A stretch of 64,000 nt of DNA from Bacteroidota bacterium (lineage in GTDB: Bacteria > Bacteroidota > Bacteroidia > B-17B0 > Aurantibacillaceae), in assembly GCA_030692515.1 (NCBI GenBank), contig JAUXZS010000056.1:186001-250000 (forward strand), in the 5' to 3' direction. Position numbers and translations under genes: made by a program. Of the stretch, positions 1 to 64,000 are shown piece by piece. The notes beneath the pieces were generated by a model. The model did not search any database, was not told the DNA's origin, and saw only the letters and a list, made by a program, of their open reading frames with translations. The stretch's first letter is position 1, and each line of letters begins with the position of its first letter.

Positions 1-104
1 ATTTCCGGGAAAAAACTGTTGTTTTTAAGTAAAGAATCGGGGTTTTGAGCCAAAAACAGCTCGGAATTGAGCAAAATAATGACTGTTGTGCTGATTCTTC
101 TCAT
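1..104 (-). CDS. Partial exported protein, N-terminus only
   Basis: A reading frame starts at an ATG (104-102, minus strand) and runs off the left edge without a stop, giving about 34 residues. The N-terminus has two arginines at positions 2-3, then a hydrophobic stretch ending near Leu-Ala-Gln, as in a Sec signal peptide. It is divergent from the DUF6089 gene, leaving 66 bp for both promoters. The family cannot be named from so little sequence. It could be spurious, but the signal-peptide shape argues for a real secreted or outer-membrane protein. Confidence 0.45.
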   Translation of the reverse strand, partial: MRRISTTVIILLNSELFLAQNPDSLLKNNSFFPE

Positions 105-170
105 TAATAGAAATGATTATAAAGCAAAAAAACACAATAAATCGTTTATTTTTACGTTTTATAAATTGAT

Positions 171-908
171 TTGTTAAAAAGAACGTTTTCATATCTTTTA
201 TTAATCTTAGCTTTTAGCAGTATTGCGCAAACTAAAAAACGAAATTTTCGTCAGCGGGAGATTGGGCTTTTTGGTGGCGCTTCTTATTACATAGGAGACC
301 TAAACCCTCGCGGTCATTTTTTTATGTCTAAACCAGCTGTTGGTGCCTTTTTTCGATATTCTACACATTATCGTTATGCTTTTCGTTTTGGGTTTAATTA
401 TGGAACTGTAATGGGCAATGATGCAAAAAGCAAAGAGTTAGATCAGCTCGAAAGAAATTTAAATTTTAGATCTCGCATTTATGATTTGCATGCAATAGCA
501 GAATTTAACTTTGTTGATTATAGAATTGGTAACGATAAACACCGATTTACAATGTTTATTTTTGCCGGAATTGGCGGTTTTCTCTTCGACCCACAAAGCG
601 ATATTGGTCAAGGCTACCAGTCATTAGATAATACGCATGGCGGTGTTCCAACCATACGCTATTCAAAATTTCAAATAAACATTCCTTATGGTATTGGTCT
701 TAAATGGCACCTTACTGATATTTTTGGTTTAGGGGTTGAGTGGAGTCCGCGTAAACTTTTTACGGATTATTTAGATGATGTTGCCGGAGAATATGCTGAT
801 GGAAGTATGCGCGGGAATCCCCGTACAAAAGATTGGTATTTCTTTTATGGCGCAACACTAACTATGAGGTTGCCAGCCCCTCATCGTCCTTGCTTTCAAA
901 ATAATTAA
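171..908 (+). CDS. DUF6089 family outer-membrane beta-barrel-like protein
   Basis: This 245-residue protein begins with TTG; no ATG fits the signal peptide (residues 1-19, ending Ser-Ile-Ala-Gln). The mature part alternates aromatic and glycine-rich strands (FGGASYYIGDLNP near residue 34, FAGIGGFLFDP near 130), as in the small Bacteroidota outer-membrane barrels called DUF6089. The family has no proven function; members often lie near envelope-biogenesis genes. It is monocistronic and ends at a strong bidirectional terminator shared with the convergent sdh operon. The family call rests on the recognised N-terminal pattern and the length. Confidence 0.8.
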   Translation: MLKRTFSYLLLILAFSSIAQTKKRNFRQREIGLFGGASYYIGDLNPRGHFFMSKPAVGAFFRYSTHYRYAFRFGFNYGTVMGNDAKSKELDQLERNLNFRSRIYDLHAIAEFNFVDYRIGNDKHRFTMFIFAGIGGFLFDPQSDIGQGYQSLDNTHGGVPTIRYSKFQINIPYGIGLKWHLTDIFGLGVEWSPRKLFTDYLDDVAGEYADGSMRGNPRTKDWYFFYGATLTMRLPAPHRPCFQNN

Positions 909-924
909 TATTTTAATAAAAACA

Positions 925-963
925 AAAAAGCCTTTTCAAAACAAATTGAAACGGCTTTTTTTA
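925..963. terminator. Bidirectional rho-independent terminator
   Basis: A run of A, then GCC TTTTCAA, a short loop, TTGAAA C GGC and a run of T form a stem with A/T tails on both sides. It sits between the convergent DUF6089 gene and sdhB and can end transcription in both directions. Confidence 0.85.
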
Positions 964-974
964 TACATCAATAT

Positions 975-1742
975 TTAAACTTTATTTTGAAACAAGCTAG
1001 CGCCTAAATATTCTCTATTCATTCGAGCAATGTTTTCTAACGAAATGCTTTTTGGGCATTCTGCTTCACAAGCTCCAGTGTTTGTACAATTTCCAAACCC
1101 TTCGTCGTCCATTTGTTTTACCATGTTTAAAACACGGTCTTGTTTTTCTATTTTGCCTTGAGGTAATAATGATAGTTGAGAAACTTTTGCGCTTACAAAT
1201 AACATTGCGCTTGAGTTTTTGCAAGCCGCAACGCAAGCCCCACAACCAATACAGGCTGCTGCATCAAAAGCGGTGTCTGCATCATCCTTTGGGATTAAAA
1301 TATTGTTTGCGTCTTTTGCATTACCGGTATTTACAGAAACAAAACCACCAGCAGCAATAATTCTATCAAACGAAGAGCGATCAACCGCTAAATCTTTAAT
1401 CACCGGAAAAGCAGCGCCTCTCCACGGTTCAACAACAATTGTATCGCCGTCTTTAAAACTACGCATGTGTAATTGACAAGTAGTAACGCCTTGTTTTGGC
1501 CCGTGTGGGCGTCCGTTAATGTACATACTGCACATTCCGCAAATTCCTTCGCGACAATCGTGATCAAAAGCAATAGGTTCTTTGCTCTCAGTTATTAATT
1601 GTTCGTTAAGAACATCAAACATTTCTAAAAAAGACATGTCGGGTGAAATTCCTTTTACACTGTATGTTTCAAAAGAACCTTTAGTATCTTTATTTTTTTG
1701 TTTCCAAACCTTTAAGGTTAGATTCATGTTTCCGTGACTCAT
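975..1742 (-). CDS. sdhB: Succinate dehydrogenase/fumarate reductase iron-sulfur subunit
   Basis: This 255-residue subunit carries electrons from the flavoprotein SdhA to the membrane quinone site of complex II. Three cluster motifs are visible: CREGICGMC with a later Cys (2Fe-2S, about residues 63-90), [11 protein letters not shown] (about 165-175) and [12 protein letters not shown] (about 220-230). Length and motif spacing fit the Bacteroidota and epsilon-proteobacterial type B enzymes. It is the last gene of the sdhC-sdhA-(S23)-sdhB operon and ends near the shared terminator. The four-helix-bundle gene immediately upstream is an unusual neighbour. Confidence 0.95.
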
Positions 1743-1770
1743 AGCTACACTAGTTATTAGTTAATAGGGC

Positions 1771-2166
1771 TTAGCTCAAAGGCTGTACCTCTTGTATTAG
1801 TTTTGTTTTTTGTTGAACGCTTTTAATTAATCCTTGAAGAATTTTTCCAACCTCTTCAATATTAGTATTTATTTCTAAATATTCTTTTTCTGAAATGAAA
1901 TTCAAGTTTTTCGAAATTAAAATCATTGTTTCTACCTCCATTAAAGACCCTCGAGAAACTCTTAAAAACTGTAAATAATTTTTAGGTAACTCTCGTCCCC
2001 ATCCCTCTGCAATATTTGAAGGAATAGAAACAGCTGCTCGATTAAGTTGGCTAGCAAGGCCGAATCTTTCTTCTGAAGGAAAAGAGTTCGTCAACTTATA
2101 AATATTAGTTACGAGAATAATTGCTTTTTGCCAAACTATTAAATCTTTATATGTGCTTGTTTTCAA
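1771..2166 (-). CDS. Four helix bundle protein (S23 / IVS-type)
   Basis: This 131-residue protein has the hallmarks of the 23S-rRNA-intervening-sequence (S23) four-helix-bundle family: an N-terminal YKDLIVWQKA motif, an EERFGLASQLNRAAVSIPSNIAEGWGR core and a C-terminal helical half. It starts with TTG preceded by AAAAAGGA, a clear Shine-Dalgarno that is uncommon in this window. It lies inside the sdh operon, 43 bp after sdhA and 28 bp before sdhB, flanked by AT-rich repeats of TTAGTTAA/TTAACTA type. The family forms pentamers in solved structures but its function is unknown. Its position suggests insertion of a hitchhiking element into a housekeeping operon. Confidence 0.85.
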   Translation of the reverse strand: MKTSTYKDLIVWQKAIILVTNIYKLTNSFPSEERFGLASQLNRAAVSIPSNIAEGWGRELPKNYLQFLRVSRGSLMEVETMILISKNLNFISEKEYLEINTNIEEVGKILQGLIKSVQQKTKLIQEVQPLS

Positions 2167-2209
2167 TTCCTTTTTATTACCTAATTAACTATTCACAATT
2201 ACCTGATTA

Positions 2210-4198
2210 CTACTTATAGCTTCTAGCTGCTATTTTAATGTTTTCGTATTTTAATTCTTCTTTATGCAATTCAAAATTTCCTTCGCTTTTAAATTCCCAA
2301 GCTGCAACGTATGCGTAGTTTTCATCATCACGCATGGCTTCACCCTCTTCGGTTTGAAACTCTTCGCGAAAATGTCCTCCACAACTTTCGTTTCTGTTTA
2401 AGGCATCAATACACATTAATTCTCCCAGCTCTATAAAATCTGCTACACGAGCGGCTTTTTCTAATTCTGTATTAAATTCATTTGCGGCACCTGTAACGCG
2501 AACGTCTTTCCAAAACTCGGCGCGAAGTGCTTTTATTTCTTCGATTGCTTGTTTCAATCCTTCTGCGTTTCTCGCCATTCCGCATTTTTCCCACATTATT
2601 TTTCCTAAACGTTTGTGAAAATGATCTACAGACTTGGTCCCTTTAATAGATAATAGCTGATTAATTAGCGCTTGCGTTTTTGCTTCGGCTTCAACAAAAG
2701 CTGGATGATCGGTTGGGATTGCTTTTGTACGAATTTCTTCAGATAAATAATCTCCTATTGTATAAGGAATCACAAAATAACCATCGGCTAAACCTTGCAT
2801 TAATGCGGAAGCCCCCAAACGGTTAGCGCCGTGGTCGCTAAAATTAGCTTCGCCTAAAGCATACAAGCCTTCAACCGTTGTCATTAAATTATAATCAACC
2901 CAAAGCCCGCCCATTGTGTAGTGAACAGCGGGATAAATTCTCATTGGCATCTCGTAAGGGTCCTCATCCGTAATTTGCTTATACATATCAAACAAATTGC
3001 CGTATTTTTCTTTTACAACTTCCTTACCCAACCTCATTATTTCTTCCTTACTTGGATTGTGCAAATTATGTTTTGTTGCTTCTATTTTTCCGTAACGCTC
3101 TGTATTGGCTGCAAAATCTAAATAAACCGCCATTTTTGAGGCTCCTACTCCATATCCAGCATCGCAACGCTCTTTTGCAGCGCGGCTCGCTACGTCTCTT
3201 GGCACTAAGTTTCCAAAAGCGGGGTAACGTCTCTCTAAATAATAATCTCTTTCTTCTTCTGGAATATCTTTTGCTTTTCGATTGTCATCTTTTTGTTTTG
3301 GAACCCAAATACGTCCGTCATTTCTTAACGATTCAGACATTAAGGTTAATTTTGATTGATGATCACCAGAAACGGGAATACATGTTGGGTGAATTTGTGT
3401 GTAACAAGGGTTACCAAAAAAAGCTCCTTTTTTATGTGCTTTCCATGCGGCTGTTACATTACAACCCATGGCGTTAGTTGATAAATAAAACACGTTTCCA
3501 TATCCACCAGTACACAATAATACTGCGTGACCAAAATGACGCTCAAGTTTTCCGGTAACTAAATCGCGTGCAATAATTCCGCGTGCTTTTCCATCAATTG
3601 TAACTACATCCATCATTTCATGACGAGCAAGTAATTGAACGGCGCCCATTCCAACCTGGCGCTGCAGTGCGCTATACGCCCCCAACAACAATTGTTGTCC
3701 GGTTTGTCCCGCGGCATAAAAAGTACGTTGTACTTGAGTTCCACCAAAACTACGATTACTTAACATTCCACCATATTCACGGGCAAAGGGAACTCCTTGA
3801 GCGACGCACTGGTCAATAATATTTCCAGATACCTCAGCCAAACGATGAACATTTGCTTCGCGAGCACGATAATCACCACCTTTAATAGTGTCATAAAATA
3901 GACGATAAACACTATCCCCATCGTTTTGATAATTTTTTGCTGCGTTAACACCGCCTTGCGCGGCAATTGAATGAGCGCGTCGCGGAGAATCTTGAAAACA
4001 AAAAACTTTTACTTTGTATCCCATTTCCGCCAAAGAAGCTGCCGCAGAAGAACCGGCAAGACCAGAGCCAATAACAAGAATCTCAAGACTGCGTTTGTTT
4101 GCAGGATTAACTAAATGAACCGTGGAGCGGTATTTTGTCCATTTATCCTCCAAAATTCCCTCAGGGATTTTTGCATTTAATTTTGATGAAGTAGCCAT
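2210..4198 (-). CDS. sdhA: Succinate dehydrogenase/fumarate reductase flavoprotein subunit
   Basis: This 662-residue protein is the catalytic FAD subunit that interconverts succinate and fumarate in the TCA cycle. Visible features are the N-terminal dinucleotide fold [18 protein letters not shown] (about residue 43), the flavinylated-His region [18 protein letters not shown], the HPTCIP motif, and the C-terminal [16 protein letters not shown] near the FAD site. The length matches Bacteroidota type B enzymes (about 640-670 aa). It is the second gene of the operon, 33 bp after sdhC. No motif is missing. Confidence 0.96.
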
Positions 4199-4231
4199 AT
4201 TTTAAAATATTGAATGTTAATTATAAATGTG

Positions 4232-4900
4232 TTATTTTATCAAGCCTAAATGAATTACAATAGGCATTGCTGCAAATAAAGCGCAAACAATAATTGAAAA
4301 CCAAACACCCGCTTTTTTAATGTGTGGCGTGTATTTTTTATGGTTAATCCCTAATGATTGAAATGCAGATTGAAACCCGTGTAATAAATGAAACAATAAG
4401 CCTATAACGCCAACTAAATATATTAGAACAAAATACCAATGTGCAAAAACCTCTTTCATACTATTGAAAGTGTTGTGCTCTGTATGACTAAATACAGCAA
4501 CTTTAGTCGGCACCCAAAAGTTAGCTAAGTGCACTACTAAAAACAATAATAACAAGGAGCCTAAAAGCCCCATAGAGCGAGAGTACCAACTGCTGTTGGC
4601 GCTGCCGTTTACAACTTGATAAGCAACGGGACGAGCTTTTTTGTTTTCTAATGTTAATACTAATGATTGGAATATGTGTAAAATTAAGCCCGCAAATAAA
4701 CCAATTTCAAGGATTCTAATTACTGGATTGTGTGCCATAAAATCTGCGCCAGCATTAAAGGTTACGCCACCATCATTAAAAAAGATAGCGCTATTTAAAC
4801 TTACGTGAACAACCAAAAAAGATATTAGGAACAAACCTGTTATTCCCATTAAAAACTTTTTGCCGATTGAAGAGGATAGAAATCCGGGTTTTTTACTCAT
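4232..4900 (-). CDS. sdhC: Succinate dehydrogenase cytochrome b subunit
   Basis: This 222-residue single membrane anchor of the type B succinate:quinone reductase has about five hydrophobic helices and several histidines that could ligate two b hemes. There is no sdhD, as expected for this enzyme class. The start chosen is the ATG at 4900 (MSKKPGFLSSSIGKKF). An upstream in-frame ATG at 4954 is rejected because a good promoter -7 element lies between the two at 4934-4941. It is the first gene of the sdh operon. Confidence 0.92.
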   Translation of the reverse strand: MSKKPGFLSSSIGKKFLMGITGLFLISFLVVHVSLNSAIFFNDGGVTFNAGADFMAHNPVIRILEIGLFAGLILHIFQSLVLTLENKKARPVAYQVVNGSANSSWYSRSMGLLGSLLLLFLVVHLANFWVPTKVAVFSHTEHNTFNSMKEVFAHWYFVLIYLVGVIGLLFHLLHGFQSAFQSLGINHKKYTPHIKKAGVWFSIIVCALFAAMPIVIHLGLIK

Positions 4901-4933
4901 AATAGTATAAAATAAATACTTAAAATTGTTTCG

Positions 4934-4964
4934 CAAATGTATTAAGCAAAACACTTACAATCAA
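4934..4964 (-). promoter_or_regulatory. Bacteroidota promoter of the sdh operon
   Basis: On the minus strand a perfect -7 element, TACATTTG (4941-4934), lies 20 bp downstream of a TTG that could be the -33 element (4964-4962). This predicts a transcript start about 25-30 nt before the sdhC ATG at 4900. Confidence 0.55.
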
Positions 4965-5071
4965 GTTTAGTTTAAATGTTTTTAATTGTCTTTTATTTTT
5001 CAAGTCGCTCATTAATAGAGCTAAAGGTCAAAAAACCTTATTTAGAATTGTTTTAAATATCGCCAATTCTC

Positions 5072-7207
5072 CTATACCCTAAAGCCAAGAACGGTTACAT
5101 CATCAACCTGACTTAAATTCCCTTTCCAGTCAACAAAATTATCGTTTATCAATTTGTATTGTTCTTTGGAAGAAAGATGTGCTATTTCTAAAAATAATTT
5201 TTGCATGTTTTTTTTCATCATTTTTTTTCCACGACTTCCTCCAAACTGATCTGCATAGCCATCAGAACCCATATAAACCATATCGTTTTTATTAAGCTTA
5301 ATAGTTTGCTCATTAAATTTATGGTTTGCTTCGTAAGAGCTTTTGCCCAGCCCTACTTTATCTGGTTTTAATTCTATTAATTGGGTTTTGTTTACAATAT
5401 AAACCGAGGTGTTGGCCGCCGCAAATTGTATTTCCATTTTATTTGGGTAAAAAACACAGATCGACATATCCATCCCATCATAGGCAGTTTTTTCAGACAC
5501 ATTTTGTTTTAAAGAAAAATATAATTCCTTATTAAGTTCTTCTAAAATTTTAGCAGGGTTTATTATTTTTCTCTCCCTTACAACTTTGTTTAAAATATTA
5601 TTTGCCACCATGCTCATAATAGCCCCTGGCACTCCGTGACCAGTACAATCAACAACGGCAACGAAAACACGATCGTCATATTTTTCAATAAAATAAAAAT
5701 CGCCGCTAACAATATCTTTAGGCTCAAAAAACAAAAAAGATTCGGGAAGTGCTCGTTTAAACTCTTCCTCGGCTGGTAATAAAATTTGCTGCAAACGTTG
5801 CGCATAATTAATACTATCTATTATGTCTTTATTTTTTTGTTCTATAATTGTGCTTTGTTCTTCTACTTTATTGTTTTTAATATTTAACTCTGAGTTAATG
5901 CGCTTGTTTTCTTTTAAGTTTTTTAAAACAAACAAAACAAAAACCACTATTAATAAAACTAATCCTAGAAGACCATAATTCACAAATTTTTGACGTTTTA
6001 TTTCAAGATCTTTAATTGCCTGATTCTTTTGCAAAAGCTCCAAATCTTTATTTCTGTTTTGATTAGAAATATCATTTTCCATTTTTGAAATTTTTTCAGT
6101 TAAGTCTGAAGAAAAAATGGAGTCGTTTAGTTGATATTTTCGTTCAAATAAATCAAGCGCCTCTTTATAACTACCTCCCGACTTCAAGAATTCGATTTTT
6201 AAAGACAAAATAGCCATTCGGTTTTTAGAATCTTTATTATTAGAATAGTGTTTTACAGCAAGGTTAAAATATTTTTCCGCCAATACTTTTTTTCCCCATT
6301 GATGATATAAAAGCGCCAAGCTTTCATAAATGGTAGCTAACACAGTCTTATTGTCAAGACCTTCCTCAAACTTTAATCGTCTTAAATAATATTCCTCCGC
6401 CTTAGAATAATTTTTTTCGTGCAAATAAATTCCGGCAATTATATCATACAAATTATATACTGTATTGTTTTGTGTTTTGGTAAGATTAGCTAGTTTTTCG
6501 GCATATAGGCCAAGTTTTTTTGCATCATCATATTTACCAAGTTCTTTCAGAGCGGTGCAACGGTTTACATTATTTCTTATTATCCCAGAAGTATCCTTAA
6601 GAATTATATATATAGAGTCACAACTATTATAATAATCAATTGCTCGATTTGGGTTTTTTAAATTTCTATACACAATACCAATATTCATGTATATTGTAGC
6701 ATATCGACCTCTATCTTTTTCTTTATCCAAAGGCTCTATAGCGGCATAATAATATTCAAGAGCTTTAATAAAATTATTTCGATTTTTTTCTAAAACCCCT
6801 AAGCCATTATATGCAAGAGAAATTCCTTTTTTGTCATCTAATTTTTTATAAACTTTAAGTCCAGCGAGCTGATATTTCTCACACGAGTCAAACTCCTTAA
6901 TGTTTTTATAAGCTGTTCCAATCATGCATAATATTGCGGCGTATTGTTTTTCTGAACGGGGGTTTTTTGGCTTAATTTCGAGCGCCGGCTTCTTAAACTT
7001 AATTATGAGGTTTTCATTTTCGCCGGAAAGTCCTTTAAAATATTCTTCGTATAGCTTAGTCTTAATGCTGTCTCGTTTTTCAAAAGAAACCTCGCTCAAC
7101 ATTTTTTCTGTTATTGCATTTTGCGAGAATAAATTAATAGACAAAAGCACAAAAGAAATTGCTGAAAGCGTTAGCTTGAAATAATAAATATTGGTTTTTG
7201 TTTTAAT
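5072..7207 (-). CDS. TPR-domain SpoIIE/PP2C-family serine phosphatase
   Basis: Domains in order are a signal peptide, TPR repeats (about residues 70-350), one transmembrane helix (LLGLVLLIVVFVLFVL), a coiled coil ending in INYAQRLQQ, and a C-terminal SpoIIE phosphatase with the metal-binding motifs DCTGHGVPGA, DGMDM, GSDGYADQFGG and VDDV. It probably dephosphorylates an anti-sigma-antagonist-like or other Ser/Thr substrate in response to a periplasmic signal. The first conventional start is GTG at 7150, but that removes the charged n-region. Reading in frame from an ATT at 7207 restores a normal signal peptide (KTKTN then a hydrophobic core ending NLFSQ). The stop codon of the upstream RNA-ligase-like gene lies in the same frame just before it, so no ATG is available. 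The 7150 start is the conservative alternative (692 aa). Confidence 0.8.
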   Translation of the reverse strand: MKTKTNIYYFKLTLSAISFVLLSINLFSQNAITEKMLSEVSFEKRDSIKTKLYEEYFKGLSGENENLIIKFKKPALEIKPKNPRSEKQYAAILCMIGTAYKNIKEFDSCEKYQLAGLKVYKKLDDKKGISLAYNGLGVLEKNRNNFIKALEYYYAAIEPLDKEKDRGRYATIYMNIGIVYRNLKNPNRAIDYYNSCDSIYIILKDTSGIIRNNVNRCTALKELGKYDDAKKLGLYAEKLANLTKTQNNTVYNLYDIIAGIYLHEKNYSKAEEYYLRRLKFEEGLDNKTVLATIYESLALLYHQWGKKVLAEKYFNLAVKHYSNNKDSKNRMAILSLKIEFLKSGGSYKEALDLFERKYQLNDSIFSSDLTEKISKMENDISNQNRNKDLELLQKNQAIKDLEIKRQKFVNYGLLGLVLLIVVFVLFVLKNLKENKRINSELNIKNNKVEEQSTIIEQKNKDIIDSINYAQRLQQILLPAEEEFKRALPESFLFFEPKDIVSGDFYFIEKYDDRVFVAVVDCTGHGVPGAIMSMVANNILNKVVRERKIINPAKILEELNKELYFSLKQNVSEKTAYDGMDMSICVFYPNKMEIQFAAANTSVYIVNKTQLIELKPDKVGLGKSSYEANHKFNEQTIKLNKNDMVYMGSDGYADQFGGSRGKKMMKKNMQKLFLEIAHLSSKEQYKLINDNFVDWKGNLSQVDDVTVLGFRV

Positions 7208-7228
7208 AATATATAAAACTACGGAAAC

Positions 7229-7774
7229 TTAGACAATATTAAAATTGATGTTGTGTATTACACCCCATTTTTTTTCGAGCTTAAGTAGACTAACGCTATT
7301 ACAAATAAAACCTCCACTCATTATTTTAGATATAAACTCTTGTTGCAATTCGAAAAACTTTGGCTTTTTTAAATCCCTTGATGCAACCGTTATGTGGGGG
7401 TGAAAACCCCTCAAATCATTTGTTTCATTAAATAAACGCAATTCTTTTTTTGCAAACTGTTTTATTTCATTGTGCAATAAATAGAGCTCGTTGTTTGGTT
7501 TCAAATCAACATAAATAACTCTGGGTTCAAAAAAAGAATAATTATTAAGTTCAATTAAAAATTCGTTTTTAAATTTGAAGCTTTTTAGTTTTTCAATCAA
7601 TATATTTTCTTTTTCTTCTTTCCACTCAAACGGTCTATGCAGCGTAATGTGTGCAGGACTCCTAAGCGCTCCTTTTAATCCGTGCTTTAAAAATAAATCT
7701 TGCTTAACCGCCTCTATTCTCTGAAAAAGTGGCTCTGAAATTACTATTGCTAAAAAGTACTTTTTAACGGTCAT
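7229..7774 (-). CDS. 2'-5' RNA ligase / cyclic phosphodiesterase family protein
   Basis: This 181-residue protein has two H-x-T motifs, HITLHRP (about residue 43) and HPHITVA (about 126), which are the paired catalytic histidines of the 2H phosphoesterase superfamily. Members open 2',3'-cyclic phosphates or join 2'-5' RNA ends; the in vivo substrate in Bacteroidota is unknown. It is divergent from the nucleotidyltransferase gene with a 52 bp gap. The phosphatase gene downstream follows almost at once and may be co-transcribed. Confidence 0.85.
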   Translation of the reverse strand: MTVKKYFLAIVISEPLFQRIEAVKQDLFLKHGLKGALRSPAHITLHRPFEWKEEKENILIEKLKSFKFKNEFLIELNNYSFFEPRVIYVDLKPNNELYLLHNEIKQFAKKELRLFNETNDLRGFHPHITVASRDLKKPKFFELQQEFISKIMSGGFICNSVSLLKLEKKWGVIHNINFNIV

Positions 7775-7780
7775 TTTACC

Positions 7781-7809
7781 TTGTTACATATTTTATTATG
7801 TTATTTTTG
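7781..7809 (+). promoter_or_regulatory. Bacteroidota promoter for the nucleotidyltransferase operon
   Basis: A TTG at 7781-7783 (-33) is followed after 18 bp by TATTTTTG at 7802-7809, which fits the TAnnTTTG -7 consensus. It lies 17 bp before the ATG at 7827 and should drive the four-gene envelope run to 12800. Confidence 0.6.
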
Positions 7810-7826
7810 CAAGATAATAAAATTAT

Positions 7827-8837
7827 ATGCAAATTATAATACCAATGGCGGGCAAAGGAAAGCGAATGCGTCCGCACACACTTACAACAGCAAAGCCTTT
7901 AATTCCTGTAGCCGGAAAACCAATTGTACAAAGGCTTGTAGAAGATATTACAAAGGTTTGTGGCCAGAAAGTAAATGAAATAGCATTTATTATTGGTTCA
8001 GATTTTGGTGTTGAGGTTGAGCAAAGCCTTATAAAAGTGGCCGAAAGTCAAGGTGCTAAAGGCAGTATTTTTTATCAAGATGTTGCTCTAGGAACTGCTC
8101 ATGCGATTATGTGCGCAAAGGATGCGATAAAAGGAAAAACCGTTGTGGCTTTTGCCGACACTTTGTTTAAGGCTGATTTTATTATGGATACAGAGCAAGA
8201 GGGTGTTATTTGGGTGCAAAAAATTGATGACCCTAGCCAGTTTGGTGTTGTAAAGCTAGATGACAAGGGTGTAATATCAGACTTCATTGAAAAACCAACA
8301 GCCTTTGTTAGCGACTTGGCAATTATTGGTATTTATTATTTTAAAGATGGCGATTATTTAAAAAAAGAATTACAGCATTTACTCGATAATAACATTACAG
8401 AAAAAGGCGAGTTTCAGCTTACTAACGCTTTAGAAAACATGAAAGCTAAAGGGACTAAATTTATGCCAGGACAAGTTACTGAGTGGTTAGATTGCGGCAA
8501 CAAAAATGCTACGGTATATACAAATCAGCGTGTGCTTGAATTTGATAAAGGAAAAACTTACCTCAAAGAAAAAAACATAATAAATAATAATAGTTTAATT
8601 ATTGAGCCTTGTTTTATTGGCGAAAATGCAGAGATATCCAATTCAATTATTGGACCCCACGCAAGCATTGGTGCAAACTCTAAAATAAACAACAGCCTTG
8701 TAAAAAACTCTATTGTTCAAAAAGACTCTAAAGTAAATAATGCAAATGTTGCAAACAGCATGCTTGGTGTTGGCTCTGAAGTAACGGGTAAAAACCTTGA
8801 CTTAAGCATTAGCGATTATACTCAGATTATTGTTTAA
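7827..8837 (+). CDS. Sugar-phosphate nucleotidyltransferase
   Basis: This 336-residue protein starts with the nucleotidyltransferase signature MAGKGKRMRPHTLTTAKPL, where the G-x-G-x-R loop binds the nucleotide and the KPL lysine binds phosphate. FADTLFKAD, DFIEKPTAF and EWLDCGNKNA are further active-site segments. The C-terminal third (from about residue 255) has hexapeptide-like repeats (IIGPHASIGANSKI, LVKNSIVQKDSKV), suggesting a short left-handed beta-helix. It probably makes an NDP-sugar for envelope polysaccharide; the sugar cannot be told. It heads a four-gene run whose order, from family knowledge, recurs in Bacteroidota. It overlaps the next gene by 8 bp. Confidence 0.88.
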   Translation: MQIIIPMAGKGKRMRPHTLTTAKPLIPVAGKPIVQRLVEDITKVCGQKVNEIAFIIGSDFGVEVEQSLIKVAESQGAKGSIFYQDVALGTAHAIMCAKDAIKGKTVVAFADTLFKADFIMDTEQEGVIWVQKIDDPSQFGVVKLDDKGVISDFIEKPTAFVSDLAIIGIYYFKDGDYLKKELQHLLDNNITEKGEFQLTNALENMKAKGTKFMPGQVTEWLDCGNKNATVYTNQRVLEFDKGKTYLKEKNIINNNSLIIEPCFIGENAEISNSIIGPHASIGANSKINNSLVKNSIVQKDSKVNNANVANSMLGVGSEVTGKNLDLSISDYTQIIV

Positions 8838-10581
8838 ATTATTAAAACATATTTTTTTCGTTATAACGGCTTCCGCTTTGGTTGGTTCGTTTCTGTCTTG
8901 CAAAAGCAAGAAAGAAGCGCAAAAAGATGTCGTAAAAGGAAGCGCGCAGCAAAACGAAATAAAATTTACTAGCATGTTTATTGATGGTTGTGCTGCCCTA
9001 CAACCATATAAACAAAATTTAGACGAGGCCCTGCGTCTTTTTCTTGAGTGTAAAAAAATAGATCCAAATAGTGCGCCACTTAAATACGAGTTAGCGAAAA
9101 CATATAAGCTCAAAGGCGCTTACAATTTGGCTATACAGTATGCTAAAGGTTGCGCAGAAGGAAATCCAAAAAATGAGTGGTATCAACTTTTATTAATAGA
9201 GTGTTATGCTTCTGTAAAAGATTTTAACCAATCTATAAAATTAAGAGAGCAACTTGTAAAAAATTTTCCTGGAAAGGCAGAGTTTAAAGAAGATTTAGCT
9301 ATTGAATATTCTATCGTTGGAGATTATGATAAATCATATAAAATTTATGATGAGCTTGAGCTCGTATACGGCATTAATGAACAAATTACATTAAACAAGT
9401 GCAAGCTTTTAAAAAATCAAAAAAAATTTAAAGAAGCAGAGCAAGAACTTATACGGCTGTCTAATTCTAGCAAAAACGAACCAAGATATTTTGCATACTT
9501 GGCCGACTTTTATATGGAGCAAAATAAACTTGACCAAGCAAAATTAATGTATGATAAAATTTTAGTTTTAGACCCCAACAACCCATCCATTAATCTAGCT
9601 CTGCATGACTATTATAGCGCTCAGGGAAAAGACGACGAGGCTTTTGATTATTTAAAAAAAGCGTTTCAAAATCCCGACTTAGAGGTTAATTATAAACTTG
9701 ACGCTGTAAGATATTATTATTTGCGCGCCGAAAAACAACCAGAATCGACTTATTATACGAGAGGAATGGAACTAAGTGACCTTCTGGTTAGAGTTCATCC
9801 AAAAGACTCCAGAGGAAACGCAATACATGGTGATTTTTTAATGCTAGTTGGCAAAATAAAAGAAGCTTCAGACTATTATTATAATGCCGCAATAAACGAA
9901 TCAATAGATTTTAGAGCTTGGGGACAATTACTTTTTATTGACAGCGAGCTTAAACAATACGATTCGTTAGAGCGCCACAGCGCTTTAGCAATGGAACTGT
10001 TTCCCAGCCAATCTAGCACTTATTTTTTTAATGGTGTTGCCAACATGCAAATAAAAAACTACAAAAAGGCAGCGCAATCTTTAAAAGATGGGCTTGAATT
10101 TGTAGTTGACAACAAGGCTCTTATGATGGATTTTTATTCAAATATGGGTGACGCTTATTTTTATATGAAGGATTATGTAAAATCAGATAAGGCCTTTGAT
10201 AATGCTTTAAAAATAGATGCAGATAATACCTATGTTTTAAATAATTATGCTTACTACCTTTCTTTAAGAAATGAGTCTTTAGATAAAGCTGAAAAACTTT
10301 CTAAAAAAGCAAATGAAATAATACCAAATAACCGAAACTATATGGATACATATGGTTGGATTCTTTATCAACAAAAAAAATATAAAGAAAGCGAAACATG
10401 GTTGAAATCTGCGGCAAAAATGGGTCCGCCTAAAGCAGACATACTGGAGCACTATGGTGATTTGCTTTATAGATTAAACAAAGTAGATGAGGCTGTTGTG
10501 CAGTGGAATTTAGCAAAACAAGCCGGCGGAAATTCCGAAGCGCTTTTAACTAAACTAAAGTTAAAAAAATTGAATGATTAA
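8830..10581 (+). CDS. Tetratricopeptide-repeat lipoprotein
   Basis: This 583-residue protein starts with TTG overlapping the end of the nucleotidyltransferase gene. Residues 1-23 are a lipoprotein signal peptide with Cys24 as the lipidation site (FLSC). The rest is a long series of TPR helical hairpins; clear units include YFYMKDYVKSDKAFDNALKI and the LNNYAYYL segment near the C-terminus. It is probably a periplasm-facing scaffold of the envelope. The partner is unknown, but coupling to a DUF4292 lipoprotein and an EnvC-like protein suggests a role in outer-membrane or cell-wall assembly. The next gene overlaps its end by 8 bp. Confidence 0.85.
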   Translation: MFKLLKHIFFVITASALVGSFLSCKSKKEAQKDVVKGSAQQNEIKFTSMFIDGCAALQPYKQNLDEALRLFLECKKIDPNSAPLKYELAKTYKLKGAYNLAIQYAKGCAEGNPKNEWYQLLLIECYASVKDFNQSIKLREQLVKNFPGKAEFKEDLAIEYSIVGDYDKSYKIYDELELVYGINEQITLNKCKLLKNQKKFKEAEQELIRLSNSSKNEPRYFAYLADFYMEQNKLDQAKLMYDKILVLDPNNPSINLALHDYYSAQGKDDEAFDYLKKAFQNPDLEVNYKLDAVRYYYLRAEKQPESTYYTRGMELSDLLVRVHPKDSRGNAIHGDFLMLVGKIKEASDYYYNAAINESIDFRAWGQLLFIDSELKQYDSLERHSALAMELFPSQSSTYFFNGVANMQIKNYKKAAQSLKDGLEFVVDNKALMMDFYSNMGDAYFYMKDYVKSDKAFDNALKIDADNTYVLNNYAYYLSLRNESLDKAEKLSKKANEIIPNNRNYMDTYGWILYQQKKYKESETWLKSAAKMGPPKADILEHYGDLLYRLNKVDEAVVQWNLAKQAGGNSEALLTKLKLKKLND

Positions 10582-11461
10582 ACATAGTATAAACATAAAA
10601 CTACTTTTAATTACGGCGCTTTTCGTTTTTTTGTTTGCTCCCTCGTGTAAGCATAGAGAAAAAACAATTAAAGCACAGGAAAAAGTTATTAATGACACCT
10701 TGGTTGGACGCTGTAAACTAGTCTTTAAAAGCGCTAAAACATTAAGCAAAAACGTAAAAGAAAACGAATTTGATTTTGACTGGTTAACCGCTAAGGCTAA
10801 TGTTGAATCTTTGGTTGATGGTAAAGAAGAAAGTTTTGATATAAGGGTAAATATTCGAAAAGATAGCGCCATGCTTGTTACAATACAATATTTATTAGGA
10901 ATTCAAGTGGCAAAAATCTTAATTACCAAAGACTCCGTTAAAATGGTAAACTATATTCAAAAAAATTACTTTAGGGGAGATTTTATTTATATAAACGAGA
11001 TGTTAAACGCCGACTTAGATTTTAATGTCTTACAAGCCGTTTTATTTGGTAATAGCGCCGAGTTTTATGAAGATGATGATTTAAAGTTAAAGCCTGTAAC
11101 CGATAGGGAAAATTGTCATTATTTACTTAGCACCGAAAGAAAACGAAGGTTGAAAAAGCTACAAAGTGGCGACAACGACCTTAAAAAAGCATTACAAATT
11201 CTCACATTAAACCCAGATAACTATAAAATTATAAAAAATGAGTTCTCTGATCCTTCAACTAACCGCTCGTTTATAGCTAGTTACAAAAACTTTACATTAA
11301 AGGATAGTGTTTATGCACCATACCATGTTGATATTGATATAGTGGCAGAGAAAAAAGCAAGCATAAAAATTGACTATGTTCGCATAGAGAAAAAATCTAT
11401 TAATAAACTTAGTTTACACATACCGCCTAAATATGATGAAATACAAATACAAAAAAAATAA
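10574..11461 (+). CDS. DUF4292 domain lipoprotein
   Basis: This 295-residue lipoprotein has a signal peptide ending at Cys25 (FAPSC). The pattern FDWLTAKANV ... DIRVNIRKDSAMLVTI ... IQKNYFRGDFIYINEMLNAD matches DUF4292, a Bacteroidota family with a LolA/LolB-like fold. A role in moving lipoproteins or lipids to the outer membrane is an inference from fold similarity. The start overlaps the end of the TPR gene, and its own 3' end overlaps the start of the EnvC-like gene by 29 bp, so translational coupling is likely. Confidence 0.85.
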   Translation: MIKHSINIKLLLITALFVFLFAPSCKHREKTIKAQEKVINDTLVGRCKLVFKSAKTLSKNVKENEFDFDWLTAKANVESLVDGKEESFDIRVNIRKDSAMLVTIQYLLGIQVAKILITKDSVKMVNYIQKNYFRGDFIYINEMLNADLDFNVLQAVLFGNSAEFYEDDDLKLKPVTDRENCHYLLSTERKRRLKKLQSGDNDLKKALQILTLNPDNYKIIKNEFSDPSTNRSFIASYKNFTLKDSVYAPYHVDIDIVAEKKASIKIDYVRIEKKSINKLSLHIPPKYDEIQIQKK

Positions 11462-12800
11462 TTGGGCGCTTTTATTTGCCTTGTTTTTTTCATTTGTATT
11501 AATTCCTCAACTCCACACTCAGACTAACTCAAAAAATTCAAAAAAAGATTTAGAAAACAAGAAGAAAAGAATTTCTGATGAGATTAGTGAAATAAACTCT
11601 ATGCTTAACGAAACAAAGGCTAGCAAAAAATCATCTATTGGCGCTTTGATAAACATTAATATGAAGCTTGAAAAACGTCAAGACTTGATAAACACGATAA
11701 ATGCTGAAATTAGAGGGATATCAAAGGAAATCGAACAAAACGAAAATCAAGTTGAGCAATTAAAATCCAGTTTAGAAAAACTAAAAAACGATTATGCACG
11801 CATGATAATATTTGCGCAACGCAATCAAGACGCTTATAGCAAAATTATGTTTGTGTTTGCCTCCGAAAACTTTAATCAAGCCTATGCAAGATTAAAGTAT
11901 ATGCAACAATATTCGGAGTTTAGAAAAAAACAAGCCACAGAAATTATCTCCACTCAAACCAAACTAATCGCAAAATTGAATGAACTTAAAGAACAGCGAC
12001 ACGAAAAAAATCTGCTATTAGGAAACGAAGAAGAACAAAAAATAAATTTAAGTAGCGAAAAACAAGAGCAAGAAGTGCTTTTAACTGAATTACAAAAAAA
12101 GGAGAAAGAATTAAAAGTTGAGCTTAATAAAAAGAAACAAGATGCGATAGAACTACAAGTAGCCATTCGAAAATTAATAGAAGCGGAAATAAAAAGAAAA
12201 TTAGAAGAAGCGGCAAAAGCCGAAGCAGCAAAACTCGCCGCTAAAAAAGCGAAAGAAGAAAAAGAGGCAAAAGAAAACAAGACAAAAACTCCAAAAGAAA
12301 AAATTGTTGTTGCTGACGTTAAGCCAGAAAAAAAAGAAAATTTATTTATGCCTGCTCTTACAGAGGAAACAGAGGCTCTTAGCGCGGAGTTTTCAAACAA
12401 CCGAGGGAAACTACCTTGGCCGGTTGGTAAAGGCGTTATTTGCGAAACCTATGGCGAACACGAGCATCCTGCCATAAAAGGCTTTATGATGTTTAACAAC
12501 GGCGTGGAAATTTGTGCCACAAAAGGCACACAAGCCAGAGCTGTATTTGAAGGAGAGGTAACAGGAATTGCTGTTTCGCCAACAGGGGGAAAATTAGTGA
12601 TTGTTCGGCACGGTGAATACCTAAGTGTTTATAGCAACCTAACAGACGTGCTTGTTAAAACCGGACAAAAAGTAAGTCTTAAACAAGTTATTGGTACAAT
12701 TGTACACGATGATGATGAAGGTAAAACCTCTATGAACCTTCAAATCTGGAAGGGTCAAAAAACAATGGACCCAAGCGGTTGGTTATTTAATGCCCACTAA
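11433..12800 (+). CDS. EnvC-like murein hydrolase activator (degenerate M23)
   Basis: This 455-residue protein has a signal peptide, a long charged coiled coil (about residues 35-265, with Lys/Glu/Ala runs) and a C-terminal LytM/M23 domain (about 335-455). The metal ligands expected in an active M23 enzyme are missing: FNNGVEI replaces the H-x-G-x-D motif, and MNLQIW replaces the H-x-H motif. The architecture and loss of ligands match EnvC/NlpD-type activators that switch on amidases at the septum. It could act on the amidase at 40080-41492. It ends the operon, 10 bp before a strong terminator. Confidence 0.88.
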   Translation: MMKYKYKKNNWALLFALFFSFVLIPQLHTQTNSKNSKKDLENKKKRISDEISEINSMLNETKASKKSSIGALININMKLEKRQDLINTINAEIRGISKEIEQNENQVEQLKSSLEKLKNDYARMIIFAQRNQDAYSKIMFVFASENFNQAYARLKYMQQYSEFRKKQATEIISTQTKLIAKLNELKEQRHEKNLLLGNEEEQKINLSSEKQEQEVLLTELQKKEKELKVELNKKKQDAIELQVAIRKLIEAEIKRKLEEAAKAEAAKLAAKKAKEEKEAKENKTKTPKEKIVVADVKPEKKENLFMPALTEETEALSAEFSNNRGKLPWPVGKGVICETYGEHEHPAIKGFMMFNNGVEICATKGTQARAVFEGEVTGIAVSPTGGKLVIVRHGEYLSVYSNLTDVLVKTGQKVSLKQVIGTIVHDDDEGKTSMNLQIWKGQKTMDPSGWLFNAH

Positions 12801-12810
12801 ATAGTTTACA

Positions 12811-12842
12811 AAAAAAGCCACCCTAACTAAGGTGGCTTTTTA
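12811..12842. terminator. Bidirectional rho-independent terminator
   Basis: The stem AAAAAGCCACC / GGTGGCTTTTT around a short loop has A and T tails on both sides. It separates the plus-strand envelope operon from the convergent trigger-factor gene. Confidence 0.9.
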
Positions 12843-12861
12843 AATTCAATTACGCTTTAAC

Positions 12862-14196
12862 TTAAGCTTTAAAAAAATCTTCGTAACTAACTTCTTTAGT
12901 TTGAAGTGTACACTTTTCCTTAATAAGATCCAATACTTTTTTACTATAAATATTTTCAAATATTTTTTGAGCTTCCTTTTCTTTGCTTAAGATATCTTTT
13001 GAAATTTTTTCCAAATCTTCTTCAGTTGCTGCTTGCCCATAACGTGCATATTCGCTTTTAATAAACGCTTTTGCTTCTTCTTTAGCCTCCTCAACATCTA
13101 CTTTTATTTCATTATCCTTAATAATCTTGTTTTCTATTAGTTTCCATTTCATAGATTTAGAATAATTTGGATAATCTTTTTCTAATTCTTCTTGGGTAAT
13201 TGGTTTTTCGTTTGCCATCATTAGCCAGCGCTTTAAAAACGAATCCGGTAATTGAATGTTACTTTTTTCCACTAAATTATTTTCAACTTCCGTTCTTAAA
13301 AATTTATCAGCGTCTGCATTAAACATTAATCCTAACTCTTCACGAATTTTATTTCTAAACTCTTCTTCGCTTGTAACCTTTCCTTCGCCGTAAACCTTAT
13401 CAAATAATTCTTGGTTTAATTCTGCGTCTTCTAAGCGAGCTATGTTTTTTACAATCAATTGTAAGTCGCAATCAATTGTTTCTGCTAATTCTTTATCAAT
13501 GCCTAACGAAACACTTTTATCTAAAACGTTATCATATAAAGCATTTACATTAATAACTAATTTATCGTCTTTTTTAACCCCTAAAATTTTCGCTTTTGCC
13601 TCTTCGTTTTTTAAACGCTCATAGCTAATGCTTGTGCTTTTAAAAATTCCTCCCGGCTTAATGTTTCCTGTTTCATCCAACTCATTAATATCAACAAAAA
13701 CAACATCTTTTTCGCCGGCAACATCTGGGTTTAATGGCTTTCCAAAATTACGCTTAACGTCTTTTACATACTTTTCTACCAACTCATCGTCAATCTTAAC
13801 TGTTTTATAAGTAAAGGTTTGTTTGTCGTTCAAATCGATTGAAAACGTTGGGGCTAAACCAACTTGATAAACAAATTCAAAATCTTTTTGGTTTTCAAAA
13901 TCAACGGCTGCTCTATCTTTAGGTAACGGGTTTCCTAAAATTTCGATGTTATTGTCTTTAATATAGTTATAAATAGTAGCGTCTAATAGCTTGTTTAATT
14001 CATCAACAAGAATTTGTGTTCCGTATTGTTTTTTTACCAAGCCCGTTGGAACTTTACCAGGTCTAAACCCCGGCATTGTAATTTGTTTTTGCGCTTTTTT
14101 TAATGCGTCGTTTACTTGAGTTTCGTAATCAGCTGGTACAACAGAGATTGAAATTTCTGCATTAAGGCTATCGATATCTTTTTTTGTAATGTTCAT
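12862..14196 (-). CDS. tig: Trigger factor, ribosome-associated chaperone
   Basis: This 444-residue protein has the ribosome-docking signature GFRPGKVPTGLVKKQYG (about residues 43-59), a middle region in the place of the FKBP-like domain (about 160-240), and a long helical C-terminal arm. The middle domain diverges from active prolyl isomerases, as is usual in Bacteroidota, so chaperone activity is more certain than isomerase activity. The gene stands alone between the aldose epimerase gene and a shared terminator. A weak TATTTTCG element about 20 bp before the ATG may be its promoter. Confidence 0.93.
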   Translation of the reverse strand: MNITKKDIDSLNAEISISVVPADYETQVNDALKKAQKQITMPGFRPGKVPTGLVKKQYGTQILVDELNKLLDATIYNYIKDNNIEILGNPLPKDRAAVDFENQKDFEFVYQVGLAPTFSIDLNDKQTFTYKTVKIDDELVEKYVKDVKRNFGKPLNPDVAGEKDVVFVDINELDETGNIKPGGIFKSTSISYERLKNEEAKAKILGVKKDDKLVINVNALYDNVLDKSVSLGIDKELAETIDCDLQLIVKNIARLEDAELNQELFDKVYGEGKVTSEEEFRNKIREELGLMFNADADKFLRTEVENNLVEKSNIQLPDSFLKRWLMMANEKPITQEELEKDYPNYSKSMKWKLIENKIIKDNEIKVDVEEAKEEAKAFIKSEYARYGQAATEEDLEKISKDILSKEKEAQKIFENIYSKKVLDLIKEKCTLQTKEVSYEDFFKA

Positions 14197-14283
14197 TCTC
14201 TTAAAATTTTGGAATGCGAAAATAGTGAATTTTCTTTATTTTTCATAGAAAAACACTCTGAAAATGCCTGTATATTGCTAAAA

Positions 14284-15150
14284 TCAATTAAAAACTAGAG
14301 AATAGTTGCAGCTAAACTCTGTATTGGCCGCCAACTTAATTATTCCCTCTTTTTCAGACAAATTTTTGTTTGAAAATTCAGAATCCGTAATGCCATGCCA
14401 CGGTTCGAGGCAGACAAATTGTTCGCAGTCTTTCTTTGACCAAATTCCAAAATAAGGCCAACCATCACATTCAAGTGTAATTTTGTGTTTAGATTTAATT
14501 GAACAAAGACTAACTCTATTTATTTGATTTTCCTCAAAAACTAAGGCGTCGTTTTCAAACAGTTCTTTTTTTAAAAATAGTTTGTTGTCTTTCAATTTTA
14601 ACTCTTCTTTTATGGTAGACCGCAAACCGTTGTTAAGAAGGGTTCTTGAATACTTGTTTTTTTCAAATTCTAAATAATAGTCTTCAAATTTTTCGTCTGA
14701 TTGTAAAGGACAATTAAATGCAGGATGAGCGCCTAAACTAAAAAACATAGGCGCGTCAGATTGGTTAATAACCTTATAACTTGTGGTTAATTTATTTTCT
14801 ATTAATAGATAACTTATTTGCAAAACAAAACTGAAAGGATAACGCTCATAAGTATCTTTACTATTCTTTAATTGAAAAATGCATGATTCAGAAGAAGATT
14901 CGATAACTTCAAAATCTATATCTCTCGCAAAGCCATGTTGTGGTAATTCGTATGTCTTTTCGTTATAAATAAAATAGTTTTCTTTTAGTTTTCCAACAAT
15001 AGGAAATAAAACAGGAGAGTGTCTGCCCCAAATTTTTTTGTTTGCTTGCCACATAAATTCGTCGCCGTTTTTGTTCTTAACGCTACAAACTTCTGCGCCA
15101 AAAGAATTAATGGACACTCTTAGTTTATTAGATCTGATTTGGCTTTGCAT
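14284..15150 (-). CDS. Aldose 1-epimerase family protein
   Basis: This 288-residue protein of the galactose-mutarotase superfamily interconverts the anomers of a sugar or sugar phosphate. Visible family motifs are GAEVCSV, GRHSPVLFPIVGKL, LPQHGFARD (active-site His), FSLGAHPAFN (second His) and CLEPWHGITD (catalytic Glu region). The start is the ATG at 15150, preceded by AAAGGGGG at Shine-Dalgarno distance. A longer frame to 15219 would overlap the DUF493 gene and has no such site. The substrate is not evident; members of this subgroup are often annotated as LacX-like. Confidence 0.86.
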   Translation of the reverse strand: MQSQIRSNKLRVSINSFGAEVCSVKNKNGDEFMWQANKKIWGRHSPVLFPIVGKLKENYFIYNEKTYELPQHGFARDIDFEVIESSSESCIFQLKNSKDTYERYPFSFVLQISYLLIENKLTTSYKVINQSDAPMFFSLGAHPAFNCPLQSDEKFEDYYLEFEKNKYSRTLLNNGLRSTIKEELKLKDNKLFLKKELFENDALVFEENQINRVSLCSIKSKHKITLECDGWPYFGIWSKKDCEQFVCLEPWHGITDSEFSNKNLSEKEGIIKLAANTEFSCNYSLVFN

Positions 15151-15157
15151 GCCCCCT

Positions 15158-15430
15158 TTATAAAAAAATAATTCCTTTGATTTCGGCAGCTTTCTTGTAA
15201 ATAGCAATGATTTCTTCAACGCTAATAACTACTTGTTTTGCAGTGATACTAGTGTATTTACCGCTATTGCTTTCTTTTGTGTGAATGTCGGCTTCTGCCT
15301 CAAACAAACTTTCGGCTAGCGCAATTGTTCTAAGGCTGCTTGGCACAATAAACTTATACATATAGACACTTGGAAAAGTGGTTGTTTCGATTAATTTTTC
15401 TTTAAAACTTCTTAGTTCGTCTTCTGTCAT
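15158..15430 (-). CDS. DUF493 family protein (YbeD-like)
   Basis: This 90-residue protein has the YbeD/DUF493 pattern: PSVYMYKFIVPSS, a middle helix, SGKYTSITAKQVVISVEEIIAIYKKAAEIKGI, consistent with the ferredoxin-like fold of the family. Function is unproven; it resembles ACT-like regulatory domains. It overlaps the LysE gene by 4 bp upstream and sits 7 bp before the epimerase start, so the three genes form one transcription unit. Confidence 0.82.
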   Translation of the reverse strand: MTEDELRSFKEKLIETTTFPSVYMYKFIVPSSLRTIALAESLFEAEADIHTKESNSGKYTSITAKQVVISVEEIIAIYKKAAEIKGIIFL

Positions 15431-16068
15431 TGTTTGTCAAAAAAATGGTTATAAATTAGTACGACTCCAAAAATTATCAATAAACTTCCGGTAACCACGT
15501 TTACCGAACGCATAATTTTAGGTGTTAAAACTTTTTTTAATTTGCCTGCTGCTGAAACTTTCCCGAGCTCGACTAAAAGAACTAAGCCCAAGGTTATACT
15601 AAAGTAAAGAATCATGTTGAAAATAGAATAATCTAACGTTTTACCAACTGCAGTAACGTTACCAAGCCACAGCAGCCAAACCGCGGGGTTTAAGCTGTTC
15701 AGAAAAAACCCTTTAAAAATCATCACTTTTGCCGAGGGTACTTTAATTATTATTGTTGCATCGCTGCCGTTTTCAACCGGCTCCCTATAGTGTAATGCAC
15801 CAAAAACGATTAAAATAATTCCTGCTACAATACCCATAAAACGTTGGCTTTTTTCATCCTGAATAAGATTTGTTGCGCCAAAATGAACCAAAAAAATAAT
15901 AAGAAGGCAAACTACAAAGTCGCTTAATACTACGCCAAAAGCCAAAAGCGAGCCGGTTTTATAACCATGACGGATGCCTGTGTTTATTAATGCAAAAAAA
16001 GCCGGACCAAAAGAAAAGGTAAGGAGTAAAACAATTATTAGTGTTTGATATATTAAACTAAGTAGCAA
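15427..16068 (-). CDS. LysE family membrane exporter
   Basis: This 213-residue protein has about six hydrophobic helices and the LysE/RhtB N-terminal pattern (FSFGPAFFALINTGIRHGYKTGSLLAFGVVLSDF). NSLNPAVWLLWLGN is the second family signature. It probably exports amino acids or related small molecules; the substrate is unknown. It begins with TTG because no ATG is in frame near the signature. It lies 5 bp after the GH3 gene and overlaps DUF493 by 4 bp. Confidence 0.85.
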   Translation of the reverse strand: MLLSLIYQTLIIVLLLTFSFGPAFFALINTGIRHGYKTGSLLAFGVVLSDFVVCLLIIFLVHFGATNLIQDEKSQRFMGIVAGIILIVFGALHYREPVENGSDATIIIKVPSAKVMIFKGFFLNSLNPAVWLLWLGNVTAVGKTLDYSIFNMILYFSITLGLVLLVELGKVSAAGKLKKVLTPKIMRSVNVVTGSLLIIFGVVLIYNHFFDKQ

Positions 16069-16073
16069 ATAAT

Positions 16074-17603
16074 TTATTTATTATAGTTTTCTAAAAAAGC
16101 ATTCCATTCATTTAAATGCTTACCTTTTAAAACTCGTGGAAATTTACTTTGCCCTCCTAGTTTATTTTTACTGGCAAGAAAATCTATAAACGCTTGATTT
16201 GGTAATAACGTAACTATTACTTCATTAAGCGCATGATTTCGTTCTGTTGCGTAATCATCGTTTAATTTTTTTAAATAGCCGTCTAATATTTCTGTTAGGT
16301 TTTCTTTATCTATTTCTTTATCAACACCAACATACCAATGATGCGCAAATAAACCCTTATTCGGCGTTCCAACAACACAAAACTCATTAATGTTTAAATT
16401 CAAATCTCTTGCGGTTAACATCATTGCTTGGTTCATGTTATCAACACTCAAATGCTCTCCACACAAACTCAAAAAATGACGCGTTCGTCCTGTAACAATA
16501 ATTTCGCACCTAGTTAAATCGGTAAACCTAATTGTGTCGCCAATTAAATATCGCCATGCGCCAGCGCAATTTGTAAGTACCAAAGCGTAATCTGTATTTA
16601 AATTAACTTGGGTAATATCTAATGTTGTGTTGTTCGGTTTTAAATTTCCGTCGCCGTCAAAATTTTCTTCATTAAAAGGAATAAACTCAAAAAACATAGA
16701 GTTATCGGTCATCAACTTCATTGCCTGTTGCTCGTTAGGTCTTTCTTGATACGCAATAAATCCTTCAGAAGCCATGTAAGTGTCTAAATAAATTAAACTT
16801 TTTGCACACATGGCGTTTATGCTGTTTTTATAGGGTTGTACAGAAACGCCGCCGTGTACAAACACAGCCAGGTTAGGCCAAACATCATGAATGTTTTTTA
16901 CATTGTAATGTTTTATTATTCGTTCAAATAAAATTTGTATCCATGCGGGTACGCCGCAAATAAATCCAACATTCCATTTTTTTGCATTAAGAACAATGTC
17001 TTCTAATTTTTTTTCCCAATCGGTTTGCGAACGAATTTCTGGTCCCGGTAACGAAAAATTTTGAAACCACCTTGGTTGGGTTCCTGTTGTAATTCCGCTT
17101 AAGTCGCCACTAAAATAAGTGCCGTTATAGTTTAAGTTAGTGCTGCCTCCAACAAACAAGGCTTCGGTTTCGTATTGTTTTATAGAAAAATTAAAATGTT
17201 TTGTAGATAGGATTTGTTTTATGGTTCCCTTTTGAATAGCCTTTATCATATCCTTTGTAACGGGAATATGTTTACTTGCAGCGGTTGAGGTGCCTGAGCT
17301 TAATGCGAAATAATTAATTTTCCCCGGCCAACAAACATCTTTTTCTCCTTTTAGAGCGCGATGCCACCAAAGATCAAAAATTGATTGATAATCTGAAACC
17401 GGTACTTTCTTTTTAAACGCAGTTAATGGGTCTTGATTTAAAAGTAATTCACTAAAGCCATAATACTCCCCAAAAGAAGTAAATTGAGCCTTGCTTAATA
17501 ATTTGTTTAGTTGCTTTAATTGTTGTTTGTAAACATTTTTCCGCGCAGGAATTCTTCCCCTTATTGTAATTGCTTGTTTTATTATGGAGCCGAGTATTGG
17601 CAT
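16074..17603 (-). CDS. GH3 auxin-responsive-promoter family protein (acyl-adenylating)
   Basis: This 509-residue protein belongs to the GH3 branch of the ANL adenylating superfamily, which in plants links amino acids to acyl acids. Motifs include FALSSGTSTAASKHIPVT (phosphate-binding loop, about residue 100), YMASEGFIA, YLIGDTIRFTDL and TGRTRHFLSLCGEHLS (C-terminal hinge). Bacterial members are common in Bacteroidota but their substrates are not established. It is the first gene of the run GH3-LysE-DUF493-epimerase. Confidence 0.88.
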   Translation of the reverse strand: MPILGSIIKQAITIRGRIPARKNVYKQQLKQLNKLLSKAQFTSFGEYYGFSELLLNQDPLTAFKKKVPVSDYQSIFDLWWHRALKGEKDVCWPGKINYFALSSGTSTAASKHIPVTKDMIKAIQKGTIKQILSTKHFNFSIKQYETEALFVGGSTNLNYNGTYFSGDLSGITTGTQPRWFQNFSLPGPEIRSQTDWEKKLEDIVLNAKKWNVGFICGVPAWIQILFERIIKHYNVKNIHDVWPNLAVFVHGGVSVQPYKNSINAMCAKSLIYLDTYMASEGFIAYQERPNEQQAMKLMTDNSMFFEFIPFNEENFDGDGNLKPNNTTLDITQVNLNTDYALVLTNCAGAWRYLIGDTIRFTDLTRCEIIVTGRTRHFLSLCGEHLSVDNMNQAMMLTARDLNLNINEFCVVGTPNKGLFAHHWYVGVDKEIDKENLTEILDGYLKKLNDDYATERNHALNEVIVTLLPNQAFIDFLASKNKLGGQSKFPRVLKGKHLNEWNAFLENYNK

Positions 17604-17649
17604 TTTTTTATTAGCTTTTTTAAATTAATGTGTTAAAAACAAATGTTTT

Positions 17650-18741
17650 TTATTTAAGATATCTAAAGTCTTGCTTGTTTTTGATGGCTTTAATAGAATG
17701 GTAAATTAATTTGATTACTTCTTCTACGTCTTGTTTATCAACACTTTCAACGGTTGTGTGCATGTAGCGCAAGGGCAACGAAATTAAAGCGGACGCGATT
17801 CCGTCTGTAGCAAAAGCAAAAGCGTCGGTGTCTGTGCCCGTTACTCTTGATGCGGCTTGACGTTGAAAAGTTATTTTATTTTTCTTTGCGGCATCTATAA
17901 TTAATTTTAATAAATTGTTTTGCACTGCCGGCCCTGTACTTAACACCGGCCCGCCTCCACAAGAAAGATCGCCGCTGGCAATTTTACTCATCATAGGTGT
18001 TTGTGTATCGTGACAAACGTCTGTAACTATTGCAACATTTGGATTTATCTTTCTTGCAATCATTGTTGCGCCATTTAAGCCAACTTCTTCTTGCACGGAA
18101 TTAACAATATATAATCCGAAGGGTAATTTGTCTTTTTTTTCCTTTAACATTCGGGCAACTTCTGCAATCATAAATCCTCCTATTCTATTGTCAAGAGCTC
18201 TACCAACATAATAGCGGTTATTTAACTCCATTAGTTCATCTTCGTATGTGATTACACAACCAACCTGAACACCAAGGGCCTCAACCTCTTTTGCTGATTT
18301 ACAGCCAAGATCTAAAAAAATATTTTTTAACGTTGGGGTTTCTTCTTTTGCTGCATCTCTCACGTGAATAGCAGGCCAGCCAAATACTGCTTTTACGATG
18401 CCCTTATCTGTGTGAATGTTTACGCGTTTTGATGGCGCAATTTGGTGATCGCTTCCTCCGTTGCGTCGTAAATAAACAAAACCTTCTTTTGTAATATAAT
18501 GTACGAACCAACTTATTTCGTCAGCGTGAGCCTCAATAACAACCTTATACTCGGCCTTTGGGTTAATTACGCCAACTACCGTGCCATACGTATCAACAAA
18601 ATAATCGTCAATATATGGTTTTAGGTAGTTTAGCCATATTTTTTGCCCTTCGCTTTCAAAACCTGTTGGTGAAGGATTATTTAAATATTGATATAAAAAT
18701 TTTGTTGCGTTCGCGTTTAGTATTGATTTAGTTTTAGCCAT
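17650..18741 (-). CDS. M42 family metallopeptidase (aminopeptidase)
   Basis: This 363-residue protein has the two-metal active site of M42 tetrahedral aminopeptidases: EAHADEISW (first His/Asp), GRALDNRIGG (bridging Asp), VQEEVGLNGA (catalytic Glu pair), VTDVCHDT (Asp) and a final His in LRYMHTTVE. It probably trims peptides in the cytoplasm. The start is the ATG at 18741 (MAKTKSILNANATKF). A longer frame to 18834 adds 31 hydrophobic residues unlike any family member and is rejected. Confidence 0.9.
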   Translation of the reverse strand: MAKTKSILNANATKFLYQYLNNPSPTGFESEGQKIWLNYLKPYIDDYFVDTYGTVVGVINPKAEYKVVIEAHADEISWFVHYITKEGFVYLRRNGGSDHQIAPSKRVNIHTDKGIVKAVFGWPAIHVRDAAKEETPTLKNIFLDLGCKSAKEVEALGVQVGCVITYEDELMELNNRYYVGRALDNRIGGFMIAEVARMLKEKKDKLPFGLYIVNSVQEEVGLNGATMIARKINPNVAIVTDVCHDTQTPMMSKIASGDLSCGGGPVLSTGPAVQNNLLKLIIDAAKKNKITFQRQAASRVTGTDTDAFAFATDGIASALISLPLRYMHTTVESVDKQDVEEVIKLIYHSIKAIKNKQDFRYLK

Positions 18742-18890
18742 ATCATAAAAGAATTTGAACCTTAAATTAACGCAAAAAATATTGAATTTAAAAGGAAAAT
18801 GGAGCGTTAAAAACAAGAATGTTTTTATAGCCAAAAAAGGTTAGTCACAAAAAATATTAGGAAAATGCTAATTGCAATTTAAAAATAAAA

Positions 18891-19496
18891 TTATTTTTTC
18901 TTTTTATTTTCTCCCCAGGTTTTATATTCGTCTTGTTGTTGTGGTCTAAATGCCGGAATTCTTCTAAGTGGCTCACACGCTTTTAAAGAGTCATAACAAT
19001 CTGCCGGTAATTCTTGATACAACTTTGTGCCTTTTGTTTTCCAGGCAATCATTTCATCACTAACGTCTTTAATTATTTTTGCTGGGTTGCCCACAACTAC
19101 TTTTCTGTTCTCAATTATAGTGTCTGCGGGTATAAATGATAAAGCGCCAACAACACATTCGTCTCCAACAATAACATTATCCATTATAACGCTATTCATT
19201 CCTATAAGCGCGTTTTTACCAATAGTGGCGCCATGAATAATTGCACCGTGCCCAATGTGCGCGGCCTCTTTTAATAAAACTGTAGTGCCTGGAAACATAT
19301 GAATGGTGCAGTTTTCCTGCACGTTACATCCATCTTCAATAATTATCTGCCCCCAATCTCCTCTAATGGCGGCACCAGGGCCAACATAAACGTTTTTACC
19401 AACAATAACATTACCTGTAACCGTTGCGTTGGGGTGTATAAATGCTGTTCTGTCTATTACTGGTTTATAGCCGTTAAATTCAAATATATTTGCCAT
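18891..19496 (-). CDS. Hexapeptide-repeat protein, PaaY/gamma-carbonic-anhydrase-like
   Basis: This 201-residue protein is built of left-handed beta-helix hexapeptides (NATVTGNVIVGKNVYVGPGAAIRGD, IGHGAIIHGATIGKNALIGMNSVI). The three metal-ligand histidines of gamma-class enzymes appear to be present, in TIHMFP, AHIGHG and IIHGA. The C-terminal extension with CEPLRRIPAFRPQQ resembles PaaY, a thioesterase-linked accessory of phenylacetate catabolism, but no other paa gene is present. A general acyl-CoA or CO2-hydration role is equally possible. Confidence 0.8.
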   Translation of the reverse strand: MANIFEFNGYKPVIDRTAFIHPNATVTGNVIVGKNVYVGPGAAIRGDWGQIIIEDGCNVQENCTIHMFPGTTVLLKEAAHIGHGAIIHGATIGKNALIGMNSVIMDNVIVGDECVVGALSFIPADTIIENRKVVVGNPAKIIKDVSDEMIAWKTKGTKLYQELPADCYDSLKACEPLRRIPAFRPQQQDEYKTWGENKKKK

Positions 19497-19523
19497 TCTT
19501 TTTAGTGTAAAATAAATTTTTGT

Positions 19524-21164
19524 TTATACAATCTCCGCTTTAGTTGTGCCATTATATTGAATATATAAATTATGGCTTTCTGGTTTTATTGTGTTTTCTG
19601 TAGAAAATGTTTTATAATTAAAACTTAAAGGTAAAATAACGTATCGGTATTTGTGGTGATTTAATTTTCGTTGCTCTATTAACTTAAACTTTTCTGTATG
19701 CGCAACTTCATCTAAAAAAAGTTGCTTTGGTTTTACTTTAAAATGTAAATAATAATCTACCGCTATTAATTGTTTAAGTATTTGGTCGTTAGGATAATCG
19801 TCGTTTACAAACTGCGTTATTATATCAAACACATCGGTTAACGAATATTTATGGTACTCTTTTTGTGTGCCAAAATAAATTCCCAGCCCTAACAAAAAAT
19901 CAAATATGCTATAGTTTACTGCAACATACTTAAGCGTGTTAACTGCCTTTTTGCTGTTCCAATAAATTTCTAAGGCGTGCTCAAGTTTTACAATATCCGC
20001 TAGTTGCTCTTTAGACAAATAATTGCTTTCGATAATTTGGTATGGCGGCATTGGATCAAAAACAAAACCATGCTCTTTGTATTTATCTCTAACGGGCGTA
20101 CCTTTTAAAAATTTTAAAAAGCCCAGCTGCATTTCGGGGGCAAATAATTTAAAAACCTCTTCTATGCTGTACTTAATATCACTCCACTCATCCAATGCCA
20201 AACCAACAATTAAATCTAGGTGCATTTCTATTTTATATTCTAGTTGTTGGATGATGCTTTTTGTTTTTTCGAAACTTTGCTTGCGGCTTACTTGTAAATT
20301 TGCTTTTTGATTTACGGTTTGAATGCCAATTTCGAAACGAAATAAACCGGCGGGAACATTTTCGTGAATAAATTTAATAATATCGGGATGAAGAATGTCT
20401 GCCGTTATTTCGAACTGAAAAACATTTTTTGGTTGATGATTTTCTAAAATAAATTTAAAAATATCTATAGTAAAATCTTTCTTAATATTAAAAGTTCTAT
20501 CTAAAAACTTTACCACCCGGCCGTGTTGCATCATAAACAGAAGTGTTGCCTTAATGCTATCATTAGGCAAATAACGCACCTTGTTGTCTAAACTTGCTAA
20601 ACAAAATTCGCATTTGTAAGGGCAGCCTCTTGACGTTTCGATATATAAAACTTTATTTGCTAAACTTTCTACATCATCAAAACGATAAGGCATACTGTTT
20701 TGAAAATTCTTTAAATCAAACATTGGTGCCTGAGGGTTAACCACTGTTTTTTCTCCTTCTTTTCTAACTAAGCCTGGCACATTTTCAACCTTTGGAAACG
20801 AAGAAATAAATTCTTTAAAAGGCGTTTCTCCTTCGCCAATAATTATATAATCAACCTCTTCAAGCGCTATTACATTTTGGTATTCGTAACTAACCTCCGG
20901 GCCGCCTAATAAAATTTTTGTGTTTGGATTATACTGTTTAATTTTTTTTATTACCTCAAGTGTTTGAGTAATGTTCCAGATATAACAACTAAAAGCCACA
21001 ACGTCAAAAGCCGAGCATTCTTTTGCAACATCATCTTTTGGTTCTTTTATGGTAAACTCTTTCCATTCCAAGCCTTGGTGGTCACAATTTAACTCATACA
21101 ACAAGCGAATAGCTAAGTTTGTATGAATATACTTTGCATTAAGAGTAGTAAGTAAAATACGCAT
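19524..21164 (-). CDS. B12-binding-domain radical SAM protein (DUF4080)
   Basis: This 546-residue protein has an N-terminal cobalamin-binding-like Rossmann domain (MRILLTTLNAKYIHTNLAIR, about residues 1-140), then the radical SAM core with the 4Fe-4S motif CPYKCEFC (about residue 185), and a C-terminal DUF4080 region. It probably does a radical methylation or rearrangement on an unknown substrate. The start is the ATG at 21164; an in-frame TTG nine bases upstream is possible. It lies 10 bp or so from the SpoIIE phosphatase gene and may be co-transcribed with it. Confidence 0.85.
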   Translation of the reverse strand: MRILLTTLNAKYIHTNLAIRLLYELNCDHQGLEWKEFTIKEPKDDVAKECSAFDVVAFSCYIWNITQTLEVIKKIKQYNPNTKILLGGPEVSYEYQNVIALEEVDYIIIGEGETPFKEFISSFPKVENVPGLVRKEGEKTVVNPQAPMFDLKNFQNSMPYRFDDVESLANKVLYIETSRGCPYKCEFCLASLDNKVRYLPNDSIKATLLFMMQHGRVVKFLDRTFNIKKDFTIDIFKFILENHQPKNVFQFEITADILHPDIIKFIHENVPAGLFRFEIGIQTVNQKANLQVSRKQSFEKTKSIIQQLEYKIEMHLDLIVGLALDEWSDIKYSIEEVFKLFAPEMQLGFLKFLKGTPVRDKYKEHGFVFDPMPPYQIIESNYLSKEQLADIVKLEHALEIYWNSKKAVNTLKYVAVNYSIFDFLLGLGIYFGTQKEYHKYSLTDVFDIITQFVNDDYPNDQILKQLIAVDYYLHFKVKPKQLFLDEVAHTEKFKLIEQRKLNHHKYRYVILPLSFNYKTFSTENTIKPESHNLYIQYNGTTKAEIV

Positions 21165-21183
21165 GAAGCGCAAAGGTAAGCAA

Positions 21184-21894
21184 TTATATTTTCACGCCTA
21201 TTACGCAAACGTCGTCAACTTGCTCTAGTTGACCTCTCCAGTTTTCGAAGGTGTCCTGTAGTTTTTGTTTTTGAACCTCCATTGGTTCATCAATATTTAA
21301 AAGCAAAAATTCGCCAAGCTGTTTGTATTTAAACTTTTTACCTTTTGCTCCGCCAAACTGATCGGCATAGCCGTCTGTAAAAGTATAAATTATATCTCCT
21401 TTTTGAAGGTCGATTTTTTGAAGGGTGAATGGCTTTGTTTCGTCGTGGTATTTACCAACGGGCATTTTATCTGGTTTGTATTCGATAATTTTTTTATCGC
21501 GCACCAACCACAAAGGGTTGTTTGCCGCAGAAAATTCTAAAACCATATTCTTAAAATCGTATGCACAAAGCACACAATCCATCCCGTCTTTACTCTCTTC
21601 TTCGCTACCCTCAGGGTTTAAAGATGCAATAATACCTTTGCGCATATTATCCAAAATATCGTTTGGGTGAATAAGGTTTTTTTCGATAATAGACTCGTTA
21701 AGTCTTGATATACCAACCATGCTCATAAGGGCTCCCGGAACACCGTGCCCCGTGCAATCTGCGGTGCATAAATAAAAAATTTCGTTTTTGCTTCCTGTGG
21801 GTTTATGCGATTGCGCATAATAAAAATCTCCACTTACAATATCCTTAGGTTTATAAAGGATGAAAAAGTTTTTTGTTTCGGTAGCTGTTTCCAT
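21184..21894 (-). CDS. Stand-alone SpoIIE/PP2C-family phosphatase
   Basis: This 236-residue protein is a bare SpoIIE phosphatase domain: PKDIVSGDFYYA at the N-terminus, DCTGHGVPGALMSMVG, DGMDCVLC, FTDGYADQFGG and VDDVCVIGVK. All metal-binding aspartates are present. Unlike its two paralogs in the window (5072-7207 and 38127-40079) it has no signal peptide, TPR, transmembrane or coiled-coil part. No remnant of one is visible upstream, so it is either a cytoplasmic partner-controlled enzyme or an old truncation. Confidence 0.87.
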   Translation of the reverse strand: METATETKNFFILYKPKDIVSGDFYYAQSHKPTGSKNEIFYLCTADCTGHGVPGALMSMVGISRLNESIIEKNLIHPNDILDNMRKGIIASLNPEGSEEESKDGMDCVLCAYDFKNMVLEFSAANNPLWLVRDKKIIEYKPDKMPVGKYHDETKPFTLQKIDLQKGDIIYTFTDGYADQFGGAKGKKFKYKQLGEFLLLNIDEPMEVQKQKLQDTFENWRGQLEQVDDVCVIGVKI

Positions 21895-21997
21895 GATTCT
21901 AAATTAAGGTTTTTTATTTAACGAAGTAAAAAAATTATTGCCATAATAATCTACAAGAAGCCTACAGCTAACCTTCTAGTTTACCCCATAAAGAATA

Positions 21998-22033
21998 CTA
22001 CAAATCGTAGCAACAAACAACTATGTTATGTAG
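21998..22033. promoter_or_regulatory. Tandem dyad sites, possible operator of the dead dinB cassette
   Basis: Two 13-bp dyads of the form CTA-n-GTAG occur 23 bp apart: CTACAAATCGTAG (21998-22010) and CTATGTTATGTAG (22021-22033). They end 30 bp before the dinB remnant start. Two similar dyads about two helical turns apart are typical of phage-like or LexA-like operators. The regulator is not in the window. Confidence 0.35.
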
Positions 22034-22062
22034 TAATTTTACCTTATCAATTGTTGGTAATA

Positions 22063-22700
22063 ATGCAAAGACAAATCGCGGCTTTAGATTTAGATAGTTT
22101 TTTTGTGTCGGTAGAGCGTCTCCGCAACAGAGCTTATATTGGTAAGCCGCTTATAATTGGCGGCACCAGTAACCACGGCGTAATCTCTTCTTACAGCTAT
22201 GAGGCGCGTGCTTATGGGTTAAGATCTGCGATGCCAATAAAACAAGCAAACTACTTTACCCGGAAAACGTGGGTATATATATTACGCCAGACACGGATGG
22301 GTAAAGAAAACATTCTAAAATAGTTTCACAAATAATCGAAGAAAAATCACCTCTATATGAAAAATCAAGCATTGATGAACACTATGTCGACCTTACAGGA
22401 ATGGACAAATTTTTTAACTGTCTTAAATGGAGCCAAGGGCTCCAACAAACCATTATTAAAAAAAGCGGATTGCCCATCTCGTTTGGTTTATCGGTTAACA
22501 AAACAGTTTCCAAAATAGCAACCGCCCAAAGTAAGCCTAACCTATGCTTGTTCGTTTGGTTGGCGTAAAACTAACGAGCCTAACGCCCGGTAACCAACAA
22601 ATAAATTTATTTGATAACACAACAGAGCAAGTTAGTTTATATCAAACACTAGATAAAATAAACAAGCGTTTTGGAAACAATTCTGTTATGCATTGTCCTA
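22063..22700 (+). pseudogene. dinB: DNA polymerase IV (Y-family) remnant with internal deletion
   Basis: The frame from the ATG at 22063 reads like the N-terminus of a Y-family polymerase (IAALDLDSFFVSVERL, then PLIIGG, SYSYEARAYGLRSAMP). Near 22245 the match moves to another frame (LYPENVGIYI), hits a stop near 22299, then continues (KIVSQIIEEKSPLYEKSSI, DEHYVDLTGMD, LPISFGLSVNKTVSKIA). At about 22541 it jumps from the palm (SKPN) to the C-terminal LVRLVGVKLTSLTPGNQQIN. By family length this removes roughly 185 residues. At least one frameshift, one stop and one deletion make it non-functional. It is followed by a dnaE remnant, as in Bacteroidota dinB-dnaE cassettes. Confidence 0.88.
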
Positions 22701-22889
22701 GCCTGTTAATGCACCAAAAACAAAATCCAAAATTTAACAAACAAAAAACCCAGAATAAATCCCACGGCTTTTCTGTCGAACAATTGCGTCTGTCGGCATT
22801 GATCGGTGATGCATAAAACATTCTTGTTCACGGCACCTCATAAACAAATCTACTGGAGTTTTTAGAATATCTTCATAAAGCCGGAGAAA

Positions 22890-23887
22890 AAAAATTTCGG
22901 TTATCTGTGTGCTTTTTTCGAACTGAGATTAGCAAAGCACATCCAGTATATTGTGCGGTAGAAAGTTATCAGACTCTTTATTTAAACGCACATTTCCCAT
23001 TAGAGTTTATAGCGGGAGTTATAAATAATTTTGGGGGATTTTATGGCTCCCGGGTTTATATCTATGAAGTAAAAAACTAGAGGCTAAGTTTCAATTACCT
23101 TGTGTAAACAATAGCACACATTTAACTACATTTTCCTGAAAGGACATTTATTTAGGTTTTATTCATATTGAAAGTTTGGATAAAACTACAGCAGAAAACA
23201 TTATTGCTGAAAAGGAAGGCGGTGGTGATTTTAATAATCTTGAAGATTTAATCTCAAAAAGCAAAGTTAAACTATTGCAATTATTAATTCAAATAAAAAA
23301 TGGCGCATACCGTATTATCAATAAGAAAAAGAAGAATTTAAATTGTAATAGTTACTATGTATTAGGTAAGGAAACAAAAAGGGTCCACTCTGGTTTATGT
23401 TTATTTTATGAGTTAAGACAGGGCTATTTCCTAGCTAAATTACACGTTTCTTTTATTGAAGATGCTTACGATGAACTTCAAAGATTTGGCTTCCTAATAA
23501 CGAATGACCTGTACCGTTTAATTAAAAGTCCTTTCGGAGGCGACATGCTGGTTAAAGACTTAATGCTTCATACGAGCAAAACTAAGCGCTTAATGGGCAA
23601 TTCTATTAACGAGAGGGGAGTTTATACTAAAACGAGGGATAGGATGGTTTTAGAGCGTTTGTGGACGCAGAGGGTCTTTTTTTGAAACTGTACATTTGCC
23701 AGAAGTGTCTTCTAAGCTCCACTTTGAGCGAATAGGAATTTACTCAATAAAAGGAAAGATAATAGAAGGGTTTGGATTTCTTGTGTTACAGGTAGAACGA
23801 AAGGGAAAGGTTAAAAAAATAAATAAAGACGAAACCCCGCAAAATAATAATGCTATTCAAGGCAAATTAACGGGTGGTTCTAAGTAG
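22890..23887 (+). pseudogene. dnaE: Error-prone DNA polymerase III alpha remnant (C-terminal third)
   Basis: Broken frames match the C-terminal part of the short DnaE found beside dinB in Bacteroidota. Segments are CAVESYQTLYLNAHFPLEF with INNFGGFYGSRVYIYE, then QLPCVNNS, KDIYLGFIHIESLDKTTAEN, IIAEKEGGGDFNNLEDLI, FIEDAYDELQRFGF, IKSPFGGDMLVKDLM and the tail FETVHLPEV to GKIIEGFGFLVLQVE. Stops occur near 23080 and at 23137, and frames change around the T-run at 23677-23683. The N-terminal PHP and most of the palm (about two thirds of the gene) are gone. The 190 bp between this and the dinB remnant (22701-22889) holds no recognisable domain. Confidence 0.85.
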
Positions 23888-23896
23888 AATTATTTA

Positions 23897-23912
23897 TGTT
23901 CCACGTGAAACA
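23897..23912. promoter_or_regulatory. parS-like ParB-binding site 1
   Basis: TGTTCCACGTGAAACA matches the conserved parS sequence TGTTNCACGTGAAACA at every defined position. It lies just after the end of the dnaE remnant and downstream of the methyltransferase stop. In most bacteria parS sites cluster around oriC, often by mnmG (gidA). Confidence 0.85.
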
Positions 23913-23913
23913 A

Positions 23914-24804
23914 TTAAGGCTTAACTCTTTTAAAAACATAAATAACACTGGAATAATCCACGGCAGAATTTGCCTTAAGATTAGATTTTAAGCCAACAAG
24001 AAACGCTTTAAAATATTTAATACTTCCGGTTTTATATTTCTCGCTAAGCATGCTAACATAAAAACTATCAAATTTCATGGGGGCAGCTTCAACTAGCTTA
24101 AAATCAAATTTGCCAAGAAGCTTTTCAACGGTTTCTTTATGGAAATGATATAGGTGACGAGGAACATCGTAGGCGGCCCAAAACCCTTTATAGTGTTTCG
24201 CGTCAAAACTAGTATGATTAGGAACGGCAATAATTAAAGTCCCATCCGGTTTAAGCACCTTTTTAAAGAAATTTAGCGTGTCATCAAGGTCAGTTACATG
24301 CTCTAATACGTGCCAAAGAGTTATAGCATCAAATGTCGTCTCTGGAATGTCGTGTAATAGGTTGTTTTTCGTTCCATAAACACTTAGATTCATCTCGGAG
24401 GCTATTATTCTCGCTCCCAAATCCGGCTCAATCCCAAAAGCCTCCCACCCCGAAAGTTTGCACGTATTTAAAAACATTCCTGTGCCAGCACCGTAATCCA
24501 AAATAGTTCCACGTGAAACATGTCTTGAAACGAGTTCAAGTTTTTTTATAAGCGTATAACTCCTAACGGCATGATATAACCTGGAGATGATGCCTTTCTT
24601 AGTGTTTGAATGAGAAATATAATCTTCAGACTTATAATAGCTACCTAACACATCATCAGAGGGTCGAGGGTTGGTAAAATGAAAACCACACACGTCGCAG
24701 GAGACTACGTTAAAGCTTTCTTCACTAACTGTATAATCTTTACAAGTAAGAACTGTTTTAAATTCCTCAGAGCTACAAACGGGGCAACTATTTATATTAA
24801 CCAT
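23914..24804 (-). CDS. Class I SAM-dependent methyltransferase with N-terminal zinc ribbon
   Basis: This 296-residue protein has an N-terminal Cys4 zinc ribbon (CPVCSS and CDVCGFHFTNPRP, about residues 7-45). A methyltransferase domain follows, with motif I ILDYGAGTGMFL (about residue 103), LWHVLEHV (motif IV) and DGTLIIAVPN. This architecture is common in capsule and sugar methyltransferases, but the substrate is unknown. A parS-like site is embedded in codons for HVSRGT directly before motif I. Neighbours on both sides also carry parS-like sites. Confidence 0.85.
   Translation of the reverse strand: MVNINSCPVCSSEEFKTVLTCKDYTVSEESFNVVSCDVCGFHFTNPRPSDDVLGSYYKSEDYISHSNTKKGIISRLYHAVRSYTLIKKLELVSRHVSRGTILDYGAGTGMFLNTCKLSGWEAFGIEPDLGARIIASEMNLSVYGTKNNLLHDIPETTFDAITLWHVLEHVTDLDDTLNFFKKVLKPDGTLIIAVPNHTSFDAKHYKGFWAAYDVPRHLYHFHKETVEKLLGKFDFKLVEAAPMKFDSFYVSMLSEKYKTGSIKYFKAFLVGLKSNLKANSAVDYSSVIYVFKRVKP
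24505..24520. promoter_or_regulatory. parS-like ParB-binding site 2, inside a coding region
   Basis: AGTTCCACGTGAAACA differs from the parS consensus only at the first base. It lies inside the methyltransferase gene. Confidence 0.75.
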
Positions 24805-24815
24805 AAATTAAAATA

Positions 24816-24831
24816 CGTTCCACGAGGAACA
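24816..24831. promoter_or_regulatory. Degenerate parS-like site 3
   Basis: CGTTCCACGAGGAACA keeps the outer GTTCC/GGAAC arms of parS but differs from the consensus at positions 1, 10 and 12. It sits in the 45 bp gap between mnmG and the methyltransferase gene. Confidence 0.5.
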
Positions 24832-24849
24832 TTAAAATAAAAAATAAAC

Positions 24850-26736
24850 TTATCTTCCAAGATACACCAACAAAACAGAAATGTCCGCAGGATTAATTCC
24901 AGAAATACGACTAGCTTGTCCGATTGTATGAGGCTTAAACTTCTTAAACTTTTCTATTGCTTCTGCGCCAAGACTCTTTATAGAATCATAATTAAAGTCT
25001 GGCTTAATAACCAAATCTTCAAGGCGACTCTGTTTGTCTGCGCTTTCTTTTTCGCGTTCAATATATCCCTCATATTTCATAAGAATCTCCGCCTGCTCGA
25101 TCGTTTCATTATCGTAAACCGAAAGAAAGTCAGAAAGTTGTTGATCGTTTAAGGCAATATCTTTAGCCAAAACATTAGGCCGAGATAAAATATTAAAATA
25201 ACGAGTTTTTTGAGACAGCGGGGCAGAACCAACAGACTCCAAAAAAGAATTCAAAACAGAAGGCTCGCCGCTTGTGTTTTTAAAGTAATCAATAATTTTA
25301 TTATAACCGTTTATCTTTTGATTCACCCTCTCCAATCTTTCGTTTCCGGCAAGCCCTAAGGCGTTAGATAAAGGGGTGAGTCTAATATCTGCATTATCCT
25401 GCCTCAGAAGTAAGCGGTATTCCGCTCTTGAAGTAAACATTCTATAAGGCTCGTCGGTTCCCTTTGTAACCAAGTCATCAATTAAAACTCCAATATAAGC
25501 CTCGTAACGATTAAGTATAAGCGGTTTAGCTTCGTTAATTTTTAAGTGGGCATTTATTCCAGCCATCAAACCTTGGCAAGCCGCTTCTTCATATCCTGTA
25601 GTGCCATTAATTTGCCCCGCAAAATATAAATTATCAACTAACTTGGTTTCTAAAGTAAGGCCGAGTTGAGTTGGTGGAAAATAATCGTATTCTATAGCAT
25701 AACCGGGCCTAAACATTTTAGCTCTTTCAAAACCAGGAATTAATTCCAAAGCTTTTTGTTGAACATCTATAGGTAAAGAAGTAGAAAACCCGTTCACATA
25801 TATTTCAACTGTATTCCACCCTTCCGGCTCCACAAAAAGTTGATGGCGTTCTCTTTCGCTAAATCGAGTAATTTTATCTTCAATGCTAGGACAATATCGA
25901 GGGCCTAATCCTTGAATTCGACCCTGAAACATCGGAGACTTTTCAAAGCCTGTTTTTAAAATATCATGAACCTTTTGATTCGTATAAGTAACATGACAAG
26001 GAATCTGCTTTTTTGAATTCTCGCCAATAAAAGGTGATGTATTATCTAAATAAGAAAATTTATCAGCAACTTCATCTCCGCCTTGAGTTTCCATCTTCGA
26101 ATAATCTAAAGAACGCCCATCAATTCTTGGCGGAGTTCCTGTTTTCATTCTGCCACTTTCAAATCCTATTTGGACTAACTGTTCCGTTATTCCTATACTT
26201 GCAGATTCTCCAGTTCGTCCACCGCCTATTTGTTTTTCTCCTATATGAATAATACCATTTAAAAACGTACCATTAGTAAGAACAACTGCTTTTGCCTTAA
26301 ATTCAACGCCCATTCCTGTAACAACCCCTTCAACCCTTTTTCCATCTTTTGAAATAATTAAAGAGCGCACCATGTCTTGCCAAAAATCAACATTTACATT
26401 TTGTTCGAGAGTTTCTCGCCATAAGCCGGCAAACATCATTCTATCATTTTGTGTACGAGGGCTCCACATGGCGGGGCCTTTGCTTCGATTGAGCATTCTA
26501 AATTGAATAGCCGATTTATCAGAAATGATTCCACTATATCCACCCATAGCATCAATCTCACGAACAATTTGTCCTTTGGCTATGCCCCCCATAGCAGGAT
26601 TACAACTCATTTGCGCAATGGTTTGCATATTCATGGTAACCAATAAAACTTTGGAGCCCATGTTAGCGGCAGCCGCAGCAGCCTCACAGCCAGCGTGCCC
26701 TGCACCAACTACAATTATATCGTAACTGCTTTGCAA
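24850..26736 (-). CDS. mnmG: tRNA uridine-5-carboxymethylaminomethyl modification enzyme MnmG
   Basis: This 628-residue FAD enzyme (GidA) works with MnmE to install cmnm5 on U34 of certain tRNAs. Signatures are the N-terminal FAD fold VGAGHAGCEAA (about residue 11), GGIAKGQIVREIDAMGG, TGTPPRIDGRSLDYS, GQINGTTGYEEAACQGL and the C-terminal helical MnmE-binding region ending INPADISVLLVYLGR. The best start is TTG at 26736. A perfect -7 element ends only 7 nt upstream, so the mRNA may have almost no leader. In many bacteria this gene lies next to oriC, which fits the nearby parS-like sites. Confidence 0.96.
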   Translation of the reverse strand: MQSSYDIIVVGAGHAGCEAAAAAANMGSKVLLVTMNMQTIAQMSCNPAMGGIAKGQIVREIDAMGGYSGIISDKSAIQFRMLNRSKGPAMWSPRTQNDRMMFAGLWRETLEQNVNVDFWQDMVRSLIISKDGKRVEGVVTGMGVEFKAKAVVLTNGTFLNGIIHIGEKQIGGGRTGESASIGITEQLVQIGFESGRMKTGTPPRIDGRSLDYSKMETQGGDEVADKFSYLDNTSPFIGENSKKQIPCHVTYTNQKVHDILKTGFEKSPMFQGRIQGLGPRYCPSIEDKITRFSERERHQLFVEPEGWNTVEIYVNGFSTSLPIDVQQKALELIPGFERAKMFRPGYAIEYDYFPPTQLGLTLETKLVDNLYFAGQINGTTGYEEAACQGLMAGINAHLKINEAKPLILNRYEAYIGVLIDDLVTKGTDEPYRMFTSRAEYRLLLRQDNADIRLTPLSNALGLAGNERLERVNQKINGYNKIIDYFKNTSGEPSVLNSFLESVGSAPLSQKTRYFNILSRPNVLAKDIALNDQQLSDFLSVYDNETIEQAEILMKYEGYIEREKESADKQSRLEDLVIKPDFNYDSIKSLGAEAIEKFKKFKPHTIGQASRISGINPADISVLLVYLGR

Positions 26737-26743
26737 TAGAGTG

Positions 26744-26751
26744 CAAAGATA
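26744..26751 (-). promoter_or_regulatory. -7 promoter element of mnmG
   Basis: TATCTTTG on the minus strand matches TAnnTTTG exactly. It ends 7 nt before the TTG start codon of mnmG, so transcription would begin at or beside the start codon. No clear -33 TTTG was found. Confidence 0.5.
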
Positions 26752-26824
26752 GCGAATTATTTTTGCTGGTGCTTTTACCTAACTATAGAAATTAATAGTA
26801 ATTTAGTTTGAAAACAAAAAGACC

Positions 26825-28222
26825 ATGAGAAAAAACATTTACGCAATCTTGGTAATTACTACACTTTTAACAAACCCGCTCTGTGCCACTATCTGGAATG
26901 TGGGTCCGGCGCAAACCTATACAATGCCAAGTCAAGTGGCGCCGTTGGTAAATCATGGCGACACAATAAACATTGATGCGGGTATTTATAACTCAAATGT
27001 TTGTGCTTGGAATAAAAATAACTTATTGATTCGCTGCGTTAACGGAATGGCGCATCTAAAATCCAACGGCCTAAGCCATGCCGACAAAGGCATTTGGGTT
27101 ATACAAGGAAATAATACTACGGTTGATCATATTGAATTTTCTTTATGCACCTCTACTTCACAAAATGGAGCTGGCATAAGACAGGAGGGACAAAATTTAA
27201 TTGTTCGCTACTGTTATTTTCATGATAATGAGAATGGAATTTTAGCCGGCGCGATTACTCCTTGCAAAATAACGGTGGAATTCACAGAATTTAATTTGAA
27301 CGGAGCCGGTGACGGTTTTTCTCACAACTTATATATAGGCCACGTTGATACTTTATTGTTTCGTTACAACTACTCACACCATTGCAAAATTGGACACGAA
27401 TTAAAAAGCAGGGCCAAGGTAAATTACATTTTATATAATCGTTTTGGTAACGAAGCAAGTGGCACTGCAAGCAGAGAAATCGATCTTCCAAATGGTGGCC
27501 TATCTATAATTATGGGCAACCAAATTCAGCAAGGTGTTAATGGTACAAACTCAGGAATTATTGGTTACGGTTTAGAAGGGCTTACAAATCCGGCGCCTAA
27601 TAATTTCTATTTAATCAATAATACTATTGTGAACGAAAAAACAGTCGGCACTTTTGTGGCAATTCAAAATGGAACTGCGCTTTACAAAGGCTATAATAAC
27701 ATTTTTGCAGGAACAGGAACATTATTAACCGGAACAACAACTGTTTTAGACACTCTTTCTAATAAAAAATACACCATTGCGGCTGCGGGCTTTGTAAACA
27801 GCGCAACTTATAATTACCATTTATTACCACCCTGTTCGGCCATTAATTCTGCAACGGCGGCCGGAACTGCTAGTAACGGTTATGTTCTCGCGCCAATAAA
27901 AGAATATCTACATCCGGTAAATCAAATTAACAGAACTGTTCAAGGTATATTAGATATCGGCGCTTATGAATATGTATCGCCAACTTTTATACAGGAACAA
28001 AAAATAAACGATGCTGTATTATTTGTAAGAAACGAAACACTTATTATTAAAAACTCTGAAACAATTTCTTGTATAAAACTATATGATATAAGTGGGAAAT
28101 TAATTTTAACCGAAAAAACAAAACAAGATATTCCTGTTTCAACTTTTGTAAAAGGTATTTATATTGTTTCTATAATTACTGAGAGCGGAAATATCATTAA
28201 CAAAAAGATCGTAATTTATTAA
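26825..28222 (+). CDS. Secreted right-handed parallel beta-helix protein with T9SS type A tail
   Basis: This 465-residue protein has a signal peptide (1-21, ending LCA), a central parallel beta-helix of the pectate-lyase-like type (NNTTVDHIEFSLC, LIVRYCYFHDNENGILAG, LLFRYNYSHHCKIGHEL), and a C-terminal type IX sorting domain (about 395-465, with IKLYDISGKLILTE and GIYIVSIITESG). It should pass through the Por machinery to the cell surface or medium. Beta-helix proteins often bind or cleave polysaccharides, but no catalytic set can be assigned. It converges with the thioredoxin-like lipoprotein gene across a terminator. Confidence 0.88.
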   Translation: MRKNIYAILVITTLLTNPLCATIWNVGPAQTYTMPSQVAPLVNHGDTINIDAGIYNSNVCAWNKNNLLIRCVNGMAHLKSNGLSHADKGIWVIQGNNTTVDHIEFSLCTSTSQNGAGIRQEGQNLIVRYCYFHDNENGILAGAITPCKITVEFTEFNLNGAGDGFSHNLYIGHVDTLLFRYNYSHHCKIGHELKSRAKVNYILYNRFGNEASGTASREIDLPNGGLSIIMGNQIQQGVNGTNSGIIGYGLEGLTNPAPNNFYLINNTIVNEKTVGTFVAIQNGTALYKGYNNIFAGTGTLLTGTTTVLDTLSNKKYTIAAAGFVNSATYNYHLLPPCSAINSATAAGTASNGYVLAPIKEYLHPVNQINRTVQGILDIGAYEYVSPTFIQEQKINDAVLFVRNETLIIKNSETISCIKLYDISGKLILTEKTKQDIPVSTFVKGIYIVSIITESGNIINKKIVIY

Positions 28223-28264
28223 ACTCTTTGTAAAAATAAATTATCAATAGCTAAAAAAACAACT

Positions 28265-28297
28265 AAAAAAGCGCAAAAAAATTTTTCGCTTTTTTTA
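28265..28297. terminator. Bidirectional rho-independent terminator
   Basis: AAAAAAGCG and CGCTTTTTTT pair around an A/T-rich loop, with tails in both directions, between two convergent genes. Confidence 0.75.
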
Positions 28298-28303
28298 TAA
28301 TTA

Positions 28304-28831
28304 CTACTCCATGGCTTCTTCCATGGCGTCAATTTTATCTTCGCTATAGTTGCCAGTTTGAACATCTAATACAACACCGTTTTTATCCAAGACAAAAATA
28401 TATGGAATTTTACGATCCTTTATGTCTAAAATTAACTCAACATCTTTCATGTCAGTTTTTTCTGTGTCCATAATATGAGGCCAAAAAGCTTTATCAGTGC
28501 CTTTTTTAAAGTCTTCGGCTACTTTTTTTAATCCATTAATTACTGGTACAAAAACAAAATTTACATCATAAACCGCAGAAACATCAATCGTTTTAGGTCC
28601 GCTAGCTTTTACCATAAAAGTATTGTAAAGTGGATTTAACCATTTTTTTAATTCATCTTCGGCGCCTTTGTTAAAAGCAACAGCAACTATTGTTTGTTTA
28701 CCATTTTTTATGGGCAGGCTTGTTCCTTTATTTTCTAAAGTAGAACCAACCATCAATGGAAAAGTTTTTCCTTTTTGAGAGCTGCAATTTAGTGCCGCTA
28801 ATAATATTGTAATAGCTAATAAATTTTTCAT
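28304..28831 (-). CDS. Thioredoxin-fold lipoprotein without CxxC
   Basis: This 175-residue protein has a lipoprotein signal peptide (lipidated Cys16 in AALNC). FPLMVGSTLENKGTSLPIKNGKQTIVAVAF is followed much later by PYIFVLDKNGVVLDVQTGNY, the pattern of a redoxin-like fold; it recalls the ATP10/TlpA-like families. There is no CxxC pair, so it is unlikely to be a thiol oxidoreductase and may be a binding or assembly factor. The family is not recognised with confidence. It follows rpiB by 22 bp on the same strand. Confidence 0.7.
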   Translation of the reverse strand: MKNLLAITILLAALNCSSQKGKTFPLMVGSTLENKGTSLPIKNGKQTIVAVAFNKGAEDELKKWLNPLYNTFMVKASGPKTIDVSAVYDVNFVFVPVINGLKKVAEDFKKGTDKAFWPHIMDTEKTDMKDVELILDIKDRKIPYIFVLDKNGVVLDVQTGNYSEDKIDAMEEAME

Positions 28832-28853
28832 TATTATATGTTTGGTTAATTAT

Positions 28854-29288
28854 TTAAATATCAATTTTAGTAATTCTGTCTTGATGTCTTCCGCCTTCAA
28901 AGGCCTCGGTTAAAAAAACTGTTACACATTTATGTGCCTCTTCAATAGAAATATACCTTGCAGGCAACACTAATATATTAGCGTTGTTGTGTTTTCTTGC
29001 TAAAGAAGCAATCTCGGCATTCCAACAAAGCGCTGCCCTTATGCCTTTATGCTTATTTGCTGCCATATTAATACCATTTCCACTTCCGCATAATAATATG
29101 CCAAAATTTGATTCTTCATCTAAAACAGAAATAGCAACTGCATGACCAAAATCAGGATAATCTGCTCTTTCATTAGAATAACAGCCTTTATCAATTACTG
29201 TATACTTTTGTAACTTTAAAAAATTAATTAAATCATCTTTTAATTCAAAGCCCGCATGATCACTTCCAATTGCAATTTTTATACTCAT
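28854..29288 (-). CDS. rpiB: Ribose 5-phosphate isomerase B
   Basis: This 144-residue protein interconverts ribose 5-phosphate and ribulose 5-phosphate in the pentose phosphate pathway. Motifs are GSDHAGFELKDDL (substrate binding), LLCGSGNGINMAANKHKGIRAALC (catalytic Cys and anion loop) and ARKHNNANILVLPARYI. The length is standard. Its start faces the AT-rich gene-free region, so its promoter must lie within about the first 100 bp of it. Confidence 0.93.
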   Translation of the reverse strand: MSIKIAIGSDHAGFELKDDLINFLKLQKYTVIDKGCYSNERADYPDFGHAVAISVLDEESNFGILLCGSGNGINMAANKHKGIRAALCWNAEIASLARKHNNANILVLPARYISIEEAHKCVTVFLTEAFEGGRHQDRITKIDI

Positions 29289-29770
29289 AATTATTTAGTA
29301 ATCTTTATAAATTATAATATTACTCAAAAATACTAATCAACGTTAATTAACACTAATAAATTAACCACTTGATAATGAACTCTTCAAAAATAAACAAATA
29401 AACATAGTTTATGTTAACTACTTTAATAAACGTTAATAATTAAGCCATAACATATTACCATAATATTAAATAATAATATCTCTTGTAAATTTTTTATTAA
29501 TAACCTAGTATAGTTATAATTTAAAATAATAATTTATAAGTCTGATTTAACGCTTACAAACAATTAAAAACACCAAAAGTTATTAAGTTTAATAACTACT
29601 AACTATTGTTAATAGTAGTTACTATATTTGACTTTCAGCACTTTAAAGTATTAACTTTGTTAATTAACTGTTTACTAGTATTGATAAACTTAAAAAACAA
29701 CTAAAAAAAAATAATTAATTAACAATACTAACACCCTATATATACAATACATAATTTTAAAATTTTAAAA
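29289..29770. other. AT-rich gene-free region, candidate replication origin
   Basis: This 482 bp stretch has no plausible gene and, by hand count, roughly 20% GC, lower than its surroundings. It holds many TTAATAA/TTAACGTT-type words and two hairpins with a GTT loop: AACATA-GTT-TATGTT (29401-29415) and one with outer arms TAACTACTA/TAGTAGTTA (29593-29621). Genes to the left run mainly on the minus strand and genes to the right mainly on the plus strand, as expected either side of an origin. parS-like sites and mnmG lie about 3-6 kb away. No clear TTATCCACA DnaA box was found (the closest, TTAACCACT near 29361, has two mismatches), so the call is inferred. It also holds the promoters of rpiB and nadA. 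Confidence 0.4.
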
Positions 29771-30757
29771 ATGAAAAATATATTATTAGATAAGGGTTGG
29801 TTAAATTTAAAAGTTGATACCTCTCTTGATTTAATCAAAGAAATAAATTATCTTAAGAAGAAAAAGAACGCAGTTATACTCGCACACTACTATCAAAATG
29901 CTGATATACAAGATATTGCAGACTATATTGGTGATTCGCTAGGTCTAGCCCAAGAAGCTCAAAAAAGTACTTCCGACATTATTTTATTTGCCGGCGTACA
30001 TTTTATGGCCGAAACAGCAAAAATTTTAAATCCTACAAAAAAAGTATTAATTCCTGACCTAAAAGCTGGTTGTTCTTTAGCCGATTCATGTCCTCCTGAC
30101 GATTTTAAAGCATTTAAAAGTTCTCATCCTGATCACATTGTCATAACTTATATAAATTGCTCTGCTGACATTAAAACGCTATCAGATATAATTTGCACAA
30201 GTAGCAATGCAGTTCAAATAGTAGAAAGTTTACCTAAAGAGCAAAAAATAATATTTGCTCCAGATAAAAATTTAGGAGCATATATTAATAAAAAAACCGG
30301 CAGAGACATGGTTTTATGGGATGGAGCTTGTATGGTTCACGAAATTTTTAGTTTAGAAAAATTAATAAAATTAAAAATACAACATCCAAAAGCAAAAGTT
30401 ATTGCTCATCCAGAATGTGAAGCTAATATTTTAGAACATGCCGATTTTATTGGAAGCACAACAGCATTATTAAATTATTCAAAAAAATCAATTGATAAAG
30501 AATTTATTGTTTTAACAGAAACTGGAATATTACATCAAATGCAAAAAAGTAGTCCAGATAAAACATTTATACCTGCACCTCCTAATAATAATTGTGCGTG
30601 TAATGATTGTCCTTATATGAAATTAAATACTTTAGAAAAAATTTATGTTGCTTTATTACACGAACAACCAGAATTATTAATGGAAGATGAAATGATAGAA
30701 AAAGCAAAAAAACCTATATTAAAAATGCTTGAATTATCGGCAAATTTTGGATTATAA
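29771..30757 (+). CDS. nadA: Quinolinate synthase
   Basis: This 328-residue 4Fe-4S enzyme condenses iminoaspartate with dihydroxyacetone phosphate to make quinolinate for NAD. Visible are the tandem-fold motifs [20 protein letters not shown] and [14 protein letters not shown], the cluster and active-site cysteines in [20 protein letters not shown] and CNDCPY, and NCSADIKT. nadB and nadC are not in the window. The gene is markedly A/T-rich compared with mnmG. It is preceded directly by an A/T tract and has no Shine-Dalgarno site, as is typical here. Confidence 0.94.
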
Positions 30758-30784
30758 TAACTACTTTTAAAGCAATACATTAAA

Positions 30785-32455
30785 ATGATTAATAAAATTA
30801 AAATAATAATTTTTTTATTTTTACTAATAACAAATTATTTGTTTGCTCAAACAAATAACGCAAATGGTTATAATAAATTTTATTATGATAATGGTGCAAT
30901 CAGTAGTGAGGGTAAAATGCGAGATGGAAAACCTGATGGTTATTGGAAAAATTATCACAAAAATGGAAAATTAAAAATAGAAGGAAATAGAAAAAACTTT
31001 TTACTCGATAGTTTATGGAAATTTTATGACGAAAAAGGAAAAATAACTAAATCAATAAATTATAAAGAAGGCAAAAAGAATGGCACTACTTTGACGTATG
31101 ATACTTTAAAAAATATTATTACTTCCGAAAATTATGTAAACGATATTAAACAAGGTTTAGTATTTAATTATTATAAATCAGGAAATATAAAAAGTAAAAC
31201 TCCATATCAAAAAGGTAAGCCTGACGGAACAGCATATGAATTTAGCGAAGACTCTTTAATTACAGCAATTATAGTCTATAAAGATGGTATATTACAAAGC
31301 TTCGAAAAAATAAATCAACGAGATTACAACAGTAAAAAACAAGGTATTTGGAAAGAGTTTTATGAAAATTTAGATATAAAAAAGGAAATGAAATTTAATG
31401 ATGATTCTTTAGATGGTTATGTAAAAGAATATGATAAAAAAGGTAATTTACTTTCAACAAAAAAATTCAATAACGGAAAAGCAATATTAAATGCTCCTGA
31501 AATAGCTAACGTAGAAATTTTTACGCAATATTTTAAAGATGGAACATTAAAATACGAAGGCGTTTATAGCGATGGAGTTGCCATTGGAACTCATTTTAAA
31601 TACAAGCAAAAATATCAGTGTGATAGCAGTTTAATTTTGAAGGACGATTCAACATTAACAACACCAGTTTATATTAATAAATTAGTTTGCAGAAATGTTC
31701 CCGTTCCAGATAGCGCAATTGAATATTTTGATGGAACCATTGTAGCAAAAGGCGCAGTTGATAGTGTAAGAAATAGAATTGGTATTTGGTATGAATATCA
31801 TAATACAGGAGAGTTTAAAGGTAAAGGAGTTTATATTGAAGATAATAGAGTAGGTGATTGGGAGTTTTTTTATGCTTCTGGAAAATTAGAGCAAAAAGGA
31901 AAGTATGATAAAAAAGGCAGGACACAAGGAATGTGGAAATGGTTCTATGAATCAGGACAACTATGGCGCGAAGAACTTTATGTAAATGGTAAACGCGAAG
32001 GAGAACTAAAGGATTATAATGAACAGGGAAAAATAATATTAGAAGGGTCTTTTATAGAAAATAGAAAAGAAGGAAGGTGGATTTATGAAACACCAGATTA
32101 CAAAGAAATTGGAATTTATTCTAATGATGAAAGAGATAGCGTGTGGCAAAGTTTTTATATGCCAACTAAATATAAACGCTATGAGGGGAGATATTTAGCC
32201 GGAGACCCCGTCGGTATTCACACACAATATCATCCAAATGGAAAAAAAATGTTTTATGGAACCTATGTTAGCGGAATGAAAGAAGGAGATTGGCGCTTTT
32301 ATGATGAACTTGGCTATAATTATTTAACAATAACGTATAAAAATGATATTGAAATTAAATGGCAGGGCGATAAAATTAGACCAACTTATGAAGAAGGTTT
32401 AAGAACATATAATATTATAATTGACGGAAATAAAACGCAAACTATTAGAAAATAA
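30785..32455 (+). CDS. YwqK/MORN-variant repeat protein
   Basis: This 556-residue protein has a signal peptide (1-22, ending LFAQ). At least ten repeats follow of the form D-G-x-x-D-G-x-W-x-x-Y-x-x-N-G-x-L-K-x-E-G (for example KPDGYWKNYHKNGKLKIEG and RVGDWEFFYASGKLEQKG). Such YwqK-type proteins are frequent in Bacteroidota. The databases call them antitoxin-like, but no toxin partner is seen here, and a periplasmic binding or structural role is more likely. It is 27 bp after nadA and 3 bp before the sensor-kinase gene. Confidence 0.85.
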   Translation: MINKIKIIIFLFLLITNYLFAQTNNANGYNKFYYDNGAISSEGKMRDGKPDGYWKNYHKNGKLKIEGNRKNFLLDSLWKFYDEKGKITKSINYKEGKKNGTTLTYDTLKNIITSENYVNDIKQGLVFNYYKSGNIKSKTPYQKGKPDGTAYEFSEDSLITAIIVYKDGILQSFEKINQRDYNSKKQGIWKEFYENLDIKKEMKFNDDSLDGYVKEYDKKGNLLSTKKFNNGKAILNAPEIANVEIFTQYFKDGTLKYEGVYSDGVAIGTHFKYKQKYQCDSSLILKDDSTLTTPVYINKLVCRNVPVPDSAIEYFDGTIVAKGAVDSVRNRIGIWYEYHNTGEFKGKGVYIEDNRVGDWEFFYASGKLEQKGKYDKKGRTQGMWKWFYESGQLWREELYVNGKREGELKDYNEQGKIILEGSFIENRKEGRWIYETPDYKEIGIYSNDERDSVWQSFYMPTKYKRYEGRYLAGDPVGIHTQYHPNGKKMFYGTYVSGMKEGDWRFYDELGYNYLTITYKNDIEIKWQGDKIRPTYEEGLRTYNIIIDGNKTQTIRK

Positions 32456-32458
32456 TTC

Positions 32459-35400
32459 ATGTCACAAAAAAAAGATCAATCCACACAGGTTGATTTAAAT
32501 ACTTTAAATCAGTTGCCAATTGCGGTTGCAATTTTCGATAATAAAAAAGTTTTTTTTATAAATAAAAAAGCGGCTGAATTGTTTCATATTTCTAAAGAAC
32601 AATTAAAAAACATAAATTCAGTTTCAATTTTTCAATTTTTAGATTCTCAATATCATAATAGAATAAAACAAAACAATACAAAAATTTTAAAGGGAGAAGA
32701 GTTTCCTCCTGTTGAATTATCTTTTAAAACTTTTAAAGGAAAACAAATTTTTATAGAGGCCAAATCAAATAGTGTTTTGTTTGAAAACAAAAAGGCAGTT
32801 CAAACAACATTTATCGAAATTTCTAAATTAAAACAAAAACAAATTGATTTAGAATTGTCGGAAAGCCTATTACTTGAAACGAAAGAAAAGTTTGATTTAA
32901 TTACAAAAAGCAGCAATGATATTATTGCTTTTTATACCTATCTACCAAAGGGAAAATACCTTTATGTTAGTCCAAATGTTACCAAAATACTGGGTTATGA
33001 TCCTAAGGATTTATTGAACGACCGTGATTTTTTTAATAAAAGAGTTATTGGAGAAAAAAAAGAGTTTTTACAAATTGACAACATAATTAAGAATTATCAA
33101 AAAAAGAACATCAAAAAGCACTACAGCTATACTTATAAAACAATTAAGAAAAATAAAGAAGAGGTTTGGCTCGAAAATAGTCTTACACCAATATTTAATT
33201 CGGCAGGAAAAATAGAATTTTTCTTAAATATTATTAGAGATATTACTATACAAAAAGAAAAAGAAATTGAAATAAAACTACAACACCTAAACTACCAAAA
33301 TCTTTTAGATAATTCGCCAGGAGCCTATATAATTCACCGACAGGGAGTCACTGTTTTTTGCAATAGGGCTACCTTAAAATTATTGCAATTAAAATCAGAA
33401 AAACAAATACTAGGAAAATTCACCCTTGACTATATAATTGAAAAAGATAGGATGAAAGCAATGGAGAGAATAAAAGATATTTACAAGGGAATAGACGTTG
33501 GAAAAGCTTCCACCTGGACATTAAAAGATACCAAGGGCAATTTAATAGAGGTTCAATTAACATCTACCCCAATAAATTATAATAACTCGAATTGTATATT
33601 AACGCTTATAATTAACTTAACCGAGCAACGGAAAGCTGAAACAGAAAAGTTAAAAGCCGAAATGATAAAAATTAATAATGAATTTTTATTATTAGAAGTA
33701 AAAGAAAGACAAGCCGCCGAAAAAAAGTTATTAGAAAAAACGGCTCAACTTTCATCTATATTTGAAAGTTCCACGCATTTAATTTGGACAATAAACGAAA
33801 AATTCGAAGTTACTTCATTTAACAAGAACTTCTCCGACACTGTTTTTAAAAAGTTTGGATTAAAACTTAAACCCGGCACAAATATTAGCAATAAATTAAA
33901 AAGCCAGAAGCAGGAATATATAAAGCTTTGGCACACAAAATATAACGAAGCTTTCGCGGGAAAAAAAGTTGAATTTGAAAGAGAAGATATTAATAACAAT
34001 AAAAAAGTTTTTCGGAAGGTTTTTATTAACCCAATTTTTAATAATAATAAAGTTGTTGGAGTAAGCTGTATAGCTCACGATATTACTGAAACAAAAGTTT
34101 ATGAAAACAAACTTATCAATCAGTCAGCAAAGTTGGAAGCCATTTTTGAAAGCGGCGACCAATTAATATGGACCTTCAATAGAAATTACGAACTCACATC
34201 TTTTAACCAAAACTATTTTAAATTACTTAAGAAGGAAAAACAAAAACTAAAAGTGCTTTTTTTAAAAGACACCATTGTTGATAAGAAGTTATTTATTTTT
34301 TGGAAGCAAAAATTTGATTTAGTTTTCAAAGGAGAGCACCAGGTTTTTATCCATAAAAGTATAATAAATAAAAAAACAATCTACCGTGAAATATTTATGC
34401 ACCCAATTTTTTTCGAGGGAAAAATAATAGAAGCTTCTGCCATAGCACAAGACATAACTGAGCGAATGAATAATGAAAATAAAATACTCGAACAGTCAGC
34501 AAAACTAAAGGCTATTTTTGAAAGCGGAACACAAGCTATGTGGACAATAAATAAAGAAAGGCAAATTACTTCATGCAATAAAAATTACGAAGCGGCTATT
34601 TTAAAATCGCTCGGCGTTAAACCAGATAAAAATTTAAGCATATATTCAAAACAAATAGCAAAAAAAAATTCTAGTGTGGGAGTTGGAGCTATTACAGGGA
34701 AGCAATATGACATTGCATTTAGCGGTAAGTCAACCGAATTTACAATAAACAGAACTGACCTTGATAAAATACCAGTAACAAGGCAAATTTATTTACAGCC
34801 AATTTTTAATAAAGCAGGAGAGGTAGAAGAAGTGTCTGGAATCGCGTACGATATTACCGAGAAAAAAACAGCAGAGCTAAAATTATTAAACCAACCAGCA
34901 AAACTCAATTCTATATTTGAGAGTAGCCATCATTATATTTGGACAATAGATAATAATTTTAAGCTAACATCTTTTAATAAAAACTATTTCGAGTTAATCA
35001 CCGAAATCTATGGCACAAAACCCTTTGTTGGTTTGAAATTAGACAGAGGTATCCTAAGCAATAACGACGAATATATTTCAAAATTAGATTATAATTACAA
35101 AAAAGCGCTTGCAGGAAATGAAAGTGGCTTTGAGGTAGAAATATTGGATAAAAATTATAATAAGGTTTATTTAGAGGTTTTTTTAAACCCTATTTATAAT
35201 AACGAAATAATAGAGGAGGTTAGCGGCATTGCGCATAATGTTACAGAAAAAAAATTAAACAGTCAGCGGGTTGAGCAGTCTTTAAAAGAAAAAGAAGTGC
35301 TTTTAAAAGAAGTTCATCATCGCGTTAAAAACAACATGCAAATTATTAGCAGCATTTTAAACTTACAATCCTCTTATGTAACCGACGCTTATACGCTTTC

Positions 35401-35893
35401 GCTTTTAAAGGAAAGCCAAAATCGTATTAAAACAATGGCTTATATTCACGAAAGTTTATACCAAAACAAATCATTTACGTCGGTTAATTTTTCAGAATAT
35501 ATTCAAACTCTTTCTAAAAACATTATTCAATCCTATGTTGTTTCATCAGAAAAAATAGAGTTGGTTTTAAATGTTCAAAAAACAACCTTAAGTTTAGACA
35601 CTTCAATTCCTGCGGGATTAATAATAAATGAATTAATAACAAACGCTATAAAACACGCTTTTCCCAACTCAAGAAAAGGTAAAATCTACTTAAATTTGAA
35701 AACAGAAAATAACACCATTCATTTAGAAGTAGCAGATGACGGAGTTGGAATTCCTTCTGATTTGGATTATAATAACACTAATTCGCTTGGTTTACAATTA
35801 GTTAACACATTAATTGACCAATTAGGTGGAGAAATTAAATTTAAAACAAAAAAAGGAAAAGAAACCAAAGTTTTAATTAAATTTAAGATGTAA
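32459..35893 (+). CDS. Multi-PAS sensor histidine kinase, HisKA_2 type
   Basis: This 1144-residue kinase has no transmembrane segment and is probably cytoplasmic. Seven PAS-like domains precede the kinase: three divergent ones (about 10-115, 140-265, 280-390) and four close copies beginning near residues 429, 555, 681 and 814, each with a SIFES-x-x-x-IWTIN-x-x-x-x-LTSFNKNY-like core. The phospho-acceptor box LLKEVHHRVKNNMQIISSILNLQ (about residue 945) marks HisKA_2, and the ATP domain has NELITNAIKHAF, DDGVGIP and LGLQLV. It is 6 bp upstream of a LytTR response regulator, its likely partner. The signal sensed is unknown. Confidence 0.92.
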   Translation: MSQKKDQSTQVDLNTLNQLPIAVAIFDNKKVFFINKKAAELFHISKEQLKNINSVSIFQFLDSQYHNRIKQNNTKILKGEEFPPVELSFKTFKGKQIFIEAKSNSVLFENKKAVQTTFIEISKLKQKQIDLELSESLLLETKEKFDLITKSSNDIIAFYTYLPKGKYLYVSPNVTKILGYDPKDLLNDRDFFNKRVIGEKKEFLQIDNIIKNYQKKNIKKHYSYTYKTIKKNKEEVWLENSLTPIFNSAGKIEFFLNIIRDITIQKEKEIEIKLQHLNYQNLLDNSPGAYIIHRQGVTVFCNRATLKLLQLKSEKQILGKFTLDYIIEKDRMKAMERIKDIYKGIDVGKASTWTLKDTKGNLIEVQLTSTPINYNNSNCILTLIINLTEQRKAETEKLKAEMIKINNEFLLLEVKERQAAEKKLLEKTAQLSSIFESSTHLIWTINEKFEVTSFNKNFSDTVFKKFGLKLKPGTNISNKLKSQKQEYIKLWHTKYNEAFAGKKVEFEREDINNNKKVFRKVFINPIFNNNKVVGVSCIAHDITETKVYENKLINQSAKLEAIFESGDQLIWTFNRNYELTSFNQNYFKLLKKEKQKLKVLFLKDTIVDKKLFIFWKQKFDLVFKGEHQVFIHKSIINKKTIYREIFMHPIFFEGKIIEASAIAQDITERMNNENKILEQSAKLKAIFESGTQAMWTINKERQITSCNKNYEAAILKSLGVKPDKNLSIYSKQIAKKNSSVGVGAITGKQYDIAFSGKSTEFTINRTDLDKIPVTRQIYLQPIFNKAGEVEEVSGIAYDITEKKTAELKLLNQPAKLNSIFESSHHYIWTIDNNFKLTSFNKNYFELITEIYGTKPFVGLKLDRGILSNNDEYISKLDYNYKKALAGNESGFEVEILDKNYNKVYLEVFLNPIYNNEIIEEVSGIAHNVTEKKLNSQRVEQSLKEKEVLLKEVHHRVKNNMQIISSILNLQSSYVTDAYTLSLLKESQNRIKTMAYIHESLYQNKSFTSVNFSEYIQTLSKNIIQSYVVSSEKIELVLNVQKTTLSLDTSIPAGLIINELITNAIKHAFPNSRKGKIYLNLKTENNTIHLEVADDGVGIPSDLDYNNTNSLGLQLVNTLIDQLGGEIKFKTKKGKETKVLIKFKM

Positions 35894-35899
35894 AACATT

Positions 35900-36658
35900 A
35901 TGGAAAAATTAAAAATATTTATTGTTGAAGACGAGAGCATTGTTGCAAAAGATATTCAAAACAGCTTAGTAAAATTAGGATACGAGGTTGTTGGAATTGC
36001 CAATAATGGAAAAGAAGCTATTGAAAAAATTATCGAAATTAACCCAGATCTTGTTTTAATGGACATCATGATAAAGGGTGAGCTTACAGGAATTGATGTC
36101 AGCGAAAAAATAAAAGAAAAGGTAAAAATTCCTATTATATTTTTAACGGCATATGCAGATGAAGGCACGCTTGCTAAAGCAAAAATTACGGAGCCGTATG
36201 GTTATATTTTAAAGCCATTCAAAGAAATTGATCTTCATTCAACCATAGAAATGGCGTTTTATAAACACCAAAAAGATTCTGAATTACAAAAAGAACGAGA
36301 TTTTTTATATTCTTTGGTTGAAAATAAAGATGATGCAAACAAAGATATTTTATTTGTGAAGGCAAATAGCAGGTTGGTAAAAGTATTGTTAAAAGATATT
36401 TTTTATGTTGAAGCCTTGAAGGATTACGTAATAATTAATACACAATACGCTCGTTATACCGTTCATAGTACAATGAAAGATATTGAGAAAAAATTAGGCG
36501 CAACAGATTTTGCGAGGGTTCACCGTTCATTTATTGCACGATTAGATAAAATCCAAAGCATCGATTCTCAAAACGTTATTTTGGAAAACGAAAAAAAAGT
36601 AATTCCTGTTGGTGGTTCTTTTAGAGAAGAATTGATGCAAAAACTCAACACTCTTTAA
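35900..36658 (+). CDS. LytTR-family response regulator
   Basis: This 252-residue regulator has an N-terminal receiver domain with acidic pair DE at 11-12, phospho-acceptor Asp55 (LVLMD), the LTAYAD Thr and the conserved Lys105 in ILKPF. A C-terminal LytTR DNA-binding domain follows (FVKANSRLVKVLLKDIFYVEALKDYVII, then FARVHRSFIARLDKIQSI). It is almost certainly phosphorylated by the PAS kinase encoded just upstream. Its target genes are unknown; no LytTR direct repeat is obvious at the neighbouring promoters. Confidence 0.93.
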   Translation: MEKLKIFIVEDESIVAKDIQNSLVKLGYEVVGIANNGKEAIEKIIEINPDLVLMDIMIKGELTGIDVSEKIKEKVKIPIIFLTAYADEGTLAKAKITEPYGYILKPFKEIDLHSTIEMAFYKHQKDSELQKERDFLYSLVENKDDANKDILFVKANSRLVKVLLKDIFYVEALKDYVIINTQYARYTVHSTMKDIEKKLGATDFARVHRSFIARLDKIQSIDSQNVILENEKKVIPVGGSFREELMQKLNTL

Positions 36659-36723
36659 TAAAACGAGCAAAAAGCATTTTTATCTTACTACAATTAATAG
36701 CAATCGTTTGCTGATTTTCGGTG

Positions 36724-36731
36724 TAACTTTG
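36724..36731 (+). promoter_or_regulatory. -7 promoter element of radA
   Basis: TAACTTTG fits TAnnTTTG exactly and lies 17 bp upstream of the radA ATG. A TTTG 13 bp upstream is too close to be a normal -33 element. Confidence 0.45.
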
Positions 36732-36747
36732 ATATTTAATTAAGTAG

Positions 36748-38127
36748 ATGGCAAAAACCAAAGTTACATTCTTCTGTCAAAACTGCGGCGCACCCTCTGC
36801 AAAGTGGATTGGGAAATGCCCAAGCTGTGACGAATGGAATACATATGTTGAAGAAGTAGTTCATAAGGAAACAAAAAACGATCGCCTTCAATTATTTTCG
36901 GGCAATAAAAACCCAAAAGCATCAAACAAATCAATTTTATTACAAGATGTGGGCCTTCAGGATTTTCCTCGCATCGCCGTTCCGGGTAAAGAACTTACAA
37001 GGGTTTTGGGTGGAGGCATTGTTCCTGGAAGCTTGGTTTTATTTGGTGGAGAGCCAGGAATAGGTAAATCTACTTTAATGCTTCAACTAGCTTTGCGTTT
37101 AAAAAATTTAAAAATTTTATATGTAAGCGGCGAAGAAAGTGAACAACAAATAAAAATGAGGGCTGAAAGAATTGGTGTTACAACAGACAATTGTTTTATA
37201 CTTCAAGAAACCAACACTCAAAATATTTTTCAGCAAATTGTAGAAATAGAACCACAACTAGTTATTTTAGACTCTATCCAAACATTACACACAAGCTATA
37301 TTGAAAGCAGCCCGGGAAGCGTTAGCCAAGTGAGAGAATGCGCAGCAGAATTTTTACGTTTTGCAAAAGAAACAAATACGCCGGTTTTTATGATAGGTCA
37401 TATAACCAAAGAGGGCAGCTTAGCTGGACCAAAAGTGTTAGAACACATGGTTGACACGGTTTTACAATTTGAGGGCGACAGAAACCACGTGTACCGTTTA
37501 TTACGCGCTACAAAAAATCGTTTCGGTAGCACCAACGAAATGGGTATTTATGAAATGAATGGCGATGGCTTACGAGAGGTTTTAAACCCTTCAGAAATAT
37601 TAATAACCAATCGCGATACGCCAACAAGCGGCGTAGCTATTTCTGCAACAATGGAGGGTAACCGCCCAATGTTAATTGAAACACAAGCATTGGTTAGCAG
37701 TGCGGCATATGGTACACCACAAAGGTCTTCGACTGGTTTTGATTTAAGAAGGCTGTCAATGTTATTAGCAGTACTCGAAAAGCGCTGTGGCTTTCGATTA
37801 GGCGTTAAAGATGTTTTTATAAATATTGCCGGAGGTATAAGGGTAGAAGATCCAGGAATTGATTTAGCCTTAGTTTGCGCAATTTTGAGTAGTAACGAAG
37901 ACATACCAATTCCTCAAGACACTTGTTTTACTGGCGAGGTAGGGTTAACTGGTGAAATAAGACCCGTAAACAGAATTGAACAACGAATTAGCGAAGCAGA
38001 AAAATTAGGTTTTAGTAAAATTATTTTAAGTAGCTACAACCTTAAAGGAATTAATGTAAATTCATATAAAATTAAAATACTTTCTGCAAGCAAAATGGAA
38101 GAGGTGTTTAGTTTAATATTTGGATAA
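36748..38127 (+). CDS. radA: DNA repair protein RadA
   Basis: This 459-residue branch-migration ATPase acts in homologous recombination. It has the N-terminal Cys4 zinc finger (CQNCGAPSAKWIGKCPSC), a RecA-like core with Walker A GEPGIGKST (about residue 98), the RadA-specific KNRFG motif, and a C-terminal Lon-protease-like domain (GGIRVEDPGIDLALV, FTGEVGLTGEIRPV). All motifs are intact. Its stop overlaps the ATG of the TPR phosphatase gene, so the two are probably co-transcribed. Confidence 0.96.
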   Translation: MAKTKVTFFCQNCGAPSAKWIGKCPSCDEWNTYVEEVVHKETKNDRLQLFSGNKNPKASNKSILLQDVGLQDFPRIAVPGKELTRVLGGGIVPGSLVLFGGEPGIGKSTLMLQLALRLKNLKILYVSGEESEQQIKMRAERIGVTTDNCFILQETNTQNIFQQIVEIEPQLVILDSIQTLHTSYIESSPGSVSQVRECAAEFLRFAKETNTPVFMIGHITKEGSLAGPKVLEHMVDTVLQFEGDRNHVYRLLRATKNRFGSTNEMGIYEMNGDGLREVLNPSEILITNRDTPTSGVAISATMEGNRPMLIETQALVSSAAYGTPQRSSTGFDLRRLSMLLAVLEKRCGFRLGVKDVFINIAGGIRVEDPGIDLALVCAILSSNEDIPIPQDTCFTGEVGLTGEIRPVNRIEQRISEAEKLGFSKIILSSYNLKGINVNSYKIKILSASKMEEVFSLIFG

Positions 38128-40079
38128 TGAAACAACAATTTTTGTTATTATTTATTTTAACTAGTAATTTGAGTTTTTCTCAAACTGAATCATATTTGGA
38201 TTCAATTTTTAAGGTTTGTAATGAGCTTAAGAAGCAGAACACAGACATTTTTATTGAAAAGTCGCACTATCTTTATTCCCAAACTAAAAAGGCAAAAAAC
38301 GAAAAATACAAACAAAAAACAGAGAATTTGTTTGGAATATATTTTACCAACAATCAAAAATTTGACTCAGGATTTGTTTATTTTTCTAAAGCCCTAGTTT
38401 CTGCGGAGAACAACAAAGACACACTCGCAATTGCGAAAGCGTTAATGAATATTGGTATTGTTTTGCGGTACCAAAAAAACTTTTTAAAAGCAGAAAAATA
38501 TTTTAACGATGCTTATTTATTATGCAAAACACTCAATGATAATTCCGTTCAAATAAGTGTATTATATAACTTATCTGGATTGTTTTTAGATTGGGGTAAG
38601 TTTAATGAGGCAATTTCTGTAAACAGAAATAGTTTAGCGCTTTCAACAAGAATTAACGACATAAAAAACCAAATAAAGGCGCTAGAGGCTTTGGGAAGTA
38701 ATTTCTCAGAACTTAAACAATTAGATTCAGCAAAAAAGTATTTGTTAATTGCTTACGAAAAAGCCAATGCAATTGATTATGACGAAGAAAAAATATATTT
38801 GTGTAATAATATAGGTGTACTTTATTTACAAGAAAAAGATTACGCTTCGGCGGAAAAATATTTAATAGAAGCTGAAAGCCAAGCGCTAAAACAAAATGCT
38901 AAAAACGCGTTAATTGATATTTATGCTAACCTGAAAGATTTATATTATAAAACAAACCAACTAAAAAACTGTATTTCTTATTTTCATTTACAAGACTCTA
39001 TTAAAACACTAATTTATAACCAAGATTTAATAAATACTACTGCAGAAATTGAAACAAAATATCAAACAGAAAAAAAAGACCTTCAATTAAAACAAACAAA
39101 CTCTGAATTAATTTTTCAGGCCGAGAAAAACAAACAAAAAACAATAATAATTTGGATTGGCGCACTTGCATTTGTTTGCACGATTTTCTTTTTAATTTTG
39201 GCTTTTGTAAATTATAAGCGAGCAAAAAAAGCAAATTTAATTGTACAAAACCAAAACCAGATTTTAGAATTACAGAAGAAAGAAGTACAACATCAAAAAA
39301 GTATTATTGAAGAAAAACAACACGAAATTATATCAAGCATTAATTATGCTCAGCGAATCCAAAGCGCCGTTTTAACCGGCGAAGAAGTGTGGAATAAAAT
39401 ATCTAAAGAACATTTTATTTTTTTTCAACCAAGAGACATTGTGAGCGGAGATTTTTACTGGGCACATGTATTATCAAACGGAAGAGCCGTGTTTGCTTTA
39501 GCTGACTGTACTGGTCACGGAGTTCCTGGCGGCTTTATGAGCATGTTAGGCAATAGTTTTTTAAATGAGCTTGTTGTGGAAAATAAATTATTTAAAGCCG
39601 ATGAGATATTAAATCGTTTGCGCGACAAAGTTATTGCTGCATTATTTCAAAAAGGCGAAACACAACAAAAAGACGGTATGGATATGGCGCTTTGTGTTTG
39701 GAATAAAATGGATAACACTTTAGAGTTTGCCGGAGCCAACAATATTTTATATTTAGTAAGAGATAAGCAGCTACTAGAATACAAGGGGGATAAAATGCCG
39801 ATAGGCGCCTATCTAGAGGAGAACAAAAAATTTAGTGCTCAAAAAATTACTGTACAAACAAATGACTTTATTTATTTAACTACAGATGGTTTTGCCGATC
39901 AGTTTGGTGGGGAAAAAGGAAAAAAATTTAAATCAAAACAACTGGAACAATTATTGGTAGAAGTTTCTTCATTACCATCTGAAGAACAAAAAGAAAGATT
40001 AACTAAAGCTTTTTTAAATTGGAAATTAAAACAAGAACAAACCGACGACGTAAGTGTAATCGGAATTAAGGTTACTTAA
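38127..40079 (+). CDS. TPR-domain SpoIIE/PP2C-family serine phosphatase
   Basis: This 650-residue protein has a signal peptide (1-19), TPR repeats to about residue 290, a transmembrane helix (IIIWIGALAFVCTIFFLILAF, about 335-355), a coiled coil with the linker SSINYAQRIQSAVL, and a C-terminal SpoIIE phosphatase. The metal-binding motifs DIVSGDFYWA, DCTGHGVPGGFMSM, DGMDMALCV, TTDGFADQFGG and TDDVSVIG are all present. It is the third such enzyme in the window and is built like the 5072-7207 protein. It overlaps radA by 1 bp, and its stop touches that of the convergent amidase gene. Confidence 0.9.
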   Translation: MKQQFLLLFILTSNLSFSQTESYLDSIFKVCNELKKQNTDIFIEKSHYLYSQTKKAKNEKYKQKTENLFGIYFTNNQKFDSGFVYFSKALVSAENNKDTLAIAKALMNIGIVLRYQKNFLKAEKYFNDAYLLCKTLNDNSVQISVLYNLSGLFLDWGKFNEAISVNRNSLALSTRINDIKNQIKALEALGSNFSELKQLDSAKKYLLIAYEKANAIDYDEEKIYLCNNIGVLYLQEKDYASAEKYLIEAESQALKQNAKNALIDIYANLKDLYYKTNQLKNCISYFHLQDSIKTLIYNQDLINTTAEIETKYQTEKKDLQLKQTNSELIFQAEKNKQKTIIIWIGALAFVCTIFFLILAFVNYKRAKKANLIVQNQNQILELQKKEVQHQKSIIEEKQHEIISSINYAQRIQSAVLTGEEVWNKISKEHFIFFQPRDIVSGDFYWAHVLSNGRAVFALADCTGHGVPGGFMSMLGNSFLNELVVENKLFKADEILNRLRDKVIAALFQKGETQQKDGMDMALCVWNKMDNTLEFAGANNILYLVRDKQLLEYKGDKMPIGAYLEENKKFSAQKITVQTNDFIYLTTDGFADQFGGEKGKKFKSKQLEQLLVEVSSLPSEEQKERLTKAFLNWKLKQEQTDDVSVIGIKVT

Positions 40080-41492
40080 CTATTGCCCGGTAATTTTTAT
40101 GGCCTCCGCAACATTTATCCTTTCGCCGTTTTTTAAAGCAATCACAAAACAATCGCTAAATCCTTTTTCCCTTAAAAAACTTTGGTGATTTGTTGCATCT
40201 TTAATTAATGAATAATTACCAGAGGTGTATTTTAAAACATTTTTATCTTTATAATATGCGCCATCTACAATAGCGTTAAATTTAGCTTGTTTTAAGTCTA
40301 AAGTAACTTCGCTGCTGGCAAATTGAACCTTAAAGACAATTTGGTTTTTAGCCGAGGTGTTTTCTGTTGCTTTTTCTATTTTAAATTTTTCTGCTATTTC
40401 TTTTGCTGTTGCAATTGAATCAAGATTTGGTTCATTTGTTTTAACGCTGTCTTTTATTTCGGTTGTCGTAGACTTTCCATCATTAACTTTTACTTCTTCT
40501 TTTTTATCATCGTCGTCGTCGTCCACCATTTTTTTCCCGGGAATATTACCCGCTTTTATATTTTCATTTTCAATAGGTATTTGATTTTCTATATCGTCGT
40601 TATACTCTTTTTTTGTTCCCTCAACATCATCTTTGTATTTTCTTAAACCCCTGAAAATAGATTTCGCCAAATAATCTTGTCCCGTTTCACTAGCCAAAAA
40701 AGTTTCTTCTAACGGGTTGGTTAAAAAGCCTATTTCGGTTAATATACTTGGCATCGCCGTTCTCCATAATACCCAAATACTTTGACGGTGAACCCCTTTG
40801 TCTATTCGGCCCGCCTTTTTTGTGTACTCATCTTGTATTTTCATTGCCAACGAAGCACTTTGAATAACATATGCCGATGTATAATTACTCATGATAATAT
40901 AACTTTCTTCACTCTCGGGATCAAAGCCATCATATTTTTTTTCATAATCATCCTCTAAAAAAATTACTGAGTTTTCGCGAGTTGCCACTTTCATGTTTCC
41001 CGCTTCATTTTTTAATCCCATCACATATGTTTCTGTTCCAAAATGAATGGGGTTTGGTTGCTCAACAACAACGTACTTACCCTTTTTATTTTTATATGTT
41101 TTTGCTCTTTTTTTACCTGTTTTTGGGTCTTTAATCATTACAGGTTTTCCGGCAGCGTTACAGTGTATCGAAATAAATAGGTCTGCCTTGGCCTTATTTG
41201 CTATTTGAGCTCTATCTTCTAATTCTACAAAAATATCGGTTGTGCGCGTATAAATTACTTTAACATCTTTTAGGTTTTCCTCAATTAATTTTCCAAGTTT
41301 AAGCGCAACGGCAAGGGAAATATCTTTTTCTTTATGTGAAGCACCACTACACCCAGGGTCTTTACCGCCATGCCCAGGATCAATAACTACAATCTTTATA
41401 GCATTGCTTTTGTCTTTATTATTATGCGTAAACGCCGCAAACAGCCCAATAACGCCAAAAAGAAAGACAAAATATTTTATTTTTTTAACCAT
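40080..41492 (-). CDS. N-acetylmuramoyl-L-alanine amidase (Amidase_3)
   Basis: This 470-residue exported enzyme cleaves the amide between muramic acid and the stem peptide of peptidoglycan. It has a signal peptide (1-21) and a zinc amidase domain (about 30-290) with VIDPGHGGKDPGC, a metal Glu in HKEKDIS, ISIHCNAA and ILTEIGFLTNP (catalytic Glu). An acidic low-complexity linker with five consecutive Asp follows, then a C-terminal SPOR-like region (VFKVQFASSE to ALKNGER). The EnvC-like protein at 11433 is a possible activator. The gene is divergent from lptD with an 85 bp gap. Confidence 0.9.
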   Translation of the reverse strand: MVKKIKYFVFLFGVIGLFAAFTHNNKDKSNAIKIVVIDPGHGGKDPGCSGASHKEKDISLAVALKLGKLIEENLKDVKVIYTRTTDIFVELEDRAQIANKAKADLFISIHCNAAGKPVMIKDPKTGKKRAKTYKNKKGKYVVVEQPNPIHFGTETYVMGLKNEAGNMKVATRENSVIFLEDDYEKKYDGFDPESEESYIIMSNYTSAYVIQSASLAMKIQDEYTKKAGRIDKGVHRQSIWVLWRTAMPSILTEIGFLTNPLEETFLASETGQDYLAKSIFRGLRKYKDDVEGTKKEYNDDIENQIPIENENIKAGNIPGKKMVDDDDDDKKEEVKVNDGKSTTTEIKDSVKTNEPNLDSIATAKEIAEKFKIEKATENTSAKNQIVFKVQFASSEVTLDLKQAKFNAIVDGAYYKDKNVLKYTSGNYSLIKDATNHQSFLREKGFSDCFVIALKNGERINVAEAIKITGQ

Positions 41493-41577
41493 ATCAAATA
41501 ATAAATTAGTATGCTATACCGTAAAGTATTGTAGATTTGTAACCCACCATAGTTTGAATAAATTTATTCCATTTGGC

Positions 41578-44121
41578 TTGATAAAACCCCAACATAACAA
41601 ACTAGTTTTCTTCTTTGCCTTGTTAATATCTTTAACCGCTAACAAACTATTAAGTCAGGTTGTTCAAAAAGATACGTTAATAAACGTTAGCGCCGATTCC
41701 TTAAGGCAGACAGAAGACACAGACAATCTTTTAGAGAATCCAATAATTTATAATGCTACAGATAGCGCTGTGTTTTTAAGCGAAAAAAAGCAAGTTTTTT
41801 TATACGGCAAGGCGCACGTTGAATTTGGAAATACGAATTTGGACGCTGAATTTATTGAAATTGATTACTCAAAAAACCTCGTAACAGCATATGGTAAATT
41901 AGATAGTTTAGGAAAAAAAGCTGGCAATCCAGTTTTTAAAGATGGCGAACAAGAGATGAGCGCCGACAAAATAATTTATAATTTAAAAACAAAAAAAGGA
42001 AAAATTTTTAATGCGCTCACTAAACAAGGAGAACTTTTAGTTATTGGTGAGGAGATAAAAAAAGACAGCACAAACGTTATTTATATGAAGGGTATGAAGT
42101 GTATTCCCTGTCAGCAAGAAGATGCGAGAACAATTTTTAAAGCAACTAAGGCAAAAATAATTCCGGATGACAAAATAGTAACGGGCCCAATGTATCTCGA
42201 AATTGGCGGCGTACCAACTCCGCTCGGACTTCCTTTTGGTTTTTTTCCGAACTCAAAACGACAACACAACGGTGTTTTAATTCCCACGTTTGGTAATTCT
42301 ACAACGCAAGGTTTTAATCTTAGAAACGGCGGTTATTATTGGGGAATAAACGATAAAACCGATATGATTGTTAGAGGCGACGTATACGGAAACGGAAGTT
42401 GGGCACTAAATACTACAAATAATTATAATGTCTTGTATAAAGCAAATGGATATACTTATATTGGTTATAGCCAATTTAATATTGGCGATAAAGACATTCC
42501 AACAACGTATAGCAAACAAAAAGCATATGAAGTAAGGTGGACTCATAATCAAGATAATAAAAGCAATCCTACAATTCGTTTTGGCGCAAATGTCAATTAT
42601 GTAAAAAATCAATCTTATAATCGTATTAATGCAATTAACTCTGGTCAGTTTTTACAAAACTCTTTTCAATCAAACATCAATTTCACAAAGTCATATAAGT
42701 TAAGCTCTTTAAGTTTAAACGCAACACATAGCCAAAACTCAATCTCAAAACAAGTTGACATAACGTTTCCGGCCTTAACATTTAACATCAATCGTTTTTA
42801 TCCGTTTAGAAGAGAGGGAGCAATAAAACAAAACGCTTTAGATAAAGTTGGAATAAATTATTTATTAGAAGCGCGTAACTCTTTAACCGGAAAAGACTCC
42901 ACTATTTTTATGGGAAATGTTTTGGATAGCTTAAAGTATGGAATAAAACATTCACTACCAATTTCTACTAATTTCAATATGTTTAAATACATTACTGTTA
43001 CTCCGGCAATAAATTTGTCTTCGGTGATGTACACCAAAAGTATACAAAAATATTTTTCAATTGACGACACTGTTGTTGGAAAAGTATACACAAAACAGGT
43101 AAACGATTTTGTAACAGGTTATGATGCAAATTTTTCTACAGCGTTAAATACAAAAGTATTTTTTGATTACTACTTTAAAGGAAAAGTAAAACAAATTCGG
43201 CATTTATTAATCCCCACAATTTCGTATTTGTATAGACCAGATTTCGGCGAAGAACAATACGGTTTTTGGAAAAAAGTACAGGTAGATACTTTTGGAACAA
43301 AACGCAACTATTCTATTTTTGAAAAAAATATTTTTGGAGGCCCCGCAATTGGAGAGCAAAATGCAGTATCAATAAATTTAAATAACAATATTGAAGCCAA
43401 GCTTAAGCAAAAAACCGACACAGGATTTATTTATAATAAGAAAACACTGATGCAAAACATAAGCTTAGGAACCTCTTATAATTTTGCCGCAGATAGTTTT
43501 AATATGAGTTTAATAAACATAACCGCACGTACAAAAGTGTTTAAGTATTTTGACGTAGTTGCAAATTCAAACTTTGACCCCTATGCCTACGACGCGTCAC
43601 AAAAAAGAGTTGTAAATAACTTTTCTTATAATACTGACGGAAGACTGGCACGATTAACCCTGGCCAATATTGCGGTTAACACAGCTTTTGGAAGCAACAT
43701 GATTGAGGCCGCGAGAAAATCGAGGCAAGCCCCTAACATGACAAACGGCGCAGAACAAGGCGCTAAAAATGATTTAAACAAAGCAGAAAAACTACCCTGG
43801 AATTTGAATATTTATTACAACCTTTCTCTTGCTAATTATGACGATAGAAAGCTTCAACCAACGCAAACCCTAAATTTTAGTGGCGATTTAATGCCAACAA
43901 AATATTGGAAAATTGGAGTAACAAGCGGCTACGATTTTACAAATCAAAAAGCAAGTTATACAAGCATTAACATTTATCGTGATTTAAAATGTTGGGAGGC
44001 TAGAATTGACTGGGTACCATTTGGTTTAAGAAAAAGCTATAGCTTAACTATAAATTTAAAAGCATCGATGTTAAGCGATTTTAAAATTCCAAAAAGAAGT
44101 CCGCCGATTGATAATTTTTAG
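41578..44121 (+). CDS. lptD: LPS-assembly outer-membrane protein LptD
   Basis: This 847-residue protein inserts lipopolysaccharide into the outer membrane. It has a signal peptide, an N-terminal OstA/LptA-like jelly roll (ADSLRQTED, HVEFGNTNLDAEFIEID, KIIYNLKTKKGKI; about residues 55-200), then a large barrel with PTPLGLPFGFFPNSKRQHNGVLIP and many aromatic-ended strands. The start is TTG at 41578. The open frame extends to 41404 but that part overlaps the divergent amidase gene and lacks a signal-peptide shape. LptE and the rest of the Lpt system are not in the window. Confidence 0.88.
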   Translation: MIKPQHNKLVFFFALLISLTANKLLSQVVQKDTLINVSADSLRQTEDTDNLLENPIIYNATDSAVFLSEKKQVFLYGKAHVEFGNTNLDAEFIEIDYSKNLVTAYGKLDSLGKKAGNPVFKDGEQEMSADKIIYNLKTKKGKIFNALTKQGELLVIGEEIKKDSTNVIYMKGMKCIPCQQEDARTIFKATKAKIIPDDKIVTGPMYLEIGGVPTPLGLPFGFFPNSKRQHNGVLIPTFGNSTTQGFNLRNGGYYWGINDKTDMIVRGDVYGNGSWALNTTNNYNVLYKANGYTYIGYSQFNIGDKDIPTTYSKQKAYEVRWTHNQDNKSNPTIRFGANVNYVKNQSYNRINAINSGQFLQNSFQSNINFTKSYKLSSLSLNATHSQNSISKQVDITFPALTFNINRFYPFRREGAIKQNALDKVGINYLLEARNSLTGKDSTIFMGNVLDSLKYGIKHSLPISTNFNMFKYITVTPAINLSSVMYTKSIQKYFSIDDTVVGKVYTKQVNDFVTGYDANFSTALNTKVFFDYYFKGKVKQIRHLLIPTISYLYRPDFGEEQYGFWKKVQVDTFGTKRNYSIFEKNIFGGPAIGEQNAVSINLNNNIEAKLKQKTDTGFIYNKKTLMQNISLGTSYNFAADSFNMSLINITARTKVFKYFDVVANSNFDPYAYDASQKRVVNNFSYNTDGRLARLTLANIAVNTAFGSNMIEAARKSRQAPNMTNGAEQGAKNDLNKAEKLPWNLNIYYNLSLANYDDRKLQPTQTLNFSGDLMPTKYWKIGVTSGYDFTNQKASYTSINIYRDLKCWEARIDWVPFGLRKSYSLTINLKASMLSDFKIPKRSPPIDNF

Positions 44122-44198
44122 GCGTTTATTATTGGCCGCCGATTACACCGATTTTTTTTAATAAAAACTTATTTGTGTTGTCCGTGAAATCTGTGACT
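44122..44198. repeat. Intergenic repeat-like segment (ATTACACCGATTTTTTT type)
   Basis: GATTACACCGATTTTTTTTA followed by TTGTCCGTGAAATCTGTGAC resembles degenerate intergenic repeats common in Bacteroidota genomes. Only one copy is visible in this window, so the call depends on general knowledge. Confidence 0.35.
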
Positions 44199-44411
44199 TT
44201 AAATTTTCTCAAATCGTTTTACAGATTTACCATCAAGCTCAATTCTTTCAAGAAACATTTCTATTGGCCTCACCCATAAGTTCTCACCTTCTTTTTGGTA
44301 GGTTGCTTTATAAACAACCAAATCTTCAAGAGTTTCGCTATGTTTAGCAATACCAACAACTTCGTAAACATTGCCTTTATAATGTTTATATAAGCCTAAT
44401 TCAACACTCAT
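44199..44411 (-). CDS. DUF1653 domain protein
   Basis: This 70-residue protein fits DUF1653: GLYKHYKGNVYEVVGIAKHSETLEDLVVYKA, then LWVRPIEMFLERIELDGKSVKRFEKI. The fold is a small beta barrel and the function is unknown. The start is the ATG at 44411; a GTG four codons upstream (44423) would overlap the adjacent palindromic repeat. It is isolated between two repeat segments. Confidence 0.88.
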   Translation of the reverse strand: MSVELGLYKHYKGNVYEVVGIAKHSETLEDLVVYKATYQKEGENLWVRPIEMFLERIELDGKSVKRFEKI

Positions 44412-44414
44412 AAA

Positions 44415-44555
44415 TTTAACCACATAGATACATAGAGTTTAAGAGAGAAAACAAAAATTATGTTTAAAGTTAAACATAATGTTGATGCGAAGCATCAACT
44501 ATGATTTTCTGTTATGGGTTAACGAAAAAGAAAACTATGTGCCTATGTGGTTTAA
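44415..44555. repeat. Nested palindromic repeat element (MITE/REP-like)
   Basis: About 140 bp has imperfect terminal inverted repeats, AACCACATAG-n2-ACATAG (44418-44435) and CTATGTGCCTATGTGGTTTAA (44535-44555). They enclose two perfect hairpins: ATTATGTTTAA/TTAAACATAAT (44457-44480) and GTTGATGC-GAA-GCATCAAC (44481-44499). There is no coding capacity. The structure suggests a non-autonomous mobile or REP-like element sitting between two minus-strand genes. Confidence 0.65.
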
Positions 44556-44558
44556 TCT

Positions 44559-44984
44559 TTAACTAGTGTGATCTGATACAATAACCCATTTATTATTTAT
44601 TTTTTTCCAGAGTAAGGTAAAATGGCCGCCAGCAGAAACGTCTTTTTTTAACTCCCACTTTCCTATTACATAAATACTTGCTTTTGATAATTGAACCGAC
44701 TCAATTATTGTAAACTTTAAAATGCCCATTGCCTCTTTGTCAGGATAGTTTTTAATATAGTTATCAAGAGTTTTTTGCCAGCCGTATGTTACGCCTTTAC
44801 TCCCAATAAATTTAAGGCTGTCGCTTTTCCAATAATAATCCATAAAACCATTTATATCGGCATTATTCCACGCTAAGGTTTGGGCAGACATTATGTTTGA
44901 CACTGTTTTTAAATCGCCCTTTAATTCTTGAGCTGAAGCCCCAAAAAAGACCAAAATAAAAAGGAATAGTATGGTTTTTTTCAT
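44559..44984 (-). CDS. Exported NTF2-like (SnoaL/DUF4440-type) protein
   Basis: This 141-residue protein has a signal peptide (MKKTILFLFILVFFGASAQ) and an NTF2-like cone fold: MSAQTLAWNNADINGFMDYYWKSDSLKFIG, VTYGWQKTLDNYIKNYPD, then HFTLLWKKINNKWVIVSDHTS. Such proteins bind small ligands or act as minor hydrolases; no catalytic residues can be named. The start is the ATG at 44984; six upstream codons in the same frame would spoil the signal peptide. It is divergent from metH and faces its riboswitch leader. Confidence 0.82.
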   Translation of the reverse strand: MKKTILFLFILVFFGASAQELKGDLKTVSNIMSAQTLAWNNADINGFMDYYWKSDSLKFIGSKGVTYGWQKTLDNYIKNYPDKEAMGILKFTIIESVQLSKASIYVIGKWELKKDVSAGGHFTLLWKKINNKWVIVSDHTS

Positions 44985-44986
44985 GC

Positions 44987-45017
44987 TTGTAAAAGTACGC
45001 AAATTGTATTACCTTTA
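44987..45017 (+). promoter_or_regulatory. Probable metH promoter
   Basis: TTG (44987-44989) is followed after 20 bp by TACCTTTA (45010-45017), one base away from TAnnTTTG. Transcription would start about 15 nt before the first stem of the riboswitch. Confidence 0.4.
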
Positions 45018-45036
45018 TCTCCAGTTCTTTCAAACA

Positions 45037-45210
45037 CTTATTAAGAAAAGCAGAGGGATACGCCCTGTGAAGCTTTACCAACCCTTGACGAGAAGTTAAA
45101 TTTTAAATGATGAATTTTAAATAGCCACAGCTTATTTAACATCTATAATTTATAATTTATAATTTCAAAAGAAGGTGGGAATTCGTCTCGAAAAAAACGA
45201 GAAAAATAAG
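45037..45210 (+). promoter_or_regulatory. SAM-I (S-box) riboswitch
   Basis: The P1 stem is CTTATT (45037-45042) with AATAAG (45205-45210). Inside are the conserved GCAGAGGGAT...GCCCTGTGAAGC core and its P2 arms (AAAGC-like/GCTTT), ACCAACC, a variable AT-rich P3, AGAAGGTGGGAATTC, and a P4 hairpin CTCG-A7-CGAG followed by AAAAATAAG. Placement directly upstream of metH fits feedback of methionine synthesis by S-adenosylmethionine. The long AT-rich P3 is unusual. Confidence 0.85.
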
Positions 45211-45250
45211 TCGGAAACATTAGTTAAACATTTTTAAAAAAGCATAAACT

Positions 45251-45290
45251 AATCCCTTCCGGCGAAAGCTAGAAGGGATTTTTAATTTTA
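45251..45290 (+). terminator. Riboswitch-linked rho-independent terminator
   Basis: AATCCCTTC and GAAGGGATT pair around CGGCGAAAGCTA, followed by a T-rich tail. It lies 41 nt after the riboswitch. An alternative stem, ATTAGTT (45219-45225) with AACTAAT (45247-45253), shares its first bases with this terminator and could compete with it. The remaining leader up to 45350 also holds a small TTCCTCC/GGAGGAA hairpin near 45316-45335. Confidence 0.75.
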
Positions 45291-45350
45291 TAAAAAACAA
45301 TTAAAATCAAATTTCTTCCTCCAATTAGGGAGGAATGAGCAGGAACATTT

Positions 45351-48300
45351 ATGAACACAATTCAACAAGAATTAGAAAAACGCGTATTAGTTATCGATGG
45401 CGCAATGGGAAGCATGATCCAACAATATAAATTGGAGGAGAAAGATTTTCGTGGCAAACGGTTTGCAGATTGGCATAAAGATTTGCAAGGTAATAATGAT
45501 TTGCTCTCTATTACTCAGCCCAAAATAATTAAAACCATTCATAAAGAATATTTAAAAGCAGGCGCAGATATTATTGAAACCAATACGTTTAGCGCTACCA
45601 CGATTGCCATGGCAGATTACGACATGCAATCGTTAGCCTATGAATTAAATTACGAATCGGCTAAAATAGCCAAAGAAGCTATACAAGAATTTTATCAAGA
45701 GTTTCCAGAATTTGCATCTATACCAAAGTTTGTTGCCGGCGCACTTGGCCCAACTAATCGCACACTATCTCTTTCGCCAAATGTAAACGACCCAGGTTTT
45801 AGGGCCATTACTTTTGATGAATTAGTAATAGCATACACCGAGCAAGTAAAAGGTTTGATAGAAGGCGGAGCAGATTTATTATTGGTGGAAACTATTTTTG
45901 ATACTCTTAACGCTAAAGCAGCATTATTTGCAATTCAAAATTATTGCGAAAAAATAGATCGTAAAATGCCTGTGATGGTTTCTGGAACTATTACTGATGC
46001 AAGCGGGAGAACATTATCCGGACAAACAACTGAAGCGTTTTTAAATTCTGTTTCTCATGTTGATTTATTAAGTGTTGGTTTAAATTGTGCGCTCGGCGCA
46101 AAAGATATGCGACCATATTTGGAAGAGTTATCAGATAAAGCCCCCTTCTTTGTTAGCGCTTATCCAAACGCGGGCTTACCAAATCAGTTCGGCGAATACG
46201 ACCAAGACGCTCATGAAATGGGGCATCAAATAGAAGATTTTTTAAAAGCAGGATTTATAAATATTGTTGGAGGTTGTTGCGGAACAACGCCAGCACACAT
46301 TAAACGAATCGCTGAATTAGCAAAACAAGCAAAGCCAAGAAAAAAACCTACTGCCGATTCGTTAATGCATTTAAGCGGATTAGAGCCACTAACGCTTAGG
46401 CCGGAAAGTAATTTTTTAAATGTTGGTGAAAGAACAAATGTAACCGGCTCTAAAAAATTCTTGCGCTTAATTAAAGAAGGCAATTATGAAGAAGCGCTTT
46501 CTATTGCAAAAGATCAAGTAGACGGTGGTGCACAGGTTATTGATGTTAACATGGATGAAGGTATGTTAGATAGTGAAGCAGCAATGACAACTTTCTTAAA
46601 TTTAATTGCCTCCGAGCCGGATATTTCTCGTGTCCCAATCATGATTGACTCTAGTAAATGGAGCGTAATTGAAGCAGGTTTAAAGTGTGTTCAGGGAAAA
46701 GCAATAGTAAACTCTATTTCTTTAAAAGAAGGAGAAGAAAATTTTATTGAACAAGCGCACAAAGTAAAACAATATGGCGCCGCAGTTATTATAATGGCTT
46801 TTGATGAGGTTGGTCAGGCAGACACCTTACAACGCAGAAAAGATATTTGTAAGCGGGCTTACGATGTGTTGGTTAACAAAGTTCATTTTCCACCACAAGA
46901 CATTATTTTTGACCCAAATATTTTTCCGGTTGCAACAGGTATGGAAGAGCACCGTTTAAACGCGCTTGATTTTTTTAACTCAACAAAATGGATAAAAGAA
47001 AATTTACCTTATGCAAAAGTTAGTGGTGGAGTAAGCAACGTTTCTTTTTCTTTTAGAGGAAATGATCATGTACGCGAAGCAATTCATTCTGCCTTTTTAT
47101 ACCACGCTATTAAGGCTGGAATGGATATGGGAATTGTTAACCCCTCGCAACTTGTTATATACGACGATATAGATAAAACCTTATTAGAATTAGTTGAAGA
47201 TGTTTTACTAAATCGTAGAGATGATGCAACAGAAAGATTGGTTGATCATGCTGAATCATTAAAAGGAATCACCAAAGAAAAAACCGAAAAAGACGAGCAG
47301 TGGCGTAAAGGAACCGTTGAAGAACGTTTAAGTTACGCCTTAGTAAAAGGTTTAGTAGAGCACATTGATGCAGACACAGAAGAGGCCCGCTTAAAATTAG
47401 GTCGCCCACTGCATGTAATCGAAGGTCCATTAATGGACGGTATGAATGTGGTTGGGGATTTGTTTGGGCAAGGAAAAATGTTTTTACCGCAGGTCGTAAA
47501 AAGTGCACGCGTAATGAAAAAAGCGGTGGCTTATCTAGAGCCTTATCTTTTACAGGAAAAAGAAGATAACGCTAAAGCTGGTATTGTTGGCGATGGCAGA
47601 ACCAATGCCGGGAAAATTTTAATGGCAACAGTAAAAGGCGACGTACACGATATTGGGAAAAATATTGTAGGTGTTGTTTTAGCTTGCAATAATTATGAAA
47701 TTATTGATTTGGGTGTAATGGTTTCTTGTGATAAAATTTTAGAAGAAGCAAAAAAACATAACGTAGATGTTATCGGATTAAGTGGTTTAATAACTCCGTC
47801 ATTAGACGAAATGGTTCACGTTGCAAAAGAAATGGAACGCTTAGGATTTAAAACACCTTTATTAATTGGTGGTGCAACAACCTCTAAAGTACACACCGCT
47901 GTAAAAATTGCGCAAAACTATTCCGGACCAGTTGTGCACGTTAACGACGCTAGTAAATCTGTACCCGTTGCCAGCAGCTTAATTTCAAACGAATTAAGAG
48001 ACGCCTTTATGCTCGAGGTTAACAAAGATTACGAACGTGTTCGCGAACAAAATAAAAATGCACAAAGTCAAAATAAATTTGTTTCACTAAACGAAGCGCG
48101 AGAAAATAAATTTCCAATCGATTGGAAAAAAGAAGAAATAACTACCCCAAGTTTTTTAGGAAACAAAGTATTTACAAATTATGATTTAAAAGAAATTTCG
48201 GAATATATTGATTGGACTCCCTTCTTTCATAGCTGGGAAATGAAGGGCTCTTATCCAAAAATTTTAAGTGACCTAACTCGTGGCGCAGAAGCAACAAAGT

Positions 48301-49076
48301 TATTCAACGATGCGCAAAGCATGCTAAAAAAAATCATTTCTGAAAAGTGGTTGCAAGCAAATGCAGTTATTGGTATTTATCCGGCAAACACAATTAACGA
48401 TGATGATATTGAAGTTTTAGATGAAACAAAAAAAGCCGTAAAATGTAAGTTCCATTCTATCCGTCAGCAAACTAAAAAGCCGGCCGGTCAATATAATATT
48501 GCTTTGGCAGATTTTGTAAAACCACGTTCTTCTTCCTCCCCTTTGGGGAGGACAGAGGAGGGGCTAGACTATATCGGCTCTTTTGCATTAACAACAGGTA
48601 TTGGTATCGACGAACACGTGAAGCGTTTTGAAGCAGACCACGATGATTATAGTGCTATTATGATTAAAGCGCTTGCAGATAGATTAGCGGAAGCCTTCGC
48701 CGAATTAATGCATAAAAAAGTGCGTAAAGAATTTTGGGGCTATGCTAAAAACGAAAACTTAAAAAACGAAGATTTAATTAAAGAAGAATATGAGGGCATT
48801 CGTCCCGCACCTGGTTATCCCGCGCAACCAGACCACACAGAAAAATTAACTATTTGGAAATTGTTGGATGTAGAAAAAAACACAGGTATGACTTTAACGG
48901 ATAGTTTAGCCATGATACCAACAGCCGCCGTTAGCGGATTATATTTTTCACACCCTCAATCACATTATTTTGGAATAGGTAAAATAAATAAAGAGCAAGT
49001 TGATGATTATGCCAAACGTAAAGGCATGAGTGCTGAGGTTATTGAAAAATGGCTTGGGCAAAACTTAAGTTATTAA
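45351..49076 (+). CDS. metH: Cobalamin-dependent methionine synthase
   Basis: This 1241-residue enzyme transfers the methyl group from 5-methyltetrahydrofolate to homocysteine by way of cobalamin. It has the homocysteine domain with zinc cysteines in VGLNCALG and GGCCGTTP (about 1-325), the pterin domain (about 350-610), the B12 cap and Rossmann domain with [11 protein letters not shown] (axial His near 766), and the activation domain (about 900-1230, with [15 protein letters not shown]). Residues about 1058-1073 ([12 protein letters not shown]) are encoded by a palindromic repeat and do not belong to the family. A SAM-I riboswitch controls expression. Confidence 0.96.
48530..48567. repeat. 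Palindromic repeat inserted in frame within metH
   Basis: TCCTCCCC (48534-48541) and GGGGAGGA (48545-48552) form a perfect 8-bp stem, followed by CAGAGGAGGGG. The block is far more G/C-rich than metH around it and encodes [12 protein letters not shown]. Similar CCTCCCC...GGGGAGG palindromes are common between genes in Bacteroidota, and a shorter related hairpin occurs in this gene's own leader. Confidence 0.65.
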
Positions 49077-49136
49077 TGTTTTATCTATAGCTTTTCAACC
49101 TTTTTAAACAATGCTAAAGTTTTTCATTTCTTAAAC

Positions 49137-49144
49137 TATCTTTG
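49137..49144 (+). promoter_or_regulatory. -7 promoter element of purH
   Basis: TATCTTTG matches TAnnTTTG exactly, 17 bp before the purH ATG. No convincing -33 TTTG was found. Confidence 0.5.
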
Positions 49145-49161
49145 CCCTTTATTTTGAAAAA

Positions 49162-50688
49162 ATGAGCAATACAAAAATTATTAAAAGCGCTTTAATCTCT
49201 GTTTACTACAAAGATAATTTAGAACCTATTATAAAAAAACTTCACGCGCTAAACGTTAAGTTATATAGCACTGGCGGAACGCTTTCTTTCATCGAAAAAT
49301 TAAACATTCCTGTTACGGCGGTTGATTCTGTAACGTCATATCCTGAAATATTTGGTGGAAGAGTTAAAACTTTACACCCTGCTATTTTTGGAGGAATTTT
49401 AAACAGAAGAGATAACGAATCTGATAAAAAGGAAAAAGCACAACACAATATTCCAGATATTGATTTAGTAATTGTTGATTTATATCCCTTTGAAGAAACT
49501 GTTGCTGCAAAAGCTTCAGAACAAGATACAATAGAAAAAATAGACATTGGTGGAATTTCTTTAATTCGTGCAGCCGCAAAAAATTTTAACGACGTGGTTA
49601 TTGTTTCATCCAGAAACGATTACTCTGAATTATTAAATTTATTAGAAACAAAAAACGGAGCTTCTGATATTGTTGATAGAAAACATTTTGCAGCAAAAGC
49701 ATTTGCAACCTCTTCTCATTACGACACAGCAATTTTTAATTATTTTAATCACACCGAAAACATTACTCAATTTAAACAAAGTATACAAAAAGGACAAACC
49801 TTACGTTATGGCGAAAACCCTCATCAAAAGGGCGTTTTTTACGGCGACTTAGAAGCAATGTTTACGAAACTGCACGGTAAAGAATTATCCTACAATAACC
49901 TTTTGGACGTTGACGCAGCCGTAAATTTAATTGCCGATTTTACTGAACCAACCTTTGCAATTTTAAAACATAATAATGCTTGTGGCGTAGCTTCTAGAAG
50001 CACCATCCATCAAGCTTATGTTGATGCTTTAGCGGGAGACCCCGTTTCTGCATTTGGTGGAATTTTAATTGCCAATAAAACAATTGATTTAGCAACGGCA
50101 ACCGAAGTAAACAAATTATTTTGTGAAGTAGTAATTGCTCCCGCTTATCATGATGAGGCATTGGCACTTTTAAAATCAAAAGTAAACCGCATTATTTTAA
50201 TTCAAAATAAAGTTGAGTTGGGTAAAACATCTTTCCGTAATTTATTAAACGGAGTTATAGAACAAGACAAAGATTTAGTTACCGAAACGGAAACAGATTT
50301 AAAACCAGCAACAACAAAAACACCGACAGCGAGCGAAATAAAAGATTTATTGTTTGCTAATAAATTAGTGAAGCATACAAAATCAAACACAATTGTTTTT
50401 GCAAAAAATGGTCAGTTACTTGCTAGCGGTACAGGTCAAACATCAAGAGTTGATGCTTTAAAGCAAGCTATTGTAAAGGCACAAAGTTTTGGTTTTGATT
50501 TAAATGGCGCGGTAATGGCAAGCGATGCTTTTTTTCCATTTCCTGATTGTGTAGAGATTGCTCATAAGGTAGGTATTACCGCTGTAATACAGCCAGGAGG
50601 CTCAATAAAAGACAAAGAAAGTATTGAATATTGCAACGCAAACGGAGTAAGTATGGTAATGACGGGCGTGCGTCATTTTAAACATTAA
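49162..50688 (+). CDS. purH: Bifunctional AICAR transformylase / IMP cyclohydrolase
   Basis: This 508-residue protein does the last two steps of de novo IMP synthesis. The N-terminal MGS-like cyclohydrolase domain (about 1-190) contains KLYSTGGTLSF, EIFGGRVKTLHP and DLVIVDLYPF. The C-terminal transformylase contains LRYGENPHQKG, LKHNNACGVA (catalytic Lys/His region) and SDAFFPFPDCVEIAHKVGITAVIQPGGSI. Length and motifs are complete. It probably forms its own transcription unit; the one-carbon folate link with metH next door may be functional. Confidence 0.96.
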   Translation: MSNTKIIKSALISVYYKDNLEPIIKKLHALNVKLYSTGGTLSFIEKLNIPVTAVDSVTSYPEIFGGRVKTLHPAIFGGILNRRDNESDKKEKAQHNIPDIDLVIVDLYPFEETVAAKASEQDTIEKIDIGGISLIRAAAKNFNDVVIVSSRNDYSELLNLLETKNGASDIVDRKHFAAKAFATSSHYDTAIFNYFNHTENITQFKQSIQKGQTLRYGENPHQKGVFYGDLEAMFTKLHGKELSYNNLLDVDAAVNLIADFTEPTFAILKHNNACGVASRSTIHQAYVDALAGDPVSAFGGILIANKTIDLATATEVNKLFCEVVIAPAYHDEALALLKSKVNRIILIQNKVELGKTSFRNLLNGVIEQDKDLVTETETDLKPATTKTPTASEIKDLLFANKLVKHTKSNTIVFAKNGQLLASGTGQTSRVDALKQAIVKAQSFGFDLNGAVMASDAFFPFPDCVEIAHKVGITAVIQPGGSIKDKESIEYCNANGVSMVMTGVRHFKH

Positions 50689-50694
50689 GCAAAT

Positions 50695-52647
50695 TTATTC
50701 TATTCTTCTTAAATGAATATCCTTTTGTGGGCTAATAACCATTGGGAATTTTTCAACTTTTACAGAACTACTATCTAATCCAAAGGCTTTTGCTTCACTT
50801 AAACTATAACGTTTAAGGAAAAAATAAATGGTTAATATTATTTTTTCAAAAAGCGGCAAGTCGTTTTCATACGATAAGAATTTTTCAAGAACAACAAACT
50901 TAAAGTCGCCAATAATATTATTTTTGTTCAAAGATTCATAACGACTGGTAATATCCACTTCTTTATTTTTCACTAAATCTTCAACTACTTTCCTAAACAT
51001 TAAATTTACTTTTGGAGCAACCTTAAAGCCCAATTTAAAATCTACCCTAATAATATCGTCTTTTGCAATGTGCATTACTTTATAATCCATCCTATATGGC
51101 TCATCCATTACATCTACGTGTACAAACCAATATATATCTGCTTTTTTTGGACGCTTTTGTAAAATAGAATAAATTACTTTTGCTTCAATCGTAAGCGGGT
51201 CATTTGCACTTGTCATGTAAACCAAGTGCGTTGCATATTTTTGAATAGAAGGGTCTCTACTTAAATCACAAAGCATTTGTTTGTAATTATCTAAAGGAAC
51301 CAAGTCGGTGTAGCGCTTTCTTATTAGTTTGGCAATATACCAACAGGCCATAATGCCAGCTAACAGCAGGGCGATAATAAGAGTAATATAACCTCCTTTT
51401 GGAAACTTCTCTAGTAACGCAATTAAAAACGCACCTTCAATAACAATGTAAACCGAAATAAATAACAACAAAAACCACTTTGGATATTTTTTGATTTTCA
51501 TGAAAAACGCCAACAAGCGCGACGACATAATCATCCCTAAAATGATTGTTAATCCGTAGGCGGCCTCCATGTTTTTGGCTTCTTTAAAAAACAAAACAAT
51601 TGCTACACATCCAACATATAACAACCAATTAACAGAAGGAATATACATTTGCCCTTTCTCATCAGAAGGATATTTTATGCCAACTTTTGGCCAAAAATTT
51701 AAACGCATGGCTTCGTTTATTAATGTAAATGAGCCGCTAATTAAAGCCTGAGAGGCAACAACGGTTGCCACTGTTGCAATACCAATACCTACTGGTAAAA
51801 ACCATTCGGGCATAATAGAATAAAAAGGATTTCTGCCATTAAGTAATTTTCCGTCATTAGAAATTAGCCATGCGGTTTGCCCCATGTAATTAATAACTAA
51901 CATCAGTTTTACAAATACCCAACTCACACGAATGTTTTTTCTTCCACAATGTCCCATGTCGGAATACAATGCCTCGGCTCCGGTTGTGCAAAGAAACACC
52001 GAGCCTAATAACCAAAAAGCCCCCGGCGTATTTATTAATAAATTAATTCCGTAATAAGGATTTAGCGCTTTTAAAACCGTAAGATTTTGACTCAGGCCAA
52101 TAATTCCCACTAAGCCTAACATCGAAAACCAAATTAACATTACTGGCCCAAAAAATTTACCAACAAACTTTGTTCCAAATTGTTGAATGAAAAACAATCC
52201 CGTAATAATTGCAATTACAATTGGAATGGTTGGGATATCAGAAAAACGAGGAACTAGCCTTAAACCCTCTACGGCAGAAGCAACAGAAATAGGCGGGGTA
52301 ATTATACCTTCGCCTAAAATACAACATCCACCAATAATTGCCGGAAAAATTAGCCATTTTCTTTTTGCTTTTTTAACCAAGGTGTACAAAGAAAAAATAC
52401 CACCCTCGCCTTTATTATCCGCCTTTAAAGTAAAAATTACATACTTGATGGTGGTTTGCATTGTTAGTGTCCAAAAAACAAGAGACATCCCGCCAATTAT
52501 TATGTCGGCATTAATTGCCCGGGAGCCAACAATTGCACTCATAACATAAAGAGGGGAGGTGCCAATATCTCCATAAATTATGCCGAGTGTTAATAGCAGC
52601 CCCGCCGCAGTAATTTTACTTGTATGGCCAATATGATGGTTTGACAT
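50695..52647 (-). CDS. kup: KUP-family potassium uptake transporter
   Basis: This 650-residue protein has twelve hydrophobic helices in the first 430 residues and a soluble C-terminal domain of about 200 residues, the normal Kup layout. Signatures are LGIIYGDIGTSPLYV (helix 1), GEGGIFSLYTLVKK and TTGAEALYSDMGHCGRKNIRVSW. It imports K+ with protons. It converges with purH with a 6 bp gap and is divergent from the large T9SS protein gene. Confidence 0.94.
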   Translation of the reverse strand: MSNHHIGHTSKITAAGLLLTLGIIYGDIGTSPLYVMSAIVGSRAINADIIIGGMSLVFWTLTMQTTIKYVIFTLKADNKGEGGIFSLYTLVKKAKRKWLIFPAIIGGCCILGEGIITPPISVASAVEGLRLVPRFSDIPTIPIVIAIITGLFFIQQFGTKFVGKFFGPVMLIWFSMLGLVGIIGLSQNLTVLKALNPYYGINLLINTPGAFWLLGSVFLCTTGAEALYSDMGHCGRKNIRVSWVFVKLMLVINYMGQTAWLISNDGKLLNGRNPFYSIMPEWFLPVGIGIATVATVVASQALISGSFTLINEAMRLNFWPKVGIKYPSDEKGQMYIPSVNWLLYVGCVAIVLFFKEAKNMEAAYGLTIILGMIMSSRLLAFFMKIKKYPKWFLLLFISVYIVIEGAFLIALLEKFPKGGYITLIIALLLAGIMACWYIAKLIRKRYTDLVPLDNYKQMLCDLSRDPSIQKYATHLVYMTSANDPLTIEAKVIYSILQKRPKKADIYWFVHVDVMDEPYRMDYKVMHIAKDDIIRVDFKLGFKVAPKVNLMFRKVVEDLVKNKEVDITSRYESLNKNNIIGDFKFVVLEKFLSYENDLPLFEKIILTIYFFLKRYSLSEAKAFGLDSSSVKVEKFPMVISPQKDIHLRRIE

Positions 52648-52906
52648 TGGGATTCTTTAATAAAGAGCATAAAATTACCATAAAAAGCACTAGCAAAACC
52701 ATAAATGCGACTAATTATTTATTTATGCAGATGGTTTAAAAAAAAACACACATAAACAATAACAATTAGCATTTTAACGTTAGATTATAAAAAATATTTT
52801 TTATTTAGCGAAAAAATCACAACAAACACCAAATAGGGCGACAATATTGATTTTAACCTTTGTGCAATTAAAGAAAAAGGACTAATTTTATGAGTAGATT
52901 TTGAAC

Positions 52907-55636
52907 ATGAAAAGGCTTTTATTTTTGTTTCTTATTTTTGTTTCTGCTTATGGTTTTGCTACGCATAACCGGGCGGGTGAACTTTTGTATAAACGAATTG
53001 CGCCTTTTACTCAAACGCTTAATAATTTAACTGTTCAGGTTTATACCTATTCAATAACACTAATTAAATATACAGATCATGGCCCTCAGGTTGCCGATAG
53101 ATGCGTGGATACTATTTATTTTGGAGATGGGCAGCGAGGAGTTGCACAACGAATAAATGGTGGCACGGGGCTTTGTCAAGATTGCCCTCAATGCGGAACC
53201 CTCATTATTAATGAGCCATCGGGCTATAAAGTCAAAAAAAATATTTATACAATTATTCATACGTATTCTGGCTCTGGTAGTTATTTAATTCACACATTCG
53301 ATCCAAACAGAAACGCTGGCGTAATAAACATGCAAAACTCTGTTAACCAACCCTTTTACCTTGAATCACTCTTAATTATTAATAATTTTTCAGGCGCTAA
53401 CTCTTCTCCTGAATTTAATTTTCCACCAATAGATAGAGCTTGCTTTGAAAAATGTTTTTATCATAATCCGGGTGCATACGATTCTGATGGCGATAGTTTG
53501 AGTTATGAAATTTCAACATCACGTGGGGCAAACGGCCAAACAGTTGCAGGGTATTCTTATCCTTATGCTGGCCCCGGAGGAACATATGGAATTAATGCCA
53601 CAACAGGATTATTAACATGGTGTAAGCCTCAAGCCGGAGGAGAATATAACTTAGCTTTTATCGTAAAAGAGTGGCGAAAAAATACTAGTGGTGTTTATCA
53701 AATAATTGGTTATGTTTTGCGCGACATGCAAGTAGTTGTTGGTTCTTGTCCAAACAACGACCCGCCAACCGTTACTGTGCCAATAGATACTTGCGTACAA
53801 GCTGGAGCCCAAATCACAAAAAGCATTGTTTATGGAGACATTAACATTAACACAGTTACTTTACAAGGCAACGGAGGCGCCTTTTCTGGACCAACACCGC
53901 TTGCAACTTTATCAAATACGAGTTATGCCGTAACTTCAACGTTAACACCCACAACATCCGCAACTTTTTTTTGGCAAACAGCTTGTAGCCATATTAGATT
54001 ACAACCTTATCAAACAGTTTTTAAAGTAGAGGATAGTGGAGCGCCAACCGTTCCGGCAATTAAACTCGTTAATTTTGCAACTTATAATATCAGAGTAGTT
54101 CCACCGGCTGTGCAAAATGTAACAGCAGTTCCAATTGGCTCAACCATGAAAATATCATGGACGCTTTCAACTTGTAACCCAACAAACAACCCAATAACGG
54201 CATATAAAATTTATCGTAAAAATGATTGTAGTCCATTTGTTTATGATCCTTGTCAAAGAGGAATTTCTCCGAGTTCGGGATTTGATTCTGTTGGTCAAAC
54301 AATAAATACAGCCACTGTTTTTATTGATAACAACGGAGGAAACGGTTTAGTAGTAGGGCAAGATTATAGTTATTTAGTAATTGCTATTTATAAAGATGGC
54401 TCTCAAAGTTTTGGAAGCTCTCAAGTTTGCGCAAAGCTAAAAAGAGACATTCCTGTATTATTAAATGTAGATCTATTGTCTACCTCTGTTAGCAGCGGAT
54501 CTGTTTATGTAAGGTGGACAAGGCCCTTGGTAAACGTAGGCAATTTTGACACCTTGGTGTTGCCGGGTCCGTATCAATTTAATTTAAAACACCGCTATAA
54601 CTCAACAGACACATACACAACAATTTTTAATACTTCAAGTCCTTATTTTTTTAAACCAGACACTCAGTTTGTGCACTCAAACATTAACACAGACGCAACT
54701 AGCCAAGATTACATTGTTGAATTTGTTGCCGGAACAACTACAGTTGGAGCATCGCAACGAGCAACATCTATTTTTTTAACTGCTACTCCGGGAGATAGAA
54801 AAATAAATCTTAAATGGAGTTCTGCTACGCCTTGGAATAATTATAATTACACGGTGTATCGAAAAAATCCATCCCAAACTACTTTTAGCGCAATTGCTAC
54901 CACATCTTTAACAAGCTATACCGACACTAGCAAAATTGCTAATCGCTATTCTTATTGTTATAAGATTTTAGGAACTGGTCAGTATTCAGATCCGTCAATC
55001 TTTAAACCGTTATTAAATAATTCACAAGAAGTGTGTGCTACCGCAGTAGACTTAACCCCACCTTGCTCGCCAACACTATCAATAGTTGCCGATTGTCCAA
55101 CCGGAATGGTTCAAATTAGTTGGACGGATGTAAGACCAATTTGTAGCGATGACGTTATAAAATATATTTTGTTTTATAAGCCAACTATTGATGAGGTTTA
55201 CCAACAAGTTGCAACATTCGCATCAAGCGTAACAACGTTTAATTATGATGGATTAGAATTAATTTCTGGTTGTTATGCCGTTCAATCAGTTGATTCAAGT
55301 AATAATGTAAGCCCTTTAAGTTTCGATTTTTGTATTGATAACTGTCCGATTTTTGAACTGCCAAACATTGTTACACTTAATGGTGATGGCGTAAATGATT
55401 TTTTTAAGGCAATAAGAGTTAGACAAATAAAAGAAATTGATTTAGTTATTTTTGATAGATGGGGCAACTTAGTGTATCAAACAAAAGACCCTTATTTTAA
55501 ATGGGACGGAACTAGTTTGCAAAGCAATCTATTGGTGAGTGAGGGAACTTTCTTTTACATTTGCGATGTTTTTGAGCCCCGCTTAAAAGGCATTGTTAAA
55601 CGAAATCTAAAAGGCTTCATGCAAGTTGTTAAGTAA
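52907..55636 (+). CDS. Large secreted protein with gliding-motility-type C-terminal domain
   Basis: This 909-residue protein has a signal peptide (MKRLLFLFLIFVSAYGFA), an N-terminal region typical of Bacteroidota surface proteins (THNRAGELLYKRI, then DSLSYEIS), several fibronectin type III-like modules (from about 410 to 800), and a C-terminal type B T9SS sorting domain (NIVTLNGDGVNDFFKAI, IDLVIFDRWGNLVYQT, WDGT, GTFFYICD). It should be exported and attached at the surface, perhaps as an adhesin. The start is the ATG at 52907; a TTG two codons earlier is less likely. Confidence 0.88.
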   Translation: MKRLLFLFLIFVSAYGFATHNRAGELLYKRIAPFTQTLNNLTVQVYTYSITLIKYTDHGPQVADRCVDTIYFGDGQRGVAQRINGGTGLCQDCPQCGTLIINEPSGYKVKKNIYTIIHTYSGSGSYLIHTFDPNRNAGVINMQNSVNQPFYLESLLIINNFSGANSSPEFNFPPIDRACFEKCFYHNPGAYDSDGDSLSYEISTSRGANGQTVAGYSYPYAGPGGTYGINATTGLLTWCKPQAGGEYNLAFIVKEWRKNTSGVYQIIGYVLRDMQVVVGSCPNNDPPTVTVPIDTCVQAGAQITKSIVYGDININTVTLQGNGGAFSGPTPLATLSNTSYAVTSTLTPTTSATFFWQTACSHIRLQPYQTVFKVEDSGAPTVPAIKLVNFATYNIRVVPPAVQNVTAVPIGSTMKISWTLSTCNPTNNPITAYKIYRKNDCSPFVYDPCQRGISPSSGFDSVGQTINTATVFIDNNGGNGLVVGQDYSYLVIAIYKDGSQSFGSSQVCAKLKRDIPVLLNVDLLSTSVSSGSVYVRWTRPLVNVGNFDTLVLPGPYQFNLKHRYNSTDTYTTIFNTSSPYFFKPDTQFVHSNINTDATSQDYIVEFVAGTTTVGASQRATSIFLTATPGDRKINLKWSSATPWNNYNYTVYRKNPSQTTFSAIATTSLTSYTDTSKIANRYSYCYKILGTGQYSDPSIFKPLLNNSQEVCATAVDLTPPCSPTLSIVADCPTGMVQISWTDVRPICSDDVIKYILFYKPTIDEVYQQVATFASSVTTFNYDGLELISGCYAVQSVDSSNNVSPLSFDFCIDNCPIFELPNIVTLNGDGVNDFFKAIRVRQIKEIDLVIFDRWGNLVYQTKDPYFKWDGTSLQSNLLVSEGTFFYICDVFEPRLKGIVKRNLKGFMQVVK

Positions 55637-55673
55637 TTCTGACTACATTTGCCGGCTCTTCCTTAATTAGATT

Positions 55674-56864
55674 ATGAAACTTTACAAAAACTTAGTTAAT
55701 TCTGTTGCCGAAACACTCCAAGAAATTTTTGTTAAAAACAGATACGCTGATAAGGCAATAGAAAAAGTTTTTAAACAAAACCCACAATGGGGAAGCAGAG
55801 ACAGAAGGTTTGTTGCGGAAGCCGTTTATGATATTGTAAGAAATTTTCGTTTGTATTCTGAGCTAGCACAATCACAAAAAAACTTTTGGTTTATTACGGC
55901 TGTTTGGTTGGTGATAAAAGAAATCGAATTTCCAGATTGGCAAGAGTTTAAAAACTTAGATAGAGAAGTTATTTTAATTCAGAAAGAACAATTAAAAAAC
56001 AACATCCCTGTTTATGAATCGTATCCCGATTGGCTTTGGGAACTTGGAATAAACGAGTTAGGAGAGGATGTTTGGAAAAAAGAAGCGCTTGCAATGAATA
56101 CACAAGCACAAGTTGTGTTAAGAGTTAACACTTTAAAAACAAACACTAAAAAACTAATAGAAGAGCTTTCTAAAACAAATATTGCACTAAAAGAAATTGA
56201 AGGATTTGAAAACGCAGTTGAATTAGTAAAAAGAGAAAATGTTTTTCAAAATAATTTTTTTAAACTCGGGTGGTTTGAGGTTCAAGATGCGGGCTCACAA
56301 GAAATAAGTAGTTTTTTAGACCCAAAACCTAATCAGTTTGTTATTGATGCTTGTGCAGGTGCCGGCGGAAAAAGTTTACACATTGCTGCATTAATGAACA
56401 ATAAAGGCAAACTTATCAGCTTAGATGTTGAAGGTTTTAAGTTAGAAGAATTAAAAAGAAGGGCAAAACGTGCGGGCGTGTTTAATGTTGAAACTCGTAC
56501 AATAGAAGATTCAAAAACAATAAAGAGACTTCAAGGAAAGGCAGACAAATTATTATTGGATGTACCTTGTAGTGGTTTGGGAGTAATTAAACGTAACCCC
56601 GATGCAAAATGGAAATTAAGCTTAGAGGTTATTGAACGCACAAAAAAACTTCAAGAAAAAATTCTTTCAGAGTATTCTGAAATGGTTAAGGTTGGAGGCG
56701 AATTGGTTTATAGTACCTGTAGTATTTTACCAAGCGAAAATAAACAACAAGTAGATTTGTTTTTAAATAACAATTCCAATTTCGAGTTTGTAAAAGATAA
56801 AACCATACTACCAAGTCAGGGCTACGATGGTTTTTATATGGCGCTTTTAAAGCGAATATCTTAA
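55674..56864 (+). CDS. RsmB/RsmF-type rRNA cytosine-C5 methyltransferase
   Basis: This 396-residue NOL1/NOP2/Sun family enzyme methylates cytosine C5 in RNA. Motifs are DACAGAGGKSLHIAAL (SAM binding), DVPCSGLGVIKRNPDAKWKL (release Cys) and VYSTCSILPSENKQQV (catalytic Cys). The N-terminal 140 residues resemble the NusB-like/RsmB domain, which suggests 16S rRNA as substrate. The exact target cytosine cannot be told. The gene starts 37 bp after the T9SS gene. Confidence 0.87.
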   Translation: MKLYKNLVNSVAETLQEIFVKNRYADKAIEKVFKQNPQWGSRDRRFVAEAVYDIVRNFRLYSELAQSQKNFWFITAVWLVIKEIEFPDWQEFKNLDREVILIQKEQLKNNIPVYESYPDWLWELGINELGEDVWKKEALAMNTQAQVVLRVNTLKTNTKKLIEELSKTNIALKEIEGFENAVELVKRENVFQNNFFKLGWFEVQDAGSQEISSFLDPKPNQFVIDACAGAGGKSLHIAALMNNKGKLISLDVEGFKLEELKRRAKRAGVFNVETRTIEDSKTIKRLQGKADKLLLDVPCSGLGVIKRNPDAKWKLSLEVIERTKKLQEKILSEYSEMVKVGGELVYSTCSILPSENKQQVDLFLNNNSNFEFVKDKTILPSQGYDGFYMALLKRIS

Positions 56865-56925
56865 AAGAAGATATAAAATTATTTTTTTGTTTTTATTTTT
56901 TTGCTATCTTTAATTTGGAATAAGT

Positions 56926-57345
56926 TTGACAGCAACCGAAAAATATTTAGTTATTGATTATCGCCGTGATAGAATTTCTGAAATCGAACTTTGGGATAAT
57001 GGAATAATTTTTATTAAGATTGATGATGGCGCCGAAATTGGACTAGAAGACTCTAAAAGACAACTCGATTTTTTAAAAGAAAAATATGATGGAATTAACA
57101 AGTTCAAGGTTTTAGTTATTCCCGGGCGATACAGCACTCTTTCAAAAGAAGCGAGAGAGTTTTCTACAAAGCCAGAAACGAATGAGATGACACTTGCAAA
57201 CGCCGTGGTTGTTCAGTCTTTAGCGCATCGAATAGTATTAAACTTTATTATTAGTCTTACCCGTCAACAAAACATGAAAATGAGAATATTTGATGATAAA
57301 AACAAAGCAATAGATTGGCTACTCTCATTTGAAAAAAACAAATAA
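56926..57345 (+). CDS. Conserved small cytoplasmic protein, possibly STAS-like
   Basis: This 139-residue protein starts with TTG. Its alternating strands and helices (YLVIDYRRDRISEIELWDNGIIFIKID, FKVLVIPGRYSTLSKEAREF, NAVVVQSLAHRIVLNFI) suggest a SpoIIAA/STAS-like alpha-beta fold. The resemblance is visual only and no phospho-serine site can be named. Similar single-domain proteins occur in Bacteroidota. It precedes a rhodanese gene by 2 bp, so the two are probably one transcript. I do not recognise a characterised family. Confidence 0.7.
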   Translation: MTATEKYLVIDYRRDRISEIELWDNGIIFIKIDDGAEIGLEDSKRQLDFLKEKYDGINKFKVLVIPGRYSTLSKEAREFSTKPETNEMTLANAVVVQSLAHRIVLNFIISLTRQQNMKMRIFDDKNKAIDWLLSFEKNK

Positions 57346-57347
57346 AC

Positions 57348-57731
57348 ATGAAAAAAACGCTTACAATTCTAATTCTTTTAATTTCTTTTTTTGGCTTTTC
57401 GCAACAAATTAAAAAGAATGTTGACGCGACAGAATTTAAAAAACTGATTGAAGAAAAAAAATATGTTTTAATAGACCTTAGAACAAACGATGAGATACAA
57501 ACGAAGGGAATGATTAAGGGCGCAATACAAATAGATTTTTTAGACAAAAATGCAGAAGCAAACATCCAAAAATTGGATAGAAACAAAAGCTATTTAATTT
57601 ATTGTGCGGGTGGAGGAAGAAGTGCGGATGCGGCGGAATTAATGGAGAAGCTAGCCTTTAAAGAAACAATAAATCTTGAGAAAGGATTTAGTGATTGGAA
57701 AAACAAAGGCTTTGAAATAGAAAAAAAATGA
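57348..57731 (+). CDS. Exported rhodanese-like domain protein
   Basis: This 127-residue protein has a signal peptide (1-19, ending FGFSQ) and one rhodanese domain: KKYVLIDLRTNDEIQTKGMIKGAIQIDF and the active-site loop YCAGGGRSADAAELM, where Cys is the sulfur or substrate acceptor. The location should be periplasmic. The six-residue loop (CAGGGR) fits a sulfurtransferase-type domain. It lies between the small hypothetical gene (2 bp) and cysQ (4 bp). Confidence 0.88.
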   Translation: MKKTLTILILLISFFGFSQQIKKNVDATEFKKLIEEKKYVLIDLRTNDEIQTKGMIKGAIQIDFLDKNAEANIQKLDRNKSYLIYCAGGGRSADAAELMEKLAFKETINLEKGFSDWKNKGFEIEKK

Positions 57732-57735
57732 TGTA

Positions 57736-58560
57736 ATGAACTATAATTCCCTTTTAAAATTAGCCATTGCAGCAGCGCTTGCGGCAGGGAATGAAATCTT
57801 AAAAATTTACGAAACAGATTTTTTAGTTCAAACAAAAAGCGATAACACTCCCGTAACGCTCGCGGATAAAAAAGCAAGTAAAATAATAATTGATGCTTTA
57901 TCTCAAACAAATATTCCAATAATAAGCGAGGAAGAAGAGATTGCCGATTATGAATTAAGAAAGAGTTGGACGAGTGTTTGGCTAATCGATCCTTTAGATG
58001 GCACAAAAGAATTTGTTAAACGCAACGGAGAGTTTACCGTTAATATTGCTTTAATAGAAAATAAAAAACCGATAATCGGAGTTATTTTTTCGCCAGTTAG
58101 TAAAGAACTTTTTTTTGCCGACATTGATTCAGGAAGTTTTAAAATTAATAAGGGTGTTATTAATGAAGAAATAAATAATAGCCAAACTAACTTTATTGAT
58201 AAATTGTTAGAGGTTGCAATTAAACTGCCGGTTCAACGATTACCAAAAACATATACTGTAGTTGCAAGCCGCTCCCATCTTAGCAAAGACATTAACCAAC
58301 ACATTAGCAAATTAAAAAACGTATTTGGGGAGGTGGACATTATAAATGTTGGTAGCAGCATTAAACAGTGTTGGGTAGCCGAAGGCAGGGCTCACGAATA
58401 TTTAAGATTAGGCACAACAATGGAGTGGGATACAGCAGCCGGACAATGCATTTTAGAACAAGCGGGAGCTAAACTAATCGACTTAGAAACAAATCTACCA
58501 ATGATTTATAATAAAGAAAACATGGAAAACAGTTTTTTTATAGCAAAACAAACAACCTAG
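57736..58560 (+). CDS. cysQ: 3'(2'),5'-bisphosphate nucleotidase CysQ
   Basis: This 274-residue inositol-monophosphatase-superfamily enzyme hydrolyses PAP or PAPS in sulfur assimilation. The Mg and Li-sensitive motif DPLDGTKEFVKRNGEFTVNIAL, the upstream acidic ISEEEEIADY and the C-terminal EWDTAAGQCILEQAG are intact. The neighbouring rhodanese suggests a small sulfur-related unit. It is followed by a terminator and a tRNA on the other strand. Confidence 0.92.
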   Translation: MNYNSLLKLAIAAALAAGNEILKIYETDFLVQTKSDNTPVTLADKKASKIIIDALSQTNIPIISEEEEIADYELRKSWTSVWLIDPLDGTKEFVKRNGEFTVNIALIENKKPIIGVIFSPVSKELFFADIDSGSFKINKGVINEEINNSQTNFIDKLLEVAIKLPVQRLPKTYTVVASRSHLSKDINQHISKLKNVFGEVDIINVGSSIKQCWVAEGRAHEYLRLGTTMEWDTAAGQCILEQAGAKLIDLETNLPMIYNKENMENSFFIAKQTT

Positions 58561-58600
58561 TTTATCTATTTTCGCCAATTTGAACTGTGGGCTAACTATA

Positions 58601-58630
58601 AAGGCTACTTCTTACGAGGTAGCCTTTTTT
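58601..58630. terminator. Rho-independent terminator after cysQ
   Basis: AAGGCTAC and GTAGCCTT pair around TTCTTACGAG with a T-run after it on the plus strand. It may also work for the minus-strand tRNA. Confidence 0.75.
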
Positions 58631-58634
58631 ATCG

Positions 58635-58708
58635 TGATCCCAGCTGGATTCGAACCAGCGGCCGCAGGTTTAGAAAACCTGTGCTCTATCCAGCTGAGCT
58701 ATGGGACC
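58635..58708 (-). tRNA. tRNA-Arg (anticodon UCU)
   Basis: This 74-nt cloverleaf has acceptor stem GGTCCCA/TGGGATC (one G-U pair), D arm GCTC...GAGC, anticodon stem CAGGT/ACCTG with loop TTTCTAA (anticodon TCT), and T arm GCTGG-TTCGAAT-CCAGC. CCA is not encoded. It decodes AGA and possibly AGG. Confidence 0.97.
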
Positions 58709-58816
58709 AATTTTTAGTAAATAGTTGGATAAAACTATTTTTTTAAGAATGCAAATGTAAAAAAAATAATTATTTAAACAATTATAATTATTTTAGGGCA
58801 TTAACGTTTATCCTAT

Positions 58817-60769
58817 CTGCAGCTATCTATCATTATAGTTAATTACAATGTAAAGCACTTTCTAGAACAGTGTCTTTTTTCGGTTTTTAAAGCATTAAAA
58901 AACATTGATGCTGAGGTTATTGTAGTGGACAATAACTCCGTAGACGGCTCTATCTCGCTTATAAAGGACAAATTTCCTCAAGTAAACCTTATCGCCAACT
59001 TAAGTAACACGGGTTTTGCTGTTGCCAATAATCAAGGAATAAAGATTGCAAAAGGCAAATACATTTTACTTCTTAATCCCGACACGGTGGTTCAGGAAGA
59101 TACTTTTGAAAAAACAATTGCCTTTATGGAGGCTCATCCAGACGCGGGTGGCTTAGGAATTAAAATGTTAGACGGAAAAGGTAATTTTTTACCAGAAAGC
59201 AAACGAGGACTTCCGACGCCGGCAGTGGCGTTTTACAAAATATTTGGATTAGCTAAGTTATTCCCTGGTTCAAAAAAATTTGGGCAATATCACTTAACTT
59301 TTTTAGATAAAAACGAAAATCATCAAGTAGATATTTTAAGTGGTGCTTTTATGCTAATGCGTAAAGAGGCATTAGATAAAGTTGGCCTGCTCGACGAAAC
59401 TTTTTTTATGTATGGAGAAGATATTGATCTATCCTATCGCATAACACAAGGAGGTTATAAAAATTATTATTTTGCCGATAGTAGTATTATTCACTACAAA
59501 GGGGAGAGTACGAAAAAGAGTAGTGTTAATTATGTGATTGTTTTTTATAAAGCAATGGCAATTTTTGCACAAAAACACTTTAGTCAAAATCACGCACGTA
59601 CGTTTAGCTTTTTAATTTATTTTGCTATTTATTTAAGGGCCGCGGCAGCAATAACAGCGCGTTTTGTAAAGCAATGGTTTTTTCCTGCCATTGATTTTAT
59701 TTTAATATTACTGGGACTTTATATTTGTAAAAATGTTTACGAAATAAATTTTAAACTTTTTCCCAATTTTTATTCTCAAGAAACAATTAATTTTTTCTTT
59801 CCTGTTTACACTTTAGTGTGGATGTTTTTTGTTTATTTAAGCGGAGGCTATGATGTTCCTTTACGCTTAACTAAAATAGTTAGGGGAGTTTTAGCGGGCA
59901 CGGCTTTTATTTTAATTGTATATTCTCTTTTGCCAGAATATTATCGTTTTTCAAGGGCTTTAATTTTAATTGGCGCGGCATATACTTTATTAATTTATTT
60001 AATAAGCAGGCTGATTTATCATTTAGCAAAAATTAAAAAATTTAAAATTGGCGGCTACAAAACAAATGCAAGAATTGCAATTATTGGAAGCGAATTAGAG
60101 TTTAACCGGGTAAATGATTTGCTAAAAAAAACAAATATTCAATCTGAATTTATTGGTTTTATTAGTAACGAAAACAACGGGTTAAAAAATAAAAATTATA
60201 TTGGGCATTTCCGGCAAATAAACGAAGCTATAGACGTTCATCAACTAAACGAAATTATTTTTTGCGCTCGCGATATTTCTTCTCGAGAGATTATTGATAA
60301 AATGATAACGCTCGTAACCAAAGGTGTTGAATTTAAAATTGCACCACCAGAGAGCCTTTCAATTATCGGAAGCAACAGCATTGATACCGCCGGCGATTTA
60401 TATGTAATTGATATTAATAACGTGGGCAGGCCAGAGAACAGAAGAAAAAAACGTCTCTTAGATATCACGGTAAGTTTTGCTGCAATATTATTTTTCTGGA
60501 TTTTAATTTGGTTTCAAAAAAACAAACTCAATTTTATTGCTAATGCATTTTATGTTTTAGTGGGCGTTTATTCCTGGGTTGGTTATGGAAAAAACCCACG
60601 AAAGGATTTGCCATCAATACGCCCATCGATATTAACTCCTGCAGACATTTTGGGAACAACATCCTCTGAAGACCAAACAAACAAGGCGTTTTTGAATTAT
60701 GCAAAGGATTATAAAATTGAGAACGATTTAAAAATCTTATTTTCTCAATTTAAAAACTTAGGTAAATAA
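58817..60769 (+). CDS. Family 2 glycosyltransferase fused to a glycosylphosphotransferase-like membrane region
   Basis: The protein of about 650 residues begins with a GT2 domain: LSIIIVNYNV, EVIVVDNNSVDGS, LLLNPDTVVQEDTF, DILSGAFMLMRKEALDKVG, GEDIDLSYRI. Four or so membrane helices follow, then a Rossmann-like domain (ARIAIIGSELEFNRVNDLL), then a juxtamembrane part like polyprenyl-phosphate sugar transferases (PENRRKKRLLDITVSF). The true start is probably CTG at 58817: the first ATG-type start would remove the LSIIIVNYN strand needed for nucleotide binding. Normal sugar-transferase catalytic motifs after the last helix seem shortened. It probably acts in envelope polysaccharide synthesis. 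Confidence 0.85.
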   Translation: MQLSIIIVNYNVKHFLEQCLFSVFKALKNIDAEVIVVDNNSVDGSISLIKDKFPQVNLIANLSNTGFAVANNQGIKIAKGKYILLLNPDTVVQEDTFEKTIAFMEAHPDAGGLGIKMLDGKGNFLPESKRGLPTPAVAFYKIFGLAKLFPGSKKFGQYHLTFLDKNENHQVDILSGAFMLMRKEALDKVGLLDETFFMYGEDIDLSYRITQGGYKNYYFADSSIIHYKGESTKKSSVNYVIVFYKAMAIFAQKHFSQNHARTFSFLIYFAIYLRAAAAITARFVKQWFFPAIDFILILLGLYICKNVYEINFKLFPNFYSQETINFFFPVYTLVWMFFVYLSGGYDVPLRLTKIVRGVLAGTAFILIVYSLLPEYYRFSRALILIGAAYTLLIYLISRLIYHLAKIKKFKIGGYKTNARIAIIGSELEFNRVNDLLKKTNIQSEFIGFISNENNGLKNKNYIGHFRQINEAIDVHQLNEIIFCARDISSREIIDKMITLVTKGVEFKIAPPESLSIIGSNSIDTAGDLYVIDINNVGRPENRRKKRLLDITVSFAAILFFWILIWFQKNKLNFIANAFYVLVGVYSWVGYGKNPRKDLPSIRPSILTPADILGTTSSEDQTNKAFLNYAKDYKIENDLKILFSQFKNLGK

Positions 60770-60836
60770 ATGTTAAACTTTGTTTAGCAACTAGCGAAAC
60801 AAAAAAAATAGAACCAACTTTAGCTAAAACTATATT

Positions 60837-61283
60837 ATGAAAAAAATATTTGCCATTACAATTTGTTTGTTTTCTTTTTTAGGAGTTAATGCTCAAGACC
60901 AAAACCCAATAACATGGGCGGCAAGTTATAAATCCATTTCTGCAACAGAAGGGGAAATTATAATTACACCAAAAATAGAAAAAGGTTGGCACACGTATTC
61001 TCAAAAAGTTACGGCAGATGGCCCAGTTCCAACATCGTTTAAGTATACTGAATCTAAACAATATACTTTAGTTGGAAAAACAGAAGAAAATAACGTACAC
61101 GAAGAGTTTGATAAAGCCTTTGATGCAAAGATATTTGTGGTAACGGATAAATCAGATTTTAAACAAAAAATAAAAGTTAGCAAACCCGGACTTACAGTTG
61201 CTATTAAAATTGAATTTATGTGTTGTAACGATATGATGTGCTTGCCACCAAAAACAATCGATTTAACAGTTAAGACTCAATAA
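60837..61283 (+). CDS. Single-domain DsbD-alpha-like periplasmic protein
   Basis: This 148-residue protein has a signal peptide (1-19, ending VNAQ) and one DsbD N-terminal-like immunoglobulin domain: ITWAASYKSISATEGEIIITPKIEKGWHTYSQ, a hinge, and FMCCNDMMCLPPKTIDL with the Cys pair used in thiol relay. It is the first of three tandem genes carrying this domain; the third is full-length DsbD. A periplasmic thiol-shuttle or metal-binding partner of DsbD is plausible. Confidence 0.85.
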   Translation: MKKIFAITICLFSFLGVNAQDQNPITWAASYKSISATEGEIIITPKIEKGWHTYSQKVTADGPVPTSFKYTESKQYTLVGKTEENNVHEEFDKAFDAKIFVVTDKSDFKQKIKVSKPGLTVAIKIEFMCCNDMMCLPPKTIDLTVKTQ

Positions 61284-61296
61284 CAAATCAATATCT

Positions 61297-61743
61297 ATGA
61301 AAATTCTTTTAACCCTTTGTATTGGCCTGTTTTCTTTTTTATATGTACAATCTCAAGAAAACCATATAACATGGTCGGCCAGCTATAAGTCTATTTCTAG
61401 TTCTGAAGGCGAAATAACTATAAAAGCAGTGATTGAGAAAGGATGGCACACCTATTCTCAGCAAGCTAATAACGCGGTGCCTTTTCCTACTTTAATAAGC
61501 TATAAAGAATCTACCCAATACCAATTAGTTGGAAAAACAGAGGAGAAGAATTCACACGAAGAGTTTGACGAAGTTTTAAAGGCAAAACTACTTGTGTTCT
61601 CTAATAAAGCAGAGTTTAAACAAAAAGTAAAGTTGAACACAAAAAGCCCTCAAACCATTTTTTTAAAAGTGGAGTACATCCTGTGCGACAATAAAAAGTG
61701 TCTGCCCCCCACAACTATCGACCTAGAAGTAAAAACTCAATAA
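61297..61743 (+). CDS. Second DsbD-alpha-like periplasmic protein (tandem paralog)
   Basis: This 148-residue protein is a clear duplicate of the previous gene: the same length, signal peptide, ITWSASYKSISSSEGEITI, IEKGWHTYSQ and LVGKTEEKNSHEEFDE. Its cysteines are spaced as ILCDNKKCLPP, so the first copy has an extra Cys. It is separated from its twin by 13 bp and from dsbD by 50 bp, on the same strand. Sequence drift between the copies suggests an old rather than recent duplication. Confidence 0.85.
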   Translation: MKILLTLCIGLFSFLYVQSQENHITWSASYKSISSSEGEITIKAVIEKGWHTYSQQANNAVPFPTLISYKESTQYQLVGKTEEKNSHEEFDEVLKAKLLVFSNKAEFKQKVKLNTKSPQTIFLKVEYILCDNKKCLPPTTIDLEVKTQ

Positions 61744-61793
61744 AAAAATATTAGTATTTTTATCCTTTAAAACGTTTTAATTAATAAGATCAT

Positions 61794-63857
61794 ATGAAAA
61801 AAATATTCCTACTTTTTTTGTTTTTTGTACTTCAACTTTCTTTTGTTTATGGACAAAAACAATATGTAACATGGAGTTTTTCTCAAAAAAAAATTAGCGC
61901 CGACGAGTTTGAGTTAGTGTTTAAAGCCAACATAGAGCCAACTTGGCATTTATATTCACAAATTGAAACACCAGAAGGACCCTTACCAACTTATTTTGAA
62001 TTCGAAAAATCTAAAGATTACAAATTAGTTGGAAAAGTAATTGAACCAAAACCAACAGAACATCCTGAGCCAGTTTTTGATAATCTTGTAGTTCGCTATT
62101 TTGCTAATACCGCCACCTTTAAGCAAAAAATAAAAGCACTAAGCAACAAGCCTTTTGTTGTAAAAGGTTTTATTGATGGCATGGCCTGTAACGAAAGTAT
62201 GTGCCAAAAATTTTCTCCGCCATTTGATTTTAGTTTTAAAATAGAAGGTGCTGAGGTTTCGGCTATTTCATCCGAATCAACAACAACATTATCAGAAATA
62301 GTTGTGCCAGACACAACAGTGCAAATCGAAAACAATGAGGTTCAACCAATAGCGGTAAAACAACATTCTGATGATGTGGTAATTTCTGCTACTCCAGAAA
62401 AAAAGGAAAGCGCAACGTATTGGGGCTTGTTTATTGCAGGATTTATTGGCGGCCTTGCGGCTTTACTTACTCCTTGTGTCTTTCCTATGATTCCTATGAC
62501 GGTTAGTTTTTTTACAAAACAAAGTAAAACAAAAGCAGCCGGTATTAGAAACGCTATTATATATGGCATTTCTATTATTGCCATTTACATTGCTTTAGGT
62601 TTAGGCGTTACAATAATATTTGGCGCCGATGCAATGAATAATCTGGCAACAAATGTTTGGTTTAATTTAGCTTTCTTTATTTTATTAGTTGTTTTTGCAA
62701 TTTCTTTTTTAGGCGCATTCGAAATTACTTTGCCCTCTGGTTTTGTAAATAAAATGGATGCAAAATCCGATAAAGGCGGTTTAATAGGAATCTTTTTTAT
62801 GGCTTTTACTTTAGGTTTAGTTTCTTTTTCATGCACAGGCCCAATTATAGGAACGCTTCTAGTACAAGCTGCATCAACAGGTGCCTTAGCAGGCCCGTTT
62901 TTTGGAATGTTTGGTTTTTCTTTAGCCCTTGCCCTTCCGTTTGGTTTATTTGCGGCCTTCCCGGGTTGGTTAAATTCATTACCAAAATCTGGTGGCTGGT
63001 TAAATTCAGTAAAAGTTGTTTTAGGCTTTTTAGAATTAGCCCTTGCAATGAAGTTTTTATCAAACGCAGATTTAGTTGTGCAAGCAGGAATATTAACACG
63101 AGAAATTTTTATCGTTATTTGGATTGTAATTTTTGCCTTGTTAGGAGGCTACTTAATGGGTTGGTTTAAATTATCACACGATAGCGAAATGAAATATGTT
63201 TCTGTTCCGCGATTAATGATGGCCATTTTAGTTTTTTCTTTTACGGTTTATTTAATTCCTGGTTTATGGGGCGCACCATTAAAATTAATTAGCGGTTTTC
63301 CGCCACCAGATTTTTATAGCGAATCTCCCGAAGGTTTTGGCGGAAGAAAATCTATAAGCGTTTCAGAAACTTCAACACATGAAGACTTGCCAGAACATGC
63401 TCATAGAGGACCAAACGGTATTCCGGCTTTTGATGATTATTATCTTGGATTAGAATACGCTAAAAAAGTAAACAAACCAATTCTAATAGACTTTACTGGA
63501 TGGGCATGTGTAAACTGCCGTAAAATGGAAGGGCAAGTTTGGAGTGATTCTGATGTGAAAAGAAAACTTAGTAAAGATTTTGTTTTGATTTCTTTATACG
63601 TTGATGATAAAAAGAAACTTCCAGCAGAATTACAAGTTGAGGTAAAGTGGAGTGGCTCTGAAAGAAAATTGTCTTCGGTAGGAGATAGATGGAGTTATTT
63701 GCAAAACACAATGTATAAATCCAGCACGCAGCCACAGTATTGGATTATTGATGGAGACGAGAATCACTACAGCGATTCAACTAGTTACGATCCGGATATT
63801 AAAAAATACATTCAATGGCTTGATAAAGGTTTAGAAAAGTTTAATGCGAAGAAGTAG
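61794..63857 (+). CDS. dsbD: Thiol:disulfide interchange protein DsbD
   Basis: This 687-residue protein moves electrons from cytoplasmic thioredoxin to periplasmic thiols. It has a signal peptide (1-20), a DsbD-alpha domain (about 24-155, ACNESMC), a Ser/Thr/Val-rich linker (about 160-200), a transmembrane domain of about eight helices (205-480) with LLTPCVFPMIPMTVSFF and SFSCTGPIIGTLL (redox Cys), and a C-terminal thioredoxin domain with the CVNC active site (about residue 570). All four key cysteines of the beta and gamma domains are present. It ends the three-gene run. Confidence 0.92.
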   Translation: MKKIFLLFLFFVLQLSFVYGQKQYVTWSFSQKKISADEFELVFKANIEPTWHLYSQIETPEGPLPTYFEFEKSKDYKLVGKVIEPKPTEHPEPVFDNLVVRYFANTATFKQKIKALSNKPFVVKGFIDGMACNESMCQKFSPPFDFSFKIEGAEVSAISSESTTTLSEIVVPDTTVQIENNEVQPIAVKQHSDDVVISATPEKKESATYWGLFIAGFIGGLAALLTPCVFPMIPMTVSFFTKQSKTKAAGIRNAIIYGISIIAIYIALGLGVTIIFGADAMNNLATNVWFNLAFFILLVVFAISFLGAFEITLPSGFVNKMDAKSDKGGLIGIFFMAFTLGLVSFSCTGPIIGTLLVQAASTGALAGPFFGMFGFSLALALPFGLFAAFPGWLNSLPKSGGWLNSVKVVLGFLELALAMKFLSNADLVVQAGILTREIFIVIWIVIFALLGGYLMGWFKLSHDSEMKYVSVPRLMMAILVFSFTVYLIPGLWGAPLKLISGFPPPDFYSESPEGFGGRKSISVSETSTHEDLPEHAHRGPNGIPAFDDYYLGLEYAKKVNKPILIDFTGWACVNCRKMEGQVWSDSDVKRKLSKDFVLISLYVDDKKKLPAELQVEVKWSGSERKLSSVGDRWSYLQNTMYKSSTQPQYWIIDGDENHYSDSTSYDPDIKKYIQWLDKGLEKFNAKK

Positions 63858-63867
63858 TTAAGTATTA

Positions 63868-63932
63868 AGAATGTCACGCTGACAGAGGAAGCGTCTGCGA
63901 TGGAGATCCCTCAGTTGTCGGGCTGACGGCTT
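63868..63932. repeat. Intergenic repeat-like segment (TGTCACGCTGA type)
   Basis: GTCACGCTGACAGAGGAAGC followed by GGAGATCCCTCAGTTGTCGGGCTGAC is much richer in G/C than its flanks and matches the style of the widespread Bacteroidota intergenic repeats. Only one copy is in the window. Confidence 0.45.
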
Positions 63933-63942
63933 TGGCGTTATT

Positions 63943-64000
63943 TTACTTCCCAATCAATTTCGAAAGAACATAATTGCCATCAATTACTAATTGCTTAAAG
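63943..64000 (-). CDS. Possible C-terminus of a gene running off the right edge
   Basis: The minus strand reads through 18 codons (FKQLVIDGNYVLSKLIGK) to a TAA at 63945-63943. The residues could be the end of a real protein, but the piece is too short to identify, and its convergent position after dsbD is the main support. Confidence 0.3.
   Translation of the reverse strand, partial: FKQLVIDGNYVLSKLIGK

Follow-up and report, generated by a model that had tools for sequence, protein, structure and literature searches.

We sought to establish where an uncultured Bacteroidota bacterium begins to copy its chromosome, a question raised by a gene-free island at positions 29289–29770 of the stretch analyzed here (64,000 nucleotides, hereafter the window; positions 186001–250000 of contig C41, which in full measures 529,628 bp, in a genome of 4.33 Mb and 68 contigs). 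The 482-bp island, devoid of open reading frames of at least 90 aa, is flanked by the divergent genes rpiB (28854–29288, minus strand; Pfam LacAB_rpiB, 1.6e-56) and nadA (29771–30757, plus strand; Pfam NadA, 1.8e-122), and is AT-rich and intergenic in the manner of bacterial chromosomal origins (oriC). Its GC content is 17.4%, the lowest of any 482-bp window in a scan at 20-bp steps over 410 kb of C41 (the contig up to its last 120 kb); GC was at or below 20% in 13 of 20,476 windows, every one of which overlaps the island. Within the window, the share of long open frames lying on the plus strand rises from 0.30 to the left of the island to 0.89 to its right, a shift that is weaker over the complete contig (0.48 to 0.66). 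A preliminary description of this DNA had proposed a candidate origin on the strength of a gene-free island of roughly 20% GC, a switch in gene orientation, and parS-like sites plus mnmG within 6 kb; these features are all borne out, and the evidence below leads us to conclude that the island is very probably the site at which replication starts.

The strand composition of the contig reverses at this place. Mean GC skew is −0.0345 left of the island and +0.0228 right of it, and the cumulative minimum of the complete contig falls at window position 30183, inside nadA and 0.4 kb right of the island. When 5-kb blocks were permuted 20,000 times, the depth of the resulting V was reached once, and a left–right rank test on such blocks gave p = 7e-5. 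Two sister chromosomes from the same genus behave alike: in G001 (one contig of 4,604,442 bp, sampled in 40 stretches of 20 kb) interpolation puts the minimum at 959 kb, with the orthologous island at ~957.3–957.8 kb and the skew maximum at 3259 kb against an antipode of 3259.5 kb; in G031 (a 5,648,308-bp contig, 20 samples) the minimum, at 2328 kb, compares with an island at ~2328.5–2329.0 kb, the maximum at 5316 kb being 0.16 Mb off the antipode, within an unsampled gap. As sampling was denser around the islands, both of these minima are precise only to ~50–115 kb. The skew minimum that had been suggested as a check on the origin assignment is therefore found at the island, on its own contig and, by sampling, on two further chromosomes.

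Comparison with relatives demonstrates that the island persists as an element in its own right. An rpiB gene lies upstream of nadA with an island between them in 24 of 30 NadA loci (this genome included), the island measuring 467–531 bp at 13–29% GC in 17 members of the genus and 418–619 bp at 18–33% GC in seven members of other families; among the best 80 of 580 confirmed NadA loci, some with upstream DNA too short to judge, the two genes adjoin in 12. Approached from rpiB, nadA is the neighbor in 18 of 30 loci; of the remaining 12, eight retain the island, one ends at a contig edge, and three (G035, G004, and G005) lack one directly next to rpiB. In G035, an extra gene separates rpiB from an island that adjoins nadA (as islands also do in G008 and G051), in G005 the island sits between mnmG and a MORN-repeat gene with neither rpiB nor nadA adjoining, and in G004 it has mnmG on one side and the contig end on the other; in G004 and G005 alike the distance to parS is 2.2 kb. 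Another arrangement, with the island between rpiB and the MORN gene, occurs in G009, G010, G039, and G045. The island sequence is hence kept independently of either flanking gene. Averaged over 40-bp steps, majority-base conservation across 28 aligned islands ranges from 0.53 to 0.83, which sets conserved blocks apart from the diverged sequence around them.

A model (R1) built from sequence alone, with 28 training sequences covering the right-hand 200 bp of the island, matches 38 of 60 genomes: this one (a single match), 32 of 36 others of the genus (a single match in 31 and two in G002), and 5 of 23 from the wider class. Eight of the 32 positive same-genus genomes, G004 and G005 among them, were not knowingly part of the training alignment. 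Four of the five class-level matches lie beside rpiB or nadA; that of G041 (E 9e-4, on a 5-kb contig with no recognized neighbors) is probably due to chance. R1 found no match in the same-genus genomes G025, G032, G033, and G034, with completeness values of 73% for G032 and 60% for G033. G034 is rated 100% complete and has dnaA, yet its rpiB, nadA, parS, and island matches are absent together, which suggests that the origin contig is missing from that assembly. We also observed, in the small genome G025, an R1-unmatched gap of 18% GC upstream of rpiB (L272:7161) with five ATNAACA cores within 500 bp, and, in G002, two differing island–nadA copies (G002:C94:651-847 and G002:C2:11789-11979), perhaps reflecting a mixed assembly of two species.

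Chromosomal origins commonly have a parS cluster nearby, and here two parS-like sites lie ~5 kb left of the island, with mnmG (gidA; 24850–26736, minus strand; Pfam GIDA, 3.3e-160) in between. The first, TGTTCCACGTGAAACA (23897–23912), is the best in the genome, departing from the strict palindrome TGTTTCACGTGAAACA at one position; the second, AGTTCCACGTGAAACA (24505–24520, core GTTCCACGTGAAAC), has two mismatches to that palindrome, a score shared with three other genomic sites, and one mismatch to TGTTYCACGTGRAACA. Allowing up to one mismatch, the TGTTYCACGTGRAACA pattern has exactly two sites in the whole genome, and those at 23897 and 24505 fit it. Near-exact parS was found in 55 of 60 genomes. 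Among the matches listed, which cover 26 genomes, 22 genomes have parS on the same contig as rpiB or the island and four have it on a different one; the distance is at most 15 kb in 20 of the 22 (22 kb in G014, 28 kb in G058). Both mnmG and parS lie on the rpiB side in this genome, G001, G031, G009, and G038. In G008 and G045 they occupy the MORN side, and in G015 and G028 parS is found toward nadA. Thus mnmG and parS accompany the island, yet their side and distance vary and the island is the constant element, a pattern that would fit exchange of material across an origin.

The wider neighborhood holds further genes that we record here as observations. To the right, positions 32459–36658 encode a large kinase-like protein, in which PAS repeats and a histidine kinase end can be made out by eye, along with a LytTR response regulator, a pair that recurs right of the origin in several relatives; two products with the look of SpoIIE/PP2C-type phosphatases (by eye; 21184–21894 and 38127–40079), one with TPR-like repeats, flank the origin.

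What the island does not contain is a standard DnaA box: neither TTATCCACA with up to one mismatch nor TTATNCACA occurs within it, in agreement with the preliminary description, which had seen no consensus box. Exact TTATCCACA is rare in this genome as a whole (20 occurrences counting both strands, where the reversed control pattern has 46), with none in the 64-kb window and no cluster at any locus, so that the box cluster elsewhere which the same description had held out as counter-evidence did not appear in this form. The lack of a canonical cluster in the island lowers only the claim of canonical boxes, because species-specific divergent DnaA boxes are known, with Thermotoga and Cyanobacteria given as cases in PMC10225481.

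A blind count of 7-mers in 25 chosen islands ranked ATTAACA/TGTTAAT first, with 73 observed against 11.4 expected. Motifs were counted against shuffled sequences in 28 distinct genus islands (25 from same-genus genomes together with L153–L155, placed in the genus by NadA identity of 80–82% only; the duplicates L151, L152, and L156, identical to L031, L035, and L028, were left out) and in 13 islands of other families. The degenerate core ATNAACA occurs 169 times in the genus islands against 32.0 expected (about five-fold, and at least three times in each of the 28), counts that are not independent since the islands are homologous by descent; the other families have 65 against 14.5. G or T as the sixth box base is not in excess, and neither is C in the genus (10 vs 9.0), with a slight excess elsewhere (12 vs 5.4). 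The full 9-mer TTATNAACA is enriched about thirteen-fold in the other families (25 vs 1.9); in the genus it reaches 10 against 5.2 (shuffle maximum 13), which is not significant, and it was not found in the present island. We therefore reject a strict full-length TTATNAACA box for the genus and claim only the 7-base core there. TTATNCACA is mildly in excess in both sets (5 vs 1.4, shuffle maximum 6, in the genus; 3 vs 0.6, maximum 3, in the others).

Within the scanned 410 kb, the island is the top 482-bp window for ATNAACA (6, runner-up 5), ties for the top in TTAACA (5), and comes second in HTTAACA (4, against a maximum of 5 in other windows), and so carries a cluster of a repeated, lineage-specific motif of the kind expected at an origin. 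From the motif counts, we infer that the ATNAACA core represents a DnaA box in which the sixth base of TTATNCACA has changed from C to A; such a change would account for the missing consensus box. The spelling is not unheard of, as TTATCAACA is listed as a DnaA box of a Cyanothece linear chromosome in PMC4674748.

Candidate boxes are found at both ends of the island and in its middle. On the left, the conserved block TAATCAACGTTAATTAACACTAATAA (29334–29359, plus strand) holds a candidate box TAATTAACA at 29344–29352 and falls where conservation of the island peaks, in a 40-bp stretch with a mean majority-base frequency of 0.83. The ATNAACA scan then picks out two box-like cores AAATAAACA at 29388–29396 and 29396–29404 (plus strand; AATNAACA conserved in the alignment) and a box-like TAGTTAACA at 29412–29420 (minus strand; aligned TGTTNA conserved). 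Alignment and scan together identify a candidate CTATTAACA at 29607–29615 (minus strand), inside the conserved block ATTGTTAAT and between or within the arms of an inverted repeat (29585–29629), and a further TAATTAACA at 29658–29666 (minus strand).

The right-hand end has a more elaborate arrangement. Two tandem candidate boxes, TAATTAACA and ATACTAACA, lie 9 bp apart at 29716–29733 (plus strand), and are followed by a CCC patch (29734–29736), TATATATA (29737–29744), and an AT tract running to the nadA start codon, which we propose, from the alignments, as the unwinding element (29734–29770, plus strand). The tandem spacing recurs in relatives: 24 of the 28 genus islands carry plus-strand AACA-N5-AACA, where shuffling gives a mean of 1.8 and a maximum of 6, as do 5 of 13 from other families (mean 1.0, maximum 4), and a YTAACA box lies within the last 140 bp in all 28 genus islands (shuffled 7.9) and in nine of the 13 others (shuffled 3.3). 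With DnaA-trios read in their usual strand orientation relative to the box, the runs that follow the conserved tandem pair number only 2 and 1; three or more NAN trios are not found after this pair because the tract is mostly alternating TA. Runs of 3–4 trios follow six of eight box-like sites in the island by raw count, and such runs come easily in AT-rich DNA.

This layout recalls the basal unwinding system of Bacillus subtilis and others, described in PMC8287927 as DnaA-boxes, a spacer or GC-rich patch, and DnaA-trios, with a rule of at least three trios, each with a middle A, placed 0–16 bp after a box. The island resembles it in the order of tandem candidate boxes, CCC patch, and AT tract, and differs in that its candidate boxes are divergent and the mostly alternating TA tract after the tandem pair does not follow the trio rule; trinucleotide-like tracts occupy the same place in relatives such as L048 (CTATTATTACTACTA) and L193 (TAGTAGTAGTAATAA). 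Taking the island as a whole, we regard it as highly probable that it is oriC, with DnaA acting on divergent ATNAACA-like boxes, melting of the AT tract, and ParB acting at parS. DnaA would bind boxes of altered sixth base and drifted first bases over both halves of the island, and from the tandem pair at 29716–29733 would be guided across the CCC patch onto the tract at 29737–29770; this tract would melt, helicases would load, and replication would proceed in both directions, with ParB, bound 5 kb off at parS, handling the newly copied origins.

The most durable competing explanation, though an improbable one, is that the island is only the long divergent promoter and regulatory region of rpiB and nadA, in which the AACA motif is an ordinary transcription factor site. 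The Bacteroidota −7 promoter consensus is TAnnTTTG, and the island has this element on both strands: at 29325 on the minus strand, and as TAACTTTG at 29652–29659 on the plus strand, in an aligned block reading toward nadA and overlapping the candidate box at 29658–29666 by two bases. Of the 28 genus islands, 27 have a plus-strand TAnnTTTG (mean of 9.6 after shuffling), and 11 have one with a TTG 19–23 bp upstream (shuffled mean 0.8); the element is not enriched in the other families (7 of 13 vs 4.9). Real promoters would not decide against an origin, as origins may also carry promoters. A purely regulatory role sits poorly with the eight genomes in which the island stays without nadA alongside, with the gene that intervenes before rpiB in G035, and with the absence of both genes from the island's borders in G005 (and in G004 as far as its contig shows); nor would it predict that the skew switch falls at the island in three genomes with parS near in the same three.

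We consider it still less probable that the origin lies near the island and not within it, for example around parS and mnmG or inside nadA. Skew minima are of limited resolution, that of C41 being displaced 0.4 kb into nadA, and the parS sites are 5 kb to the left; against this, the extreme of low GC in 410 kb is the island itself, and neighboring genes switch sides or vanish while the island remains. The lowest-GC and densest-ATNAACA windows of the fetched locus both fall at the island in G038, G039, and G051, although in G045 the densest ATNAACA window is elsewhere in the locus (the island region there has one TTATNCACA and no TTATNAACA).

An origin at dnaA, as in many bacteria, with the island a secondary skew inflection, would find some support in G001, whose single contig begins near dnaA (C-terminal domain at 1159–1365), the gene at which submitters often set position 1; the G001 skew minimum, however, is 0.96 Mb from that gene. 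In the present genome, dnaA is at ~573.1–574.5 kb of another contig, C66, surveyed by 16 sampled stretches of 20 kb (C41 having been analyzed in full): skew is negative in all 16, the 20 kb around dnaA included, with no switch. Visual inspection of the 160 bp upstream of dnaA revealed no box cluster, and no exact TTATCCACA occurs within 15 kb of it. Bacteroidetes oriC is commonly distant from dnaA (PMC4755523). On the skew of G001 and C66 we reject this location, which we hold to be extremely improbable. A structured or small RNA as the product of the island is just as improbable. Conserved blocks and inverted repeats might suggest one, but the blocks are short, separated, and repeated on both strands, and an Rfam search of 28800–30300 gave no match at E ≤ 1. 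Between the two possibilities left by the preliminary description, an origin with divergent boxes or a promoter-rich spacer, the skew, the flank-independent conservation, and the lack of a switch on the dnaA contig thus favor the origin.

Known systems offer partial parallels to an origin at the island. The oriC of the first chromosome of Prevotella intermedia OMA14, as presented in PMC4755523, likewise lies at a transition in strand composition far from dnaA, but was predicted from multiple E. coli DnaA boxes with one mismatch allowed, a rule by which the island has none, carrying AACA-type boxes instead. The gidA–oriC–mioC type of origin (Yersinia pestis and E. coli; PMC10225481) shares the proximity of mnmG, which adjoins the island directly in G004 and G005, and differs in its box and in that the island's usual neighbors are rpiB, nadA, and the MORN-repeat gene. 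Elsewhere, the origin of Blattabacterium, which has no dnaA, was placed by GC skew (PMC2768785), and that of Melioribacter between dnaA and dnaN (PMC3534657); the papers listed for rpiB together with oriC concern other bacteria. Because dnaA-distant origins, divergent boxes, and TTATCAACA are already described in these sources, the island is classed as an oriC with a variant box and not as a new kind of element.

A match to the DnaA C-terminus was present in 56 genomes, and the protein was read in 31 (this one and the best 30 loci), of which 27 have the signature DHATV and four (G046, G052, G053, and G057) DHSTV; the E. coli signature is DHTTV. TTATNAACA is absent from the 16-kb rpiB loci of three of the four DHSTV genomes (G046, G052, and G057). 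As judged from these sequences, a link between signature and box spelling is only suggestive, because the corresponding loci of G040 (itself DHATV) and G050 have, respectively, no clear TTATNAACA cluster and none. We put forward tentatively, as a proposal that may well prove wrong, that several Bacteroidia families share an origin in which the sixth base of the box has changed, turning TTATNCACA into TTATNAACA, and a DnaA whose helix-turn-helix reads GGKDHATV where other bacteria have DHSTV or DHTTV, and that the present genus has drifted further, in the first bases of the box and in an unwinding tract that has become TATATATA.

In this lineage, dnaA does not mark the origin and the standard box search comes up empty, so routine methods would have difficulty in locating the origin. 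With a conserved origin that can be searched for, replication direction, and growth rate from peak-to-trough read depth, could be derived from metagenomes for an uncultured genus. If the proposal holds, the shared changed box and GGKDHATV would constitute a traceable case of initiator–origin co-evolution across families, for which the related origins form a natural series open to direct test.
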